Positions 1 to 64,000 of a stretch of 64,000 nt of DNA are shown one piece after another. Source of the stretch: Verrucomicrobium spinosum DSM 4136 = JCM 18804 (GTDB lineage: Bacteria > Verrucomicrobiota > Verrucomicrobiia > Verrucomicrobiales > Verrucomicrobiaceae); NCBI RefSeq assembly GCF_000172155.1, contig NZ_ABIZ01000001.1, positions 4,001,105 through 4,065,104 of the forward strand, written 5' to 3'. The first letter of the stretch is position 1, and each line of letters starts with the position of its first letter. The position numbers and the translations under genes were made by a program. A model generated the notes under the pieces. That model did no database searches. It saw only the letters and a program-made list of their open reading frames with translations, and was not told the DNA's origin.

Positions 1-1091
1 TGGTGGAACGAGTCCCGTAAGGGGGCCATGAGTCAACCCTGGGTACGTCTCCCGCACAGGCCATTGAGAGATCGCCAGACTGGGTTTGGGAGCCGAGGTT
101 CCTTGGCAGGCGATAGCTTTCCGGTAGCGGATGTTTGGTTTATGCGTGCTGCCAAATACCCAAAGGGTGCTTCACATGGCCGTGAGTCGCGGTAGCATTA
201 CGTACCCCGGAAATGTGTCCTCCCCCGGAGGAGTGGCGCCACTCGGGCCTTTTTTGGCACCTCCGATTCCTTCCCTGGTGGCCTCTGGAGAGCTTCAACT
301 GGGGTGGCAGCCCCGCATCACGTTCAAATGCCGTATGACGCTCCATCCCTTCGCTCCAACGTGGGGGCTGGGAACCCCGCATCCTTTCGGCTTCCAGGCT
401 CGTGATCAGTAAAAGGATAGAGGACATTCCTGGCCGGGTCGTGTGCAGATGTCCCATGAGATTGTATTAGGAATCGCCGTCCAGATAACTTGGTTTGTAG
501 GGCGACCGCTTCGGTTGCCTCAGTTCGGCGGACATGCAAGGCAAGCGGAGCGCTTGCCCTGCCCTATAGCGTCAGGGAGGGAAGGAGTGTTAGAGACGAA
601 CGAATCTCAGGGGGACGGCGCTTGAGCCGGATGGCACATCCGGACTACGCCTGAGGCAACGCTGCGGGAGTAGTCCGACGGTCCCCGTCGGTTTGGGAGC
701 GAAGGGGGGATAGGTAATCACCCTTGACGCACTGACTCTTGAACGCCCCACGGCGTCTGGTCGGGCAATACCCAAACTTGTTGCCCCCCAAGCCTGATAC
801 CTGCCTGTTTTGGCGGTTGTGGTACCACTACGCGCCTCCGCGCAAAGTTGAGTTCTTCATCAATGTGAGGCATCCTCAGGGGATGCTGATATGATGGCAA
901 CATCAGATGCGTTAGTCGGAGCATGGTACAACCAGTTCTCGCTCCTGGCGCCTGATGAAATTTTGAACCGGAGTGCCTCAAACTCCTTCTTGTCCAGAAG
1001 TCCGTCTGTTGTCAGCTCTGTCAGCACCTCAGGGTAGAATCCATGCTTTTGCCGATGAACTGATAGCGCGGAGCCGAGTTTGATCGCATTT
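1..1091. other. Gene-free stretch with repeat debris
   Basis: I find no convincing gene in these 1.1 kb. Open frames are short, overlap on both strands and lack recognisable domains or signal sequences. The stretch contains a degenerate copy of the repeat that forms the tandem array near 57 kb, a perfect small hairpin at 627-643 (CCGGATG, loop GCA, CATCCGG), and a second short inverted pair, GGACTAC at 642-648 with GTAGTCC at 670-676. The hairpin core CCGGATGGCACATCC recurs on the other strand near 30.07 kb. It reads as decayed repetitive intergenic DNA. Confidence 0.5.
490..580. repeat. Solitary copy of the 57-kb repeat family
   Basis: This stretch shares its order of blocks with the tandem units at 56991-57607: TTGTAGGGCGACCGCTTCGG, then a variable spacer, then AAGCGGAGCGCTTGCCCT, then AGCGTCAGGG. 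It therefore belongs to a dispersed family and not only to the local array. The second half is more diverged than the array units. Confidence 0.6.
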
Positions 1092-1208
1092 TCAAGCTGT
1101 TTGGGCTGGCCACAACTTTTTAGAACTCTGGCGGCGAAGAAATTCGCCTGATGCGGTCAATCCGATCAGCAGTCCGACGGCGACAAGTATCAAGAGCCTT
1201 TTTTCCAT
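1092..1208 (-). CDS. Possible small membrane protein
   Basis: A 38-residue frame begins MEKRLLILVAVGLLIGL, which would form one membrane helix, followed by a basic, polar tail (LRRQSSKKLW). It lies 31 bp downstream of the secreted-protein gene on the same strand, so it could be the last gene of that transcript. No family is recognised, the length is short enough for chance, and there is no ribosome binding site. The call is weak. Confidence 0.3.
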   Translation of the reverse strand: MEKRLLILVAVGLLIGLTASGEFLRRQSSKKLWPAQTA

Positions 1209-1239
1209 CCCGTGCGGGCGTAAATTGGCTAATCCACTG

Positions 1240-1608
1240 TTACTTCGGCAGCCTCTTGCCGGTGATTCTCCGGGCCTTGTCGAAGTCGAGCACTTCGAAG
1301 GTCGAGTAATCATCACTGAAGGTCATCACGGCCTGCTCTCCGCCTTTGCGATTGAGCTCCACGGTCTTGATGTCTTTGATGACGAATTTCGCTGTGAAAT
1401 GCGGGTGGCGGAATGTGCCGTCAGGCATGAACACGCACTCCCGATCCGGCACCCCAGCGCTCACATTGCGCCAGGACCACTTGCTGGTGAGCAGGAAATC
1501 ACGCAAATTCGCGGTTGTGCTGACGCGGCTGGGCTCCTTTGGAGGTAGCTGGGCACTTGCGACTAAGGTGAAGGTCAAGAGCAGAGAGAGGGCCAGAAGG
1601 TGTTTCAT
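1240..1608 (-). CDS. Small secreted hypothetical protein
   Basis: The 122-residue product starts with a clear signal peptide (MKHLLALSLLLTFTLVASAQ), so export to the periplasm or cell surface is likely. The ATG at 1608 is preferred over the longer frame to 1635 because it places the signal peptide at the N-terminus. The mature part is rich in beta-type patterns (TSKWSWRNV, MPDGTFRHPHF, VMTFSDDYSTFEV), resembling small lipocalin-like verrucomicrobial proteins. I cannot assign a family. Confidence 0.6.
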   Translation of the reverse strand: MKHLLALSLLLTFTLVASAQLPPKEPSRVSTTANLRDFLLTSKWSWRNVSAGVPDRECVFMPDGTFRHPHFTAKFVIKDIKTVELNRKGGEQAVMTFSDDYSTFEVLDFDKARRITGKRLPK

Positions 1609-1642
1609 GAGATTGGAGGTGGCAAGAATAGGCAATTCAATG

Positions 1643-1807
1643 TCAGTCTTGGTTGCGCTGGCCGAGTGCGCTTGCGCTTGCGAGCATAATTTGGATGATC
1701 GGAATCAGGACCTTATCGATCTTGGGCATGTGGCCAGATCCGGTGGGCAGCAACCTGATGACGTAGGAAAAAGCGATCGCTGCCGCCCAGAAGGCCTGAT
1801 TGAGCAC
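1643..1807 (-). CDS. Possible small membrane protein or gene tail
   Basis: From a GTG at 1807 a 54-residue frame runs through two hydrophobic stretches (AFWAAAIAFSYVIRLL and KVLIPIIQIMLASASAL) separated by a basic loop. It lies 111 bp downstream of surE on the same strand. An ATG-starting frame in another register overlaps its beginning, so it may be the tail of a frameshifted gene. No family is recognised. Confidence 0.3.
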   Translation of the reverse strand: MLNQAFWAAAIAFSYVIRLLPTGSGHMPKIDKVLIPIIQIMLASASALGQRNQD

Positions 1808-1918
1808 TGATAGGTTTCGTCTTGTCTCCGTGTGCCTCGTTCATAGCGCTGTTGGCAGGGGGGGCGCGGGAATTCTCGCTTCGTCTTGGGGGTTGTCCAA
1901 CCATTCCGGTCCAGGCAC

Positions 1919-2638
1919 CTACGCAACGACGCTCAACCTGCTCACCGAGACCGCTCCACCAAAACACACGTTCACATCAGAACCCACAGGTGCTGGGCGG
2001 TCTGCATACCGGGCGGTGTAGCGCAGGTCCCACTCTCCCGCATTTCCCTCACTCCGATCATACGTCACCAGCATCGGCGGGCGGGCGGGGGAGGTGATCA
2101 ATCGCTCCGGCAATGCCTCGCTGCCAGGTGGCAGGTGGGGGTAGTTGACGTTCCAGAACTCGCCATCCGCCAAATTCTGACCCAGCAACCACTCGATTAA
2201 CTGGGTGGTCCAACGGCCTGTCCGTTCCCAATCAAGAGCAATGCCCTTCACGAGATAGTGCGAAAAAGCGGCCGAACGGAACCCGTGATACGCCGCTTCT
2301 CTCGCCCCGGCGACCGTGCCGGAGATGACCAGATCCTGCCCCATGTTCCCGCCGGCGTTCACGCCGGAGAGCACAAAGTCCGGCTTAATACCCAGGCCAA
2401 AGACGGCTGCCCGCACGCAATCGGCCGGAGTGCCGCTGACGGCATAGGCGTGTTCCGCCTTCTGGAGGACCTTCAGGACCTCCGTGGTGGTCACGCGATG
2501 GCCACACTGGGAGTACTCGCGATCTGGGGCGGCAATCGTGTAGGTAGCCCCGGGAATTGCTGAAACTGCGGCGGCCAGAGCGGCCAGTCCGGGGGCTTCA
2601 ATGCCGTCGTCGTTGGTAAGGAGGAAGTGCAAGTCCAC
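1919..2638 (-). CDS. surE: 5'/3'-nucleotidase SurE
   Basis: SurE is a cytoplasmic divalent-metal nucleotidase that removes the phosphate from nucleoside 5'- and 3'-monophosphates. The 239 residues match the family length. The metal ligands are in place: D10 and D11 in LLTNDDGI, S43 in EYSQCGH and N94 in SGVNAGGN. SGTPADCV and SGTVAGAREA are also family blocks. It follows the LON-domain gene by 48 bp on the same strand, probably as the distal gene of one transcript. Confidence 0.93.
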   Translation of the reverse strand: MDLHFLLTNDDGIEAPGLAALAAAVSAIPGATYTIAAPDREYSQCGHRVTTTEVLKVLQKAEHAYAVSGTPADCVRAAVFGLGIKPDFVLSGVNAGGNMGQDLVISGTVAGAREAAYHGFRSAAFSHYLVKGIALDWERTGRWTTQLIEWLLGQNLADGEFWNVNYPHLPPGSEALPERLITSPARPPMLVTYDRSEGNAGEWDLRYTARYADRPAPVGSDVNVCFGGAVSVSRLSVVA

Positions 2639-2686
2639 CCATGCTCCGGGGAGCAGGAAAAATCAAGTCTTCCCCCGTCGCCCTGC

Positions 2687-3298
2687 TTACAGGCACTCCC
2701 TCTTGCGCAGGGCGTCGATCAGCAGCTCAAACCGGCGGGCTAGAGAGGTCTCAGCAAGGAGCTTTTGCTGCAGCTTGGGGCAGCGGGTGAAATGGTAGCT
2801 CAGCACATCACAAATGAGCTCCGGATTGTCGTTCTCTCCCAGCGTTTCACAGAGCTGGGATGCGCTCTCGTCTTTGCCCACCTTGAAGAGCTGGAGGGCC
2901 TTGTCTTTCAGGTCCATCACCTTGTCGATATCGTCGATGTGGGTCTCGACTGGATCGACGGCCGCGATGCGGAAGGGGCGTTCCTGGACCCATTTTTTGA
3001 GGCGAATGCGGCGGACCCCGAGGAGGAGCAAGTGGGAGGTGCCATCATCCTGCTGGACGCAGGCCCGGACCAGCCCGGCAGTTGTGTGCGGATTGATCTG
3101 GTCGCTGTCGCCTTCATCGCTCCGATTCCCGATGCAAAACATGCGATGCGACTGCAGCGCGTGGGTCAGCATGGAGCGGTAGCGCTCTTCAAAGATGTAC
3201 AGCGGAAGAAGGCAGCCCGGAAAAAGGTGGCAGTCAGAGAGCACCATCACAGGCAGTTCTCCGGGGATAGTCAGACTGGCTTCTTGATTGATGTCCAT
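2687..3298 (-). CDS. LON substrate-binding domain protein
   Basis: This 203-residue protein consists almost only of the N-terminal substrate-recognition domain of Lon protease, without the ATPase or peptidase parts. Diagnostic stretches are LPVMVLSDCHLFPGCLLPLYIFEERYR at the N-terminus (shown only as LPLYIFEERYR for the core motif) and a helical C-terminal half. The role of such stand-alone domains is not established. The ATG at 3298 is chosen because the longer upstream frame is low-complexity antisense to the DUF1501 gene. It lies between DUF1501 and surE. Confidence 0.85.
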   Translation of the reverse strand: MDINQEASLTIPGELPVMVLSDCHLFPGCLLPLYIFEERYRSMLTHALQSHRMFCIGNRSDEGDSDQINPHTTAGLVRACVQQDDGTSHLLLLGVRRIRLKKWVQERPFRIAAVDPVETHIDDIDKVMDLKDKALQLFKVGKDESASQLCETLGENDNPELICDVLSYHFTRCPKLQQKLLAETSLARRFELLIDALRKRECL

Positions 3299-3398
3299 TC
3301 CCACTTCTATACGCCACTCAGCAAGCGGGTGGACGACCCGGCTTGCCGTTTCCCGCCTCCTGCAAAGCACTGATTTTGCAGGAGGTTGACGGATTTGG

Positions 3399-4658
3399 CT
3401 AGCTGAAAAGTGCCTGAATGGGGTGTCCGCCGTCGGTGATGGGCACCGGGCGGGATGCATCAAAGAGCTCCTTGGAAGGGTCCACGCCCATGGCGGCATG
3501 GACGGTGGCATGAAAATCCGGGATGCTGACGGGATTCTCCAGGACGTTCTTGGAGAGGTCGTCTGTGACCCCATACGCGCCGCAATGCTTGAGCCCCCCC
3601 CCAGCGAGGATCAGGGAAAAGGCGGTACCCTGGTGGCCGCGCCCCCCTTTGCCATCGTAGGCGGCAGGGCGACCGAACTCGGTGCCGATGACGATGAGCG
3701 TCTTGTCCAGGAGGCGCTTCTCCTCCAGATCGATGATCAGGGCAGACAGGGCGGTGTCCAGCTCCTGGATAAGCACGTGCTGCTGGAGTTGACCCTCGTT
3801 GTGCGTGTCCCAACCGGTGCCGTTGATGAAGTTCAAGTTGTGTGAAACCTCAATGAAACGCACTCCGGACTGTACCAGGCGGCGGGAGAGCAGGCAGCGT
3901 TGGCCGAACTCGCCGCCATAGGCCTGGCGCAGAGTGGAGGATTCCTCATCCAGCTTGAAATTGCGCATGAACTCCGGACCGGCCAGCCGCAGCGCCTCCC
4001 GCTGTGCCGTCTCGTAGTCGCCCATCACCGAGTGGTCGCTGGTGCGCTTCTGCAGGGGTTCAAGAAGCTTCTCCCGGGCACTCATCCGGTCGGGGGTGAC
4101 GAAATCTGGGCGGGTGAAGCCTGCGGGTCCCGTGGCCGTATCCGTAAGATACACGTAGCCGTCCTTGGCTCCGAGGAAACCTGGTCCGCGGCTCACGTTG
4201 GGGTAGCCGATCAGCATGTAGGCGGGCACTTTGGGATCGGCAGCACCACGCTCATGAGCGATGATGGAGCCGATAGAGGGATAAGTCACGTTACCGCTGA
4301 TCATCCGGCCGGTGTGGACGATGTTCGTGGCGAAGGCGTGCTCATCAATGACCTTGTGATTCACGGTGCGCACCGCAGTGATGCGGTCCATGAGCGGGGC
4401 GGTCTTCTTGAGGTGCTCGCACACCTTCACGCCTGACACTGCCGTATCAATGGAGGCGTACTCTGAGCCTGCCAGCTTGGGCGTCGCCTTGGAGTTGCCC
4501 AGAGCCTTGGGGTCAAAGGTGTCGATCTGCGACATCCCGCCGCCCAGCCAGATGAAGATGCAGTGCTCCGCCTTGCCCTTGGGCATCATGGCCTGGGGAC
4601 TGGCATAGGCCGCGAGGGGGGCCAGGGCGGCGGTCTTAAGGAAGGATCTGCGGTTCAT
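3399..4658 (-). CDS. DUF1501 protein, Tat-exported
   Basis: The 419-residue product begins with a twin-arginine signal ([20 protein letters not shown]), so it is exported folded. The body matches DUF1501, a family with an alkaline-phosphatase/sulfatase-like fold that is abundant in Planctomycetes and Verrucomicrobia; typical blocks are [37 protein letters not shown] and [11 protein letters not shown]. It starts 47 bp after the large LamG/DUF1549/DUF1553 gene. This pairing is characteristic of PVC bacteria and is usually linked to polysaccharide use, although the chemistry is unproven. Confidence 0.92.
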
Positions 4659-4705
4659 AGTACGAGGAAATTAGATGGGTTGAAGAAGCGGAAACGGATG
4701 GTGAA

Positions 4706-7700
4706 TCAGGGGACGAAGACCCATTCCGGGGCGTTCAGCAGGGCCCAGAGGGCGTCCTCCAGCTTCTGACGCCAGGCAGCATCCAGCTTCTGGGTGGGTG
4801 GGTCACCCTTGCGGGCGGCCGTTTCTTCCGCCATGCGCACCGTGGTGGCCACGGGGTCCAGGTGGTTGGACCAGGACACGTACATGGGCTTCACCCGCGG
4901 GGCTGGGGTGGCGACAGGCACCGGGGAGAGTTTGCGATCGGCATAGCCTGCACCGAGGAACTCCGTGTAGCGTTGCTTCTCCTCCGCGGTCGGCATACGG
5001 GTGAGGAGTTTCAGGAACAACGTGTCCACAAACTGGTCCACGGGCCGGTCTTCCAGCGCCAGGGCAGTGATTCCGTGGTCATCGCTCAGTCGGGTGAGCC
5101 AGATGCCCACGGTGCCGTTGGAGATGATGGCAGGCTGCAGGACATTCGACTCCCGGTCGCGCTTGCTCACGGGATCCTGACGGGACCCACGCCAGCCGAA
5201 GGCGCCCAGCACGTCGCACACGGCCTGGTTGCGGGGGAGAGCCAGGCTGGGGCGGTCACGCTCATTCGAGGTGGAGGTGAGCATCCAGCTACGGCGGGGA
5301 TGGCCGAGGCTGATGGAGTTGCCCAGATCGCGACGGCCGTCGATGTCGAGGCTCACTTCTTCCAGATTGAAGGGCTTGCCCGTGGCGGCAAAGAGGGAAT
5401 CGACGATCTGCTCCGCTTCCAGGCGGCGGGGTGCCGGGGAGGCGAAGAGCGGGCTCGCGGTACGCAGGGTGTCATCCGTTGCGCGTTGATAGGCGTGGGA
5501 CGTCATGATCAGGCGGACCAGCTTCTTGGCATCATAGCCATTGCGCACAAACTCACGGCCCAGCCATTGCAGAAGCTCAGGATGGGTAGGCTTGCCTTTC
5601 TCCCAGTCTTCCACCGGCTCCACGATGCCTCGCCCCATGAGGCGGGCCCAGAGGCGGTTGGCCATGACTTGGGCAAAGCGCTCGTTCTGCGGACCTGTGA
5701 TGATCGCCGCCAGTTGCTCGCGGGTGTCTTCAGGATGCTCCGCAAGAGCGGCTCCGGACGCCTCATCACCAAACTTCGTGAAACGCCACTTGGGCTGCAC
5801 TTTGGAACCTGGCTTCAGCGTCACTTGAATGAGCGGCTTGCGGCCCCCTTCATGCAACTTGTCCATGGGCACACTGCTTGTGGTGGGCACATCCACGGGT
5901 TTCTGGGACAGCATCGCCGCCAGGGCAAAGAGGTCCTCCTGTAGGGACTCATGAGAAGGGGAGTCGTGGCAGCGGGCGCACTTTGTCTCCACACCCAGGA
6001 AGGCAGTGCTCACAATCGTGCCCTTGGCGGCCATGGGCACGTCATTCTGTGACGCCACGCCGAAGCCAGCAGGGCCACCAAAGCGGACACTGCCCTTCAT
6101 GGTCAGCAGTTCTGTGACGAACAGGTCCATCGGCTTGTTATCCAGCAGTGCCTCGTAGATCCACCAGCGGAAGGGACCGGAGTTGTTGAGCGTCGGGTTC
6201 AAGATGTTGGGGTTCTCTGCCAGCACATCCTGCCAGTAGCCCGTCCAGTTGTCGGCCCAGCGGGGATCGGTGAGCAGTTTGTCAATCGCGCGAATACGCT
6301 TGTCAGCGCTGGTGTCCTTCTGGAAGGCTTCGATCTCGGCCAGCGTTGGCGGCACGCCCACTGTATCGAGGTAAGCACGGCGCAGGAACGCGAGGTCGGA
6401 GGTCAGCGCGGTTACGGTGATCTTGTCCACCTTCATTTCGGGCCAGACGGCCCCCTCATTGATCCAGAGGGTGATCAAATCCGTCTGTTCCTTGGTCAAC
6501 CGGCTGCCTTTGGGGGGCATGATGGCGTCTTCATCATCCGTGATGACTCGCGCAAGCAGGGAGCTCTCCTCCGGGTGCAGTGGCGTGACGGCAGGACCGT
6601 CGTTCTCACCGCCATGCATTGCTGCGGCCAGAGAGTCGAGCTTGAGGTCGCCCTTGGTCTTCGTGCCCTGGTGACAGTCATAGCACTTGGTCTCCAAGAT
6701 GGGCTGGATGTCGCGATAGAAGTCCACCTTGCCGCTGTGGGAGGCCGTGTTCTGCTCACTCACCGTCGCCATCTTCACAGAGAGGAAGTGATCGATGGGG
6801 TTGAGGGCAGGATAGCCCTTGACGAGCGGGGGCACGGCCACCTCCTTGGTGCTGGCCAGCCAGTCTTGCACTGCTTTGCGGCGGTTGTCCCAATACGGCT
6901 TGGTTTCGGCCAGCCGCTCCGCGCGACGCTGGCTGTTCATTTCATCCAACCTTGCCTGACGGTCTGCCGCATAAGTCGTCCAACCCTGGTCATTGTACGT
7001 GATGGCTTCACCCGCCTTGCCGCCCTTGGCCGGGGTGAGTAGTTGCCAGGTCTCCGTGCCTTGCTTGGACCAGGCCACGACGGTTTCCCCCAGTTCAGGC
7101 CGACGCTTGCTTTTTCCAACCATGCCGCCCACCAGTGTTTCCAAGACGACGGTATGCTCCCCGCCTTTTGATTCAAACTCGCACCACGTTTCCTGGGTGC
7201 CGGGAGGGGCAAAGCGGAAGTCCGGGCCGAGGTTGAGATAGCCTTCCTGCTCGCCCACATGGCCATGTCCGCCGCTGTCGGGTTTGGGGAAAGTCGTGGT
7301 GAGCAACTGCACCCCATCGATGTGCAGATGAGAAGCCCCCCGACCACGCAGGAGGATGCGATGCTTGCCCGCCGGGAGGTTCACCACCGCGGCTGCCCGC
7401 ACAAGAAAAGGGATGGGGCGATCTGCGCGCACGCCGCTGGTGATGTACTTGTGAGGCACTTCGAACAGGCCAAACGCACGCTCACCGTAGGACTCCGTGG
7501 CCCGGGGGGATTGGGTCGGCCAGGCGTTCTTTTCTGGCAGGCGGTCCTCGCAGATCTGCACGAGCACCTTGCCATCTGGAATCATGCTGCGCTCGACCAC
7601 TGGGGGCTGGGGCACATACTGGAAGCGTTGGGCCACCACTGACTCAGGCAGAGTGCCGCGATAGATGGCCACTTCATCCAGCGACCCTTGCAGCGAGTTG

Positions 7701-8455
7701 CCGGCGCCGCCGCCGTAACCGGAGCCGATGTTCAAGTCGTCGGCATCATTTACAGGACCGTTGTTGGTCTTGCCCGCCATGTCCCACACGCCCTTGACCT
7801 CCTTGCCGTCCACATAGGCTTCGAGGCTGTCGGCCTTGCCGAACGTATAGCTCACCACAACATGGTGCCACCCGGTGCCGGGAGTGAATCCTTCTTCGGC
7901 CACCCAGCGGTGATACTCGCGTGTGCCATCTGGCTTGTCGGACTCGCTGCGGAAGAGGAACGAAGGCCGGGCCTCGCCACCTTCGCCTTTGAGGCGCAGG
8001 GCATAGTTTTGGTTCTCTGTGGAGAAAGCGGCTTTCTTGTTGCGGCCCTTGCTTACGAGATAACAGTAGGAGCCGTTCTTGATTTGCTCGACGCTGACCC
8101 ACGCTTCCAGCGTGATGGCATCCCCTTTAACAAAACGCAGGTTCACTCCCGGGACATCCGATTCACGGACATTGATGCTGGTGCCGCTGCCGGAGAAGAC
8201 CGCCGCCTTATTGCCCGCTTTGAAGCCGGGGAACGTCGGTGTCTGCGGCCCCGTCGGGGTGATGGACTTGCCACCCTGCCACGCGCCGGGCTCATCCTTG
8301 TCGAAGGTCCATTTGATCAGCGGAGCGGGGGCCTGTTCCGCCACTTTGTCGCTGGAGTCGTTCACGGAGTCATTCGTGGCATCGTTGGTCGTCTGCCCAA
8401 AGGCAGTTGCCGAGGCCAGAGCCAGGAAAAGAAAAGGTTTGCGGGGAAAGTGCAT
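4706..8455 (-). CDS. LamG-cytochrome-DUF1549-DUF1553 protein
   Basis: A 1249-residue exported protein with signal peptide MHFPRKPFLFLALASATAFG. Domain order: LamG/concanavalin-like carbohydrate-binding fold (about 45-275), a linker with a second beta-rich part, a planctomycete-type cytochrome domain with haem motif CYDCH near residue 590, DUF1549 with a second CARCH motif near 823, then DUF1553 ending in the usual PEWVFVP tail. Cytochrome plus DUF1549/1553 is a PVC hallmark. It is upstream of DUF1501 and probably co-transcribed. A periplasmic redox or glycan-processing role is likely but inferred. Confidence 0.93.
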   Translation of the reverse strand: MHFPRKPFLFLALASATAFGQTTNDATNDSVNDSSDKVAEQAPAPLIKWTFDKDEPGAWQGGKSITPTGPQTPTFPGFKAGNKAAVFSGSGTSINVRESDVPGVNLRFVKGDAITLEAWVSVEQIKNGSYCYLVSKGRNKKAAFSTENQNYALRLKGEGGEARPSFLFRSESDKPDGTREYHRWVAEEGFTPGTGWHHVVVSYTFGKADSLEAYVDGKEVKGVWDMAGKTNNGPVNDADDLNIGSGYGGGAGNSLQGSLDEVAIYRGTLPESVVAQRFQYVPQPPVVERSMIPDGKVLVQICEDRLPEKNAWPTQSPRATESYGERAFGLFEVPHKYITSGVRADRPIPFLVRAAAVVNLPAGKHRILLRGRGASHLHIDGVQLLTTTFPKPDSGGHGHVGEQEGYLNLGPDFRFAPPGTQETWCEFESKGGEHTVVLETLVGGMVGKSKRRPELGETVVAWSKQGTETWQLLTPAKGGKAGEAITYNDQGWTTYAADRQARLDEMNSQRRAERLAETKPYWDNRRKAVQDWLASTKEVAVPPLVKGYPALNPIDHFLSVKMATVSEQNTASHSGKVDFYRDIQPILETKCYDCHQGTKTKGDLKLDSLAAAMHGGENDGPAVTPLHPEESSLLARVITDDEDAIMPPKGSRLTKEQTDLITLWINEGAVWPEMKVDKITVTALTSDLAFLRRAYLDTVGVPPTLAEIEAFQKDTSADKRIRAIDKLLTDPRWADNWTGYWQDVLAENPNILNPTLNNSGPFRWWIYEALLDNKPMDLFVTELLTMKGSVRFGGPAGFGVASQNDVPMAAKGTIVSTAFLGVETKCARCHDSPSHESLQEDLFALAAMLSQKPVDVPTTSSVPMDKLHEGGRKPLIQVTLKPGSKVQPKWRFTKFGDEASGAALAEHPEDTREQLAAIITGPQNERFAQVMANRLWARLMGRGIVEPVEDWEKGKPTHPELLQWLGREFVRNGYDAKKLVRLIMTSHAYQRATDDTLRTASPLFASPAPRRLEAEQIVDSLFAATGKPFNLEEVSLDIDGRRDLGNSISLGHPRRSWMLTSTSNERDRPSLALPRNQAVCDVLGAFGWRGSRQDPVSKRDRESNVLQPAIISNGTVGIWLTRLSDDHGITALALEDRPVDQFVDTLFLKLLTRMPTAEEKQRYTEFLGAGYADRKLSPVPVATPAPRVKPMYVSWSNHLDPVATTVRMAEETAARKGDPPTQKLDAAWRQKLEDALWALLNAPEWVFVP

Positions 8456-8554
8456 GGCGGTGTGTGCTAAAAGAATAACGGAGTCAGGCCGCGTCTTTCA
8501 ACACTCGCCCGAACCGCATTCGGGGTGGTCCCGCATCCCCCATTCGGGTGATGT

Positions 8555-9187
8555 TCAGACCTCCAGGAGTCCTCGCCGGATCGCTTCCGTCACCGCCTGG
8601 GTGCGGTCTTGAGCCCCCAGTTTTTCCAGGACATTGCTTACGTGGCGTTTCACGGTCTCCTCACTCAGACCGAGAACGGAGGCGATTTCTTTATTGCTGC
8701 GCCCTTTGGCCATCTGGGCCAGCACCTCGCGCTCCCGCGGGCTGGGTTCCGGCCTGCCCAGCCGCTCCGCCAGACGCTGGGCGATGTCTCCTGGGAGGTA
8801 GCGCTTGCCCAAGCCCACGGTGCGGATGGCCTTCAGCAGGTCCTCGCGGGGAGCGGACTTTTGCAGGTACCCCAGAGCCCCGGCCCTGATGGCCCGGTAC
8901 ACGTCCTCATCCCGTGCAAAGGAGGAAAAGACGAGGATGCGGATGCCCGGGTGGGCCTGCCCAAGCTGCTCTGTGCAAGTGATGCCGTTCACCTCCCCAA
9001 GCTGGAGATCCATGATGACGACGTCCGGAGTGTGGGCGGCGCAGGCGGTCAGAGCCTCCGCCGCACTGCCGGCCTCAGCGACCACCAGCAGATCCTCCTC
9101 AAGCCCAAGAGAAGCCGCCAGTCCGCTGCGGACCACGAAATGGTCGTCAACGAGAAGGATGCGAACAGGAGGAGGCGCAGTGGACAT
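8555..9187 (-). CDS. NarL/FixJ-type response regulator
   Basis: The 210-residue protein has a receiver domain (about 8-122) with acidic pair D14/D15, phosphoacceptor D60 (VVIMDLQLG) and K110 (GYLQKSAP), followed by a LuxR-type helix-turn-helix (SPREREVLAQMAKGRSNKEI, then VKRHVSNVLEKLG). It should be a DNA-binding transcription regulator. Its ATG overlaps the stop of the kinase gene as TGATG, indicating translational coupling and identifying that kinase as the cognate partner. Confidence 0.95.
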   Translation of the reverse strand: MSTAPPPVRILLVDDHFVVRSGLAASLGLEEDLLVVAEAGSAAEALTACAAHTPDVVIMDLQLGEVNGITCTEQLGQAHPGIRILVFSSFARDEDVYRAIRAGALGYLQKSAPREDLLKAIRTVGLGKRYLPGDIAQRLAERLGRPEPSPREREVLAQMAKGRSNKEIASVLGLSEETVKRHVSNVLEKLGAQDRTQAVTEAIRRGLLEV

Positions 9188-11304
9188 CAGGTGAATGACG
9201 CGCGGAGGGCGGGCAGCGCAAGTGTCAATCCCACCGAAGTGCCTCCACCCGGAGTGCTCTGCAAGGACAGCTCCGTGTGTAGTTTCCTTGATCTCTCCCT
9301 CATGCCCTGCAGGCCAAAGTGCCCGCCAGACACGGACATCTTGCTGGGATCAAAGCCCTTGCCATCGTCGGCCACCGTGAGCCGCAACACCTGGGCATCG
9401 GTCTCGACCTTGACAATCACCTTTTGAGGCAGCGCATATTTCAGAGCATTGTTCACGGCCTCCCGGGCGATGCGCAGGAGATGATGCTGGACGAGCGGCG
9501 GCAGGGGAGGAATCTCGCCGTGCACTTCCACCTGAATCGGGATCGCCGTCGTCGTCTGCAGGTGATCGACGAGCCCTTGGAGAGCCTCGGGAAGCGGCAC
9601 CTCATTGCGTGAGGCGTCACGCAGATCCCAGACAAAGTCCCGGGTTTCCGTCTGAAGCCGGGAAAGCAGTTTGCGCTGCTGTTCCAGAAGCTGGCGCGCC
9701 TTGTCATCGGCCACCCGCGGCGTCGCGGCGTCCAGGCGCAGGGAGAGGCCGGCCAGTTCCTGTTCTAGCGTGTCATGAAACTCCCGCGCAATGCGTTGCC
9801 GTTCCTCCAAAACTGCCTCCTGCTGCGTCTTCAGTTGCAAGAGACCCAGCTGCCGGTTCACCTGTAGCTTGAGCAGACCAGCCCATGCGGCCACGAGCAC
9901 GCCCGCACCGGCGACTCCCGCCAGCGCCAGCGCCAGACGCCGGGCATTCCACCAGGACGGTGCCGTCAGCAGCAGAGCATCCTCCGGCTGACGAAGCCAC
10001 AGGTCATAGGAGGTGGGGAAGGTGCGGTACCCCTCTGACCGGGTGGAACTGACCCGGCACAACCCGGTGAATTGCACCCTCGAACCCGGCTCAAACATCA
10101 TCGCAGGGGATGCCGGGCCGATCACCTTGAAGCTGGTCGATTCCACCTCGGCCACCCAGACATTCGCTGTCCCGGACCGTTGCAGAATCTTGGCATTGAC
10201 CACCACGAGCTCAGAATCGCAGCTGCCGTTGGCCAACTCCTTGGCCGTGACTGCGACTGGTGCCGGAGTAGTGCCGCGAGCGGTCACGCGAAAAACTGCG
10301 TCTGCCAGCATGGCACTGAAGTTGCCCATCTGGGGAAAGCCCAGCGCTTCCACATCATCTCCAGGTTCCAGTGGTTCCGCGTATGGCGTGTGGACAAACA
10401 GGCTGCGGGTTCCTTCCCGGAGATAGAAGCCGCCGCCCAGCACGCCGCTGAGCGCCGTGCCCTTCACCTTCACCCGATGAATATCGGGATTGCGATTGGC
10501 AGCGGCCAGGAGCGCTGCCACGGAGACGGGGGGGAGGTCAAAAGGGTCTGGGGGTGGGGGAGCGCTGATGGTAATGGCCCGAATGTCGGCGACCCGGACG
10601 TAGGGATGCACCAGCTGACGGCGATCATTGATCGCCCCCGCCGCCAGCCCAGTGACTTTGAGCTGTGCATCGACAAAGTCGTGGGTGTCTTCCGGTGGAT
10701 TCTGGTCGAAACGCACCTCTGCCACGCCATCTCGCGTGTTGAGCCGGAGGCTGGCGGTGTTTTCCCCTGTGAGCTCCATCGAGCGTCCCACGCCATCCAG
10801 TTCCACCAGTTGATAGTGATAGCGCCCGTCCACGAGATCGTCCGGAGTCACCTTCACCGGGCTGGGCAGCGGCCCTTCACCCAGGATCTCCACCGACTCT
10901 GGAGCAATCCCACCGATGTACAAGCCAGGGACGCGAGTCCCTTTCACCCGCAATCGCATGCCCGGCCGCATGGAGCGTCCGGACTTGGAATTCCGTATGA
11001 AGGTGGCTCCCGACTCATCCTGGAGAAAGACGGTGCCGCCGGGATCTACAAAGGTCACCGTGGCATCCAGTTGCACAGGGGGCTGCAATTCCGGATCGAT
11101 CTCCGGATAGCGGGCCACCTCATTGGCGCGGCGCAGGATGTTGGCATTCGCCACAGGCGCGACCGTCGCCGGGGCGGCAGGCGGGATTTGAGAGAAGGCG
11201 TCGGGAGTCCCCACACCTAGAATGAGGCACACGGTCAGCAAGGCTGGGAGGGAAAGGGGGCTCATGGTGACCGGGAAAAACATAGCCCTTTCCTCAAAGT
11301 TCAA
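9187..11304 (-). CDS. Sensor histidine kinase with OB-like sensor
   Basis: The 705-residue membrane kinase has a signal/anchor near the N-terminus and a large extracytoplasmic part (about 40-450) made of repeated OB-fold-like beta modules (TVTFVDPGGTVFLQDESGA, later VKGTALSGVLGGGFYLREG). A membrane helix follows at about 453-473, then a HisKA_3 dimerisation domain with phospho-His near 510 (IAREFHDTLEQELAGL) and an HATPase domain (AREAVNNALKYA, VADDGKGFD). HisKA_3 kinases pair with NarL-type regulators, matching the downstream gene. The ligand is unknown; an internal ATG seven codons in could be the true start. Confidence 0.93.
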   Translation of the reverse strand: MNFEERAMFFPVTMSPLSLPALLTVCLILGVGTPDAFSQIPPAAPATVAPVANANILRRANEVARYPEIDPELQPPVQLDATVTFVDPGGTVFLQDESGATFIRNSKSGRSMRPGMRLRVKGTRVPGLYIGGIAPESVEILGEGPLPSPVKVTPDDLVDGRYHYQLVELDGVGRSMELTGENTASLRLNTRDGVAEVRFDQNPPEDTHDFVDAQLKVTGLAAGAINDRRQLVHPYVRVADIRAITISAPPPPDPFDLPPVSVAALLAAANRNPDIHRVKVKGTALSGVLGGGFYLREGTRSLFVHTPYAEPLEPGDDVEALGFPQMGNFSAMLADAVFRVTARGTTPAPVAVTAKELANGSCDSELVVVNAKILQRSGTANVWVAEVESTSFKVIGPASPAMMFEPGSRVQFTGLCRVSSTRSEGYRTFPTSYDLWLRQPEDALLLTAPSWWNARRLALALAGVAGAGVLVAAWAGLLKLQVNRQLGLLQLKTQQEAVLEERQRIAREFHDTLEQELAGLSLRLDAATPRVADDKARQLLEQQRKLLSRLQTETRDFVWDLRDASRNEVPLPEALQGLVDHLQTTTAIPIQVEVHGEIPPLPPLVQHHLLRIAREAVNNALKYALPQKVIVKVETDAQVLRLTVADDGKGFDPSKMSVSGGHFGLQGMRERSRKLHTELSLQSTPGGGTSVGLTLALPALRASFT

Positions 11305-11574
11305 GCAAGCTGGAGCTTGAGGAATTCGTACGGGTCACAGACCCCATATACAGCATGGTCGCCCGGGACAAGGATTCCCGCGCTCGAGCCCTGATCTTGT
11401 CGGCAATGGATGTTCACGGCTACTTCCCGCCAATCCACTGATGGACGCCCGCTTTGTGGCAAGCGGCGCAGATGGGGATGGCGGGGTCATGAACGAAATT
11501 CCCAAATAGCTACGAGGATGACCAGACTGCGCGTTTGTGATTAAATCCCACTTCCACCATACGTTTCCGCTTCC

Positions 11575-12570
11575 ATGAGCTCCGAACCCCAACCGCTGAC
11601 ACGCCGTCGTCTCCTAAAACAAACCTTTGCTTTCAGCGCGGCTGCGCTCCTGGGTCAGGGTTATCGTCATGTATCGGCTCAAGAAGTCGTCAAGACGGCC
11701 AGTCACCTGCTCATGATCGGAGATTGGGGGCCGGACAAGGACTGGAAGCCTCAGGAGGCCGTGGCGCGTGGCATGGCGACCTATGCCAAGGACATGACCG
11801 TGAAGCCTGAGGCGTTGTTCCTGTTGGGGGACAACTTCTACGGCTCATTCAAAGGCGGGCTGAAAAATCCCCGCTGGAAGTCCCAGTTTGAGGACATGTA
11901 CCCGACCAGCGTGTTCCCTGGTCCCTGCTACGCCATGCTTGGCAATCACGACTACGACGATGAGCCAGAGATCAAGCTGAAGGCGCAGCTCGCCTATGCG
12001 GCAGAGAACCCCGGCACCCGGTGGACGATGCCTGCCAAATGGTACCGCATGGAGCATCCTCAGGTGAATCCACTCATGACGGTGCTGGTACTGGACAGCA
12101 ACTACAAAAACCGGGTGGCCTCCCTGACGCAGGACGAAAAGCAGGCCCAGGACAAATGGCTCCGGGCGGAGCTGGCCAAGCCCCGTACCACTCCCTGGTT
12201 GGTGGTGATGGGGCACCACCCGCTCTACACCAACGGCGTGCACGGCGACAGCAAGACACTCATCGCTGCCTGGGACAAGCTCTTCCGCGAACACGAAGTG
12301 GACTTCTACTTCTGCGGCCACGATCACGATATGCAACACATGGAGTTCGAGGGGCACCCCACCTCCTTCGTGCTTTCTGGCGGGGGCGGGGCCCGCGTTC
12401 GTGAGTTCAAGAACGGAGTGGTGCACGGACCCTTTGGTCAAGCCATTCACGGCTTCACGCACCTGGAAGTCACCCAGGACCGGTTTGTCGTGCGCCACAT
12501 TGATGCGAACCGGAAGCTTCTGCATGCCTTTGAGAAAGACCGGAGCAGCAAGGTGACGATCGTGAGCTGA
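11575..12570 (+). CDS. Secreted acid-phosphatase-like phosphoesterase
   Basis: The 331-residue metallophosphoesterase resembles tartrate-resistant (purple) acid phosphatases. The N-terminus LTRRRLLKQTFAFSAAALLG is Tat-like. All dinuclear-metal blocks are present in order: MIGDWGPD, LLGDNFYG, LGNHDYDD, VMGHHPLYT and CGHDHDMQH. It should hydrolyse phosphate monoesters outside the cytoplasm. The PL6 lyase starts 16 bp after its stop, so the two are probably co-transcribed. Confidence 0.9.
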   Translation: MSSEPQPLTRRRLLKQTFAFSAAALLGQGYRHVSAQEVVKTASHLLMIGDWGPDKDWKPQEAVARGMATYAKDMTVKPEALFLLGDNFYGSFKGGLKNPRWKSQFEDMYPTSVFPGPCYAMLGNHDYDDEPEIKLKAQLAYAAENPGTRWTMPAKWYRMEHPQVNPLMTVLVLDSNYKNRVASLTQDEKQAQDKWLRAELAKPRTTPWLVVMGHHPLYTNGVHGDSKTLIAAWDKLFREHEVDFYFCGHDHDMQHMEFEGHPTSFVLSGGGGARVREFKNGVVHGPFGQAIHGFTHLEVTQDRFVVRHIDANRKLLHAFEKDRSSKVTIVS

Positions 12571-12586
12571 TCCCTCCGTTCTCACC

Positions 12587-13912
12587 ATGAACCCAAGCCT
12601 CGCCCTGGCAGGCCTGCTGGCGCTCTGCATCCCAATGATCGGTGGCCGCCTGGCTGCGGCCGAGGTCGCAGTAGCGGATGCGGTTCAACTCCGCGCTGCC
12701 GCCGCCGCCGCCCGACCGGGGGATGTGCTGGTGATGAAGGACGGCACCTGGACGGATGTGGACCTCTTGCTTCAGGCCCATGGAACGGCAGAAGCCCCCA
12801 TCACCCTGCGGGCCGCCACGCCTGGAGTCGTTGTCATTTCCGGGAACTCAAGCCTGCGCATCGCCGGGAGTCATCTCACCGTGGAAGGCCTCTGGTTCAA
12901 GGACGCCCTTCCGACGAAGGGAGACGTCGTGAGCTTCCGGTTCGATGCGAAGAATCTGGCCAGCCACTGCCGCCTCACGCAATGCGCTATCACCGAGAGC
13001 GAGGGCGGTGGCGACGGCAAAGAACGCAAGTGGGTGTCTCTGTACGGCGCGTATCACAAAGTGGACCACTGCCACTTTGCCGGAAAGACGGGGAAGGGCA
13101 CGCTCATGGTGGTGTGGCTGGATGGCGGCGAGGCCTCCCACGTCATCGAGGCCAACTCCTTCGGCAAGCGCCTCAAGCTGGGCAAGAACGGCGGCGAGAT
13201 CCTAAGGGTGGGGGACAGTGATTCCTCCATGCAGAACGCGAGGTGCAGAGTGATGGGAAACCTCTTCGAGGAATGCAATGGGGAGGTCGAGGTGATCTCC
13301 AACAAGTCCTGTGAGAACGTGTATGAGGGCAACGTGTTTCGGAATTGCCAGGGCACCCTGACCCTCCGGCATGGAAATCGCTGCCGGGTGGCGGGCAATG
13401 CGTTTTTTGGCAATGGCCGTCCCCACACCGGCGGCATCCGCATCATAGGCGAGGGACATCGGGTGATCGGGAACTATCTGGAGAAGCTGGAGGGTGCTGA
13501 AGCCCGGGCTGCGATCTGCCTGATGAACGGCATCGAGAAGTCCCCGGCCAACGGGTATTTCCAGGTGAAGGACGCTTTGGTTACAGGCAACTACATCAAC
13601 CAGTGCCGGGAGAGCATCAACATCGGCTGTGCGGACAAGGACGTGAAAGCTCCGCTGGGACCTCTGAGCTCTGTGATGGCGGACAACGTGATCTACGCGA
13701 CGAATCGCATTGTGACGCTGCAGGGCACAGGTGCTGGTGTGCGCTGGAGCAGCGGAAAGGTTGGGGGAGCAGAGCTGGGGTATGTAGGCCCTGTGGAGCC
13801 CGTGCAGGCCCAAGAAGTGAGCTATGAGGCCTGGCTGAAAGCGACAGGGCGGAAGCCGATGGACGAAGGGTCGGTGGGGGCTTCGTGGATGAAGCGGATG
13901 CCGTCGTCGTAG
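12587..13912 (+). CDS. PL6 polysaccharide lyase (alginate/chondroitin)
   Basis: The 441-residue secreted beta-helix protein has signal peptide MNPSLALAGLLALCIPMIGG. It matches polysaccharide lyase family 6 (chondroitinase B and alginate lyases), which cut uronic-acid glycans by beta-elimination. Family blocks are NGGEILRVGDS, EVEVISNKSC and TLTLRHGNRC. K240 and R261 have the 21-residue spacing of the catalytic Lys/Arg pair in chondroitinase B. The substrate cannot be decided from sequence. This is the clearest glycan-degradation gene in the window. Confidence 0.9.
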   Translation: MNPSLALAGLLALCIPMIGGRLAAAEVAVADAVQLRAAAAAARPGDVLVMKDGTWTDVDLLLQAHGTAEAPITLRAATPGVVVISGNSSLRIAGSHLTVEGLWFKDALPTKGDVVSFRFDAKNLASHCRLTQCAITESEGGGDGKERKWVSLYGAYHKVDHCHFAGKTGKGTLMVVWLDGGEASHVIEANSFGKRLKLGKNGGEILRVGDSDSSMQNARCRVMGNLFEECNGEVEVISNKSCENVYEGNVFRNCQGTLTLRHGNRCRVAGNAFFGNGRPHTGGIRIIGEGHRVIGNYLEKLEGAEARAAICLMNGIEKSPANGYFQVKDALVTGNYINQCRESINIGCADKDVKAPLGPLSSVMADNVIYATNRIVTLQGTGAGVRWSSGKVGGAELGYVGPVEPVQAQEVSYEAWLKATGRKPMDEGSVGASWMKRMPSS

Positions 13913-13958
13913 CAGGCTGGCGGAGGTGAGGGGAGATTGAAAGCTCATCCGACAGGCG

Positions 13959-14091
13959 AAAGCGGCGTCGAGCCGCACGCACTCCAAGACGCTTCGCGAA
14001 GTTCGCAGGCGCTGGAGCAAAAGAGTCCTTCATCTGGCATGATCGCCCAACGCGCCAGCGTCTTGGAGTGCCGGTGGCTTGACACCGCTTT
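13959..14091. repeat. Imperfect 35-bp inverted repeat
   Basis: The left arm (13959-13993) and right arm (14057-14091) are inverted copies matching at 30 of 35 positions, including a perfect 15-bp core GCACTCCAAGACGCT at 13979-13993 and its complement at 14057-14071. The 63-bp interior shows no gene. It fills the gap between the lyase and the convergent PP2C gene. It looks like a REP/MITE-type palindromic unit; a transcription-end role is possible but there is no T-run. Confidence 0.7.
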
Positions 14092-14175
14092 GGCAGCCTC
14101 TGTGATTTCCTGCAATCCGCAGACCTCTTGCAGGGCTGGTGATTACCTCTGATTCAGTCCATTTCTGCTCCGTCG

Positions 14176-15102
14176 CTACTCACTAACCAAATTTCCCTCA
14201 GCGCCGTAGGCATCAGCGCCCTGAGGCCCCGAACCCGTGCTGGAGGCTTCCGCCGCCTCAGGCGCTTGTTTGCCGCTCGCCGCGGCGGGAATTTTCACCA
14301 CGGCCACGGTGGTGTTGTCCTGCCGGGGGTGGTGGGCTCCACGAACCGCGAACAGCAGGGCATCAGCTATCTTTCCGGCAGTCGTATTTGTGCCAAAAGC
14401 CAGCAGGTCCTGAATGGTTTCCGCGTCCAGCGTGAGCACTCCGTCGCTGGCCGCTATCAGGACGTCTCCCGGCTTCAGAGGGAACTTCTCCATCCGGGCA
14501 TCCACCAGGGTCAGAGGCAGCCCCATACAGGCTGATTGCAGCACGTGCCGGTCGGGGTGGAACTGGGCTTCTTGAGCGGTCATTTCGCCGCGCCTCACCC
14601 GATCATCGAGCAGGGGGGCAAGGGAGTGATCTGCATTGAGGCGCTGCAACTGCCCTTCCCGAAAGAGGAAAAGCGGGGAATCTCCTACGCTGATCCAGTG
14701 GGCATGGTCTGCGGTCACGACCAAACCGATGAAGGTGCTGCCCATGGGTGCCTGGTTCCACTGCAGGCGATGGCTCAGGTGATGCAGGGCCTCGTTGGCC
14801 GCTTCCAGAGCCACACGAAGCCGCCACGCAGCGGTCAGGGCACTCCGGCGGTAGGCCTTGATGAATTCACTGACCAGAAGGAAACTCGCCACGTTGCCTC
14901 CTATGTGCGCACCCAGACCATCTCCCAGGCCAACCAGCAGACGGGTGAAAGGGGGCTCCAGTTTCTCCGACACATCGCCAAAGGCATAGTAGTCCTCCTG
15001 CTTCTCGCGGTGACCAATATGCTGGCGGCCGGCGAAGTCCTTCTCGACCTCAAACCGCGGTCCTGGAGCTCTCAAGGGAGCTTTTTTCAAAGACGGAGTC
15101 AC
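14176..15102 (-). CDS. PP2C-family serine/threonine phosphatase
   Basis: The 308-residue protein is a metal-dependent PP2C phosphatase that would remove phosphate from Ser/Thr of regulatory proteins. Motifs in order are GHREKQEDYYAFGD, GLGDGLGAHIGGNVAS (the usual DG-GG metal site, here with extra Gly/Leu), GSTFIGLVV, ISVGDSPLFLF and VLIAASDGVLTL. There is no membrane segment. It starts 6 bp after galM ends on the same strand, so the two are probably co-transcribed. No partner kinase gene is nearby. Confidence 0.88.
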   Translation of the reverse strand: MTPSLKKAPLRAPGPRFEVEKDFAGRQHIGHREKQEDYYAFGDVSEKLEPPFTRLLVGLGDGLGAHIGGNVASFLLVSEFIKAYRRSALTAAWRLRVALEAANEALHHLSHRLQWNQAPMGSTFIGLVVTADHAHWISVGDSPLFLFREGQLQRLNADHSLAPLLDDRVRRGEMTAQEAQFHPDRHVLQSACMGLPLTLVDARMEKFPLKPGDVLIAASDGVLTLDAETIQDLLAFGTNTTAGKIADALLFAVRGAHHPRQDNTTVAVVKIPAAASGKQAPEAAEASSTGSGPQGADAYGAEGNLVSE

Positions 15103-15108
15103 ACCCAG

Positions 15109-16239
15109 TTATTCGACGCTGAACTTAAAGATGCATGTGTGCTGGTAGCTGTCCCCAGGAGAAAGTTTCGTGGTGGGGAACTCCGGCCGGTTGGGACTGT
15201 CTGGGAAGTGCTGTGTCTCCAGGCAGAAAGCATGACGTGCACCGTAGCTATGGCCCTTCTTGCCGGTGATCCCCAGATGGTTGGCCGTGTAGAGCTGTAC
15301 ACCAGGTTCTGTCGTCAAAACTTCCAGCACGCGCCCCGACTTGGGATCTTTGGCACGGGCGGCCACGCGGAGTCCAGATCCATCAAGAATGAAGTTATGA
15401 TCGTATCCCTTGCCCTGACGGAGCGGCTTGAAGTCCGCATTGATGCGCACCCCGATCTTATGAGGGCTGGTGAAGTCCAATGGAGTCCCGGCGACCGGGG
15501 AACGCTCACCTGTCGGGATCAAGGTGTCGTCTGTCGGTGTGTAGTAGTCGGCATTGATGCTCAACTCCTGACCCAGAATGTTGCCACTGCCTTCACCAGC
15601 GAGGTTGAAGTAGCTGTGGTTCGTCAGGTTGACGACCGTGGATTTGTCCGTGGTGGCACGGTATTCGATCTCCAGGCTGTTGTCATTCGTCAGCACATAG
15701 GTGACCTTGCATTGCAGCGTCCCGGGGTAACCCTCCTCGCCATCAGGGCTGGTGTAGGTGAGTTCCAGTCCAGCCCCACCCCGTTTCATCGGTCGGGCGG
15801 TCCAGACTTTTTTGTCAAAACCCACTCGACCACCATGCAGGTGGTTGGGGCCATTGTTCTTGGCCAACACATACTCCCGCCCATCGAGTGTGAACCTGCC
15901 ACCGGCGATCCGGTTTGCATAACGCCCGGTAATACAGCCGAAGAACGGGCTTGAGGACTCGTATTGGGCGAGGTTGTCAAAGCCCAGCACCACATCCTCG
16001 AACTGTCCCTGGCGGTCTGGTGCCGTGAGGCTGACAATCACCCCGCCATAGTTGGTAATCTTCGCCTCCATGCCCTTTTCATTGCGCAGGGTATAGAGAC
16101 TGACTTTCTGTCCGTTCTTGGTTTCGCCCCAAGATTCTTCTGTGACGGTCATATGGGTGCCGGATTGCAGCGATTGACAAGAAGCCAAAGTGCCTGACAG
16201 CAGGGCTGCCAGGCACAGGAAAGTCGGAATTAATTTCAT
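15109..16239 (-). CDS. galM: Aldose 1-epimerase lipoprotein
   Basis: Galactose mutarotase interconverts alpha- and beta-aldoses. The 376-residue product has a lipoprotein signal (MKLIPTFLCLAALLSGTLASC, lipobox LASC), so it acts outside the cytoplasm. Active-site blocks are NHLHGGRVGFDKK, VVNLTNHSYFNLAG and VLTTEPGVQLYTANHLG, carrying the expected His, His and Glu. An exported mutarotase suits conversion of sugars released by extracellular glycan breakdown. It lies 77 bp after aspS and directly before the PP2C gene. Confidence 0.92.
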   Translation of the reverse strand: MKLIPTFLCLAALLSGTLASCQSLQSGTHMTVTEESWGETKNGQKVSLYTLRNEKGMEAKITNYGGVIVSLTAPDRQGQFEDVVLGFDNLAQYESSSPFFGCITGRYANRIAGGRFTLDGREYVLAKNNGPNHLHGGRVGFDKKVWTARPMKRGGAGLELTYTSPDGEEGYPGTLQCKVTYVLTNDNSLEIEYRATTDKSTVVNLTNHSYFNLAGEGSGNILGQELSINADYYTPTDDTLIPTGERSPVAGTPLDFTSPHKIGVRINADFKPLRQGKGYDHNFILDGSGLRVAARAKDPKSGRVLEVLTTEPGVQLYTANHLGITGKKGHSYGARHAFCLETQHFPDSPNRPEFPTTKLSPGDSYQHTCIFKFSVE

Positions 16240-16316
16240 GGATTGGCGTGAGGAATTGGGCGCATTCTGAACAAATCGCCACCGACTGGCAATCCTGTTC
16301 GAACGTCGGCCCCTCC

Positions 16317-18122
16317 TTACGCCTGCTCTTCCGCCTTTTTCTCCTTCCAGGTGCTCTGGATGTAGATTTCGCGGAGCTGTTTGAAGTCGGCCGGACTCGG
16401 GCTGGCGGTCATCAGCTCCATGCCACGGTTGTTTTTCGGGAAGGCAATGACCTCACGGATGCTGTCCTCACCGGCGGCCAGCATGATGATGCGGTCCAGA
16501 CCGAGAGCCAGACCGCCGTGGGGCGGGGCACCAAACTGGAAGGCTTCAAGGATGTGGCTGAACATGATCTTCTGCTCCTCCTCGCTGACGCCGAGAACGC
16601 TGAACATCTTGGCCTGGAGATCACTCTCGTGGATCCGCAGGGATCCACCGCCCAGTTCACAACCGTTGAGCACCACGTCGTACGCGATGGCGCGTACTTC
16701 GCTGTACTTTCCTTCTTCCAGCAGCGGAATGTCTTCGGTCTTCGGCCGGGTGAATGGGTGGTGCACAGCGCACCATTTGGCGTCTTCCTCGCTGTAGGCG
16801 AGCAAGGGGAAGTCCACAACCCAGAGGAAGTTCAGCGCATCGCTGCCCTTCGTAGTGCCCATCATCTCAGCCACCTCAAGGCGGACGCGTCCCAGGATGG
16901 TGCAGGTGCTTTCCCATGGGCCAGCCACGAAGAAGACGATGTCGCCTTCCTCGATCTTCATGCGCTCAATGAGCGCCGCCTTTTCCTCATCGGTAAAGAA
17001 GCGCCAAAGCGGGGACTTGTACTCGCCGTTCTCATATTTGATGAACGCCAGCGTCTTCACGGGCAGACCCGCCTGGATGGCGATCTCGTTGAGACGGTTC
17101 ATCTGGCCGGTGGTGACGGAGGCGAAGCCCTTGGCGTTGATGGCACGAACCACTCCGCCGCCGTCGAGCACGCCGCGGAAGATCTTGAACTCGGTCTTGG
17201 TGAAGATGTCACCGAGGTCGGTGATCTCATTGCCGAAGCGGGTGTCGGGCTTGTCGATGCCGTAGCGGTCCATCGCCTCTTTCCACGTCATGCGCGGGAA
17301 GGGGAGGGGGATTTCCACGTCGCGACCGGCCTTGAACATGTCCTTGAGCAGGCCTTCCACGAGGTTGTAGATGTCTTCTTCCGTGGGGAAGGACATTTCG
17401 ATGTCCACCTGAGTGAACTCGGGCTGGCGGTCTGCACGGAGGTCTTCGTCACGGAAGCACTTGGCGATCTGGAAATAACGCTCGAGACCCGCGACCATGA
17501 GCAGCTGCTTGTACTGCTGGGGGGCCTGGGGCAGGGCATAGAACTTGCCCGGGCTCAGACGGGAGGGCACGAGGAAGTCACGCGCACCTTCCGGGGTGGA
17601 CTTGGAAAGGATCGGGGTCTCCACCTCCACAAAACCGTGGGCATCGAGGTAGTCACGCGTGGCCTTCGTCACCCGGTGACGGGTGCGCAGGTTCCGAGTC
17701 ATGCGCGGACGACGCAGGTCGAGGTAGCGGTACTTGAGACGCAGGTCTTCGTTGCTGAGCTCCTTGTCGAGCTGGAAGGGCAGCACCGCGGCCTTGTTGA
17801 GCATCGTGAGGCTGGAAACGACAAGCTCCACCTCACCGGTGGCGAGCTTGTCGTTGTTCGTGCCTTCGAGGCGCTTCACCACCTTGCCGGTGATCTGGAG
17901 GACGTCTTCATCACGGAGCTTGTGGCTGGCGGCAGCGGCTTCGGGGTTCTCCTCGGAACGGAAGACGATCTGAGTCACGCCTTCCCGGTCCCTCAAGTCC
18001 ACGAAAATGACGCCGCCCTGGTCGCGAGCCGAATTCACCCAGCCAGACAGCGTGACGGTTTCCCCGACGTGGGCGAGGCGCAGTTCGTTGCAGTGGTGCG
18101 TACGGTAGGTGTTCGGTTGCAT
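16317..18122 (-). CDS. aspS: Aspartyl-tRNA synthetase
   Basis: The 601-residue protein is a full bacterial-type class II AspRS that charges tRNA(Asp). It has an N-terminal OB anticodon-binding domain (SGWVNSARDQGGVIFVDLRD), the catalytic core with motif 2 (CFRDEDLRADRQPEFTQVD), the bacterial GAD insertion (about 290-420) and motif 3 (LALGLDRIIMLAAGEDSIRE). Residue 35 is Gln; family knowledge puts Leu there in Asp-specific enzymes and His in enzymes that also charge tRNA(Asn), so specificity is unclear. It heads an aspS-galM-PP2C gene run. Confidence 0.97.
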   Translation of the reverse strand: MQPNTYRTHHCNELRLAHVGETVTLSGWVNSARDQGGVIFVDLRDREGVTQIVFRSEENPEAAAASHKLRDEDVLQITGKVVKRLEGTNNDKLATGEVELVVSSLTMLNKAAVLPFQLDKELSNEDLRLKYRYLDLRRPRMTRNLRTRHRVTKATRDYLDAHGFVEVETPILSKSTPEGARDFLVPSRLSPGKFYALPQAPQQYKQLLMVAGLERYFQIAKCFRDEDLRADRQPEFTQVDIEMSFPTEEDIYNLVEGLLKDMFKAGRDVEIPLPFPRMTWKEAMDRYGIDKPDTRFGNEITDLGDIFTKTEFKIFRGVLDGGGVVRAINAKGFASVTTGQMNRLNEIAIQAGLPVKTLAFIKYENGEYKSPLWRFFTDEEKAALIERMKIEEGDIVFFVAGPWESTCTILGRVRLEVAEMMGTTKGSDALNFLWVVDFPLLAYSEEDAKWCAVHHPFTRPKTEDIPLLEEGKYSEVRAIAYDVVLNGCELGGGSLRIHESDLQAKMFSVLGVSEEEQKIMFSHILEAFQFGAPPHGGLALGLDRIIMLAAGEDSIREVIAFPKNNRGMELMTASPSPADFKQLREIYIQSTWKEKKAEEQA

Positions 18123-18219
18123 GGGGTGGGAAAAAGCGAGCGGGTGAAATGCCAGATTTCCGGGGGTTGCGCAAGTGGCATTGTGGTTTCTGCTTGGGCT
18201 CCTGCCCCGGAAATGAGAA

Positions 18220-18251
18220 GCCCCCGGGCCGGGAACTCCGGCACCGGGGGC
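18220..18251 (-). terminator. Probable terminator of propeller gene
   Basis: A GC-rich stem, GCCCCCGG at 18220-18227 pairing with CCGGGGGC at 18244-18251, lies 19 bp downstream of the beta-propeller gene stop. On the minus strand it is followed by TTCTCATTT, a weak U-rich tail. Confidence 0.6.
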
Positions 18252-18270
18252 AAAAGGGAGAGGGCAGGTG

Positions 18271-19326
18271 CTAGAGTTTCTGGAGTTTGGAGACGCGGCC
18301 GCTCTGATTCCAGTCCATCACAAAAAGATTGCCTGCGGCGTCATACCCGATGCCGTGGGGGGCGGTGAAGATGCCGTCCTTCCAGTCTGTGGTGGGAACT
18401 TTGAAGTTGGCCCATTCCTTCTTGTTCGGGTTGTCCCCCAGGTGGGCCACTTCCTTGTTGTCCTTGTCCAGAATCGTGACCCGGCCCTGAAGCTCAGCGA
18501 TGGCGACCTCGCCATTGCGAATGGACATGCTGCACGGGCGGCGCAGGTTCTCGATGACCACGGCCACGAACTTCCCCTCGAGGTCGAAGTGCACCAGACG
18601 GCTCTTCTCCCGGTCTGCCACAAGCAAGAGGGGTTGGGGGCCGCGAGTGTCCAACGAGATGCCGTGGGGGTTGGAGAGCAGTTCTTTCGTAGGATTTTTG
18701 AGATCGGGGTCTGGGCCTCCGAACGAGCTCACGTACTTGCCGTCAGCGCTGTAGCGGTGGATCCACTTCTTTCCGTAACCATCTGCAGCGTAGATGTCGC
18801 CATTGGGGCCGACCGCCACTCCTGTCACCTTGTATTCCCCCGCTTTGGTGTATTTGCCACTTTCCGCCGGGTAGGGGATGGTCAGCACGGGAGTGCCGTC
18901 CAGATTGAATTTGACCACCTGGCCCCCCTTGAGATGCGCTGCGTAGATGAACTGCTCCCCATTGGTCTCGTGGATCGCGAGGCCATGGCAGCCGCTGAAT
19001 TTGGGATCGAAGGACCGGAGGTATTTGCCCTCAGGGGAATAGACCATGATTGAGCGGTCGGTGTCGGTGCTGAAGTAGATAAGTCCTGCCTTGTCCACCA
19101 CGATGCCACCGTGGGTAGCCCCCAGCACGGCACCGGCACTGGTCGGGATTTCACACCACCCCGCGACGGACTTGAATTGGTGGGTGCCTCCCCCCATTTT
19201 CACGTTTTGCGTGACAGACGCGGTATCCGGCGGAGCGACTGCGTTCTGGGCGAGAAGACCGTCATGCGCTTCCAGTGAGAAGGGCGTGAGGGTGACAGCG
19301 GCAAGGGCCAGCAAGGTGGATCTCAT
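18271..19326 (-). CDS. Secreted NHL/SMP-30-like beta-propeller protein
   Basis: The 351-residue product has a signal peptide (MRSTLLALAAVTLTPFSLEA) and then about six NHL-like blades with recurring patterns such as GGIVVDKAGLIYFSTD, GVAVGPNGDIYAADGYGKKW, PHGISLDTRG and PHGIGYDAAGNLFVMDW. Such propellers usually bind or hydrolyse small ligands or act as protein-binding platforms; no catalytic residue set is obvious. The start at 19326 puts the signal peptide at the N-terminus; an ATG at 19332 is equally possible. It is divergent from the DUF5069 gene. Confidence 0.8.
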   Translation of the reverse strand: MRSTLLALAAVTLTPFSLEAHDGLLAQNAVAPPDTASVTQNVKMGGGTHQFKSVAGWCEIPTSAGAVLGATHGGIVVDKAGLIYFSTDTDRSIMVYSPEGKYLRSFDPKFSGCHGLAIHETNGEQFIYAAHLKGGQVVKFNLDGTPVLTIPYPAESGKYTKAGEYKVTGVAVGPNGDIYAADGYGKKWIHRYSADGKYVSSFGGPDPDLKNPTKELLSNPHGISLDTRGPQPLLLVADREKSRLVHFDLEGKFVAVVIENLRRPCSMSIRNGEVAIAELQGRVTILDKDNKEVAHLGDNPNKKEWANFKVPTTDWKDGIFTAPHGIGYDAAGNLFVMDWNQSGRVSKLQKL

Positions 19327-19534
19327 GAGCATGTTTGGAGTTGGCATAAACGACGACATGGAGCGTATGTACGCAAGTTTCTTCCAGACGTGATATTTTC
19401 ACATCTTGATGGTGGAAATGACCTTCACCCCCGGGATCTTTTTGCTTGCCGCTGCCAGAGGCTATCGCCAGACTGCGCACGGCCCCGCCAACTGAGCGGA
19501 GCCGCATGCACGCAATTCAACCCTATCTGTGATC

Positions 19535-19975
19535 ATGAGCCAGTTTGTTCCTCTCATCTCCTCCGGCGTGGCCGGCCCGCTCGGGGTGCTTCATCTGCCC
19601 CGTCTCTGGCAGAAGGCCTCTCTCGAAGCCTCCGGCAAGCTCCACCCTGACTATCCCGGCTGCGGCAAGGGTTACGACCAGATGGTGCTCGACGGCCTCG
19701 GCCTGGACCGCGAAGAGTTCCTCGCGTACATCAAGAGCGACAAGCCCACCTATGTGCAGCTCGAGGGCTGGGTGCTCGCCAAGAAGGGGGGCAGTCTCGA
19801 CAAGGCTGCTGTCCAAACGCTGAACGACGCCATCAAGGGCTACATTCATGACGACGCCACCCGGGCTGCCATCTTGAGCTCCGCTGGCCGTCCAGATGAT
19901 GGCACCGTGAAGGACGCCATCGGTCTGAACAACCTGGACGACTGGCAGAGCTTCTACAACGAAGTGCTGAAGTAG
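19535..19975 (+). CDS. DUF5069 protein
   Basis: The 146-residue cytoplasmic protein matches DUF5069, a family of unknown function common in Verrucomicrobia. Characteristic stretches are LISSGVAGPLGVLHLPRLW, PGCGKGYDQMVLDGLG and PTYVQLEGWV. The ATG at 19535 is preferred over a GTG two codons upstream. It stands alone between a divergent promoter region (19327-19534) and a strong terminator. Confidence 0.85.
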   Translation: MSQFVPLISSGVAGPLGVLHLPRLWQKASLEASGKLHPDYPGCGKGYDQMVLDGLGLDREEFLAYIKSDKPTYVQLEGWVLAKKGGSLDKAAVQTLNDAIKGYIHDDATRAAILSSAGRPDDGTVKDAIGLNNLDDWQSFYNEVLK

Positions 19976-20011
19976 CCGTGCCCGGCGCAGGCCATCAGGC
20001 TTGAATATTCA

Positions 20012-20046
20012 AAGCCCCGGAATCGCACACGATCCCGGGGCTTTTT
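20012..20046 (+). terminator. Rho-independent terminator
   Basis: A 14-bp stem with one mismatch (AAGCCCCGGAATCG paired with CGATCCCGGGGCTT, loop CACAC) is followed by TTTTT. It begins 36 bp after the DUF5069 stop and lies between convergent genes. Confidence 0.88.
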
Positions 20047-20086
20047 GCAGGTTGTGAAAATCTGAAACCGTTTCAGACGGCGGGCA

Positions 20087-20971
20087 TCAGCCGTGGCGGC
20101 CCTTGAACGTTAGTTCCGCGATCCCGCTCTTGTCGAGTTCGCCAAGGCCAAGGTCCACCATCTTGCGATACTGGGCCGTCGTGGCGTCATTGAGCGGGAG
20201 GTTGAGCCCCACTTCCTTGCCCATGGCACCCGCTATTCCGCTGTCCTTGGCGGCGTGGGCGGCGCTGAACCAGCAGTCATGGGATCGGTCGGCCATGTCC
20301 CCACCATCGGTCTCAAGCACCCGGGAGTTGGCCCCCGTCTGGGAAAACACCTCACGGACCATGTCCAGATCGTGCCCCAAGGCGGCAGCCAGACCCAGGC
20401 CTTCCGCCAGACCGGCGGTGTTGATGTTCATCACCATGTTCACCAGCACCTTCACCTCGGCCGCACGGCCGGGGCCGCCAATGAAGCGACGGTTCACGCT
20501 CATGTCTTCGATGATGGCCAGCACCTTGTTGTAGGTTGCCTCGTCACCTGCCAGCATGAGATAGAGCTTGCCTTCACGTGCGTGACTGATGCTGGAGGCC
20601 ATGCTGGCTTCCAGTGAGCTTGCGCCTGCCTTCTTCGCAGCATCATACACCTCGCGATGGATGGCTGGCGAGACGGTGGCACAGTTGATGAAAATCTTCC
20701 CGGACGCGCCCTTCAGGAGGTTGTCACCCTCGCCAAAGAAGATCGTCCGCATGGACTCGTCATTGGTGACCACGGTGAAAATGACATCGGCGGCAGCCGT
20801 CACCCCGGCCAGTGTTTCAGCGTGATGGCACCCCACTTCCTTGGCGAGTGCGCTGGCACCCTCCTTGTAGGTATCATACACAGCGGTGACGTTGTAGCCG
20901 CAATCCATGAGGCGGCGCACCATGTTGGCGCCCATACGGCCAACTCCGACAAACGCAATGGTAGGTGACAT
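20087..20971 (-). CDS. HIBADH-type NAD(P) dehydrogenase
   Basis: The 294-residue protein belongs to the beta-hydroxyacid dehydrogenase family (3-hydroxyisobutyrate, tartronate semialdehyde and related reductases). The Rossmann motif IAFVGVGRMGANMVRRL is at the N-terminus and the catalytic Lys lies in GGPGRAAEVKVLVNMVMN. The substrate-binding DxxxSGG-type motif is altered to SSLEASMASS, so the substrate may not be the classical one. It follows the MBL hydrolase by 64 bp on the same strand, probably as one transcript. Confidence 0.9.
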   Translation of the reverse strand: MSPTIAFVGVGRMGANMVRRLMDCGYNVTAVYDTYKEGASALAKEVGCHHAETLAGVTAAADVIFTVVTNDESMRTIFFGEGDNLLKGASGKIFINCATVSPAIHREVYDAAKKAGASSLEASMASSISHAREGKLYLMLAGDEATYNKVLAIIEDMSVNRRFIGGPGRAAEVKVLVNMVMNINTAGLAEGLGLAAALGHDLDMVREVFSQTGANSRVLETDGGDMADRSHDCWFSAAHAAKDSGIAGAMGKEVGLNLPLNDATTAQYRKMVDLGLGELDKSGIAELTFKGRHG

Positions 20972-21035
20972 AAAGAATTTAGGACGGTTGTGAACCGGAA
21001 AGACGGAAGGAAAGATGACGACGCAGCCCGGATTC

Positions 21036-21878
21036 TTAATCCGAGGGCACTGGATGCGGGGCGCGCTTGTACTCGGGATAGAACGGATTGTGCTGACGCT
21101 CCTCGCCCACGGTCGTCATCGGGCCGTGACCAGGGCACACCACTGTGTTCTCCGGCAGGGTGAAGATGGCCTCCCGGTTGGTCTTGAGCGCATCCGCATA
21201 GGACACCGCTCCGCCGCCCATGGAGCTGGCGAAGAGGGCGTCTCCCACGATCGCGATGGGACGCGCCAGCCCGTGGATCACGTACGTGGTGCCGCCTTTG
21301 GAGTGTCCCGTGGTCTGGCGGGTCTCGATCCGGAGATTGCCAATGGTGAATTCCTTGCCGATGGCGAACAGGGTGGCCCCTTCCCAGGGTTCCTTTTCGC
21401 ATGCATAGAGAGGCTGTTTGCCCTTGCGCAGCGTGGCGATGTCCGCCACGTGGTCGGGGTGGGTATGGGTGAGGAAGACGGCCTCAAGTCGCACGCCCAG
21501 CGCGCGAGCCATATCAGCCATGTCGCTGGCGTCGGCACCGCTGTCAAAGGCGGCTCCTGCCTTGGTCGTGGTGTCCCAGACCAGGTAGGCATTCACCGTC
21601 ATGTCATCGAATGTCGTGTTAAACTGGCGCAAGCCATTGATCTCCAGGGGATGTGGGCGCCAGGTTTTGCGCGCCATGACCACCAGGGTCGGGCCGTGCA
21701 ACTTCAGCACTGGGGCGATCTTCTCCAGGACGTCTTCGTCCACCGACCCAGATTTGACTGATTCCAGAAGCTGGGGATCTACACCAGCCTGGCTGGCGAG
21801 TTCTTGATCGTTGATTCCGAGGCCACGCTGGGCCTTGGCTATCACGTCTGTATAGAGATCTTCAAGTGGGAGAAGCAT
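21036..21878 (-). CDS. MBL-fold hydrolase with N-terminal HTH-like region
   Basis: Residues about 85-270 form a metallo-beta-lactamase hydrolase of the glyoxalase II type: THTHPDH (H138, H140, D142, H143), TTGHSKGG, IVGDALF and CPGHGPMT. It may hydrolyse a thioester such as hydroxyacylglutathione. The first 70 residues (LGINDQELASQAGVDPQLLE) look like an XRE-type helix-turn-helix, an unusual addition that may bind DNA or act as an oligomerisation domain. It is flanked by the dehydrogenase and cyclophilin genes on the same strand. Confidence 0.85.
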   Translation of the reverse strand: MLLPLEDLYTDVIAKAQRGLGINDQELASQAGVDPQLLESVKSGSVDEDVLEKIAPVLKLHGPTLVVMARKTWRPHPLEINGLRQFNTTFDDMTVNAYLVWDTTTKAGAAFDSGADASDMADMARALGVRLEAVFLTHTHPDHVADIATLRKGKQPLYACEKEPWEGATLFAIGKEFTIGNLRIETRQTTGHSKGGTTYVIHGLARPIAIVGDALFASSMGGGAVSYADALKTNREAIFTLPENTVVCPGHGPMTTVGEERQHNPFYPEYKRAPHPVPSD

Positions 21879-21978
21879 CCGTGGGGCGGGGGTGAAAAAG
21901 CGTACCGGCGCGCAGAAAACTGAGGGTTGCCCATCAGATTACGCGCGCCGGAGAAATGATGGTCTCAAATACTCAGCA

Positions 21979-22584
21979 CTACTGGGAAACGGTCACCTTG
22001 TTGATCGTGATCGGGTCCACTGGGACGTCGCCGTGGGGGCCCTTCCGGGTGGTCGGCACGTTCACGATGGCGTCACAGATCTCGATGCCCTTGGTCACCT
22101 TGCCGAAGACGGCGTAGCCCCAGCCATCCGGATTCGGATAGTCGAGGGAGGTGTTGTCCTTCACGTTGATGAAGAACTGGCAGGTCGCGCTGTGCGGGTT
22201 GCTGGTGCGGGCCATGGCGATGGTGCCCTTGGCGTTCTTGAGGCCGTTCTTGGACTCGCACTCAATGGGCTTGTCGGTCGGCTTCTGCTGCATGTCTGGG
22301 GTAAAACCACCCCCCTGGATCATGAAGCCCGGGATCACGCGGTGGAAGATGGTGCCTTCGTAGGTACCCTTGTTCGCGTAGCTGAGGAAGTTCTGAACGG
22401 AGATCGGGGCCTTGTCGGCGTCCAGTTCCAGTTCGATGTTGCCTTTGGAGGTCTCGAGGGTGACTTTCACTTTGCCTTTGACAGGTTGGTTGTTGGCGGG
22501 TGTTGCCGCGTCCTGGGCCTGGAGCCCGAGGGTAGCGCTCATGGTGAGGGCCACCAGCGTTTTGATAAAGGTTTTCTTCAACAT
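21979..22584 (-). CDS. Secreted cyclophilin-type peptidyl-prolyl isomerase
   Basis: The 201-residue cyclophilin catalyses cis/trans isomerisation at proline and assists folding of exported proteins. The ATG at 22584 starts a signal peptide (MLKKTFIKTLVALTMSATLG). Core motifs are SVQNFLSYANKGTYEGTIFH, RVIPGFMIQGG, ATCQFFINVKD and GYAVFGKVTKG. An upstream ATG at 22602 would add six residues. It is the first gene of a probable run with the MBL hydrolase, 100 bp away, and the dehydrogenase. Confidence 0.93.
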   Translation of the reverse strand: MLKKTFIKTLVALTMSATLGLQAQDAATPANNQPVKGKVKVTLETSKGNIELELDADKAPISVQNFLSYANKGTYEGTIFHRVIPGFMIQGGGFTPDMQQKPTDKPIECESKNGLKNAKGTIAMARTSNPHSATCQFFINVKDNTSLDYPNPDGWGYAVFGKVTKGIEICDAIVNVPTTRKGPHGDVPVDPITINKVTVSQ

Positions 22585-22722
22585 GGGGCGGGATTGCAGC
22601 ATGGAGTAGGGGGGAGCGCAATGGCAAATTGCTGGAGAGGGGGCTGATAATGGAGTCTTGGAGTGATAGAGCAGGGTGGTTGTGGCCAGAACGGGATGAT
22701 TTTGCGCCAAAATGAGAACCTC

Positions 22723-23286
22723 TCACTCCCAAGACCAGAAAGGTTTTCGTGGAAGGTCAGGAACAGAAGTGATGTTGTCTTCCCAGGTGGCCGGATCCAT
22801 GTCCCGCCCTGCCGTATAGACAATATAGCGAGCCTCGATGAATTCCCCTGGCTTCTGAGGATGGGCGATCTTGCCGTCCTTGTCATCGTCTTTCGATATT
22901 CCTCGCATGCCTTCCTTGTTGGCACCAGGTGGCTCAAGGAGGCAGGCACCACGAGCGTTCCATCGCTTCTCCGTCGCCGTCAGGGCTCCCAGAACGTCAG
23001 AGTCCACCAACACATCCGCCTGCAACGACCTGCCGAGCAATTCTGGCAACTCCATGATGTATTCCATCTCATACGCCTTGAGACCATTGACGATTAAGAC
23101 ACAGGAACTCCTTTCGCTGAGTTCTCGGTGGCCGCTGCCATGGAGAGTCCCAGTACGGCTGCAAAAGTCGGGGGCCTAAACGAGAAATGCCAACAGAAGC
23201 ATCGCAATAACGAGGCACCCGCAGCCTCGGGGAAAACGAGAGGGACTTGGCACCACTTCGGGTGCGTCGAGCAGATTCCGTGGCAT
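22723..23286 (-). pseudogene. GspG-like pseudopilin paralogue 4, broken
   Basis: The ATG at 23286, 18 bp after the previous member's stop, begins a short proline-containing head and membrane helix (CLVIAMLLLAFLV) that ends at an in-frame TAG (23176-23178, codon 37). Past it the same frame carries the family body: VNGLKAYEMEYIMELPELL, KDDDKDGKIAHP and ARYIVYTAGRDMDPATWEDN. The segment between helix and body reads better in another frame (FAAVLGLSMAAATENSAK), suggesting two compensating shifts. It differs from its siblings by a longer tail (PDLPRKPFWSWE). Confidence 0.75.
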
Positions 23287-23304
23287 ATCGAGGGGAAGAG
23301 GCGC

Positions 23305-24104
23305 CTACTTCCAGGAGGTGACGTTGTCTTTCCAAGTGTCGCAGTCTTGATCCGGGCCAGCGGAATAAAGAATCACACCCGAGAAGATGCCCTCACCTCA
23401 TCGGGAAGTTGGCTTGTCGACTTTGACGATCTGATGGTGTCCCAGCCCTGATTGCCCGATGCCGGAGGCATCAAAGCCATTAGCCGGACGGTTGAAGGAG
23501 CGTAGCGACTGATACCTCCGGAAGATCAGATTCAGTATTGCATCCCGGAGCGGATGCCAGCGACGTCGCCTCCGGCATCTCAACTTCCCTGGAACACTGT
23601 TCCGATTTTAATCGGTTATTGACGCTGTAGGGGCCTCGGGATTGGAGATCTTGCCGTCGCCGTCCGAGTCACTGCGAACGCGAAAGGGGCCTCCCCAAGG
23701 GTCACGCATCTGTATTTGTGGGCCTCCGGAAGGGTCGCGCCACAGTCCGTGCTTACCCTTCTTGCTTTCTGGAGGGTCATAGAAACGAATCTTTCGCGGG
23801 TTCAGTTCCGACTCGACGGCCATGAGCGGCCTGAGGAGAACCTCGTCAACGGGGTGATTTTTGCTTTCCTTGAACCCGAGTCTATTGGTGATTGGCACAT
23901 TATATTCCGTTTGGAACCCGGCGAGAGCAATCTCCAGCCCCTTAATGGCTGTCTTTGCCTGAAGTCGCTCAGCTTCTATTTCCGTGGAGTGTGCGACCCT
24001 GTGGGAATACTGAACCACGCGAGCAATCCCAAAACCAGCACAGCTGAGACGATACAGCCCCATCGGGGCCGATTGCCAGGCGGAGTGATTTCGAGGGCGT
24101 CCAT
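23305..24104 (-). pseudogene. GspG-like pseudopilin paralogue 3, interrupted
   Basis: The ATG at 24104 opens a helix-containing head (RPRWGCIVSAVLVLGLLAWF) that runs into a stop, while the body continues in another frame (ERLQAKTAIKGLEIALAGFQ, KIRFYDPPESKKG, DPWGGPFRVRSDSDGDGKI). The body halts after PEAPTASI, where a palindromic element is inserted. The missing end reappears beyond it at 23305-23388 (IFSGVILYSAGPDQDCD, then TWKDNVTSWK and stop). Joining the parts restores the length of the intact siblings. It therefore has both a frameshift and an insertion. Confidence 0.8.
23389..23616. mobile_element. Palindromic MITE-like insertion
   Basis: About 228 bp separate the two parts of paralogue 3. 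The interior has 12-bp inverted repeats, GATGCCGGAGGC at 23458-23469 and its complement at 23568-23579, and one margin holds two more palindromes, GGAACACTGTTCC (23591-23603) and CCGATTTTAATCGG (23602-23615). No transposase is encoded. The limits come from alignment of the disrupted protein with its intact paralogues and may be off by a few bases; no target duplication was identified. Confidence 0.7.
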
Positions 24105-24116
24105 GGTGGAGATATG

Positions 24117-24707
24117 TCACTGCCAGGATTTGAGATTGTCTCGGGTAGTCGATAGATCGCGATCCATCCCGGCAGTAAAGAGCATATAACGCCCATGCAA
24201 CTGACTGCTGTTGTCATCTGGGTCCATCACCTTGTCATCTCCATCGGCATCATAGCGAATCATGACCGAATTCCCCATATCGTCGCGATATTGCAAAGTC
24301 CCAGATTCATCCCTCCATGCACCGCCCTTCTTTCGCTGGGCAACAGGAGGGTAGAAGAACCGAACCTTGCGTGGGTTGTACTTTGTTGATTCTGCCACGA
24401 GGGCACTCAGGATCTCCCCCTCGAAGACCAGATTCTGGTCTCCAGGGAGCTGCATCTCATCCAGAAGACAACGGTTGTATTCCGTCTGATAGGCCTTGAA
24501 AGCGATCTCGATGCCTTTCATCATGGTCTTGGTCTGAGGCTTGTGAGTTCGAGGGAAGAGAGCGATCAGCGCCATCACCGCGACAATCAGCAGCATCGGT
24601 GAGAGGGCCAACGCACACCCCCACTTGAACCCGGCGGGAGCAACCACGGGGCGTTCGCCTGGCTGTTCGGCGGGATAGATGTACGATTCTTCGGGTGGAA
24701 GGTTCAT
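24117..24707 (-). CDS. GspG-like pseudopilin-domain protein, paralogue 2
   Basis: The 196-residue protein has a proline-rich head, one membrane helix (ALALSPMLLIVAVMALIALF), an amphipathic helix (TMMKGIEIAFKAYQTEYN) and a C-terminal beta region (IRYDADGDDKVMDP, GRYMLFTAGMDRDLS). Helix plus acidic-loop tail resembles the C-terminal domain of type II secretion major pseudopilin GspG. The GFTLIE prepilin cleavage motif is absent, so it is probably anchored by an uncleaved helix. It is third-closest to neither a secretion operon nor an assembly ATPase; its function is unknown. Starts 38 bp after paralogue 1. Confidence 0.7.
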   Translation of the reverse strand: MNLPPEESYIYPAEQPGERPVVAPAGFKWGCALALSPMLLIVAVMALIALFPRTHKPQTKTMMKGIEIAFKAYQTEYNRCLLDEMQLPGDQNLVFEGEILSALVAESTKYNPRKVRFFYPPVAQRKKGGAWRDESGTLQYRDDMGNSVMIRYDADGDDKVMDPDDNSSQLHGRYMLFTAGMDRDLSTTRDNLKSWQ

Positions 24708-24745
24708 TGCAACAACGCCATTTGCCTCGCTCAACCCTCGCACTC

Positions 24746-25330
24746 TCACTTCCACGACGCCACATTATCTCTCCAGGTGCTGGGGTCGCCATCAGGACCT
24801 GCCGAGTAGATGAGGTACTGCGCCTTCACCGTCGCCGTCGGCATGGCCGGATCGGGAATCAATCCGTCACCATTCAAATCAGCCCGCACGCGGTAAGGCG
24901 CACCCCAAGGATCGCTGAGATGCACCACCCCAGTTGCATCGAACCATGCGCCATTCACCTGCCCCTTGGCCGCAGGAGGATCGTAGAAACGGACCTTCCT
25001 TGGATTGTGCGTCATCGACAACTGCATGAGGGTGGCCAGCAGGTCGCCTTCGGTGAGGCTGTCGTGCCCCTCAGTCAGCCTCACTTTGTCGCCCAAGGAC
25101 TTGCCCACAGCTCGTCCATACTCCGTCTCGTAGCCATTCATCGCAATCGCCAGCCCTTTGATGGCCGTCTTTGCCTGGAGAGTGCGGGCTTTCTTGAACA
25201 GATAGCCGCCGCCGATAAGAAAGGTGCACGCCACCATCCCAATGATGGCAACCCAGTTCAAAGCCGTCGGGCCAAAAGGGACAATGGCCTCAGGAGCAGA
25301 GGTGGGCTGACGTGCGTGGGTCGATTCCAC
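24746..25330 (-). CDS. GspG-like pseudopilin-domain protein, paralogue 1
   Basis: This member is intact: head, membrane helix (NWVAIIGMVACTFLIGGGYLF), TLQAKTAIKGLAIAMNGYET, KVRFYDPPAAKGQ, then DPWGAPYRVRADLNGDGLI and AQYLIYSAGPDGDPSTW. The DPWG-PY block and LYS-G-DG-type ending are GspG hallmarks. The GTG at 25330 is chosen because it gives a head of the same size as in the siblings; a TTG at 25366 is the alternative, giving 206 residues. It is first of the four-gene tandem array. Confidence 0.7.
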   Translation of the reverse strand: MESTHARQPTSAPEAIVPFGPTALNWVAIIGMVACTFLIGGGYLFKKARTLQAKTAIKGLAIAMNGYETEYGRAVGKSLGDKVRLTEGHDSLTEGDLLATLMQLSMTHNPRKVRFYDPPAAKGQVNGAWFDATGVVHLSDPWGAPYRVRADLNGDGLIPDPAMPTATVKAQYLIYSAGPDGDPSTWRDNVASWK

Positions 25331-25391
25331 CAGAGGATTGCACCATGAAGTGCCGGTGTTGCACAAGGAAATTGTTGGGGCGAGAGAGCGT

Positions 25392-25424
25392 GCACCTCAG
25401 TCGTAGGTGCATTCGCAAGAATGC
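25392..25424. repeat. Two adjacent small hairpins
   Basis: GCACCT (25392-25397) pairs with AGGTGC (25405-25410), and GCATTC (25409-25414) pairs with GAATGC (25419-25424). They lie 60-95 bp upstream of the pseudopilin-like array and could be part of its leader or of a degenerate repeat. Confidence 0.4.
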
Positions 25425-25537
25425 GCAACGCACGGCCTTTGAACGTCGTTGTCTCGTTTGTTGCCCGTTCGGTGAGTTCACCCTGTGAACCGCGTTCTCA
25501 CGAACGCAGCCACGTTAAGCTCCACACCCGCACTCCC

Positions 25538-25574
25538 AAAAAAATGCCCCGCGGATATCCATCCCGCGAGGCAT
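25538..25574 (-). terminator. Terminator of PVC haem-protein gene
   Basis: On the minus strand the stem ATGCCTCGCGG / CCGCGGGGCAT (25544-25574, one mismatch) is followed by seven T residues (A-run at 25538-25544 on the plus strand). It begins 37 bp beyond the stop at 25611. Confidence 0.88.
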
Positions 25575-25610
25575 TCAAACCTACTTGCTAGCTTTTCGAC
25601 CACTCGGTCC

Positions 25611-28223
25611 TCACTTCGCGCCCACTGCGGGAACAGCTGCTGCCGGTTTCATCACATGGAGCTCATGCACGCTCCAGAAGTTTCCCTTGGCAGAGCTCGT
25701 CTGAGTGATCTTCACAAACTTGGTCTTCACGGGTTTCTCAAACACCAGCTCCGTCACGGCCCCGGAGGGTTGCCCCGTGAGCAGAGGTTTGGACCACTCC
25801 GTGCCGTTGCTGGACACCACCACCGTGTAACCGCGGGGGAAGTCGTTGGCAGAACGGGTACTGTCCAGTTCCACTCCCGCCACCTCGGTCTCGGCGGGCA
25901 GTTCAATCGTCAGCCACTCGCCACCTGCCTGGAACTTGTTGGTGCTCCACCGGCTGCCAGGATCATTGTCCAGAGCCTTGGAGAGGGCGCTGTCGTTCAA
26001 GCTTGAGGTGAGCTTCCACTCCTTCGAGTTGGTCATCGGCTGAGGCAGTCCGGCCCGCAGTTCGTCAATGGTCCAGGCGACCACGCGATCCTTGTTCGCC
26101 GTGCGCAGTTTCTTCACCTCATCCTTCGTGACCAATGCGCCTTGGTTGCCAAAGGCCTTGCGCACATAGCTGGCCACATCGGCAATCCACTCGTCGCTGT
26201 TGCTGCCCAGTGGTACCATCTGCGACTCATACGTCTTGCCTTCGATCGGGCCTGCCAGACCATGCAGGAGCACCTTCACCAGGAAGTCGCTCTGCAGCAC
26301 CGTCTTGGAACCAGCCAGCGGCGGGGCCATGGTCACCCCTTCACGACCGGGCATGGGCATCCCTTTGCCGTCAAAGCCGTGGCAGGCAAAGCAGATGGTA
26401 CGAAAAGCCTCCTGCCCCTTCTCCAGACGCTTCTTGTCCTGCTGACTGAAATTGCCCGCCAGTTTGGGGGCTTCCACCAGGAGCTGCGCGCCGATCTCCT
26501 TCACCCCCAGAGACGGGCTCAAGAAGAGGGTGGTCTGCGAGTCCTTCTTCCAGTCCGGCCAGTTGAGCAGCTTGCCGGTCATGAGCGACTGCAGCACCAC
26601 GGTGGGGGAGCTGTCCTGACGCAGGGACTTGATCTGGGCAATGAGGGCCTCGTTGCCCTGTTTCAGCAGCGTCTCCGCCACGCGGATGGCCGCCGCACGC
26701 ACCTGGGCGTCCTCGTCCTTGAGCTTTTCCGTCACCAGTTCAGGAGTTAACGCGCCAAGACCTTCCAGGGTCCAGAGGGCATGGATGCGGGCCAGGTGAT
26801 TCTCATGCTTCTGCGTCATGGCCACCAGGGCGGGCGCCACCGACTTGTCACTTTTCACAATCAGCATGCGCTGGGCGGTGTCGCGCCACCAGCCATTCGG
26901 GTGGGCGAGGTGCGCCACCCACTGGGCGGGCGTTTCCTCCAGCATGCGCGGCTGGGGCCCGGGCTTGAAGTCCTTGTGCGTGAGACGCCAGATGCGGCCC
27001 TTGCCGATGTTCTTCTCGAACCCGTTCTCAATGACCTTGCCGCGCAGGTAGCTGCCTTCCTTCACCCAGTTGCCTTCCTGGATGATGCCGCGATACATGT
27101 CCACGATGTAGAGGCAGCCATCCGGCCCGGTGGTCATGTTCAGCGGGCGGAAGTTCAGGTCCCGGCTGCGGAGGAACTCGGACTGGCCATGGGGATTCGC
27201 CACTGTGGTGACCCCGTCCTTCACCTCTACCGTGGCACGGCGGATGAGGCGGCCCACGGGTTCAGGAAGAAACACGTTGCCGTAAAGTTCCCTGGGCAGG
27301 CGGTCCCCGCGATAGACGGTCTGGCCCGCGCAACCGGTGAAGTGGTTCAGCGTGCCATCTTCAGGGCGTGACCGGTTGGGCCCACCCTGAAAGTCGTAGG
27401 CCCCCACGAGGGGCCAGACGGTATCGAAGTCCGCCGGCTTCTGGCTGCTCACGTTGATGGCTGCATAGAGGATGTGCGTCTGGTAGTTCCAGAGACCCTT
27501 TTCACCACCAGCGTTGGACCACCACATCTTGCCGTAGTCATCCTGCGCCACGCCCCACTGGCCGCCGTTCGCTGCCGTGTTCTCCTTGCCTGCCGCCACA
27601 CCTGCGCCGTTCCAGCGCAGGCGGTAGCTGTTGTAGGTGGTGTAGATCCAGTTGTCCTGACCCCAGACCAGCCCGCTCGGCTGGTGCTCGAGGTTGCCAC
27701 CACGAGGACCGCCCTCGTACCAGAGCGACTGTTCATCCGCCCTGCCATCCCCGTCCTTGTCCCTGTTGAGCGTGATGTCGTTCGTGTTTGTCACGCCCAC
27801 GAGCACCCGGTCATCCAGCGGCAGCACCATGCGGGGCAGCAGCAGGTTGTCCAGATAGACGGAGTGCTTGTCATACACGCCATCGCCCTTGCTGCTCTCG
27901 TGCCAGCTGATCCGGCTCTTCGGCGTCAGTTCATCAGTGCCGTCGATGTCCTGCATGTAGGTGTTCATCTCCGCCACGTACATACGGCCATTCCCGTCGA
28001 AGACGCACAGCACCGGCTCCGTGACCTGGGGCTCGCTCAGCACGAGTTCCAGCTTGTAGCCATCGGGCAGCTCAATGGTCTTGAGCTCCTGCTCGGGCGA
28101 GAGCATCGGTGACTGCTTGATGAGCTGGGCTGGAGCAGGGGCCGGGGCCGGGGGGCCGTTGGCAGCCGTGGCGACTGCCGCTGGAAGCAGCAGGCAGGAG
28201 AGGAGGGCGGAAGTGCGTTTCAT
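25611..28223 (-). CDS. PVC-type CxxCH haem protein with propeller and discoidin-like end
   Basis: The 870-residue exported protein starts with signal peptide MKRTSALLSCLLLPAAVATA. Order: membrane-bound-dehydrogenase-type beta-propeller (about 40-400; VLCVFDGNGRMYVAEMNTYM, GPDGCLYIVDMYRG), HEAT-like helical repeats (430-570), a c-type cytochrome with CFACHGFDGKGMPMPG near 605-620, and a C-terminal F5/8-type (discoidin) module (SRWSTNKFQAGGEWLTIELP). This architecture (TIGR02604/TIGR02603-like) is confined mainly to Planctomycetes and Verrucomicrobia. It is probably a periplasmic carbohydrate-linked redox protein; the substrate is unknown. Confidence 0.92.
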   Translation of the reverse strand: MKRTSALLSCLLLPAAVATAANGPPAPAPAPAQLIKQSPMLSPEQELKTIELPDGYKLELVLSEPQVTEPVLCVFDGNGRMYVAEMNTYMQDIDGTDELTPKSRISWHESSKGDGVYDKHSVYLDNLLLPRMVLPLDDRVLVGVTNTNDITLNRDKDGDGRADEQSLWYEGGPRGGNLEHQPSGLVWGQDNWIYTTYNSYRLRWNGAGVAAGKENTAANGGQWGVAQDDYGKMWWSNAGGEKGLWNYQTHILYAAINVSSQKPADFDTVWPLVGAYDFQGGPNRSRPEDGTLNHFTGCAGQTVYRGDRLPRELYGNVFLPEPVGRLIRRATVEVKDGVTTVANPHGQSEFLRSRDLNFRPLNMTTGPDGCLYIVDMYRGIIQEGNWVKEGSYLRGKVIENGFEKNIGKGRIWRLTHKDFKPGPQPRMLEETPAQWVAHLAHPNGWWRDTAQRMLIVKSDKSVAPALVAMTQKHENHLARIHALWTLEGLGALTPELVTEKLKDEDAQVRAAAIRVAETLLKQGNEALIAQIKSLRQDSSPTVVLQSLMTGKLLNWPDWKKDSQTTLFLSPSLGVKEIGAQLLVEAPKLAGNFSQQDKKRLEKGQEAFRTICFACHGFDGKGMPMPGREGVTMAPPLAGSKTVLQSDFLVKVLLHGLAGPIEGKTYESQMVPLGSNSDEWIADVASYVRKAFGNQGALVTKDEVKKLRTANKDRVVAWTIDELRAGLPQPMTNSKEWKLTSSLNDSALSKALDNDPGSRWSTNKFQAGGEWLTIELPAETEVAGVELDSTRSANDFPRGYTVVVSSNGTEWSKPLLTGQPSGAVTELVFEKPVKTKFVKITQTSSAKGNFWSVHELHVMKPAAAVPAVGAK

Positions 28224-28249
28224 GGGAGGAAGCGGTCTCAAGGCGGAGT

Positions 28250-28640
28250 TAATACGGGCAATCCGGGAATAAGTTAGCGACGACGACGACGCCAGATTCC
28301 GCAAGAACAGATCGAACTGGAACACCGTGGCGCTGTTGAACGAAGACGCACCGGTGCCGGTGACCGTCATCGCAAGGTCCTCTGCCACCGTCGCCGTCAC
28401 TCCGCCGTGGCTTTGCCCCACCACCAGGAAGCTTCCTGCGCCCAGGCTGATATTGGCCGTGCTGCCACCCGTGATGCTGCGCCACCGCCGAGCTTGGCCC
28501 CAGCCGCCACGGAGACGCTGCCACTGCCCGTGCCGGACCCAGCGGCGTTGTTCACCAGGAGCATGCCTTCCGTCACCGTCGTGCCGCAGCTGTAGGTACC
28601 CAGCTCCCGCTGCCCGCCTGGCCGTGGCATGGCGCACCCC
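28250..28640 (-). pseudogene. Autotransporter beta-strand-repeat fragment
   Basis: Minus-strand translation gives GTTVTEGMLLVNNAAGSGTG and GSVSVAAGAKLGGG, then after a one-frame shift near 28478 SITGGSTANISLGAGSFLVV and ATVFQFDLFLRN. The pattern is that of autotransporter-associated beta-strand repeats (passenger-domain repeats of surface or PEP-CTERM proteins). Neither a start, signal peptide, barrel nor sorting signal is present, so only a fragment of a larger gene remains. It marks the left edge of the island. Confidence 0.65.
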
Positions 28641-28818
28641 AAATCAGGATGAAGCCCGCCAGGAGGTCGAGAACGAGGTTGAACTGGGAAATCAGGCAGG
28701 AGGGATAGGGGAGATGAACAGGCACCAAGTCAGGGCTTACGCATGAACTGACTGTGAAAACATAAGATTTGTTAAGTATATGGTTTTTAGGGGGCTCCCG
28801 CCTTTTTGAGGTGAGAGC

Positions 28819-29640
28819 ATGAGTTCCCAGCTTCCTTCTCAAGACGCTTTGCAAGCTTTGCGGGCCAAGTTTTCCAGACTTCCCGCCCCCGCCAGGCCGG
28901 CAAAGTTCTCCACCGGCTTGATGAAGTGCTCCTCATCGCCTTTTGCAGCACCTTGTGTGATGGCGAAAGCTATCTGGACATGGAGGACCTCGCCCAGAGC
29001 CAGCTGGTCATTGATGCCGTGGGGACACAAGGCCCCATTGCTGAGCAGATCATTGAGGCGGGTGCCGATTATGTTCTCGCCCTCAAAGCCAACCAGCCCA
29101 GCGCACTTCAAGCGGTGAGCGCCCACTTCAAGGAGGCTGAGTCTGTGGATCTCAAGAGCCTGCGGCAGCGCAAAGTGTGACCTTGGAACTCTCCCATGGG
29201 CATTGTGAGAAGCGTGAGTACACCATCGTGGAGGATCTCAGATGGTATCACAAAAGTTGGAAATGGGCAGGGCAGGCCTGAAGAGCGTGGCCCAGGTGCG
29301 CCGTGAGGTGCAGCGCGACTACGATGGCCCACCTGTAGAGGAAGTGCATTACTTCCTGTGCAGCTTCAAAGCGGATGTGGAACGTCTGGCCAGCCTGGTG
29401 CGAGGGCACTGGAGCGTTGAAAACCGCTGCCACTGGGTGCTGGATGTGACCTTTGGAGAAGATCACCGCCAGGTACGAGATCGCACCGCCGCCCACAACC
29501 TGACCATCCTATGAGAGATGGTCATCAGCACCCTGCATCGGCACCCAGCCAAGATCAGTCTGCGTAGAAAGCGCAAACTCGCCACCATGGATCCACACTT
29601 CAGGCTCCCAATCCTCTCCCTCCTTCATGCGCGTAAACCC
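28819..29640 (+). pseudogene. Decayed ISAs1-family transposase
   Basis: Fragments in several frames match ISAs1 (H-repeat) transposases: DALQALRAKFSRLP, then RQAGKVLHRLDEVLLIAFCS and YLDMEDLAQSQL, then IDAVGTQGPIAEQIIEAGAD and VLALKANQPSA, then VTLELSHGHCEKREYTIVED, then RGHWSVENRCHWVLDVTFGE. The middle third of the enzyme is missing between AQSQL and VIDAVG, and at least three frameshifts plus an internal TGA (29513) occur. It cannot be active. Confidence 0.85.
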
Positions 29641-29699
29641 TGGCACCAAGCCGGGAGAGTCCAGGCTCGCAATTGAAGAATATGCAGCTACGTTCCAGG

Positions 29700-29885
29700 A
29701 TGAAGCTACAGCAAGGTCAAGTTTGGAAACAAGGGGAGCGCTACATCCGGATCGTGCACCTGGAGCGTCTTTCCGTGGAGTACAAGGACATGACCGACCT
29801 CGAGGCCAAGACAGGCAAGCACCTCCAGGCGACCAAAAAAGAGTTCTGCCGACTCATCAAAGGCGCTGAGCTGCTGCCCTCGTGA
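29700..29885 (+). CDS. Small hypothetical protein
   Basis: A 61-residue frame starts with MKLQQGQVWKQGERYIRIVH and ends KKEFCRLIKGAELLPS. It has the look of a compact beta-type cytoplasmic protein, and I recall similar small open frames beside ISAs1-type elements in this phylum, though I cannot verify that here. The ATG at 29700 is chosen over a TTG at 29673. It follows the transposase relic and may be a passenger of it. Confidence 0.5.
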   Translation: MKLQQGQVWKQGERYIRIVHLERLSVEYKDMTDLEAKTGKHLQATKKEFCRLIKGAELLPS

Positions 29886-30262
29886 TCGGAGAGCGCGGCG
29901 AGTGTGCCCGGCCCCGTCGCCGAGGAGCGCCGCGCGAAGACGGCCCCCTGCCTGCTCGCCGCCAACTTCCTTTGGATGGTCGTGTGTGTCCAGGGAGTAG
30001 ATTGCCCACGTTCCTCCCGCACACCGGTTGGCACCACCAGAACATATGCAGGCATCGCCACAGGCGCAGTCTGGATGTGCCATCCGGCCAGTCGCCGTGT
30101 GGACCCTTACCCCAAACAACGACAGCCAGACTTCGCGGTCTTTTGCTCTGCCTGCCTTGATCGCACTACCGCTTCGTTGCCTGAGCCGGTTGACACAACC
30201 AGACGACGCCTGAGGAGCATTCGGGACCTCTTTGCAGCGCAGCTCCTCAATTCACGACCACC
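29886..30262. other. Intergenic stretch without a gene
   Basis: No frame with credible coding character was found. It contains GGATGTGCCATCCGG near 30073, the complement of the hairpin core at 627-643, and GACGCCTGAGG near 30207, also similar to sequence near 647. It is probably repeat-derived. Confidence 0.4.
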
Positions 30263-31315
30263 TCACGGCTTTCTCGCCCCCAGCTTTCGCAACGTTTTGT
30301 AGGTTTTAGTGTATTTCCAGAGGCGTGACTTCAGAGTCTCGCCTATCTGCTGACGTAGCGCATCCAGTTCCCTGCGTGAGGCCTTTAGCAGGCCTGCCAT
30401 CTTCTCTCGCTCCATGGAGCCAGCCTCAAGCTGCCTCCTCAAGTCTTCATTCTCCTGTTTTGCCAGATCCAGCGTCTGCTGCAGGTCCCCACACTTTGTC
30501 ATCAGGGAAACCACGCCGGGATGCAAGGCATGAGGGTTGTTGGTAACAACAATGTCATTAACGGAATTGAAGCATGCCATATTGTCATGCACCAGCTTCA
30601 TGGCTGCTTTAACAGGGTCCGCATCCATCCGTTCAAGCAAAACCGCCTCACTCTCGCTCTTGTTTACCCTGTAAACGAACTCAAACTGGGAGGTGATGCG
30701 GCGCATGAAGTCCAGGGGATGATTCCTGCTCTGGGATATCAAGCACCAGCTATTGAGCTCAAAGTAAACGACGGGGTTGAAACGCGCCAGGGTCGCCGTC
30801 GCCCCGTCAAAAAACTGTGGCTCGTGCCCTTCAATATCCACCTTGATGAAATCAAGACGTTCAAGCCCCAATCTGCCCACAAGATCATCCAACGCAAAAC
30901 CCTCGATGTCGCTTGCCGATACTGAATCGCTTTCGCCGTCTGGCTCAATATAGCCAAAGGCTGAATTTTCGAGAAACCGGACCCGTTGTGTCTTGTCTGA
31001 AACCGCCTGATGATAGGCATCCACATTGGAAACGGCATTGTTTTTCAAATTCTCCTGAAGAAGCTGAAAAACCGTTTCCCCAGGCTCGAACGCAAACACC
31101 CTGCCTGATCTCAATCGCTCGCTTAAAATCAGCGACGTCACACCAATGTTGGCCCCCACATCAAGTGCAACGGCATCCTCAGCCAAAAACAGTCGGCAAA
31201 AGTGCTGAAACCTCGCTTCAAATCTGCCCTCAATGGCGTTGAAATACCGATCTGTGTCCGACACACCCGCCACCACGAAGGACCGACCGTTGACGCTGAA
31301 ACACCTTGTACTCAT
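30263..31315 (-). CDS. FkbM-family methyltransferase with coiled-coil tail
   Basis: The 350-residue protein has an FkbM-type S-adenosylmethionine-dependent methyltransferase core (about 45-215): VALDVGANIGVTSLILSERL, VFAFEPGETVFQLLQENL, FIKVDIEGHEPQFFDGA. Such enzymes methylate sugars of polysaccharides or antibiotics. The last 90 residues are a charged coiled coil (LAKQENEDLRRQLEAG, ASRRELDALRQQIGETLK). The ATG at 31315 is the first ATG before the conserved part; the open frame extends to a TTG at 31396. It is isolated among mobile-element debris, with no glycan cluster nearby. Confidence 0.85.
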   Translation of the reverse strand: MSTRCFSVNGRSFVVAGVSDTDRYFNAIEGRFEARFQHFCRLFLAEDAVALDVGANIGVTSLILSERLRSGRVFAFEPGETVFQLLQENLKNNAVSNVDAYHQAVSDKTQRVRFLENSAFGYIEPDGESDSVSASDIEGFALDDLVGRLGLERLDFIKVDIEGHEPQFFDGATATLARFNPVVYFELNSWCLISQSRNHPLDFMRRITSQFEFVYRVNKSESEAVLLERMDADPVKAAMKLVHDNMACFNSVNDIVVTNNPHALHPGVVSLMTKCGDLQQTLDLAKQENEDLRRQLEAGSMEREKMAGLLKASRRELDALRQQIGETLKSRLWKYTKTYKTLRKLGARKP

Positions 31316-31826
31316 GCAGAAAGGACAAACTACCCAGCAGCATAGATTGTCGTAGAAGGCATTCAAGCCTGGACACACGTCAAAAAAGTAGGCCAAGACC
31401 TGCGCCCGGCCGGACGTCTGGCCTTGGTCAAAGGGGGAGGAGATTACCTATCGCCCGGACTAGAACCTCCACTCAAAGCCGCCATCGAACGAGATTGGCT
31501 CGCCGGGATGGGAGCGGTTTGGGCCGGTCATACGGGTCTGCGAGGGGTTTTGCCAGGTGCGGGTGTTGTCCACCCACTTCCACATCATGGTAGAGGCACG
31601 GAAGCGACCGGAAGGGGAAGGGTTCTCGGATGAATGGCCGCTCAAAGCAGGCGGCAGATGGCTCGTCCTAGGCTTCGCTCCGCCCCTGAAGGACTTCGCA
31701 CGAAAGTGGCCCGCGAAGACTGGATGAACATCCCATCGCCTGGTCCTATTCACGAGAAGGGAAACCCAAGGCACGCGAGATCGTCCTGGAGCAACCAGTC
31801 AGACTAAGGCACCGTACCCGTTGCAT
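31316..31826. other. Stretch with a possible outer-membrane protein tail
   Basis: No complete gene is seen. A minus-strand frame ending at 31460 translates to TMMWKWVDNTRTWQNPSQTR and then EPISFDGGFEWRF with stop. The alternating aromatic ending with terminal Phe resembles the last strand of an outer-membrane barrel, so this could be a gene tail, but no barrel precedes it. Confidence 0.35.
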
Positions 31827-32174
31827 ATGAAAGGCCCCGTGTACACCCGTCTCCTGAAACTGTCGGGCATTCTCGTGCTGGCAGCATTTGGCGTCGCCGC
31901 CTCCTTCATCCCCTGGGGGAGGGAAGACTCACTCCACGGCACCAGGTTCCCAGTTTTCACAGTAGCCTGGGACAGAAGCAAGGATACCGGCCTGTTCCTG
32001 GATTACCCCAATCCGCTCGCCTACATTCTGCTACAAGCTCACAATGCCCCACGTATGGGTGGTGTGTTTCTAAACAGAACTCAGGAAGTCTCGTTGAACA
32101 ATATGAAACCGATGAACGATACTGCCGAGTGGCTTGCGGAAAAGCAGAAAGCAATCCAATTGGGCGTGGCCTAG
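31827..32174 (+). pseudogene. Chimeric hypothetical frame with membrane-protein head
   Basis: The 115-residue frame opens with a membrane helix (LLKLSGILVLAAFGVAASFI) followed by FPVFTVAWDRSKDTGLFLDY and PNPLAYIL. The TGLFLDYPNPL-YIL block recurs in a second fragment at 33994-34133, where it continues differently (NPLLFVVVGVLTFSAARW). The first copy was therefore probably cut near 32030 and joined to unrelated sequence (QEVSLNNMKPMNDTAEWLAE). The frame after its TAG remains open into the interrupted gene that follows. Confidence 0.4.
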
Positions 32175-32262
32175 AACATTTACACTTCTGATAGCGAACC
32201 AAACAGGCAATTTCCCGTTAACTTGAGATCTGTGTTAGAGTGCTTCGACCATGACAAAAAAT

Positions 32263-32287
32263 GGCTCTTCGCTGTTATGGGTGGGTA
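32263..32287. repeat. Left terminal inverted repeat of ISL3 element
   Basis: It begins GGCTCTTCGCTG and ends GTGGGTA. It pairs with the right end at 20 of 25 positions. The target copy CAAAAAAT lies immediately to its left. Confidence 0.9.
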
Positions 32288-33525
32288 AATGCGGGCCGGA
32301 GCTTCAAGTCCAGATCTCCTGCCATCCAGTACGCAATGGCTTGGAAGTTGGCAAAGTTGCGAAAGCCCCTTGCCCGCCGGCGGGCGGTTTGAAGGATCCC
32401 GTTGATGGCTTCAATCGCCGCCGACGTAACCCGGTTGGGGTAGTACGCAAGGATTCCCGCCCAGTGCTTTTTGATCGTGCGTGACAACTTGCGGAACGAC
32501 TCCAGCCGGCTCCGGTCTGCCCACTGACACCATCGCTTGAGATGATGCTCTGCCATGAAGACCCCTGGCCACTCCCATGTCTCCTGCAGGTGCTCACGCA
32601 GCGCAAGGGCACGGCCAATTTCCTTGTACCGGGCGCACAACTCGTCTCGCAACTGCTTCTGCGAGGCTTTGAGCCCCTCCCAATTGCCCCTCAAGGCCCA
32701 CAGCCCCCCTTTGACATCGGCACCCATGCGATGCAGTTGCTTGCGCACCGCATCGGTGGCCTCCTGGGCCAGCTTCATGACGTGGAAGCGGTCAAAGACC
32801 ACTTGCGCTGCGGGGAAGTGCTCCGCCGCTCCCTTCTGATAAGCGGGGCTCAGATCAATGGCCACCACTTTGACCTGGCTTGGCTGCGCCCCATGCGCGG
32901 GCATGGCTTGAGCCACCAGCTCGACACACTCGCCACTGCGCCCCGGGGTCATGAACAACAAGCGTGCTGAGGCTCCTGTCTCAGGTCGAAGATCAACCGC
33001 CACTGTGGCATAGCGGTGGCCTTTGCGCGTGGCAGTCTCATCAATGGCCAGAACATGGACCTCGCTCCAGTCTTGGGAAGCATGGGCCTGTCCCACATAG
33101 TGATGCACCACCCGCCACAACCGGGTGTCGGTCTCTCCCACCAGACCGGCCACCGCGCTGACGGGCATCTCTCGGGACAGGGCCATCACCAGCGCTTCAA
33201 ACATCAGCGTAAAGCCGCTGCCCGCTCGCGCCCAAGGAACCTCCACCTGCCTCACCCCGTGTTCAGGACAATCCACCCGCGGCACCCTCGCACTCAAGTA
33301 AGTGGCATGCTGCCAGAAGTTCAAATGCCGCCAGCGCTTCAACTCGTGATCATAGGACGTGCAAAGCTTGCTACAGCAGGGACAGGGCAACTTCGCACCG
33401 GACTGCACCTCAATCTCCAGGCACAGGAACATCTTGCCGCTCTGATCGCGCTCCAGACCACTGCCGATGACCTTCCAAGGTGCCGTCAGCCCCAATGCTG
33501 CCTCAAACAAGCTGTTCTGATCCAT
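32275..33525 (-). CDS. ISL3-family transposase
   Basis: The 416-residue DDE transposase is full length. It has an N-terminal zinc-binding region (CPCCSKLCTSYDHELKRWRH, CPEHG), a helix-turn-helix region and the DDE core: VHVLAIDETATRKGHRYATV (first Asp), VKVVAIDLSPAYQKGA (second Asp) with VVFDRFHVMKLA, and SAAIEAINGILQTARRRARG (Glu). It catalyses cut-and-paste movement of its element. No frameshift is seen, so it may be active. Confidence 0.96.
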   Translation of the reverse strand: MDQNSLFEAALGLTAPWKVIGSGLERDQSGKMFLCLEIEVQSGAKLPCPCCSKLCTSYDHELKRWRHLNFWQHATYLSARVPRVDCPEHGVRQVEVPWARAGSGFTLMFEALVMALSREMPVSAVAGLVGETDTRLWRVVHHYVGQAHASQDWSEVHVLAIDETATRKGHRYATVAVDLRPETGASARLLFMTPGRSGECVELVAQAMPAHGAQPSQVKVVAIDLSPAYQKGAAEHFPAAQVVFDRFHVMKLAQEATDAVRKQLHRMGADVKGGLWALRGNWEGLKASQKQLRDELCARYKEIGRALALREHLQETWEWPGVFMAEHHLKRWCQWADRSRLESFRKLSRTIKKHWAGILAYYPNRVTSAAIEAINGILQTARRRARGFRNFANFQAIAYWMAGDLDLKLRPAFTHP

Positions 33526-33564
33526 GCCTATCCTCTAGCAAAATCCCCACAAAAGACCAGAATC

Positions 33565-33589
33565 TACCCACTCAATTCAGCGAAGCGCC
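33565..33589. repeat. Right terminal inverted repeat of ISL3 element
   Basis: It reads TACCCACTCAATTCAGCG then AAGCGCC, the inverted partner of the left end. The second target copy CAAAAAAT starts at the next base. Confidence 0.9.
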
Positions 33590-33806
33590 CAAAAAATTGA
33601 AAAAGGGAATCGAGCGCTTATTTTTGTTTAAAGATCCGACGTCAAAAGAATTACACCCTTGGGTGTATAACTTTCGGGCAAAGAATAATTCAAGAGACCT
33701 CCTGATTGCATCACCAGCATCTGACGCCCAAAAAAGGGTGATTTTGCTTTGCGACGGCGAAGCCGATGTGATCGCTGAAGATGCGTTTGTCAGTCGATTT
33801 GATTGA

Positions 33807-34170
33807 GATAAAAAAGATCTCTGTCACACGCCACAGGGCAAAAGGCCGAGACGGCGTTTGTGGGGCAAACGCTGACCAAAGTCCTCGAAGCCCTCAAGAC
33901 CAGTGAGTCGGCCGTCCGTCCACCTCAGACTTCACACCGGGCCAACTCACCGCTGTTGCCTTTCCGGTCGAATCCGACGGCCGATGGCTCGTGCCGGTGA
34001 GACCGGCCTGTTTCTGGACTACCCCAATCCGCTCGGATACATCCTGAATCCCTTGTTGTTCGTGGTTGTTGGAGTTCTCACGTTTTCCGCAGCGCGATGG
34101 TGCTGGAGCCAGTTGAACAGAAACAGGTCCTGAACGGCACCCCTGCACCCCTCGCGAATCGAGATGGTCA
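33807..34170 (+). pseudogene. Gene-fragment mosaic with second TGLFLDYPNPL copy
   Basis: No intact gene is present. At 33994-34133 a fragment reads MARAGETGLFLDYPNPLGYI and then NPLLFVVVGVLTFSAARWCW, sharing its core with the frame at 31827. Just before it another frame reads TPGQLTAVAFPVESDGRWLV, and earlier FVGQTLTKVLEALKTSESAV, each broken by frame changes. The area looks like decayed coding DNA. Confidence 0.45.
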
Positions 34171-37100
34171 TCAATCTGGCGTGTGCAACTGAGATTTCAT
34201 ACTTTCGACTACATCCCCCTTGCCATGTGGTGCGTGGCTTCGCTTTCTGTAATCGCTTAGCATGCGGTTCAAAATCCTATCTTGCCATACCGTTTTCGAG
34301 TGGAATGCAATAACTATGCAGCTAGCCAGTATGTTACTTTCACCCTCCCTTTTCACATTAGCTTTGTCGCCCAGTTGTCGAACCTTCTCTATCTGATCGC
34401 CCGTGAGATTTGGCGCCCACCTTGATCGAGGTAATCCCATCTGGGTCCACAGAGCTACGGACGCTAATTCCTGAATCCCTTCGATTTCGCTTTCCAACCA
34501 GATTTCAAGAATGGAATCACGCCCTATGTCAGAAAGTTGGGTTGATGACTCACTGTAGTACGCCATGAGAGTCCAAGCCCAAATTGCAGCACCCACCACC
34601 GCGCTAGATCGATGCTTCAAGTTTGCAACAACTGGCTCTCTTAGAATGATCCATTCATTTAGGTCAAAGTGTCCTTCGGATTGGGTGTCAAATCGATCTG
34701 CTATGGCGAACAAGCCTCTGGCCACAAGCTCGTCCTCATCGCTTGTTAGCAGGCAATTGAGTTGCGGGTCAATTTTCCCTTTGGTCACCGCTTTCCCGGT
34801 CAATATTGCTCCCGCAATCGTGGCGCAGACGGAGTGTTGATATCTGAATGGGTGATCAAACCTCCTAAATAGCAACCATGAGTGGTGAAACAACTCTGTG
34901 CCATATGGGCCACGACCAATTGTACGAAGGTCCAGCGAATCTTGGCCTATCTTTGCGCATGACGCCACTACTTGAATTGCGGACGTAATTGTCTCAGGTG
35001 AAGCTTCAGCTTCTTCAACAAGACACTGCATGATTCGCGGGATCGCTGGATCTAGATGCTGCCATGAACTTTTGCTCACACCTTTGTCCGCGCGGGCTTG
35101 CGTGGTCGATTCGGGGTAGCTGACCCTTCTGATTAACTCAAGAATCAAGGGTTCAGCCTGCTTGCGTGACAAGACCGCAGCCATTGGAACAACTTCTTTC
35201 CACTCATCTGAGAGCAAACAATGCGCCAATGGAGTAAGGACGTTGTCATTGGTTTCATAGTCAAGATAATGCCCCTCGGCCGCAGCTACTGCGGCAAGGT
35301 ACTCTTGGAATGTTAAATGTCTAAACTGATAAAATGGAACCGTTATACCTGCATCAACCTGCCGACCGGCTTCTAGCAAGACGCTGGAACGCAACTCGAC
35401 TCTCTTGAGGAACTCAAGTGGAGAACCTTTGGAATATCGCCGAATGTGAGGCAACCGATCTCGAGCCTCTTCCAGAAGCTTCAATAGCTCTTTTTCAGTC
35501 GCAGTCTGTTTACCTTGCTTCATAAGCTGAAAAGCAATACAGGCAAGTTGCGGCACGGACTCTTTGAGATTGAGCGGCTCATGTCCTTTGATGTTCCATG
35601 TATCAAGCAAGACCTCGACTGCTCGGCCATACAAACTGACGCGATCAGGAGGGAGGCGACCTGCGCCGTGCTTCACCACCAAAAGCATCGTTAAAAGCAG
35701 GGGGTTTTCAGCAAGCCGATTTAGTGAAGGATTGGACAGCAACTGCCGAACAACCTCACCCATTTCCTCCACTGCTTCACTGGAATCTCCTGCCATGAGG
35801 CACCTCCAATGGTCACACAGGCTTCTAATTGCATCCGGTTCCAAAGGCGCAACTCGCCATCTTTCGCAAAACCTGGATAGCCGCGGTGCAATCAATCCAA
35901 ACCCCGCTTCGCGACTTGTCACAACTAACTTTATCCTTGGATACTGATCCAAGAATGCCTCGAGGTGCTCAACAAATGACTCGCGTCCAGCATCATCATG
36001 TATCTCGTCCAATCCGTCAACAAGCAACAAAACGTTGCCAGCTTGAAGCAACGGAACTAAAGCTTCCCGTAGACCGTCAAGATCAAGTTGACCGGTAATG
36101 GCGGCAAGGTTTCCAAGAAGTGTCAAAATTGGCTTTCCTATATATTCTCGCCATTCTCGGCACCTTATTAGAACTGGCGTGAGGTCAACTGACGGCAAAT
36201 GATCTTCAGTTGCGTTACGGCGATTGGGATTAGCATATGCTACTGCAAGGCGCTTCAATAACAGCGTCTTGCCGCCACCTGGCAAAGCAAGGAGTGCCAA
36301 ACAGCGTTTAGATGTGAACGCCTTTCCGAAGTCGACAGGCTTTCCGAATCGTTTTACCCACTTGTCCAGTTTTTGTTGTGCCTGGGGGTCGTTTTTAGAG
36401 AACTCTGGAGAGCATCTAGTTACCTTCAAGGGCACAAAAAGGCGCTCGAGATCAAACTTGCGCTGACCAAGCTCCATGTCCGCCCGCACACCTTCGATGG
36501 TCATTTGACCACAGTCTCTCACGAGGTACTCCCTGTATCGTTGGAGCAGCGCCCTTGAATTAGCGTCGTCATTCACGCTGGGCCCGCTTGGTGCAATTGA
36601 CTTATTTTGTAAATTTTTGGAGGGCAGAAGGGAATCTAAAAATTGGGGGAGATCTTGAAAACGCTCCCCGTATCCTATTGGCTCAACAAACCCACGCCAA
36701 CTAGGATCAGCGTGGCGCATCGAAACTTGTGAGTTGAGTACCAATGCATAATGTTGGGGGGCTGCGGTGTTCATTTTCTCTCGCAACCATTTCACTAGGG
36801 CCGTGAAATTGGGGTCACTGAATGTCTCCCCGCAGCCGACAAAAAGCAAACGTTTGAATGAGCACATGCTCTTTTGCATGAGATCGCGAATTTCGCTTCG
36901 CAGTGTTGCGTCGTAGTCTCGTATGCCTAGAACGCAAGTGGCAGGTCTAGTCCATGAGCCGTGGAGATGTAGGATTCCATCGGTTTCATTTCGCATCCAC
37001 GATGCTGCTTGTTTTACTTCATCCAAAGTGATCGCCTGACTACTTGTCACCGATTCCAGCAGGTGGTCGTAGTTTAATGTGCAGAAGGGTATTCTAGCGT

Positions 37101-37524
37101 TCTTTAGACCCACAATTGATCTTGCCAACGCCTCATTGCATGCGAATTCTGCTTTGAATACATGTTCCAGCCAACGCGAGTAGAGGTCTCCATTTGGCGC
37201 AGATAATTTGCGACTCACGAATTCCGCGGCGCCGAGCAAGTCGTCAATGTCTGTTGAATTGAGTTGGGCTTGCCACGCAGCGAATTGCACGTCGGATATA
37301 AGACCTTTTTTTTGCGCATGGGCGAATCCATCTTGCACGAGGCCTGCCCATGACATTGATGGCATTTTCCCCTCAGTCAGCGCGATGCTCACGCCGGTTC
37401 CGACAACTAACACAAGCTCCTGACGCGCTATTGATTCTTTGATCTGTGCCAAATCACTGTGTTGATTTATGCCTTGGACTGGATTGACATTGGCTTTGGG
37501 GCTTTTTTTGCTTCGCATTTTCAT
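34171..37524 (-). CDS. SIR2-NACHT protein, probable antiphage STAND
   Basis: The 1117-residue protein has an N-terminal SIR2-like NADase domain (about 30-300): GTGVS at 42-46, CTLNYDHLLE (N151), ILHLHGSW (H188) and FVGCGETFSDPNF. A NACHT NTPase (about 400-700) follows, with Walker A LPGGGKT (K419) and Walker B VLLLVDGLDE (D503, D506/E507). The rest is helical, HEAT-like, the usual sensor region. In characterised bacterial STAND defence proteins, ligand binding drives oligomerisation and SIR2 domains deplete NAD+, killing the infected cell. The gene is AT-richer than the chromosome around it and lies among transposon relics. Confidence 0.92.
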   Translation of the reverse strand: MKMRSKKSPKANVNPVQGINQHSDLAQIKESIARQELVLVVGTGVSIALTEGKMPSMSWAGLVQDGFAHAQKKGLISDVQFAAWQAQLNSTDIDDLLGAAEFVSRKLSAPNGDLYSRWLEHVFKAEFACNEALARSIVGLKNARIPFCTLNYDHLLESVTSSQAITLDEVKQAASWMRNETDGILHLHGSWTRPATCVLGIRDYDATLRSEIRDLMQKSMCSFKRLLFVGCGETFSDPNFTALVKWLREKMNTAAPQHYALVLNSQVSMRHADPSWRGFVEPIGYGERFQDLPQFLDSLLPSKNLQNKSIAPSGPSVNDDANSRALLQRYREYLVRDCGQMTIEGVRADMELGQRKFDLERLFVPLKVTRCSPEFSKNDPQAQQKLDKWVKRFGKPVDFGKAFTSKRCLALLALPGGGKTLLLKRLAVAYANPNRRNATEDHLPSVDLTPVLIRCREWREYIGKPILTLLGNLAAITGQLDLDGLREALVPLLQAGNVLLLVDGLDEIHDDAGRESFVEHLEAFLDQYPRIKLVVTSREAGFGLIAPRLSRFCERWRVAPLEPDAIRSLCDHWRCLMAGDSSEAVEEMGEVVRQLLSNPSLNRLAENPLLLTMLLVVKHGAGRLPPDRVSLYGRAVEVLLDTWNIKGHEPLNLKESVPQLACIAFQLMKQGKQTATEKELLKLLEEARDRLPHIRRYSKGSPLEFLKRVELRSSVLLEAGRQVDAGITVPFYQFRHLTFQEYLAAVAAAEGHYLDYETNDNVLTPLAHCLLSDEWKEVVPMAAVLSRKQAEPLILELIRRVSYPESTTQARADKGVSKSSWQHLDPAIPRIMQCLVEEAEASPETITSAIQVVASCAKIGQDSLDLRTIGRGPYGTELFHHSWLLFRRFDHPFRYQHSVCATIAGAILTGKAVTKGKIDPQLNCLLTSDEDELVARGLFAIADRFDTQSEGHFDLNEWIILREPVVANLKHRSSAVVGAAIWAWTLMAYYSESSTQLSDIGRDSILEIWLESEIEGIQELASVALWTQMGLPRSRWAPNLTGDQIEKVRQLGDKANVKREGESNILASCIVIAFHSKTVWQDRILNRMLSDYRKRSHAPHGKGDVVESMKSQLHTPD

Positions 37525-37628
37525 GGCCTCATTATTTTCATCGACAAATTAGACAAGAAATGTTTTGCTATAGGAAATCAAGTCCAAATAGAACGTTTAG
37601 CGTTTTTTGGGTGGGAGCTCTCGGCGCC

Positions 37629-37793
37629 CTACCCATTCCGCCTTTTTTTGGCTGTTGCAGTTTGCAACGAGCTTTGTATAGCCCAAAATTCATCGAGATC
37701 CCTCCACTCATTGTCGGTGACGCGCCCCACTGTGTGGTGCGCAATATTGGGGTAACTTTTCGCGATTCGCGTGCACTCGGCACACTTGGGCAT
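37629..37793 (-). CDS. Possible small CxxC protein or gene remnant
   Basis: From an ATG at 37793 a 54-residue frame reads MPKCAECTRIAKSYPNIAHH and GRVTDNEWRDLDEFWAIQSS. It is in frame with, and downstream of, the IS630 relic, so it may be the surviving end of a gene truncated by that element. It lies 104 bp upstream of the SIR2-NACHT start on the same strand. The CxxC could bind zinc. No family is recognised. Confidence 0.35.
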   Translation of the reverse strand: MPKCAECTRIAKSYPNIAHHTVGRVTDNEWRDLDEFWAIQSSLQTATAKKRRNG

Positions 37794-37825
37794 GGATGTC
37801 GGCAGCTTGCGCCGTCCAGGCAAAC

Positions 37826-38379
37826 AGGTTGGATCCTTGTTGTAACAGGGCTCGTAGGCGTCGATTGCGCAGATCAGGTCGGGCACACCATGGAGCCTCA
37901 GCGCAGTCGTTTGGTGGTGATGTCTCGAAAGAACCTCTCCACCATATTGAGCCACGAGATGTTTGTCGGGGTAAAATGCACCTGGATTCGAGGGCATCGC
38001 CTGAGCCAAGCCTGCCCCGGGGCGTGGTTGTGCGTTAGCATAGTTGCCGACGATGAGACGCAGGTGCTTGTCAGATGGTGTCGGGACTTGAGGAGTTTCA
38101 GCTCCTCCTGGGGTCGGTGTTGTTGCTGACGGGTGCTTATGACCGTGGCGTCTGCCACGTTGAGCGATGCAAACAACGTGGCGGTGTACCGTGCCGTTTG
38201 TAGTCATGGGTGAAGGTGGCGGCGAGCCCCGTCTTTAATGCCAGGGCCTGACTCCTCTCGTCACTACTCAGAACCAACACGTGCTCCACAAGACGCTGAG
38301 GGCTAAAAGCGCTTCGAGATAGGCTCTCTAGGGTTAACTCTTGCTTCTCATGCAAGGCGATGGTGACGGCATTGGACAT
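37826..38379 (-). pseudogene. IS630-family transposase relic
   Basis: Pieces in three frames match IS630 transposases: AVTIALHEKQELTLESLSRS, ALALKTGLAATFTHDYKRHG, SLNVADATVISTRQQQHRPQ, KHLRLIVGNYA, VHFTPTNISWLNMVERFFRD with ITTKRLR, and VPDLICAIDAY. The catalytic-domain start is missing and several frameshifts occur. It separates the protease gene from the SIR2-NACHT gene. Confidence 0.85.
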
Positions 38380-38493
38380 GCGCTACAACAGCACAGGCAT
38401 TGCAACGCAAGTGTCACACTAGTTGCTGCGCACTACTAAGTTTCATATAGTTCTTTATCCCAACATGTAGGAATGAAGTATTTGTGAATGCAT

Positions 38494-39237
38494 CTAAAAT
38501 TTGTCTCTAAGCAGGGAATGTTCGTCCAAGTAGTCGATCCTGCTTACAAGGAGAGGTGATTGCGAGTCTCGTCCTTCGTAGAAGATTCCAATGATCAATG
38601 GCCGGTTCTCCCTAAAAATGAATGCTGGTGATCCGCTGGCACCTCCAAGCATTGAGCTAGTTGTGTACAAGTCCGAATTGCCATTGCTTACGATATTGGC
38701 CTGGTTTGGCCAAAGGTGTACATGCCTAATTCCAACATGTGCTATGGGATACAAGGCCGCCCAATAGTCTTCTCGGATAGGTAGGGACAAGAGATGTCGA
38801 CCAACGCTGGGATAACCTATAACGTAGCACTCTTCACCCTCTAGAGGTTTAGGGATTGGGTGAGGCTGAGTGAAAAACTTCTCCTCTAGAGTAGAAGGGT
38901 CTGAAAATATTGGGGTCGGCTGTGTAGTGGTGAAATATGCTTGATCAAGTTCACGGGATTCGGATTTCTCCCACAAGTGGAGTTCTTTGATGATGCAAAG
39001 GGTGCCTGAAATTGAAAACACTACCCGCCCTTGGGGATGGGATCTGCGAAAAATCTCCATCTCGTCCCAGACGTGAGCGCATGTAGCATGCAATTGAATT
39101 GCTCCACTGCGCATTCTAAAGCAAGTGCCAAGCGGGCGCCATAACTCTGGTTTTTGAATATCGTAGGCTAAGTAGATCGGCGATACACTCTTCCTTAAGT
39201 GGTCTCCGAGTTTAAGCAGTTGTTCGGAGAAGTTCAT
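38494..39237 (-). CDS. Trypsin-like serine protease, cytoplasmic
   Basis: The 247-residue protein looks like a chymotrypsin-fold peptidase: H55 in LHATCAHVWDEM, D98 in SRELDQAYF and S203 in MLGGASGSPAFIF. There is no signal peptide or membrane segment, unlike most bacterial trypsin-like enzymes, so it probably acts in the cytoplasm. It is AT-rich, lies at the island's right edge beside the liv operon, and shares strand with the SIR2-NACHT gene 970 bp downstream, with an IS630 relic between. A role as accessory defence protease is possible but unproven. Confidence 0.75.
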   Translation of the reverse strand: MNFSEQLLKLGDHLRKSVSPIYLAYDIQKPELWRPLGTCFRMRSGAIQLHATCAHVWDEMEIFRRSHPQGRVVFSISGTLCIIKELHLWEKSESRELDQAYFTTTQPTPIFSDPSTLEEKFFTQPHPIPKPLEGEECYVIGYPSVGRHLLSLPIREDYWAALYPIAHVGIRHVHLWPNQANIVSNGNSDLYTTSSMLGGASGSPAFIFRENRPLIIGIFYEGRDSQSPLLVSRIDYLDEHSLLRDKF

Positions 39238-39386
39238 TGCGGAGGGTCAACGAATTGCACGGCAGGAAGTAAAGTGCATGAGAAGCTTCAGCGCAATTTC
39301 AGCGAAGTTCCCGAGAGTTGCAAGATGAGGGCCGAGGGGATCCGGGGTCGTTACGCGTCACTCATCGCCCCTGCCAGCCTTGCCCT

Positions 39387-40094
39387 CTAATCCCCCAAAT
39401 AAGCCTCGCGAACCTGCGGATTCTGACGTAGAGCCGCCGCGGAGTCTTCCAAGATCACTTTCCCAGTCTCCAGGACATAACCGTAGTGGGAGATGGCCAA
39501 CGCCAGGTTGGCGTTCTGTTCCACCAGCAGAATCGTCAGGCCGCGCTCTTTGTTGATCTTGACGATCTGGTCAAAGATGGCGCGGACGAGCATGGGTGCG
39601 ATGCCGAGGGAGGGCTCGTCCAGCATGAGGCACTTGGGCTTGCTCATGAGGGCCCGGGCGATGGCGAGCATCTGCTGCTCACCACCGGAAAGGGTGCCGG
39701 CGAGCTGGGAGATGCGCTCCTTGAGCCGGGGGAACATGGTGAAGGCGTAGTCCACGTCCTCCTTGATACCGGCTTTGTCCCGACGCAGGTAGGCACCCAT
39801 TCTGAGGTTCTCCTCAACGGTCAGGTTCGCGAAGACCATGCGGCCTTCCGGCACATGGCAGAGGCCCTTGGAGACCACGGCGTGAGGGGACTGGTTGGTG
39901 ATTTCCTTCCCGTCGTACTTCACCTGACCGCCACCGGCGCGGATGAGGCCGGAGATGGCGCGGAGGGTGGTGGACTTGCCCGCGCCGTTGGCCCCGATGA
40001 GCGTGACGATGGACTTCTCCGGCACCTTCAGGGACACCCCGTGCAGGGCCTTGATCGTTCCGTAGGAGACTTCGAGTTGGTTGACTTCAAGCAT
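39387..40094 (-). CDS. livF: Branched-chain amino-acid ABC ATPase LivF
   Basis: The 235-residue ATPase drives import of branched-chain amino acids or related compounds together with LivG. It has Walker A GANGAGKST, signature LSGGEQQ and Walker B KCLMLDEPS, and the LivF-type end (VREAYLGD). The ATG at 40094 overlaps the livG stop by 8 bp and gives the standard length; an ATG at 40112 would add six residues. It is last in the liv operon. Confidence 0.95.
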   Translation of the reverse strand: MLEVNQLEVSYGTIKALHGVSLKVPEKSIVTLIGANGAGKSTTLRAISGLIRAGGGQVKYDGKEITNQSPHAVVSKGLCHVPEGRMVFANLTVEENLRMGAYLRRDKAGIKEDVDYAFTMFPRLKERISQLAGTLSGGEQQMLAIARALMSKPKCLMLDEPSLGIAPMLVRAIFDQIVKINKERGLTILLVEQNANLALAISHYGYVLETGKVILEDSAAALRQNPQVREAYLGD

Positions 40095-40875
40095 CGAGCG
40101 GGCCCTTTCCATCCTCGGTGCCCAGGTAGGCGGCGATGACTTTCGGGTTGCTTTGAATTTCTGCGGGCGTGCCTTCAGCGATCTTCACTCCGTACTCGAG
40201 CACGGCGATGCGCTGGCAGATGCCCATGACGACCTTCATGTCGTGCTCCACGAGCAGCACGCTGATTTGGAATTTGTCTTTGATGAACTGGATGAGGTGC
40301 ATGAGCTCCTCTTTCTCCGTGGGGTTCATCCCGGCGGCGGGCTCATCCAGCAGCAGGAGCTTGGGCTTGGTGGCCAGGGCGCGGACGATCTCCAGGCGGC
40401 GCTGATCACCGTAGCAAAGCGACTTGCACGGCGTGGACGCCTCCTTGCCCAGATCGAAGATATCGAGCAGGTCGAAGACCTCGTTCTCGATCATCGCCTC
40501 CTCATCCAGGAACGCTGGTCCGCGGAAGAGGGAATGGGCAATGCCATGCTGCAGGTGCATCATCTTGGCCGTGCGCACGTTGTCGAAGACCGACAGCGAG
40601 GAGAACAGGCGGATGTTCTGGAAGGTGCGGGCAATGCCGAGCTTCGTGATCTGGTGCGGCTTGTGCCCTGGCACGGAGACCCCGCCGAACTTGATGCTGC
40701 CGCCCGTGGGCTGATAGACCCCGGTGATGAGGTTGAACACCGTCGTCTTGCCGGCACCATTGGGCCCAATGAGGCCGACGAGTTCACCCGGCTGGATGGA
40801 GAACGTCAGGCCCCCGACAGCGCGCAAGCCGCCGAACTGGATGGTGACGTCGTTGAGTTCAAGGACCGAACTCAT
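40087..40875 (-). CDS. livG: Branched-chain amino-acid ABC ATPase LivG
   Basis: The 262-residue ATPase has Walker A GPNGAGKTT, a LivG-type segment (KPHQITKLGIARTFQNIRLF), a signature region reading LCYGDQRRLE and Walker B LLLLDEPAAGMNPTE. It forms the nucleotide-binding half with LivF. Its start overlaps the end of livM by 4 bp, and it has one of the few purine-rich sites in the window (GGAGGA, 7 bases before ATG). Confidence 0.95.
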   Translation of the reverse strand: MSSVLELNDVTIQFGGLRAVGGLTFSIQPGELVGLIGPNGAGKTTVFNLITGVYQPTGGSIKFGGVSVPGHKPHQITKLGIARTFQNIRLFSSLSVFDNVRTAKMMHLQHGIAHSLFRGPAFLDEEAMIENEVFDLLDIFDLGKEASTPCKSLCYGDQRRLEIVRALATKPKLLLLDEPAAGMNPTEKEELMHLIQFIKDKFQISVLLVEHDMKVVMGICQRIAVLEYGVKIAEGTPAEIQSNPKVIAAYLGTEDGKGPLDA

Positions 40876-41849
40876 GCGGACTTCCTCCTTTTCTTCTCAA
40901 AGGTGACGGGCAGAAGGCCCTGAGGCCGGACAATCATCATGATGATAAGCAGGATCGAAAACACGATCATGCGGTATTTCTCGGCATCGCGGAGTTGCTC
41001 ATTTAGCACGGTCAAGCCGATGGCAGCGACTACGACACCCAAGGTGCTGCCCATGCCGCCGAGGATGACCATGATGATGATGTCCACCGACTTGAGGAAA
41101 CCAAAGCCCTTAGGATCGATGGCACCGAAGAGGTGGGCGTACAGTCCACCAGCGAGGCCCGCGAAGAAGGCGCCCAGCACGAAGGCCACCACCTTGTAAC
41201 GCACCGTGTTCACCCCCATCGATTCACTGGCGACCTCGTCATCCCGCACCGCCAGGAAGCCCCGGCCGTAGGTGGAGTTCACCATGGAAGCCACGACATA
41301 GATGCAGATGGCAGCGATCCCGAAGACCCAGAAGAAGGTGGTGTAGTCTGGAATACCCCGCATGCCCAAAGCACCGCCGAAGGGGCCATTGCTGGCGGTA
41401 TTCTGGAAGATGACCCGGATGATCTCATTGAACCCGAGGGTGACAATGGCGAGGTAGTCGCCCCGGAGACGAAGGGAGGGCACGCCTACCATCCAGCCGC
41501 AGGCCGCCGCACAGAGGCCGCCGACCAGCAGGGAGATGATGAACGTGACGGCATGCGGCGCAGGTCCGGGGCCACCCAGGAGGTTCATCAGAGAGGGCCC
41601 CATCTCCACCGAAACGGCAGCCGCCATGTAAGCGCCTACGCCCATGAAGCCGGCGTGTCCCAGGGAGAACTGACCGGTGTGGCCATTCACCAGATTCAAG
41701 CTCACGGCGAGGATGATGTTGATGCCTGCGATCAACATGATCTGCAGGACATAGGCATCGATGTTGTCTGATGCCTGCGAGACCCCGAAGCTGACCAGCA
41801 GGGCCAGCAGGAGGAGCGCTTGAGTACGGTACTTGAGAAGAAATTGCAT
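40872..41849 (-). CDS. livM: Branched-chain amino-acid permease LivM
   Basis: The 325-residue inner-membrane protein has about eight to ten helices and LivM-family blocks: ISLNLVNGHTGQFSLGHAGF is seen here as AVSLNLVNGHTGQFSLGHAG, plus GDYLAIVTLGFNEIIRVI and the late GGMGSTLGVVVAA. It pairs with LivH as the membrane channel. It starts 11 bp after livH ends. Confidence 0.95.
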   Translation of the reverse strand: MQFLLKYRTQALLLLALLVSFGVSQASDNIDAYVLQIMLIAGINIILAVSLNLVNGHTGQFSLGHAGFMGVGAYMAAAVSVEMGPSLMNLLGGPGPAPHAVTFIISLLVGGLCAAACGWMVGVPSLRLRGDYLAIVTLGFNEIIRVIFQNTASNGPFGGALGMRGIPDYTTFFWVFGIAAICIYVVASMVNSTYGRGFLAVRDDEVASESMGVNTVRYKVVAFVLGAFFAGLAGGLYAHLFGAIDPKGFGFLKSVDIIIMVILGGMGSTLGVVVAAIGLTVLNEQLRDAEKYRMIVFSILLIIMMIVRPQGLLPVTFEKKRRKSA

Positions 41850-41860
41850 CGTGACCAGAT

Positions 41861-42784
41861 TCAGACCTTTTCACGTTCCACCTTGCCAAGCAGACCCGAG
41901 GGCTTGAACAGCAAAATGAGAATGAGGATGACGAAGGCGACGCCCTCCTTATACCCCGAAGGGATGCCCAGCTTCTGGCTGTAGCCGGTGACGAGAGTCT
42001 CCACCACGCCAATGATCATGCCACCCAGCGCGGCACCAGGGATGTTGCCGATGCCTCCCAGCACGGCTGCCACGAAGGCCTTGATGCCTGGCTGGATGCC
42101 CATGAAGGGATCCACGGAAGGATAGAGAGATGCGTACAAAATGCCGCCGGCCGCCGCGAGGGCAGAGCCAAGGCCGAAGGTGAAGGAAATGACCACGCTG
42201 GTATTCACCCCCATGAGGGCGGCCGCAGTGGGGTTCAAGGAAAGGGCCCGCATGGCCAGCCCCAACCGGGTGCGCATGACGATGTAGCGCAGTCCGACGA
42301 GGAGGGCGGTAGTCACCACCACCACAATGACCTGCGTCATAGTCACCGTCAGCCCGCCCAGTCCGCTGATGTTCTGCCGGGGGATCAGCGCCGGGAAGGG
42401 CTGCTGCGTGGCCCCGAAGACGAGCTGACCGGTGTACTCAATGAAGAGCGAGACCCCGATGGCGGTGATCAGGACGTTGAGCCGCGGGCGATTGCGCAGC
42501 GGCCGGTAGGCGAAGTATTCAATCGCAATACCGAGGGCCGCGCAGATCGCCATGGAGGCGAGCATCACCACCGCGAGCGCGAGGGGCCAGGGCAGGCTGT
42601 TCAGCAGGGGCTCGAGGGCCTTGTGGACATAGAGTCCGCCAAAGGCCCCGAGCATGAAGACATCCCCGTGCGCGAAGTTGATGAACCGCAGGACCCCGTA
42701 CACCATCGTGTACCCCAACGCGATCAACGCGTAGATGGCACCGAGGAACAGGCCGTTGAGAAGTTGCTGAACGAACTGATCCAA
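41861..42784 (-). CDS. livH: Branched-chain amino-acid permease LivH
   Basis: The 307-residue permease has multiple helices and LivH blocks: LFLGAIYALIALGYTMVYGV, FINFAHGDVFMLGAF and PGIKAFVAAVLGGIGNIPGA with LGGMIIG. Together with LivM it forms the translocation path. It lies 71 bp after the substrate-binding protein gene. Confidence 0.95.
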   Translation of the reverse strand: MDQFVQQLLNGLFLGAIYALIALGYTMVYGVLRFINFAHGDVFMLGAFGGLYVHKALEPLLNSLPWPLALAVVMLASMAICAALGIAIEYFAYRPLRNRPRLNVLITAIGVSLFIEYTGQLVFGATQQPFPALIPRQNISGLGGLTVTMTQVIVVVVTTALLVGLRYIVMRTRLGLAMRALSLNPTAAALMGVNTSVVISFTFGLGSALAAAGGILYASLYPSVDPFMGIQPGIKAFVAAVLGGIGNIPGAALGGMIIGVVETLVTGYSQKLGIPSGYKEGVAFVILILILLFKPSGLLGKVEREKV

Positions 42785-42855
42785 GGTGCGCTCTCGATTA
42801 AGGGTGGGGCTGCTGCGTCAGGTCAGATGAGTTAGCGAGAGTTCCTAGAGCGAAA

Positions 42856-44007
42856 TCAGGGAGCGACCGTTTCGACGTACACGAACTTGCCGTCCTTGAT
42901 CGTGAGGACGACCGCGGGCTTGTTGGCGTCGCGCTTGGCGTCCAGGGTGATCTTGCCGGTGATGCCTTCGAAGTCCTTGGTGGCGGCGATCGCGTCACGC
43001 AGAGCCTTGCCTTCCGTCGTGCCTGCACGCTTGATGGCGTCCACCAGGATCATGGCGGAGTCATAACCCAGAGCGGCCATGGCGTCAGGGATGGTGCCGT
43101 GCTTGGCCTTGTACTTGGTGACGAACTCCTGGATGCGGGGTGCGGTGTCCTCGTTGGAGAAGTGGTTGGAGAAGAAGGAGCCCTCAATGGACTTGCCCGC
43201 CACCTGCACGAGGGAAGGGGAGTCCCAGCCATCGCCACCCAGAAGGGGGGCCTGGATGCCGAGTTCCTTGGCCTGCGTGGACATGAGGCCCACTTCATTA
43301 TAGTAGCCGGAGGCGAGGATGGCATCGGGAGCGCCTTCCTTGATGGAGGTGAGCTGGGCCTTGAAGTCCTTGTCCCCGGAGGCGTAGCTCTGCTCGCCCA
43401 CGATGGTGCCGCCGTTCTTCGTGAAGTACTCCTTGAAGTACTGGGAGAGACCCACGCTGTAGTCCTGCGTGACGTCCGTCATCACAGCCACCTTCTTCCA
43501 GCCACGGGCGAGGGCGAACTTGGCCATCACCGTGCCCTGGAAGGGATCAATGAAACACACGCGGAAGATGGAGTCACCGGTCTCCGTCACCTTGGGGTTC
43601 GTGGAGGCAGGGGAGATCATGGGAATGCCCGCCTTCTGGGCGATGGGGGCCATTTCCAGGGAGCGGCCAGAGGCCACTTCACCCAGCAGGGCCACCACCT
43701 TCTCACGGCTCACGAGCTTCTTGGCCACGATGCCAGCCTCGCCCTGCTTGGACTGGTCGTCCTCGGTCACGAGCTTGATCTTCTTGCCCAGTACCCCGCC
43801 AGCAGCGTTGACCTCGTCAATCGCCATCTGCGTGCCAGCATGGGAGGACTGGCCGAAGGTGGCCGTGCCGCCCGTCAGGGCCGCCACCTCGCCGATCACG
43901 ATGGTGTCGGCATCAGCAGCGTCGCCGCTCTTTTTACAGCCAGTCAGACCGGCGGTGGCGACGCCCAACAATCCAAGGAGGAGAAAAGCACGGTTGCGGA
44001 TTTGCAT
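42856..44007 (-). CDS. livK: ABC substrate-binding lipoprotein LivK/LivJ-type
   Basis: The 383-residue periplasmic-binding protein has a lipoprotein signal (MQIRNRAFLLLGLLGVATAG then LTGC), so it is membrane-anchored. It has the Leu/Ile/Val-binding fold: GEVAALTGGTATFGQSSHAG, KLVTEDDQSKQGE, MISPASTNPKVTETGDSIFR and DGWDSPSLVQVAG. It delivers the ligand to LivHM. The ATG at 44007 gives a proper lipoprotein signal. The ligand could be amino acids, urea or amides; sequence does not decide. Confidence 0.93.
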   Translation of the reverse strand: MQIRNRAFLLLGLLGVATAGLTGCKKSGDAADADTIVIGEVAALTGGTATFGQSSHAGTQMAIDEVNAAGGVLGKKIKLVTEDDQSKQGEAGIVAKKLVSREKVVALLGEVASGRSLEMAPIAQKAGIPMISPASTNPKVTETGDSIFRVCFIDPFQGTVMAKFALARGWKKVAVMTDVTQDYSVGLSQYFKEYFTKNGGTIVGEQSYASGDKDFKAQLTSIKEGAPDAILASGYYNEVGLMSTQAKELGIQAPLLGGDGWDSPSLVQVAGKSIEGSFFSNHFSNEDTAPRIQEFVTKYKAKHGTIPDAMAALGYDSAMILVDAIKRAGTTEGKALRDAIAATKDFEGITGKITLDAKRDANKPAVVLTIKDGKFVYVETVAP

Positions 44008-44192
44008 GGAGGGACTGTTTAGCAGCCACCGTTCCACGGGCAAGGGGAAAAGCCGTACGTACTCCACTTCATTTGCGATGTGGGAAATTGCAGGAAAAAG
44101 GAATCTTTCCCACAGAGGTTGCCTCGCGGCGGAATGGTGGTTTGATCGGGGTCGGTTTTGTTCCTGTTCCCGATTCTTTTTGCCCCCCTCTA

Positions 44193-46211
44193 ATGGCCCG
44201 CGACTACACGCTTCATGGCACCCCGGCTCCTCATCGTATCGATTACCGTGCGGAGCTGAACGAACAGCAGTTCGCGGCCGTGACGGCTCCCGCGGGGCAG
44301 TCCCTGGTGATCGCGGGCGCAGGCAGCGGCAAGACCCGGGTGCTGACCTACCGGGTGGCCTACCTGCTGGACAACGGCATTGCTCCGGAGAACATCCTGC
44401 TGGTGACCTTCACCAACAAGGCCTCCCGCGAGATGCTGGACCGGGTGCAGAATCTGCTGCCGATCGAGACCAACCGGCTCTGGGGCGGCACCTTTCACTC
44501 CATCGGCAACCGGCTCCTGCGGAAGCACGGCGACCGCCTGGGGCTGCGGCAGGGCTTTTCCATCATGGACCGGGAGGACCAGAAGGACCTCATGGAGACG
44601 GTGGTGACCAGCAGCGGCGTGGACACCACGACCTACCGCTTCCCCAAGCCGGAGGTGCTGGGGGAGATCTTTTCCCTGGCAGACAACACCAGCACCTCCA
44701 TCGCCCAGGTGGTGAAGGGCAAGTACCCGTACTTTGAGCGGGTGGTGGAGGGCATCGAGAAGCTCCGCGAGCTCTACACGGCGAAGAAGCTGGAGACGAA
44801 CAACGTGGACTTCGACGATCTGCTCACGATGACGCTCCGGCTCTTCCGTGAGAATGAGGATCTGCTCGATCGCTACCGCCGGACCTTCCGCTTCATCCTG
44901 GTGGACGAGTATCAGGATACCAACCTGCTCCAGAGCGAGCTGATCGAGCTGCTGGCCGGGCCTGAGGGGAACCTCATGGTGGTGGGGGACGATGCCCAGT
45001 CCATCTACTCCTGGCGCGGGGCGAACTTGAAGAACATCCTGGAGTTCCCCCAGCGCTATCCGAAGGCCCGGGTGTACAAGATCGAGGTGAACTACCGCAG
45101 CGTGCCTGAGGTGCTGCATCTGGCGAACCGGGCCATTGAGGTGAACCAGGGCCAGTTCCGCAAGGCGCTCATGCCCGCCCGCGTGGGCAAGGAGGTGCTG
45201 CCCGCCCTGGTGCCGCTGGACAACGCCAGCGCCCAGGCATCGTTCGTGGCTCAGCGCATCCTGGAGCTACGGGATGAGGGCATGGAGTTCAACGAGATGG
45301 CGGTGATCTACCGTGCTCATTATCACTCCCTGGAAATCCAGATGGAGCTGACCAACCGAGGGATTCCGTTTCAGATCACGAGCGGTCTGCGATTCTTCGA
45401 GCAGGCGCATGTGAAAGACGTGGCCGCGTTCATGAAGTTCGCCGTGAACCGTCAGGACGAGGTCTCCTTCATGCGCCTGGTGCGCCTCATTCCCGGCGTG
45501 GGCACCGCCAGCGCAGGGAAGATGTGGGCCCACTGGCTGCAAAGCGCCGCGGTGGCTGGACCGGTGACCCAGAGCGTCTTTGGAGAGTGTCTCCGCAAGC
45601 TGCCCGCGCCCAAGAAGGCGGCCAAGATCTGGGAGCAGACCGCCTTCACCCTGGAGGAGTTGCTGGAATCTGAAGGGGAACCCGTGGCCCCCTCGGCCAT
45701 GATCCGGAGCGTCATGGAGGGCGTGTATGAGGACTACATGCGCACCAAGTTCAAAAACGCCGATCAGCGCAAGCAGGACCTGGAGCAGCTCAGCAACTAC
45801 AGCACCCGGTTCAAGGATGTGTCCGAGTTCCTCAGCCAGCTCGCGCTGGTGAGCGGGGTGGACACGGATGAGCAGCCCAATGCGAACAACCGCGACTCCG
45901 AGGCGGTCACGCTGACGACTGCCCACCAGGCCAAGGGGCTGGAGTGGCAGGCCGTCTTTGCCGTGTGGCTGGCGGAGGGCATGTTCCCCAACAACCGCGT
46001 CATCGAGGAATCAGGCGAGGTGGGTCTGGAGGAGGAGCGCCGGCTCTTCTACGTCACGGTCACCCGGGCGAAGGATGAACTTTACCTGACGTATCCGGTG
46101 ATCAACTACCAGGCGCGCGATGGCGAGGTGCTGCAGCGTCCGTCCCGATTCCTTCAAGAACTGCCCAAAGACTTGATGGAGACCTGGAACGTGCGAAGTG
46201 TGTTCGCGTGA
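44193..46211 (+). CDS. UvrD/PcrA-type superfamily 1 helicase
   Basis: The 672-residue ATP-dependent DNA helicase unwinds DNA in repair and replication. Motifs in order: Q motif LNEQQFAAV, Walker A IAGAGSGKTRVL, TFTNKASREM, motif II LVDEYQDTN, motif III VGDDAQSIYSWRGA, VNYRS, and motif V TTAHQAKGLEWQAVF. The ATG at 44193 is chosen because the conserved part starts right after it. It is first in a plus-strand run with overlapping genes, divergent from the liv operon. Confidence 0.95.
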   Translation: MARDYTLHGTPAPHRIDYRAELNEQQFAAVTAPAGQSLVIAGAGSGKTRVLTYRVAYLLDNGIAPENILLVTFTNKASREMLDRVQNLLPIETNRLWGGTFHSIGNRLLRKHGDRLGLRQGFSIMDREDQKDLMETVVTSSGVDTTTYRFPKPEVLGEIFSLADNTSTSIAQVVKGKYPYFERVVEGIEKLRELYTAKKLETNNVDFDDLLTMTLRLFRENEDLLDRYRRTFRFILVDEYQDTNLLQSELIELLAGPEGNLMVVGDDAQSIYSWRGANLKNILEFPQRYPKARVYKIEVNYRSVPEVLHLANRAIEVNQGQFRKALMPARVGKEVLPALVPLDNASAQASFVAQRILELRDEGMEFNEMAVIYRAHYHSLEIQMELTNRGIPFQITSGLRFFEQAHVKDVAAFMKFAVNRQDEVSFMRLVRLIPGVGTASAGKMWAHWLQSAAVAGPVTQSVFGECLRKLPAPKKAAKIWEQTAFTLEELLESEGEPVAPSAMIRSVMEGVYEDYMRTKFKNADQRKQDLEQLSNYSTRFKDVSEFLSQLALVSGVDTDEQPNANNRDSEAVTLTTAHQAKGLEWQAVFAVWLAEGMFPNNRVIEESGEVGLEEERRLFYVTVTRAKDELYLTYPVINYQARDGEVLQRPSRFLQELPKDLMETWNVRSVFA

Positions 46212-47251
46212 GGTCCGGCGGAAAACCCCTGAAGAAGAAACGTGGCTGTGCATGGCGGATCCTGGGCCTCCTGATGGTGCTGGGACTGGTGGCGGTGCTG
46301 GCGGTGGACTATGTCTTCAACCTGCGGAGCACCATCGTGTTCCTGGCCTTTCGCGATTCCAGGCAACCCCTGGAAGTGCGCCTGGGAGGCAGCGGTTCAT
46401 GGAAACCGGTCTCAGCCCTCACCGTGGCCGAGATGGATCGCGCCCTGGTGCGGAGGGACGAGGACAGCGGCATCACCTGGCGCACCCTGGTGCTGCGGCG
46501 TGAGGCCCGCACCTGGGGGCAGCGTGTGGCGGGCTTTCTGGTGCGCGAGACCGTGAACGTCATTGAGATCAATCCGGCCAACTACCAGTTTCAGACCAGC
46601 TTCAAGGACGGCTTCGCTCTCACCACGGCCAAGGAACGGCTCGCCACCGAGCGTGCCGCCTTTGCGATCACAGCCAATTTCCGCGATCCCGCGGGCAAGC
46701 CGCTGGGATTGGTGGTGCACGAGGGCACCCAGCGGAACCCGACCTTCCCGGCGTGGACGGGCTACTTTTTTGTGAAGGCGGGCAAGCCCTGGTTCGGGCC
46801 CAAGTCCCTCTTCGAGGAGACCCCCGGTGTGCTTCAGGAGGCATCCCAAGGCTATCCCTCCCTGATGAAGAACCACACGGTGTTTTCCTATGTGGATCTG
46901 CCCAGCACCCGGTACTTCGACGGTAATCGGGTCACCTACCGCGCCCTGGCGGGCATGAAGCAGAATGGGAACATCGTTTTCATCCTCTCAGGGACTGGCG
47001 GCGTGATGAACGTCTCTGAAGTCACGGCGCTGGCCCAGCGGCTGAACGTGCAACACGCGACGCTGCTGGATGGCGGGCGCGCCCTGCAATACTCGCTGAA
47101 ACTGCATGGGGCAGCGAGGCATTTTACGGCCTTCAACACGTTGATTGACTTCGGCTCTGAGATGCTCGAATTGCAGCGCTCGCCCGTGTACATCGTCGCC
47201 CGTCCCACGGCGGTGGCACCAGCGGGTCCTTCCACCGCCACCGCCCCGTGA
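46208..47251 (+). CDS. NAGPA-like phosphodiester glycosidase domain protein
   Basis: The 347-residue protein has an N-terminal membrane helix (ILGLLMVLGLVAVLAVDYVF) and an exported domain related to N-acetylglucosamine-1-phosphodiester glycosidase (NAGPA/YigE type). Indicative stretches are AAFAITANFRDPAGKPLGLV, GVLQEASQGYPSLMKNHTVF and QHATLLDGGRALQYSLKL. It may cut a glycan-phosphodiester in the envelope. The GTG start overlaps the helicase stop by 4 bp (GTGA), and its own stop overlaps rnhB in the same way. Confidence 0.75.
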   Translation: MRSGGKPLKKKRGCAWRILGLLMVLGLVAVLAVDYVFNLRSTIVFLAFRDSRQPLEVRLGGSGSWKPVSALTVAEMDRALVRRDEDSGITWRTLVLRREARTWGQRVAGFLVRETVNVIEINPANYQFQTSFKDGFALTTAKERLATERAAFAITANFRDPAGKPLGLVVHEGTQRNPTFPAWTGYFFVKAGKPWFGPKSLFEETPGVLQEASQGYPSLMKNHTVFSYVDLPSTRYFDGNRVTYRALAGMKQNGNIVFILSGTGGVMNVSEVTALAQRLNVQHATLLDGGRALQYSLKLHGAARHFTAFNTLIDFGSEMLELQRSPVYIVARPTAVAPAGPSTATAP

Positions 47252-47949
47252 AAAAGTCTGCCGCCAGTCGCCCAACCGCCGCACGCAAAAAGGCGGGAGC
47301 AGGGAAAGCGATGCTGGGAGCCGCACGCCCGACCTTCCGCTATGAAATGGAGCTGCGCCAGGAAGGCCACCAGGTGGTGGCTGGGGTGGATGAGGCAGGG
47401 CGGGGCCCCTTGGCCGGACCAGTGAGTGTGGCCGCGGTCATCTTGCCGGATGATTTCACCCATGCGGAGTTGCACGATTCCAAGCAACTCACGGAATTGC
47501 GGCGCGAGCGCATCTATGATGAGCTGATGGGGCGCGCCGACGTCCTGTGGTGTCATGTGATGGTTGAGGTGGATGAGATCGACCGCATCAACATCCTCCA
47601 GGCCACGCGGATGGGCATGCGCCGGGCAGTGCAGGGTTTGTCCATGCTGCCGCACGCAGTTTTGATTGACGGGACACCCGTGCCCGACTTTCCTGTGCCA
47701 CACCGTGCGCTGGTGAAGGGGGATGCTCTAAGTCTCTCCATCGCTGCGGCCAGCGTCATTGCCAAGGTGGCGCGGGACCGGCTCATGCGGCAGGCGGCAT
47801 TGGATTATCCCGTATATGGCTTCGATCAACACAAAGGGTATGGGACACCTGAGCACCTGGAGGCGCTCCGCAGGCATGGTCCTTGCCCGCTGCATCGCCG
47901 TTCTTTCTCGCCCGTCTCTCAACTCACGTTTGCGTTTGACGACCTCTAG
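47248..47949 (+). CDS. rnhB: Ribonuclease HII
   Basis: RNase HII nicks RNA/DNA hybrids and single ribonucleotides in DNA. The 233-residue protein has a basic 35-residue extension, then VAGVDEAGRGPLAGPVSVAA (D48, E49), HDSKQLT, AVLIDGTPVPD (D141) and SIAAASVIAKVARDRLM. The GTG start overlaps the previous stop. The extension (KKSAASRPTAARKKAG) is atypical and disordered. Confidence 0.95.
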   Translation: MKKSAASRPTAARKKAGAGKAMLGAARPTFRYEMELRQEGHQVVAGVDEAGRGPLAGPVSVAAVILPDDFTHAELHDSKQLTELRRERIYDELMGRADVLWCHVMVEVDEIDRINILQATRMGMRRAVQGLSMLPHAVLIDGTPVPDFPVPHRALVKGDALSLSIAAASVIAKVARDRLMRQAALDYPVYGFDQHKGYGTPEHLEALRRHGPCPLHRRSFSPVSQLTFAFDDL

Positions 47950-48334
47950 GGGGCACCGCGTCGAGCCCAGGATCATTGGGGAATGGGGCGAGCATCTGGC
48001 CGCGAAATGGCTGGTGAGGAACGGGAGAAAGATCCTGTACCGGAACTACCGCGGCCCCAAGGGCGGCGAGGTGGACATCGTTTGCCGCCATGGCGATGTG
48101 CTGACTTTCGTGGAGGTCAAGACCCGTACCAGTCTGGAGTACGGCCGGCCGGCGGACGCGGTGGGCAGCGTAAAGGAAAGGCTCATCCTTCGTGGGGCAA
48201 GGGCCTGGCTGCGACTACTGGATCGGCCAGAATGCATTAACACTCGATGCGATATCGTGGAGGTCATTGTTTCTGAAGGAGAAAAACCACAATTATCCGT
48301 CATCGAAGGAGCATTTATTCTGGCGGATGATTAA
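47936..48334 (+). CDS. yraN: YraN-family (UPF0102) endonuclease-like protein
   Basis: The product has the nuclease-fold signature of YraN: IIGEWGEHLAAKWLVRNGRK, GGEVDIVCRHGD and LTFVEVKTRTSLEYGRP. The cellular role is unsettled; it commonly follows rnhB, as here. The start is uncertain: TTG at 47936 gives 132 residues, close to the family norm, and overlaps the rnhB end by 14 bp; an ATG at 47876 would add 20 residues. Confidence 0.85.
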   Translation: MTTSRGHRVEPRIIGEWGEHLAAKWLVRNGRKILYRNYRGPKGGEVDIVCRHGDVLTFVEVKTRTSLEYGRPADAVGSVKERLILRGARAWLRLLDRPECINTRCDIVEVIVSEGEKPQLSVIEGAFILADD

Positions 48335-48374
48335 GAGGGAGTTATGGTTTCTCAGAAATCCCCTCGGCAGTCTC

Positions 48375-49223
48375 ATGGTTCGTAGCGTCTTTGCTTCACT
48401 GGTCTTGTTTCTCCTTACGGATGCGGCGTGTGCCGTTACCATCGTGGGGTACGATCCCGCTTTGCATGACCGGTTTGCATCGGGGTATCCCACGACTCCG
48501 GTCGTGAATTCCAGCGCGGGTTTTGTTGGCGCTGGCTACGACTTTTCTGGAGTGGGTTGGAGCACGACGGAGCCACAGAAGTCGATCACGATGATCAGTG
48601 ACCAGTACTTCGTGTACTCGGGGCACTATCCTATTGGATCAGAGGTCACCTTTCGGACGGCTGGGGGCAGCATTATCACCTACTCCGTTGATACCAGCTT
48701 TTCATTCGCTCCCACAGGAGAGGTGTCCGATGCGCTCGGGGATCTGAGGATCGGTCGCTTGACCACCACGGTGTCGCCAAGCATCGCTTCGTACGCCATC
48801 TTCGACTCATCGGACTACGCTGACTTCGAGGGTTTGTCTCTGCTGGTGTATGGCCATGGAAGCGGAGCCTCACCCAGGATCGGCACCAACATCTCTGAGG
48901 GCGTGCAAGATGTGGAAATTGACGGGAGCCTCATTCGGAAAGGGTTGGTCTGGGATCAAGACGCATTGACCGGAGAGGCCCTCCTGGAATCCGGCGACTC
49001 GGGCAGCCCCACCTTTGCCATCTACAATGGACAACTGGTCCTGCTGGGCACCCACTACGGGGTAGGAGGTACCACATCGGTGGACGATCTTCTTGCTCTC
49101 TATCTGGAGAGCCTGACCGCCGCTGGGATACCATACTCCAGCGTCCCGGAGCCCGGGAAGATGGCGTTTTTCTTGCTGGCGTTGGGATTGATCGGGATGC
49201 GGCGGAAGCGCCAGTCGAGCTGA
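48375..49223 (+). CDS. PEP-CTERM trypsin-like protease 1
   Basis: The 282-residue exported protein has a signal peptide (MVRSVFASLVLFLLTDAACA) and a C-terminal sorting signal (SSVPEPGKMAFFLLALGLIG then MRRKRQSS), so an exosortase should process it. In between are trypsin-like residues: H84 (YFVYSGHYP), D123 (GDLRIGRL) and S209 (LESGDSGSPTF). The usual TAAHC is replaced by YSGHY. An ATG at 48327 overlapping the yraN stop is an alternative start. It is a paralogue of the next gene. Confidence 0.8.
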   Translation: MVRSVFASLVLFLLTDAACAVTIVGYDPALHDRFASGYPTTPVVNSSAGFVGAGYDFSGVGWSTTEPQKSITMISDQYFVYSGHYPIGSEVTFRTAGGSIITYSVDTSFSFAPTGEVSDALGDLRIGRLTTTVSPSIASYAIFDSSDYADFEGLSLLVYGHGSGASPRIGTNISEGVQDVEIDGSLIRKGLVWDQDALTGEALLESGDSGSPTFAIYNGQLVLLGTHYGVGGTTSVDDLLALYLESLTAAGIPYSSVPEPGKMAFFLLALGLIGMRRKRQSS

Positions 49224-49287
49224 TATTTCCAACTATTGTCTGGCATCGTCAGGGTTAAATGATATTTTCGGGCTGATTGGAAATATC
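49222..49287. repeat. 9-bp inverted repeat between protease genes
   Basis: GATATTTCC (49222-49230) pairs with GGAAATATC (49279-49287) across a 48-bp spacer between the paired proteases. It could be an operator or part of a weak terminator; there is no T-run. Confidence 0.4.
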
Positions 49288-49314
49288 ATAGGGTAGTCCC
49301 AGCCGTCCTGACTC

Positions 49315-50217
49315 ATGCGCCCCTTGGTGAAATCAGTCTTGATTTTCGCGAGCAGCTTCTGCCTTGCCTGGTGTGGCATGCTGGGCGACCTCTCCGCGGC
49401 CCTCCAGGTGGCCAGCTATGATGCTGACGTGAATGAGCGGCTCAATGGCAGTGCGAACTTCATTGGCGCTGGCTACGACTGGAGCGGGGTGGGGCAGACG
49501 TCCGATGGTCGGTGGGTCACGATGATCTCTGACGAGTACTTCATCTCCGTGGGGCACTACCATCCCGTGGCGGGGGCGGACAATGTCCGCTTCTATCTGA
49601 GCGACAGTCTTTCGGGCGGGTTCGAGGACTACGTGGTGAACACCTCATTTGGCATTCAGCTCATGACGGACCAGGGCCTGAGCGACATCTGGATCGGCCG
49701 TCTGACCTCCTCTACAAGCAGCAACATCAGCTCCTACGAGATCTTCGACCCGCTGCCCAGTCCCGACATTTTGGAAGGGGAGGATGTCTTCGTCGTGGGG
49801 AATTCAGGTCAGGGCTCGTACCAGAACTTCCGCGTGGGCACGAACGTGCTCGATCTCGATGACGGAACCCTGGGGGTGGCGGAGCGGAGCGTTTCTGTGG
49901 TGAACGGCTGGTCCGCCACAGCGATTTATGATGCAGACGTGCTGTACGACACCTTCTTCCAGTCTGGGGATTCCGGGGCGCCGACCTTCATTGTGAACAA
50001 CGGGGTGCTGGAGCTGGTGGGAGTGCATTCCGTGGCTGGCACGATCACCCTTCCCGGAGGAGACGAGCAGGTCAGCATTGATTCCCTGGTCTCGGGCTAC
50101 CGTCAGGAGATCTTGGGCCTCATCACGCCCGTCCCTGAGCCTGCAGGAATGGTCTTGGTGTGGGGTGCCTGCATGATGCTGGCCCTGCGGCGTCGCCGGC
50201 CGGTGATGACGGCTTGA
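49315..50217 (+). CDS. PEP-CTERM trypsin-like protease 2
   Basis: The 300-residue protein is organised like the gene before it: signal peptide (SVLIFASSFCLAWCGMLG), H81 (YFISVGHYHP), D124 (LSDIWIGRL), S220 (FFQSGDSGAPTF) and sorting signal PVPEPAGMVLVWGACMMLAL with RRRR tail. The shared framework NFIGAGYDWSGVG and NTSFGIQL confirms duplication. The C-terminal signal implies envelope or extracellular matrix location. Substrates are unknown. Confidence 0.8.
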   Translation: MRPLVKSVLIFASSFCLAWCGMLGDLSAALQVASYDADVNERLNGSANFIGAGYDWSGVGQTSDGRWVTMISDEYFISVGHYHPVAGADNVRFYLSDSLSGGFEDYVVNTSFGIQLMTDQGLSDIWIGRLTSSTSSNISSYEIFDPLPSPDILEGEDVFVVGNSGQGSYQNFRVGTNVLDLDDGTLGVAERSVSVVNGWSATAIYDADVLYDTFFQSGDSGAPTFIVNNGVLELVGVHSVAGTITLPGGDEQVSIDSLVSGYRQEILGLITPVPEPAGMVLVWGACMMLALRRRRPVMTA

Positions 50218-50296
50218 AGAACAAGTGAAGAGGGCGCACACAAATGCCCAACGCCGGATTTGTGTCACTCTGCCTCACCACGTAAGCTTGGCGCGC

Positions 50297-52000
50297 ATGC
50301 CCCCTTGCCGTCGGTTTCTCGTCTTGCTTTTCGCCGGGATACTTGTCTCCGGCCCGTCCTGCACGCCCATCGCAGCCCTCCGTGAGACGCGTGCCCGGCT
50401 AACGGGCCAGACGAAGGTGGATGTGCGTATCAAGAGCGCCAACGAGGCTCTCCACGAAATCAGCCGCTGCGCGAAGAAAGACCCCCAGCGAGCTATCGAA
50501 CGGTACCTCACCGTGCTCAAAGACAGCCAGGACCGCCTGCAACAGGATGCCGGGGACAAGGAGGCGCTCCGCGTGTACAACTACGCCCTGCAGCGGGTGT
50601 TTGCCGTCATCCGGATGCACCGGATGGACCCGTGGTCGCAGCCAACCCGGTTTGGAGACTTTACGCTCAGCCATCACAAGGATCCACGGCCCACGTGGGA
50701 TCCCTCCCTGTACGAGTTCCTTCCCGACGACCAACTGGAGGTGGGGGGAAAGTACCTGAAGGAACGTGTCACCCGCCCCGGAGTCGGCGCCGCGTTGGTG
50801 GCCATCAGCAAAAGGGCGGACCTGGACCCTGCCGAGGCCATCACCATGGGGGCCAGGATCTACTACGGCGTCACTGCCGTGGCCCGATTCAAGGGCAGCA
50901 GTTGCGAGATCCAGTTCTACGATCCGCTGGATACGGACGAGGCAAAGGTGGCAGGACACAGGATGGATCTGGCGGCCGACTACACCACCCCTCTGGCCGT
51001 GCTGCTCACGAGAGAGAGGCCCGAACGCCTCGGTCTGCGCCGGCTCATCGACCCCGGGCGCTATGCAGACACGGCCCGGCTCATCCGGATGCGCCCCTAT
51101 GATCCCAAGCGGGTGCCGCTGGTGCTGGTGCACGGCCTCATGGACACGCCCGCCACCTGGACGCCCATGCTCAATGCCCTGCGGGCAGATCCAGTGATCC
51201 GGAAGAAGTACCAGATCTGGATGTACAGCTACCCCAGCGGCTATCCTTACCCGTACACTGCTGAACTGCTGCGGCAGGAGTTTGACAAGGCGGCCAAGAC
51301 CTACCCCCACCATAAACCGATGGTCTATGTGGGCCACAGTATGGGCGGAGTGATCGGGCGGCTCATGCTGATCGACACGCACCATGATGTCTGGAACAAA
51401 TTCTTCCGCGTGCCGCCCGAGGAAACGCGCCTCTCCGCGGAGGATCGGGCTCTGCTGGCCAATACGCTCATCTTCAGCCACCGTGATGACATTGACCGCG
51501 CCATCTTCATCTCCGCCCCGCACCGCGGGAGCAAGTTGGCCATGGGCTGGGTGGGGCGGCTCGGTTCCCGCCTGGTCAAGGCACCGTCCGATCTCGTCTC
51601 CCTGGCCTCCACCATCACCGATGTGCTCCTGCTGGACGAGACCTCCCTACAGATGGGGCGTCTGCCCAATAGCATCGACACCCTCTCCCCGGCCAACCCC
51701 TTTGTGAAAGCCACCATGGACCTGCCCATCACGCGGGGGGTGCCGTATCACACCATCTGTGGCAATCGCGGTCGTGGCGGACCTCCGGGCTGTAGTGATG
51801 GCGTGGTGCCCTACACGAGCTCGCATCTGGACGGTGCGGAGTCTGAACTGATTGTCCCCTCGAACCACGGTGCCCATCAGAACCCTCAAGCCATCCAGGA
51901 AGTGCGCCGCATTCTCCGCAAACATGTGGGAGCCCCACCTGCGGCAACACCCCCTCAGACAGGAGAGGCAGGCAGCAGTCAGGGGCAGGTCAGTAGATAA
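50297..52000 (+). CDS. Alpha/beta-hydrolase lipoprotein
   Basis: The 567-residue protein has a lipoprotein signal ending VSGPSC, chosen by the ATG at 50297. The catalytic half has VPLVLVHGLMDTPATWTPML and the nucleophile elbow MVYVGHSMGGVIGRLML near residue 346, typical of lipases and esterases; a later FISAPHRGSKLAMGW resembles PGAP1-like enzymes. The N-terminal 250 residues are of unknown type. Likely anchored to a membrane and acting on an ester or lipid. Confidence 0.83.
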   Translation: MPPCRRFLVLLFAGILVSGPSCTPIAALRETRARLTGQTKVDVRIKSANEALHEISRCAKKDPQRAIERYLTVLKDSQDRLQQDAGDKEALRVYNYALQRVFAVIRMHRMDPWSQPTRFGDFTLSHHKDPRPTWDPSLYEFLPDDQLEVGGKYLKERVTRPGVGAALVAISKRADLDPAEAITMGARIYYGVTAVARFKGSSCEIQFYDPLDTDEAKVAGHRMDLAADYTTPLAVLLTRERPERLGLRRLIDPGRYADTARLIRMRPYDPKRVPLVLVHGLMDTPATWTPMLNALRADPVIRKKYQIWMYSYPSGYPYPYTAELLRQEFDKAAKTYPHHKPMVYVGHSMGGVIGRLMLIDTHHDVWNKFFRVPPEETRLSAEDRALLANTLIFSHRDDIDRAIFISAPHRGSKLAMGWVGRLGSRLVKAPSDLVSLASTITDVLLLDETSLQMGRLPNSIDTLSPANPFVKATMDLPITRGVPYHTICGNRGRGGPPGCSDGVVPYTSSHLDGAESELIVPSNHGAHQNPQAIQEVRRILRKHVGAPPAATPPQTGEAGSSQGQVSR

Positions 52001-52086
52001 CCCTTGGCTGCGGGGACCAGAATCGAGTGCGCTGGATACCCGCACCTGATCGAACATAGCCCCGCTTGCATCAACTGAAGCGGCAA

Positions 52087-52383
52087 TCACCCCAGAGGAT
52101 ACCTTAACGTCGCCAGCACAGGCACCATCCAGCGGATCTGTTCCCGCGTCACATGCATGGGCGGGATCTCGGGGTGCAGGGAGGCGAGCGTCGCGGACTG
52201 ATCCGCGCTCTGGGAATGGAAGACACACAGAAGGGCCGGGCCACCGGCATCGCCCCGGAGTCTCACGACCACGCGGAGATGGGGCATGCGCAACGGGTTG
52301 CTGGAGAACCCGGCAAGCGTGGCTGATTTCTTGAGTTTTGCCCATAGACCGAAAGGTCTGTTTTGATTTATACTGCACTGCAT
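52087..52383 (-). CDS. Small hypothetical protein
   Basis: A 98-residue frame whose ATG overlaps the preceding stop as TGATG. The later part (MPHLRVVVRLRGDAGGPALL, HVTREQIRWMVPVLATLRYP) looks coding, while the first 30 residues do not resemble anything. Alternatively it is a frame-shifted continuation of decayed DNA after the truncated endonuclease V gene. No family is recognised. Confidence 0.4.
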   Translation of the reverse strand: MQCSINQNRPFGLWAKLKKSATLAGFSSNPLRMPHLRVVVRLRGDAGGPALLCVFHSQSADQSATLASLHPEIPPMHVTREQIRWMVPVLATLRYPLG

Positions 52384-52751
52384 CAGGTTTTGTGAAAAGT
52401 CGGCTGAAGCAGATTCACAAAACGTGTTGCCGGGAGGTATAGTCGGGATCTGCTGATCAGCGCCTCATACAGCCGGGCACCCAGCCCTGGACGCGAGGGC
52501 CCCACCCAGACATAGCCGTCGATGAGGATGAGGGCAGGAGGCTCGTCCAGAGACTGGATGGCCGCCAACAGGCAAGGGAGTTCCCGCTTATAAAACTCTC
52601 CGGGCTCGTAGCCCTCAGCCACTGGGAGTGTGAGGGTAGTTTCCTTAATCGCCACTGCGTCCGTCCAGCTGGAAAACACCACGGCCGCCACCGTGGCGCC
52701 GGCATCAGTGTAGTGAAGGTCCAGGCAGACGATGGGGGCACCAAGTGGCAT
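52383..52751 (-). pseudogene. nfi: Truncated endonuclease V
   Basis: Endonuclease V cleaves DNA or RNA next to deoxyinosine/inosine. The 122 residues cover the N-terminal half: CLDLHYTDAGATVAAVVFSS (first Asp), EGYEPGEFYKRELPCLLAAI (Glu) and LILIDGYVWVGPSRPGLGAR (second Asp). The C-terminal half with the GVAK lysine and the late histidine is missing; after YEALISR the sequence loses family character. The normal length is about 220 residues. It is therefore probably inactive; the ATG at 52751 gives the usual start. Confidence 0.75.
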
Positions 52752-52991
52752 GGTCGCCACTGTGGAGCGGCAGACGACGCACTTCAATTGACAGGAGGTT
52801 GCGGATTCAATCGATTCCAACAGCCGATAAAGGAGGCGGGGTCTCCGGCCCCGCGGTATGCTGGGAGACTGAGGCGATAAGAGAGTCAAGGGAAGCACGA
52901 CTGAGCGGGGCTGGGAACCCCCGCCTCCTGTACCGCTTCGACCAGGTGCAAGACCTGATGCCCCACCTCACGTTGTTGATCTTGTACCACC

Positions 52992-53870
52992 ATGGGATCC
53001 CATTCCGCCAGCTTCGCCTTTCTCAGCCTGCTCTTCCCGTTCTGGCTTGCCGCCCCGTCTGCGGCATCGGCACAGAGGCCGGAACTCACCCCAAAGAACG
53101 CTGTGACCGGCATCCAGAGCTACGCCCTGCCTTCCTCTTGCCAGTCCGGCCCCACCACGGTACGAGTGATCCTTCCTGCACCGCTCACCGCAGAAAAGCG
53201 CTATCCGGTCCTCTACATCCTCCCCGTCGAGCCAGAAGGCAGCTTTCGCTATGGTGATGGACTCGATGAGGCGCGCAAGCTCGACCTCGCGAACAAGCAC
53301 CAGGTCATCTGCGTGGCCCCTTCCTTCAAAATCGTGCCTTGGTATGGCAACCACGCCAGTGATCCGAAGTTGCGGCAGGAGGACTTTGTGGTGAAGTCGC
53401 TCGTGCCTGATGTGGATCGGCGGTACCCCACAGTCGCGAACGCGGAACATCGCTGGCTCCTGGGCTTCAGCAAATCAGGGTGGGGGGCCTGTGTGCTCCT
53501 GCTGCGGCACCCGGCCGTCTTCGGGTACGCCGCCACGTGGGATGCCCCGTTCCTGTTGAACGGCGAGAATCACGGCAAGGAATGGGGGCCCATCGGCATC
53601 AAAGACGTGTTTGGGACCAAGGAAACATTCCTCGCCGTTCTGCCTCCCACTCTCCTTGCCGGGGCGGGGGAGGTTTTGAAACACCGTGGCCGCATCGTCC
53701 TGGCGGTGGGGCCGGATTGGAAATCGCAGGTGATCGGCATGCATGAGCTCCTGGAGCAGAACCGCATCCCCCACGCGTACCTTCCCGACCTGATGGTCAA
53801 GCATCGGTGGGACACCGGCTGGCTGGGGCCCGTGGCGGATCAGCTCGTGGACCTCGCAACTGCTCCCTGA
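52992..53870 (+). CDS. Secreted esterase of the esterase-D type
   Basis: The 292-residue protein has a signal peptide (FAFLSLLFPFWLAAPSAASA) and an alpha/beta-hydrolase fold: YPVLYILPVEPEGSFRYGDG, nucleophile S160 in LLGFSKSGWGA and a late His in MVKHRWDTGWLG. Related enzymes release acyl or feruloyl groups from carbohydrates or hydrolyse simple esters. The usual GxSxGG elbow reads GFSKSG. It stands alone and would suit glycan de-esterification. Confidence 0.8.
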   Translation: MGSHSASFAFLSLLFPFWLAAPSAASAQRPELTPKNAVTGIQSYALPSSCQSGPTTVRVILPAPLTAEKRYPVLYILPVEPEGSFRYGDGLDEARKLDLANKHQVICVAPSFKIVPWYGNHASDPKLRQEDFVVKSLVPDVDRRYPTVANAEHRWLLGFSKSGWGACVLLLRHPAVFGYAATWDAPFLLNGENHGKEWGPIGIKDVFGTKETFLAVLPPTLLAGAGEVLKHRGRIVLAVGPDWKSQVIGMHELLEQNRIPHAYLPDLMVKHRWDTGWLGPVADQLVDLATAP

Positions 53871-54064
53871 GCGCCAGAATGCTTTGCGAAGGCAAAGAAT
53901 TCGCCCCGGCCTGGGGCAGGAAAGCCGCCAAACGACCAGTGCGCGACTTTGTGGGAATTTCCCGCCTTTTTTTGCTTCTGCCTGCCCCATTTCTACGTCA
54001 TGCTGCGTGTCCCGCGTTTGCGTATTTGACAACGCCCACCACCCCGCCTTGTATCCGCGCCACC

Positions 54065-54691
54065 ATGCCGAAGACAACACTTAATAAAGACGAAGTTAAA
54101 GCGATGCTGACCCTCGTGGCGGATCGCATCATTGCTGCAGAACCCGTGTTGTCCGAGGCGGACCGCAATCTGGGTGACGGGGATCATGGTCTGGGCATGC
54201 AACGCGGGATGAACGCCGCCAAGGAAAAACTGAGCGGTGAGTCCATCGAAAAAGCTTTCTCCAGCGTGGGCATGGCCATGATGAGCAGCATGGGCGGTGC
54301 TTCCGGCGCGATCTTTGGCACCATGTTCCGCAACGGCGGCAAGGCCCTGGCTGGCAGGGAAGAATTCGACGCCGCCGGTCTGGCGCTCCTGCTTCAGGCA
54401 GGGCTGGAAGGCGTGAAGTCCCGCGGAGGCGCGGCGGTGGGTGACAAAACGATTGTTGACTCGCTCGAACCGGCGGCCGTGAAGGCGCAGGAAGTCGCGG
54501 GAGCCTCCCTGATCGATGCCGTGACGGCCGTAGAAACTGCCGCTTTGGGAGGTCTTGAGGCCAGCAAAGCCATGGTGGCCAAGTTCGGCCGCGCCAAAAC
54601 GCTCGGCGAGGGTGCCATTGGCTTCCCGGACGCGGGTGCGATGTCGCTGACCATCATCGTCGGTGCTATGAAAGAATACATCGCTGCCTGA
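54065..54691 (+). CDS. dhaL: DhaL-type dihydroxyacetone kinase domain protein
   Basis: The 208-residue all-helical protein matches the ADP/ATP-binding L subunit of dihydroxyacetone kinase. The metal ligands are D33, D38 and D40 (EADRNLGDGDHG), with SSMGGASGAIFGTMF and SRGGAAVGDKTIVDSLEPA completing the nucleotide site. The DhaK partner that binds the substrate is not encoded nearby, so its partner is elsewhere or it acts alone. It precedes an LsrF-type aldolase and a TIM-barrel isomerase. Confidence 0.9.
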   Translation: MPKTTLNKDEVKAMLTLVADRIIAAEPVLSEADRNLGDGDHGLGMQRGMNAAKEKLSGESIEKAFSSVGMAMMSSMGGASGAIFGTMFRNGGKALAGREEFDAAGLALLLQAGLEGVKSRGGAAVGDKTIVDSLEPAAVKAQEVAGASLIDAVTAVETAALGGLEASKAMVAKFGRAKTLGEGAIGFPDAGAMSLTIIVGAMKEYIAA

Positions 54692-54800
54692 ATATTTCCT
54701 GGCGGATTTGTCCTAAACCGCACTTCCTGTGCGATGGAAAATTCCCCCAACATCCGTTTCATCAGACCCCAACTCAACCGACCCTACTAACTACAAGACC

Positions 54801-55703
54801 ATGGCAGACCTAGACGGCACCAAAGCAGAGAAAAAGGAAAAAGAGTACTTCACCGACACTCCCCAGGCTGCACCTGGCTTCTTCCTCAAAGGTTCCCACC
54901 AGTACGACTGGGGATTGAAGAACCGCCTGAGCCGCGTGTTCAATCCCAAGGACGGCCGCACGGTGATGCTGGCTTTCGACCACGGCTATTTCCAGGGGCC
55001 CACCACGGGCCTGGAGCGTGTGGATCAGACCATCCTCCCGCTTGAGCCGTATGCAGACTGCCTCATGCTGACCCGCGGCATTCAGCGCAGCGTGATCCCC
55101 GCCACCACGCAGAAGGCGATCGCCCTGCGCGCTTCCGGCGGCACCAGCATGGCCCAGCCCGACCTTCTCTCCAATGAGAGCATCGCCTGCTCCATTGAGG
55201 AAGCCGTGCGCCTGAACGCCTCCGTGCTGGCCGTGCAGGTCTTCATCGGCAGCGAGCATGAGCGCCAGACCATCAAGAACATGACCGACCTCATCGACGG
55301 CGCGAACCGCTACGGTATCGGCGTCATGGGCGTGGTGGCCGTGGGCAAGCAGATGGCCCGCACCGCCCAGTACTTCCGCCTCGCCACCCGCATCATGGCG
55401 GAGCTCGGCTGCCACATGGTGAAGTGCTACTACACGGAAGAAGAGTTCGACACCATCACGAGCTGCTGCCCCGTGCCGCTCGTCATCGCCGGTGGCAAGA
55501 AGCTTCCGGAGCTGGACGCGCTGAAGATGAGCTACAACGCCATCCAGCAGGGTGCCTCCGGTGTGGACATGGGCCGCAACATCTTCCAGTCCGACGCCCC
55601 CGTGGCCATGATGCGCGCCGTCCGCGGCGTGGTGCATGAAGGCCTCACCGCCGAGCAGGGCTACGAGTTCTACAATGAGCTCAAGGCTCAGGGTGTGAAG
55701 TAA
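54801..55703 (+). CDS. LsrF-type class I aldolase/thiolase
   Basis: The 300-residue Schiff-base TIM barrel is very close to LsrF of the AI-2 (autoinducer) pathway: [48 protein letters not shown] and [20 protein letters not shown]. The Schiff-base Lys is probably K208 ([12 protein letters not shown]). LsrF cleaves a phosphorylated dione with coenzyme A; no lsr transport genes or luxS occur here, so a different phospho-ketose substrate is likely. It is 109 bp after dhaL. Confidence 0.88.
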
Positions 55704-55720
55704 GATCCGCCTCGTTTTCT

Positions 55721-55772
55721 GAATGGTGCAACAGAAAGGCTTGCCACGTGCAGCCCGGATGTTGCACCATTC
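55721..55772. repeat. Perfect 12-bp inverted repeat between aldolase and isomerase genes
   Basis: GAATGGTGCAAC (55721-55732) pairs exactly with GTTGCACCATTC (55761-55772) across a 28-base loop. No T-run follows. It starts 17 bp after the aldolase stop and ends 48 bp before the isomerase start, so it may be an mRNA processing or stability hairpin, or an operator. Confidence 0.65.
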
Positions 55773-55820
55773 CTGTTTCGCCAAAACATCATTCGAATCG
55801 CAAAGTCCCGTTACCGAATC

Positions 55821-56843
55821 ATGGCTACTCTACCCAAACTGCACAACGCGATGTGGCCCGGCCTCGTCGGCAAAGAGCCCGGCACGGACCACCCGCCCAT
55901 CAGCCTGGAGCGCATGCTCGAACTCACCGCCAATGCGGAGGTGAACGGGCAGAAGTTCGAGGGCGTGGATCTCTTCCTCTTCCATCCCCACACGGACCCG
56001 GATGGCAGCCTGGATGACATCAAGCGCATGGCAGACCTCATTGCCAGCAAGAACCTCAAGGTGGGCTCTCTGGTGGCCCCGATCTGGCCGGGCACGGTGG
56101 GGGATTCCGCCATGGGTGCCCCCGACCAGCGCGCGAAGTTCGTGCTCGCAGTCAAGAAGGCCTGCCGCATTGCCAAGATCCTCAATGAGCACGGCGTCCG
56201 CCAGTACGGCGTGATCCGCATTGACTCTGCCGGCAGCCCGGGCGCTTGGGTGGCAGATCCGGTCGCCAGCACGAAGAAGATCGCCGAAACATTCCGCGAA
56301 GCGGGTGTGGTGGCCGCCGCAAACGGCGAGCGTCTCGCCGCAGAAGGCGAAATCTGCTGGGCAGGCATGCACTCATGGAAGGACATGCTGGACCTGCTGG
56401 AGCAGACTGGCATGCCCGGCACCGTTGGCTTCCAGGCTGACCTGGCCCACACGTACCTCTACCTTCTGGGGTACAATGCCCCTGAGCACGCCCTCCTTAA
56501 GGAAGGCTACAGCGAGGCAGAGTTCGAAGCTGCGTACACAACGATGACGGACGCCCTGCGGCCATGGACGATCGACTTCCACGTGGCGCAGAACGACGGC
56601 ACCGTGCACGGCACCGGCTCCCACGACAAGACCGGGCGTCACTGCCAGGCAGATGATCCCAACGGCAAGCTCGACATCACCAAGGCTGCTGGCTACTGGC
56701 TCAAAGACGCCGCCTCCCGCGGCATCCAGCACATCTGCTGGGATGGCTGCATGTTCCCGAACGCCGTTCTGGAAACTCAGGACACGTGGAACAAGATCCT
56801 GGCCGCCATGATCAAGGTGCGCGAGGCCCACGGCTGGAGCTGA
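55821..56843 (+). CDS. TIM-barrel sugar-phosphate isomerase/epimerase
   Basis: The 340-residue protein belongs to the AP-endonuclease-2-like sugar isomerase/epimerase fold. Metal-site-type residues appear in [43 protein letters not shown] and [20 protein letters not shown]. It should isomerise or epimerise a sugar or keto-acid; the substrate is not evident. With dhaL and the LsrF-type aldolase it forms a small catabolic cluster closed by a strong terminator. Confidence 0.85.
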
Positions 56844-56879
56844 TTGCCCGGAAACGAGGACACCCTCTGAAAGAATACC

Positions 56880-56914
56880 AACCCCGTCAGGCTGATGGTC
56901 TGACGGGGTTTTTT
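56880..56914 (+). terminator. Rho-independent terminator
   Basis: Perfect 11-bp stem AACCCCGTCAG / CTGACGGGGTT (56880-56890 and 56900-56910) with six T residues at 56909-56914. It begins 36 bp after the isomerase stop and closes the sugar-phosphate cluster. Confidence 0.93.
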
Positions 56915-56990
56915 GTGTCGGGGAAGGTCATCGGTTGGGGAGCACGATCTCGCATGAAAAGACGCTCATCAAGCCTCCTCGCCCTCGTCC

Positions 56991-57607
56991 CACTTGGGCT
57001 GTAGGGCGACCGCTCCGGTTGCGGGTCTCAGGAGACGCTCGCGGCAAGCGGGGCGCTTGCCCTACAGAGCGTAAATCAGGGGCGGAGTTCGTGGTCACAT
57101 TTGGAATGTCGATCTTCTCGCCCGTCAGCCGAACCCCACTTGGGCTGTAGGGCGACCGCTCCGGTTGCCTCATCGGGAGACGCTCGTGGCAAGCGGGGCG
57201 CTCGCCCTACAGAGCGTTAGTCAGGGGTGGGGGCATGGTCACACTTGGAATGTCGATCTTCTCGCCTCTCAGCCCGGACTCCACCTGGGCTGTAGGGCGA
57301 CCGCTTCGGTTTACTCATCGGGAGACGCTCGTGGCAAGCGGGGCGCTCGCCCTACAGAGCGTTAGTCAGGGGTGGGGGCGTGGTCACACGTGGAATGTGG
57401 ATCTTCTCGCCCGTCAGCCGAACCCCACTTGGGCTGTAGGGCGACCGCTCCGGTTGCTGGGGCAGGAGACGCTCGTGGCAAGCGGGGCGCTCGCCCGACA
57501 GAGCGTTAGTCAGGGGTGGGGGCATGGTCACACTTGGAATGTCGATCTTCTCGCCTCTCAGCCCGGACTCCACCTGGGCTGTAGGGCGACCGCTTCGGTT
57601 GCCTCAT
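56991..57607. repeat. Tandem array, about 145-bp unit, 4.25 copies
   Basis: Unit starts are at about 56991, 57137, 57282, 57426 and 57571, so periods are 146, 145, 144 and 145 bp; the fifth copy is cut after 37 bp. Each unit begins CACTTGGGCTGTAGGGCGAC and includes internal inverted arms (TGTAGGGCGA with TCGCCCTACA) able to form a hairpin. Units 2 and 4 share the GGACTCCACCTGGG junction while 1 and 3 share CCGAACCCCACTTGGG, indicating duplication of a dimer. It fills the convergent gap between the terminator and the hybrid kinase gene and encodes no credible protein. Confidence 0.93.
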
Positions 57608-57616
57608 TGCCCCTCC

Positions 57617-60007
57617 TCACACCGCATGCTTCCCATTTCGCTGTCTCCTCGCCTCACCAAGAAGAGCCCGCAGTTCTGCGATTCCCACCGGCTTCACCAA
57701 GTGATGGTCGAAACCGGCGTCATGTGAGCGCTGCCGGTCTTCCTCCTGACCATAGCCTGTGACCGCGATGATCAGGGCATTGCGGCACCCCTCAAGATCG
57801 CGCAAGCGCCGCGCCACCTCATAGCCATCCATGCCGGGGAGACCGATATCGAGCACCACCGTATGGGGCACCCATTTTTTCGCTATCACCAGTGCTTGGT
57901 TCCCATCATGGGCCACCGTGGTCTCGTGACCGGCCCGTTCCAGCAACCGGGCCAGCCCCTGCGCAGAGTGGACGTTGTCATCCACCACGAGGATGCGCTG
58001 TGCTGGAGACTCCGCAGTCGCAGGAGCTGGCTGCTTCTCGCCCGCCGGGGCGGGAGGATCCGCCAACGGCAGGTGCACGGTGAAGGTGCTGCCCTGTTGG
58101 GGGCCGGGGCTGACGGCTTCCACGCGACCACCATGCATCTCAGCGATCTTCTGGACAATGGTAAGCCCGATGCCGAGGCCGCCTTCACTTCGGGCAATGG
58201 AACGCTCCCCCTGGGTGAAGAGCTGGAACATCTCAGGCAGTCTCTCGGGCACAATGCCGGTGCCATTGTCGCAGACCTGGATGACGACCTCTCCTTCCTG
58301 CCGCCGGGCCGCGAGTTCGATCTGTCCGCCGTTGGGTGTGTACTTGGCGGCGTTGGTCAGGAGGTTCAGCACCACTTGTTCGATGCGGGTGGCATCCGCC
58401 TCCAGCCAGAGTTCGCCCTGGAGGTAGCGTCTCCTGAGCCGATGCCCCCGGTCGATCATCAAAGGACCGGCGGTCTCACAGGCATGGTCCAGAACGATGG
58501 CAGCGTCGATGACTTCCTTCCTCAGATGGATCTTGCCTGTGGTGATGCGTGAGACATCCAACAGATCATCGATGAGGTGGGCAAGTTGCCGGGTCTGCCG
58601 GTCAATCACGCCAGCGGCCCAATGAAGGTCTTCCATTTCGGAAGCGTCATTGACCAGCATGGCCGCATGGGAGACGGCGGCTAGGGGGTTGCGCAGTTCG
58701 TGGGAGAGCATCGCCAGGAACTCGTCCTTCTTCCGGTCCGCTTCTCGCAGGGCCTGCGTCTGCTGGAGGAGGGCCACCTCGGCGTCTTTCCTCGCCGTGA
58801 TGTCCATCACCGTGCCAATCATGCGCGGGAATCGCCCGATCGCCTCATGGTAGAGGCCGCCGTGGATGGCGATCCAGTGAACGCTGCTGTCAGGCCAGAT
58901 CACGCGGCACTCCAAGCGCCATGATTCATTGCTCGCGATGGCGGCGGAAAATTTCCTCGATACCTCCTCGCGATCATCCGGATGCACGTGCTCGAGAAAG
59001 GTCTCCAGTCCCCACTCTCTGACCGGCTTCGTGTAACCAAAGACCTGGTCATGCCGCAAGGAACGGTGCGAGGTGTTGTTGGCCAGGTTTAGATCCCAGT
59101 CGCCCATCTGCGCAGCGTTGAGGGCGAACTCCAGCCGAGCCTTGCTTTCCCGCAGCTCATTCTGCGCGTGGCGACGCTCCGTGACATCGGAGATGAAGAC
59201 GGAGATGCCGCGTGAGGAGGGGTAAATTCTCACCTCCAGCCAGCGGTTGAGCGTGGCGTGATATTGCTCGAAGTCGAGATTCTGCTGCTGCACCATCGCC
59301 CGCTGCACCGCCTCGTAGATGGGCAGCTCCCGGGCTTCAGGAAATACCTCCCAGATGCACCGGCCGATAAGCTCCTCCTTCTTTCGCCCGGCCAGCACCT
59401 CCCCTTTTTCATTGAGAAAGGTGCAGCGCCAGGCGGAGTCAAAGGTGACGAACGCATCACTGATGCTGGCAACCACTGCCTGGCGTTCCTCCAGCAGGTC
59501 CCTCACCTGGTATTGGCGCAGGCGGGAACGCAGGGCCACTTTGCAGCTGTTGACCAGGGTGGTGGGTCGCACTGGACGCTCCATGATGGAGACGTTGCCC
59601 ACTGGGCCCAGCAGATCCAGATAGCGCTGGCGGTAGCGCGTTGCCTCCCCGTTTCCGGTCAGGATGAGGATTGGCAGGTCAGACCAGGACGGTTGGGTGT
59701 GAAGTTCCTGCACCAGCAGGTTCACGCAATCCGTGTGAAGCGCTTCTTCCGCCACGAGCACGGCCGCACATCCAGCTCGCATCGCTTCAGTCAGCCCTCC
59801 CATGGTGTAGCAGATGAAGGCGTCCAGTCCGGCAGCGGAAAGGAAACCCGCAGTGAGCCGAGCATCGTTGCTGGTGGGTGCCAGCAGGAGGATACGGTTC
59901 GCCGCGATCGCCGCGGGCACGGTTGGCACCGCCGATGGCAGCATGTGAGGAGGATCCGTGCCGCCGCTGCTGGCGGAGAGGGGCTCCCCGTGGGTGGTGT
60001 CACTCAT
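57617..60007 (-). CDS. Hybrid sensor kinase/response regulator with PAS domains
   Basis: The 796-residue soluble kinase has a degenerate receiver-like N-terminus (about 30-160), two PAS domains (178-290, with VFISDVTERR; 300-415, with GTVMDITARK), HisKA (HELRNPLAAVSHAAM, His near 435), HATPase (LLTNAAKYTPNGGQIEL, GGLGIGLTIV) and a C-terminal receiver (ILVVDDNVHSAQ, VVLDIGLPGMDGYE with Asp near 717). No membrane helix is visible. Its ATG overlaps the KaiC-like stop as ATGA, so the two are translationally coupled and probably work together. Confidence 0.94.
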   Translation of the reverse strand: MSDTTHGEPLSASSGGTDPPHMLPSAVPTVPAAIAANRILLLAPTSNDARLTAGFLSAAGLDAFICYTMGGLTEAMRAGCAAVLVAEEALHTDCVNLLVQELHTQPSWSDLPILILTGNGEATRYRQRYLDLLGPVGNVSIMERPVRPTTLVNSCKVALRSRLRQYQVRDLLEERQAVVASISDAFVTFDSAWRCTFLNEKGEVLAGRKKEELIGRCIWEVFPEARELPIYEAVQRAMVQQQNLDFEQYHATLNRWLEVRIYPSSRGISVFISDVTERRHAQNELRESKARLEFALNAAQMGDWDLNLANNTSHRSLRHDQVFGYTKPVREWGLETFLEHVHPDDREEVSRKFSAAIASNESWRLECRVIWPDSSVHWIAIHGGLYHEAIGRFPRMIGTVMDITARKDAEVALLQQTQALREADRKKDEFLAMLSHELRNPLAAVSHAAMLVNDASEMEDLHWAAGVIDRQTRQLAHLIDDLLDVSRITTGKIHLRKEVIDAAIVLDHACETAGPLMIDRGHRLRRRYLQGELWLEADATRIEQVVLNLLTNAAKYTPNGGQIELAARRQEGEVVIQVCDNGTGIVPERLPEMFQLFTQGERSIARSEGGLGIGLTIVQKIAEMHGGRVEAVSPGPQQGSTFTVHLPLADPPAPAGEKQPAPATAESPAQRILVVDDNVHSAQGLARLLERAGHETTVAHDGNQALVIAKKWVPHTVVLDIGLPGMDGYEVARRLRDLEGCRNALIIAVTGYGQEEDRQRSHDAGFDHHLVKPVGIAELRALLGEARRQRNGKHAV

Positions 60008-61536
60008 GGTTGGAGCAGGGGGCTGTCGGTTTCCTCAATCTCCGCCCCATTCAGAAACTCCGGCACGCCCGTGAGGACCCCCTGCATGTTGTACAATGGC
60101 TGCCCCACGGTGATCCCCTCGGCGGTGATGCGCATCTCGCGGATGGTCCGCTCATGCGTGCCGCTGCGCTTCTTGATCACGGACACCGCCTGTTTTACCC
60201 GCCCATACGCCTCGAAGAACCGGAGCAGCAGCACCGTGTCCGCCAGGTAGGTGAGATCCACGGCAGATTTCATCGAACCAATCAGCCCCTGCTGGGCCAG
60301 CACCATGATGGTCACCACCCCCAGCTGGTTCAGGAAGGCCAGCAGCTCATGCAACTGGAGGTTGAGGTGACGCTCCGCAGGCATGGCATTGATGTAGCCA
60401 TTGATGCTGTCGATCACAATCAGACGCACGCCATCACGGGTAACCGCCTCGCGGATGCGGTGGCCCATCTCCCCAGGGGAAATCTCCGCTGGGTCCACCG
60501 ACACGATTTCGACCATGCCCCGTTCGATATGCGGTTCCAGGGCCATCCCCAATTGCGAAGCCCGGTTCAGCAGAGTGCCCCGGGTCTCATCAAAGATGAA
60601 GAGCATGGCCTTTTCCCCACGTTCGGCGGATGCGAGCGCAAACTTGATGGCCATGGTGGACTTCCCCGTCCCGGGTGGTCCCATGAGCATCGTGCTGGTG
60701 CCGCGCCCCAGGCCACCGCCCAGCAGGGCATCCAGCTCTTTGATGCCGCTGGGGAAATCTCCCCGCTCAAAATCATGGTGCGTGCCGTCGGCGATCAAGC
60801 GAGGAAAGACGATCATGCCCCCGCGGCGCAGCACCAAATCATGACTGCCTTCCAGGTACTTGGACCCACGGATCTTCAGAACCGTGAGCTGTCGCCGTGT
60901 GACACCGTAACTGGGGGAGGAGGCCTCGATGCTGATCACCCCGTGGGCCACACTCTCCACTTGCAGATCCTGGGTGCCTGAAGTGCGGTCATCCAGCAGA
61001 AGCACCGTGCACTGGCGCCCTGCGAAGTAGCTCTTAAGCTGTAGGATCTGCCTCCGGTACCGGAGCGGCGTCTCCGCCAGCATGCGCATTTCAGACAGGG
61101 AGTCAAAGACCACACGGGCAGGTCCGATCCGTTCCACCTCCTCAATCAAGGCCCCAATCGTCCGGTTGAGCTCCACTTCAGAGGGATGAAAGAAGGTGCT
61201 CTCACTGTCACCACGGATCTTCTCCTCGATCGAGGACAACTCATAGAGGTTCACGGCGGAAAGGTCCCACCCGTGAGATTCTGCAACAGCCAGGATCTCG
61301 TTCTTCGTCTCAGAGAGGCTGATGTACAGCACCTTCTCACCCTGGTTGGCCCCCTTCATGAGGAACTGCAGGGCAAGTGTGGTTTTTCCCACGCCGGGGT
61401 CACCTTTTACCAAATACAGGCGGTGGGATGGCAACCCGCCGCAGAGGACCACGTCGAGGCCCTCCACGCCCATTTCGCAACGTCTGGCAGATGTTGCAGG
61501 AGAACATGTGGGATCATTGTGCGTTGGATGGGTCAT
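60004..61536 (-). CDS. Double-domain KaiC-like ATPase
   Basis: The protein has two RecA-like KaiC domains: Walker A1 VKGDPGVGKTTLALQF near 45 and Walker A2 LMGPPGTGKSTMAIKF near 285, each with a Walker B-type end (ARVVFDSLSEM, VRLIVIDSINGY). KaiC-family proteins outside cyanobacteria lack kaiA/kaiB, as here, and are thought to be signalling hubs. The ATG at 61536 gives 510 residues; earlier ATGs up to 61653 would add up to 39. Coupling to the kinase suggests they form one signalling module. Confidence 0.9.
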   Translation of the reverse strand: MTHPTHNDPTCSPATSARRCEMGVEGLDVVLCGGLPSHRLYLVKGDPGVGKTTLALQFLMKGANQGEKVLYISLSETKNEILAVAESHGWDLSAVNLYELSSIEEKIRGDSESTFFHPSEVELNRTIGALIEEVERIGPARVVFDSLSEMRMLAETPLRYRRQILQLKSYFAGRQCTVLLLDDRTSGTQDLQVESVAHGVISIEASSPSYGVTRRQLTVLKIRGSKYLEGSHDLVLRRGGMIVFPRLIADGTHHDFERGDFPSGIKELDALLGGGLGRGTSTMLMGPPGTGKSTMAIKFALASAERGEKAMLFIFDETRGTLLNRASQLGMALEPHIERGMVEIVSVDPAEISPGEMGHRIREAVTRDGVRLIVIDSINGYINAMPAERHLNLQLHELLAFLNQLGVVTIMVLAQQGLIGSMKSAVDLTYLADTVLLLRFFEAYGRVKQAVSVIKKRSGTHERTIREMRITAEGITVGQPLYNMQGVLTGVPEFLNGAEIEETDSPLLQP

Positions 61537-61938
61537 GGGAGTCGGTGGTTGTGAGGATGGATCGACCTCCGGGGAGGGGTATGGAGCCCCAGTACAGGGC
61601 AGGACTTCCATGGCCTGCACTCTAGCTTCTGGCATATGGTGCGCGCCGTTCAACGCAGCCGTTGGGACGGGTCAACAAGTCGCAAGTGCGCGGGCACCTA
61701 AAGGTGCGGGAGGTCAGGAGGGGATAGAAGGCGCTGCCTTGGTGATATCCGGTGGATGGAGAGGTTGTTCATACCGTGGACTTTGTATTTCCTGAATCGT
61801 GCCTTTCCGGGCAGTGGTCGTATGCACACAACCTGAATTGCGGATAGTCCCGACTCCCGCAGCCGTTGATTTCGCATGCCAACGGAGGGGTTTGGTGAGG
61901 CCCTTGGTCTTAAGGTTGCCCAGGATTCTGGGCGGAAA
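61537..61938. other. Upstream region of the KaiC-like operon
   Basis: Apart from possible N-terminal codons of the KaiC-like protein (to 61653), I see no gene here. It should hold the promoter of the KaiC/kinase pair and the end of the small-protein gene. No clear hairpin terminator is visible. Confidence 0.4.
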
Positions 61939-62154
61939 CTAGCCGTTGACCTCGTCGCCGAGACCCAAGGCATTCACCACGCTTTCAGCCGCTGCCACCG
62001 TGTCACACTCCTGCCAGAGCAGCACATCTGAGGTCTCAAAACTCGTCCGCCCATCCGCAGAATAGAAGGTAAGCTCACCCCGGGTGTTTGTACCCTTGCG
62101 ACCCTTGAATATCACAGGACCCTTCGAATTGGTGACAACCAGTATGACCTTCAT
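61939..62154 (-). CDS. Small protein, paralogue of the next gene
   Basis: The 71-residue product reads MKVILVVTNSKGPVIFKGRK, then GELTFYSADGRTSFETSDVL and LWQECDTVAAAE. It aligns with the 62294 gene over the frame VV--------F-------G-EL-F---D---F---VL-W--D. Both are probably compact, beta-rich cytoplasmic proteins. The ATG at 62154 aligns the starts. No family is known to me. Confidence 0.55.
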   Translation of the reverse strand: MKVILVVTNSKGPVIFKGRKGTNTRGELTFYSADGRTSFETSDVLLWQECDTVAAAESVVNALGLGDEVNG

Positions 62155-62181
62155 GACAGGTGGAGCCCGTAGCATAAATCA

Positions 62182-62219
62182 TAATTGGTTGCACGTGAAA
62201 ATTAAATACAACCGAATTA
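62182..62219. promoter_or_regulatory. Imperfect inverted repeat in AT-rich leader
   Basis: TAATTGGTTG (62182-62191) pairs with CAACCGAATTA (62209-62219, one extra base). It lies 28 bp upstream of the 71-residue gene in an AT-rich stretch that contrasts with neighbouring GC-rich DNA, so it could be a promoter-operator region. Confidence 0.35.
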
Positions 62220-62293
62220 CCGCCCTTCAAGTCTGCCACGAGGCCGCATGGGCGGAGTCGGTACGAATGCCAATCTCCGCTACGGAGGCCTGT

Positions 62294-62536
62294 TCACTCT
62301 GGGGGCTTTGGCTCTGCATAACCGGGGAGGGGCCGCAGCTTGCTCCAAGTCGGGCCCATTCCACCCAAGGGGGGTTTGGTCAGATCCGTGTCCCAGCACA
62401 ACACCTCCGTCTTGGCGAAGCTCTTCAGGATCGTGTCATTCTCCTTGAACAGGAGTTCCGGCCCGTGGGGATCCACGGTCTCAGCCGTAAATTCGTGATA
62501 TCCACCGTCGAATGCCACCACCACAAAACGAGCCAT
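62294..62536 (-). CDS. Small protein, paralogue of the preceding gene
   Basis: The 80-residue product begins MARFVVVAFDGGYHEFTAET and continues GPELLFKENDTILKSFAKTE and VLCWDTDLTKPP; the tail is proline-rich. The correspondence with the 71-residue gene (139 bp away, same strand) indicates tandem duplication and later divergence. No function can be given. Confidence 0.6.
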   Translation of the reverse strand: MARFVVVAFDGGYHEFTAETVDPHGPELLFKENDTILKSFAKTEVLCWDTDLTKPPLGGMGPTWSKLRPLPGYAEPKPPE

Positions 62537-62662
62537 GCTGGTAATTATTACTTATGGGGGATAATGGACAAGCTATGATGGAACACCTTAGGAATCAATA
62601 AAGTTTGTGCTTAGCGATACCCACTCAACAAAGAGTAGTACTTAAGTGCTTCTTCAAGTTCG

Positions 62663-63526
62663 TCAACCGAGTTCGAAGGTAGTGACACCAAATATGCCCC
62701 CAAGATCCACCAAAGGTGGATCTCCAGTGTACATCCGGGCCGTTTCGAAGGTCACCTGCATGCCTGCTTCCTCCGCCAGGGCGACGGCGGCCGGGTTCAC
62801 CTCAGGCACATCCAGCATGACGGGCCCGGTTGAATTCCGCTGGCTGGCCAAACTCAGCAGGAGCAGTTTCGCGATCTCCCCACTGTCAGCGAAGAGGGGT
62901 CCCACCTTGTGCCCCTCACGACATCGCCGAAGCACCCCCAAGCCGCGTAGGCCTTCGCGTCCCAGCGCTGTCAGCGCCACTGCGTCTGGTTGTCGAATCC
63001 ATGCGCGCAGGAACGCCTGACGCTCTGACGGGAAGAACCGGCGATCATAGGCCACCAGATCTGCGAAGGGCACGTCAGCCGCCGGCATCAGCCGGATGTC
63101 GTCGGGCAAGGTGCCCGGAGAGGGGAGGTCGGAGGCCGTATAGCGGACGTTTCGATAGGCCAGCTTGAATCCCGACTTGGCGTACGTATCCTGCATCGCC
63201 ACCACCCCATCCAGCCCGATGTTGGTTCCGCGCAATCGCTGCATGGCCTTTCGCCATAAGGCTCGGCCGATGCCGCAGCCGCGGTACTCCCGCTCCACAA
63301 TGTACAGGCCGATGAAACCGAAACCACCCGGGTAGGAGACAGCGGAGATGCACCCCACCGGCTCGCCTTCCAGCTCCGCCATGAGAAAGCCCTCGGGATC
63401 GGCAGCCAGGAAGGTTGCCGCATCCTGCAGACCAGGATTCCAGCCCTCGGCGGCGGCCAGTTGGATCGCGTACGGCACCTGAGACGGGCTCATGGTCACG
63501 ATGGCGACAGACTTGGTGTGCGACAT
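62663..63526 (-). CDS. Two-domain GNAT N-acetyltransferase
   Basis: The 287-residue protein has an N-terminal GNAT domain with acetyl-CoA loop VEREYRGCGIGRALWRKAM and preceding strand GGFGFIGLYIV, followed by a C-terminal domain (about 145-285) of the Acetyltransf_18/YitH type (AYDRRFFPSERQAFLRAWIR). It should transfer an acetyl group to an unknown amine. The ATG at 63526 is chosen because the upstream frame lacks domain character. It is divergent from the truncated gene at the window edge. Confidence 0.85.
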   Translation of the reverse strand: MSHTKSVAIVTMSPSQVPYAIQLAAAEGWNPGLQDAATFLAADPEGFLMAELEGEPVGCISAVSYPGGFGFIGLYIVEREYRGCGIGRALWRKAMQRLRGTNIGLDGVVAMQDTYAKSGFKLAYRNVRYTASDLPSPGTLPDDIRLMPAADVPFADLVAYDRRFFPSERQAFLRAWIRQPDAVALTALGREGLRGLGVLRRCREGHKVGPLFADSGEIAKLLLLSLASQRNSTGPVMLDVPEVNPAAVALAEEAGMQVTFETARMYTGDPPLVDLGGIFGVTTFELG

Positions 63527-63682
63527 GGGGGAACGACAATGTTGGGCGTTCGCGGGAGGTTTCGCCGTACTGTATCCCAATGCTGCCCGTATCGCGAGCG
63601 GGAAAATGCCCAGCGTCTGCATCAGCACCGTCGCATCTGTCACACCATTTGACCATCACCGACTCCACTCCAGAGTGGCGGG

Positions 63683-64000
63683 GTGAGGAAACTCTTCTCG
63701 TGGATCGGCCTGATCATCTTCGGCCCCTTGTTGGTCATGCTGCTGTTCATGATGCCCCTGGACTTCGTCGTCTCCAGCTGGCATCTCTACCGGGCGCGCG
63801 AGGGCCTCACCCACGGGAAGGTGGTCTCATCTGAGAAGGTCAGCCATCACGGCAACTCCCGCTCGGACATTCGCTACCGCTATGAGGTGCAGGGCCGCGT
63901 CTATGAATCGGATCGCGTCCGGGCCGGATGGTTCAGCCGTCACGGCTATGAATCAGGGGCAGGGGAGCTGGGCGGCGCGCTTCGTCCGGGGGATACGATC
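63683..64000 (+). CDS. DUF3592-like membrane protein, cut by window edge
   Basis: From a GTG at 63683 an open frame of 106 codons runs off the window. It starts with a membrane helix (LIIFGPLLVMLLFMMPLDFV) followed by LTHGKVVSSEKVSHHG, RYRYEVQGRVYESDRVR and AALRPGDTI-type end (GGALRPGDTI). This is the pattern of DUF3592 proteins (helix, then a conversion-type beta domain). The C-terminus is outside the window. Confidence 0.75.
   Translation, partial: MRKLFSWIGLIIFGPLLVMLLFMMPLDFVVSSWHLYRAREGLTHGKVVSSEKVSHHGNSRSDIRYRYEVQGRVYESDRVRAGWFSRHGYESGAGELGGALRPGDTI

Follow-up and report, generated by a model that had tools for sequence, protein, structure and literature searches.

A SIR2-NACHT gene of Verrucomicrobium spinosum, probably a horizontally acquired NLR-like immune receptor with a fast-diverging presumed sensor

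Does the large AT-rich gene embedded in mobile DNA of Verrucomicrobium spinosum DSM 4136 encode an antiphage protein and, if so, of which kind? We addressed this question in a stretch of 64,000 nucleotides (contig NZ_ABIZ01000001.1, positions 4,001,105 to 4,065,104), referred to as the window. An initial annotation had described a single gene of 1117 residues that joins a complete-looking SIR2 site to a NACHT NTPase and a long sensor-like end, and had called its product a probable antiphage STAND protein. Indeed, the reading frame is real, free of internal stops and located on the minus strand, which had been left unstated; it comprises 1125 open codons, whereas no frame exceeded 245 when the slot was shuffled 500 times. 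The gene has a GC content of 0.49 against 0.60–0.61 in its flanks and is thus AT-rich, as had been claimed.

34171..37524, minus strand: SIR2-NACHT-helical-tail gene, 1117 aa, with ATG at 37524 and stop at 34171
37527..37530, minus strand: ribosome-binding site GAGG, by direct reading of the sequence

The encoded protein consists of the following parts, given from the N-terminus:

36619..37452, minus strand: SIR2_2 effector domain, residues ~25–302, from Pfam SIR2_2 and the sequence and fold match to FAM118B
36313..36618, minus strand: conserved linker or pre-NACHT region, residues 303–404 (RDCGxMxIEG...LFVPL), 43–52% identical across relatives
35725..36312, minus strand: NACHT nucleotide-binding part, residues 405–600, with Walker A K419, Walker B D503–E507 and sensor R538
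35125..35724, minus strand: NACHT helical and winged-helix part, residues 601–800 (FRHLTFQEYLAA), the best conserved part
34174..35124, minus strand: presumed sensor, a helical solenoid, residues 801–1117, from conservation and the AlphaFold2 model

Profile searches matched both named domains above the Pfam cut-offs, SIR2_2 with E 2.2e-18 (67 bits, cut-off 24.5) and NACHT, barely, with E 9.8e-7 (29.2 bits, cut-off 26.7). The sequence hallmarks of a SIR2 NADase, namely an NAD-binding GxG motif and a catalytic Asn/His pair, are found as GTGVS at 42–46 (VGTGVS, 41–46), N151 in TLNYD and H188 in HLHG, and the NTPase motifs as LPGGGKT with K419 and LLLVDGLDE with D503, D506 and E507, so that all of these residues lie where they had first been placed. 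We additionally recognised a NACHT winged-helix motif, FRHLTFQEYLAA, which the initial list did not include. The protein therefore has the NACHT module of bNACHT proteins (Walker A, Walker B and winged-helix motif), as indicated by Pfam, the motifs and the fold discussed below, preceded by an N-terminal effector. When the window protein was aligned with five relatives (six rows, five of which cover N151), N151 was invariant in all five covering rows, and H188, K419, D503, D506, E507 and R538 in all six; A replaces T43 and V45 in some relatives, and the other named motif residues are identical wherever they are covered.

In the same alignment, the identity to the five relatives is 45–58% in the SIR2 part, 58–64% in the NACHT nucleotide-binding part and 63–78% in the helical and winged-helix part (43–78% for the effector and NTPase parts together), and then drops sharply to only 13–26% over the last 317 residues. 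Judging from these sequences, an effector and motor that stay constant while the tail changes would be expected of an immune receptor whose sensor tracks its target; relaxed constraint could also yield a conserved body with a divergent tail. The tail was said to give no family clue, and this holds: no Pfam family matched residues 801–1117, and nothing below E 0.1 was found when the tail profile was searched against PDB sequences. Modelled alone with AlphaFold2, the tail is all helical with a mean pLDDT of 76 and a pTM of 0.75, better than in the full-length model. Its likeness to armadillo/HEAT solenoids is generic, with Z scores of 9–12 that helical repeats reach by chance; the best Foldseek match was to designed armadillo repeats (E 2.6e-4), and no viral structure matched the tail fold below E 0.001. 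The initial idea that the tail may recognise an undescribed phage trigger is a guess; our data point to no particular trigger. The C-terminal region is predicted to be a divergent helical solenoid and is the presumed sensor, and profile, conservation and fold comparisons together back the three-part reading of a predicted SIR2 NADase, a NACHT module and a helical part predicted to sense.

The full-length AlphaFold2 model was built from a five-row alignment that left out the row from the plasmid collection; it is fair for the SIR2 part and the tail, and weak over residues 539–654 and 710–788. The best fold match of the SIR2 part was human FAM118B (Z 20.4, rmsd 3.4, 275 residues aligned), followed by the antiphage proteins DSR2, KomC and ThsA (Z ~17–19), and the NACHT part matched NLRP3, NOD2 and NLRP9 (Z ~13 over ~180–200 residues). 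By sequence, FAM118B was again the best solved relative of the SIR2 domain (E 4.8e-19; profile 5.9e-29), with ThsA at only 0.0036. Three further bacterial proteins (L011, L031 and L035) show this preference too, in that their SIR2 domains all matched FAM118B far better than ThsA, DSR2 or KomC, and the likeness is therefore a property of a wider bacterial SIR2 set and not specific to this gene. FAM118B, a human SIR2-like immune protein ('SIRal'), differs from the window protein in being a stand-alone, filament-forming SIR2 protein that works with FAM118A (PMC12700824) and has neither NACHT nor sensor. DSR2 and ThsA share the SIR2 fold and the catalytic Asn/His pair with the window protein, but their sequence similarity is weak, DSR2 has no NACHT, and ThsA has SLOG or macro domains and a TIR partner. 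An identity as Thoeris ThsA was rejected, as the window protein has a NACHT in place of a SLOG/macro C-terminus. Lastly, animal NLRs of the NLRP3/NOD2 type have, besides the NACHT fold, an FxHLTFQEYLAA-type winged-helix motif in common with the window protein, whereas they carry CARD/PYD where it carries SIR2, and no leucine-rich repeats were recognised in it.

The order of the parts (SIR2, STAND, C-terminal repeats) is that of Avs5 (AVAST type V), a SIR2-STAND protein known to hydrolyse NAD+ upon sensing phage (PMC12931631). Avs5 has been solved as filaments, and EfAvs5 and the AVAST5 filament are among our fold matches (9jap Z 15.0; 9nc9 Z 17.4). The NTPase of Avs5 proteins, however, is nSTAND3 (PF20720; PMC12931631), while a Pfam scan to E 0.01 returned NACHT and no nSTAND3 for the window protein, whose best NTPase folds are the NACHTs of NLRP3 and NOD2. 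No Avs5 model was matched in PADLOC, and the sensor of PaAvs5 is of the TPR/Sel1 type (PMC12931631). Because of this difference in the NTPase, we regard the SIR2-NACHT protein as almost certainly not an Avs5.

Full-length relatives, 43–53% identical, occur in a Rubrivivax genome (L007), where an integrase lies 1 kb from the gene, in a Sphingomonas bin (L008), in a Shewanella bin (L006) and in an IMG/VR contig (L029) that is phage-derived and encodes an integrase, a tail protein and an Rz spanin. The conjugative plasmid pAt2788a of Agrobacterium carries another copy, which adjoins McrC and is broken, since an annotated IS3 transposase splits it (L030:8455–9668). A SIR2-NACHT protein related more distantly (27% identity) is encoded on an Azotobacter chroococcum plasmid (L031:6001–9186); its C-terminal HEAT-like repeats are near-identical and could expand or contract. 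Among 388 sampled genomes from the phylum of the window (its own included), no other full-length relative was present. Deeper sampling of Proteobacteria, with 399 genomes from the order of Rubrivivax, 369 from the class of Rubrivivax and 385 from that of Sphingomonas, yielded only the known carriers. The protein had no tblastn match in the phage genome collection and the gene no blastn match in E. coli genomes; when viral contigs were searched with a profile, nothing beyond distant NACHT stretches was gained. The scattered distribution of the relatives across phyla points to horizontal transfer, with which the low GC content of the gene agrees, and the gene in the window is best read as horizontally acquired, a member of a rare, mobile and patchily spread branch. 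The company kept by the relatives, namely phage-derived DNA, an integrase and, on a conjugative plasmid, McrC, also speaks for the initial antiphage assignment.

The gene occupies a variable slot behind livF, with the following neighbours:

39387..44067, minus strand: branched-chain amino-acid ABC transporter operon, the livF end of which (39383) is one border of the slot
38494..39237, minus strand: orphan gene with a trypsin-like peptidase domain, also within the AT-rich slot (GC 0.47; Trypsin_2 match at E 6e-4, under the cut-off)
37629..38379, minus strand: degenerate transposase remnants between the two cargo genes, IS630-like by eye, from translations
33831..34102, plus strand: flanking-gene remnant that delimits the slot on its 3' side, with another fragment at 31644–32030; 80–84% identical to positions 108–678 of L053 (G001)
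32275..33525, minus strand: intact ISL3-family transposase gene past the 3' end of the SIR2-NACHT gene (Pfam DDE_Tnp_ISL3 E 7e-62)

The congeners G001 and G003 are 92–93% identical to the window through the transporter genes up to 39383, where homology stops, and the flanking-gene remnant ending at 34102 matches the sequence immediately outside HyoA in G001. In G001 the slot is filled by one AT-rich gene of 1452 aa (L053:866–5224), which passes the NCBIfam cut-off for the NACHT antiphage protein HyoA (1259.7 bits against 1200), and in G003 by an AT-rich cassette from L051:2790 that starts with a Drt8-type reverse transcriptase (DRT8-type; PADLOC E 7e-139), while in the window the SIR2-NACHT gene shares the slot with transposase debris and the orphan trypsin-like gene. 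As the cargo thus differs between HyoA, a reverse transcriptase and SIR2-NACHT, this genus has a hotspot for defence cargo behind livF, and this positional evidence is the strongest new support for an antiphage role. The hotspot is shown for this genus alone, since livF in a neighbouring genus (G004, G014) was not seen to be followed by any similar AT-rich defence cargo.

Several other genes in these stretches deserve mention. The orphan trypsin-like gene has TCAHV and GASGSP motifs (by eye) and weakly matches a LmuA model (E 1.4e-5); it may be a leftover of another defence system in the slot. A role as conserved partner of the SIR2-NACHT gene was rejected, as no such neighbour was noticed beside the relatives. 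An FkbM-type methyltransferase gene (30263–31396, GC 0.51) in the same AT-rich stretch is probably separate foreign cargo. Beside the Drt8-type reverse transcriptase of G003 lie three AT-rich ORFs (L051:4428–9273; 454, 224 and 651 aa) that matched nothing in Pfam or PADLOC; the ORF of 224 aa looks cyclase-like by eye. As to the NACHT antiphage proteins HyoA and EruA, the window protein does not match the HyoA model, and its similarity to EruA, seen in all 5 members, is weak and restricted to the NACHT stretch (26.8 bits against an NCBIfam cut-off of 1000), so neither identity was retained; our literature search on HyoA and EruA found no paper.

The mobile-DNA setting that had been reported for the gene is borne out by the ISL3-family transposase gene past its 3' end and the transposase debris past its 5' end. 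Transposase debris and pseudogene fragments on both sides are also what one would see around a once mobile gene that has lost its expression and become a dead relic, and because IS elements have decayed its immediate neighbourhood, this strain might not express the gene at all. In contrast to the broken remnants of the transposase and of the flanking gene beside it, though, the SIR2-NACHT gene retains an intact frame of 1117 codons, a ribosome site and all catalytic motifs, and we therefore consider a relic very improbable. The finding of relatives on a phage-derived contig and a conjugative plasmid raises a different alternative, namely that plasmids, satellites or other mobile elements are the main targets of the protein, or that it provides addiction or superinfection exclusion for the elements carrying it, and does not defend the host against lytic phage. 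Against this, the alternative occupants of the slot, HyoA and a Drt8-type reverse transcriptase, are both classed as antiphage proteins of the host, and defence genes borne by phages are known to target competing phages (PMC9122126); we hold such a role to be improbable, if somewhat less so than a relic.

A host defence reading agrees well with what has been described for related proteins. Many bacterial NACHT proteins have an N-terminal TIR or Sir2 domain, and NACHT proteins protect against phages (PMC10952713; PMC12169576). The window protein resembles the bNACHT antiphage proteins in its N-terminal effector and central NACHT, in being encoded by a single gene and in its link to defence islands; its helical C-terminal part would correspond to their sensor, and it differs from bNACHT25 and bNACHT32 in having SIR2 where these have a nuclease effector (PMC12169576). 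We conclude that the gene, acquired horizontally, probably encodes an NLR-like (bNACHT) immune receptor, related to the inflammasome proteins of animals, which would work on its own as a single-gene abortive-infection system. A mechanism can be proposed by analogy with bNACHT proteins (PMC12169576), Avs5 (PMC12931631) and antiphage SIR2 proteins (PMC12700824 and references there). In the uninfected cell, an ADP-bound NACHT module would hold the protein inactive. The fast-changing helical tail (~801–1117) would recognise a phage component or an infection-induced change of the host, upon which the NACHT module would swap its nucleotide and oligomerise. Oligomerisation would gather the N-terminal SIR2 domains and thereby activate NAD+ hydrolysis through N151 and H188, and the resulting NAD+ depletion would halt growth or kill the infected cell ahead of phage release.

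This is a known kind of defence protein, since bNACHTs with SIR2 effectors have been described as a group (PMC12169576, and the work of Kibby et al. as cited in PMC10952713) and STAND proteins with a SIR2 N-terminus occur in the hotspots of P4 satellites (PMC9122126), although the string 'SIR2-NACHT' itself was not found in the literature searched. What we rate as new is a rare SIR2-NACHT subfamily with an undescribed, fast-diverging presumed sensor. A bolder and, in our estimate, unlikely idea is that STAND-linked bacterial SIR2s are the bacterial lineage nearest to vertebrate FAM118 and that the armadillo-like tail reads phage proteins which no described defence system reads; if STAND-linked SIR2s were indeed nearest to FAM118, the ancestor of the human immune sirtuin could have been the effector part of an NLR-like phage sensor. 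In summary, the protein would add to NLR-like antiphage immunity a rare SIR2-NACHT family that moves horizontally and is known from Proteobacteria and the genome of the window. The livF slot marks a place at which defences of the NACHT, SIR2-NACHT and reverse-transcriptase kinds substitute for each other within one genus. With a FAM118B-like SIR2 and an animal-type NACHT in one polypeptide, the protein may offer a compact model for how NACHT oligomerisation might activate a FAM118-like sirtuin.
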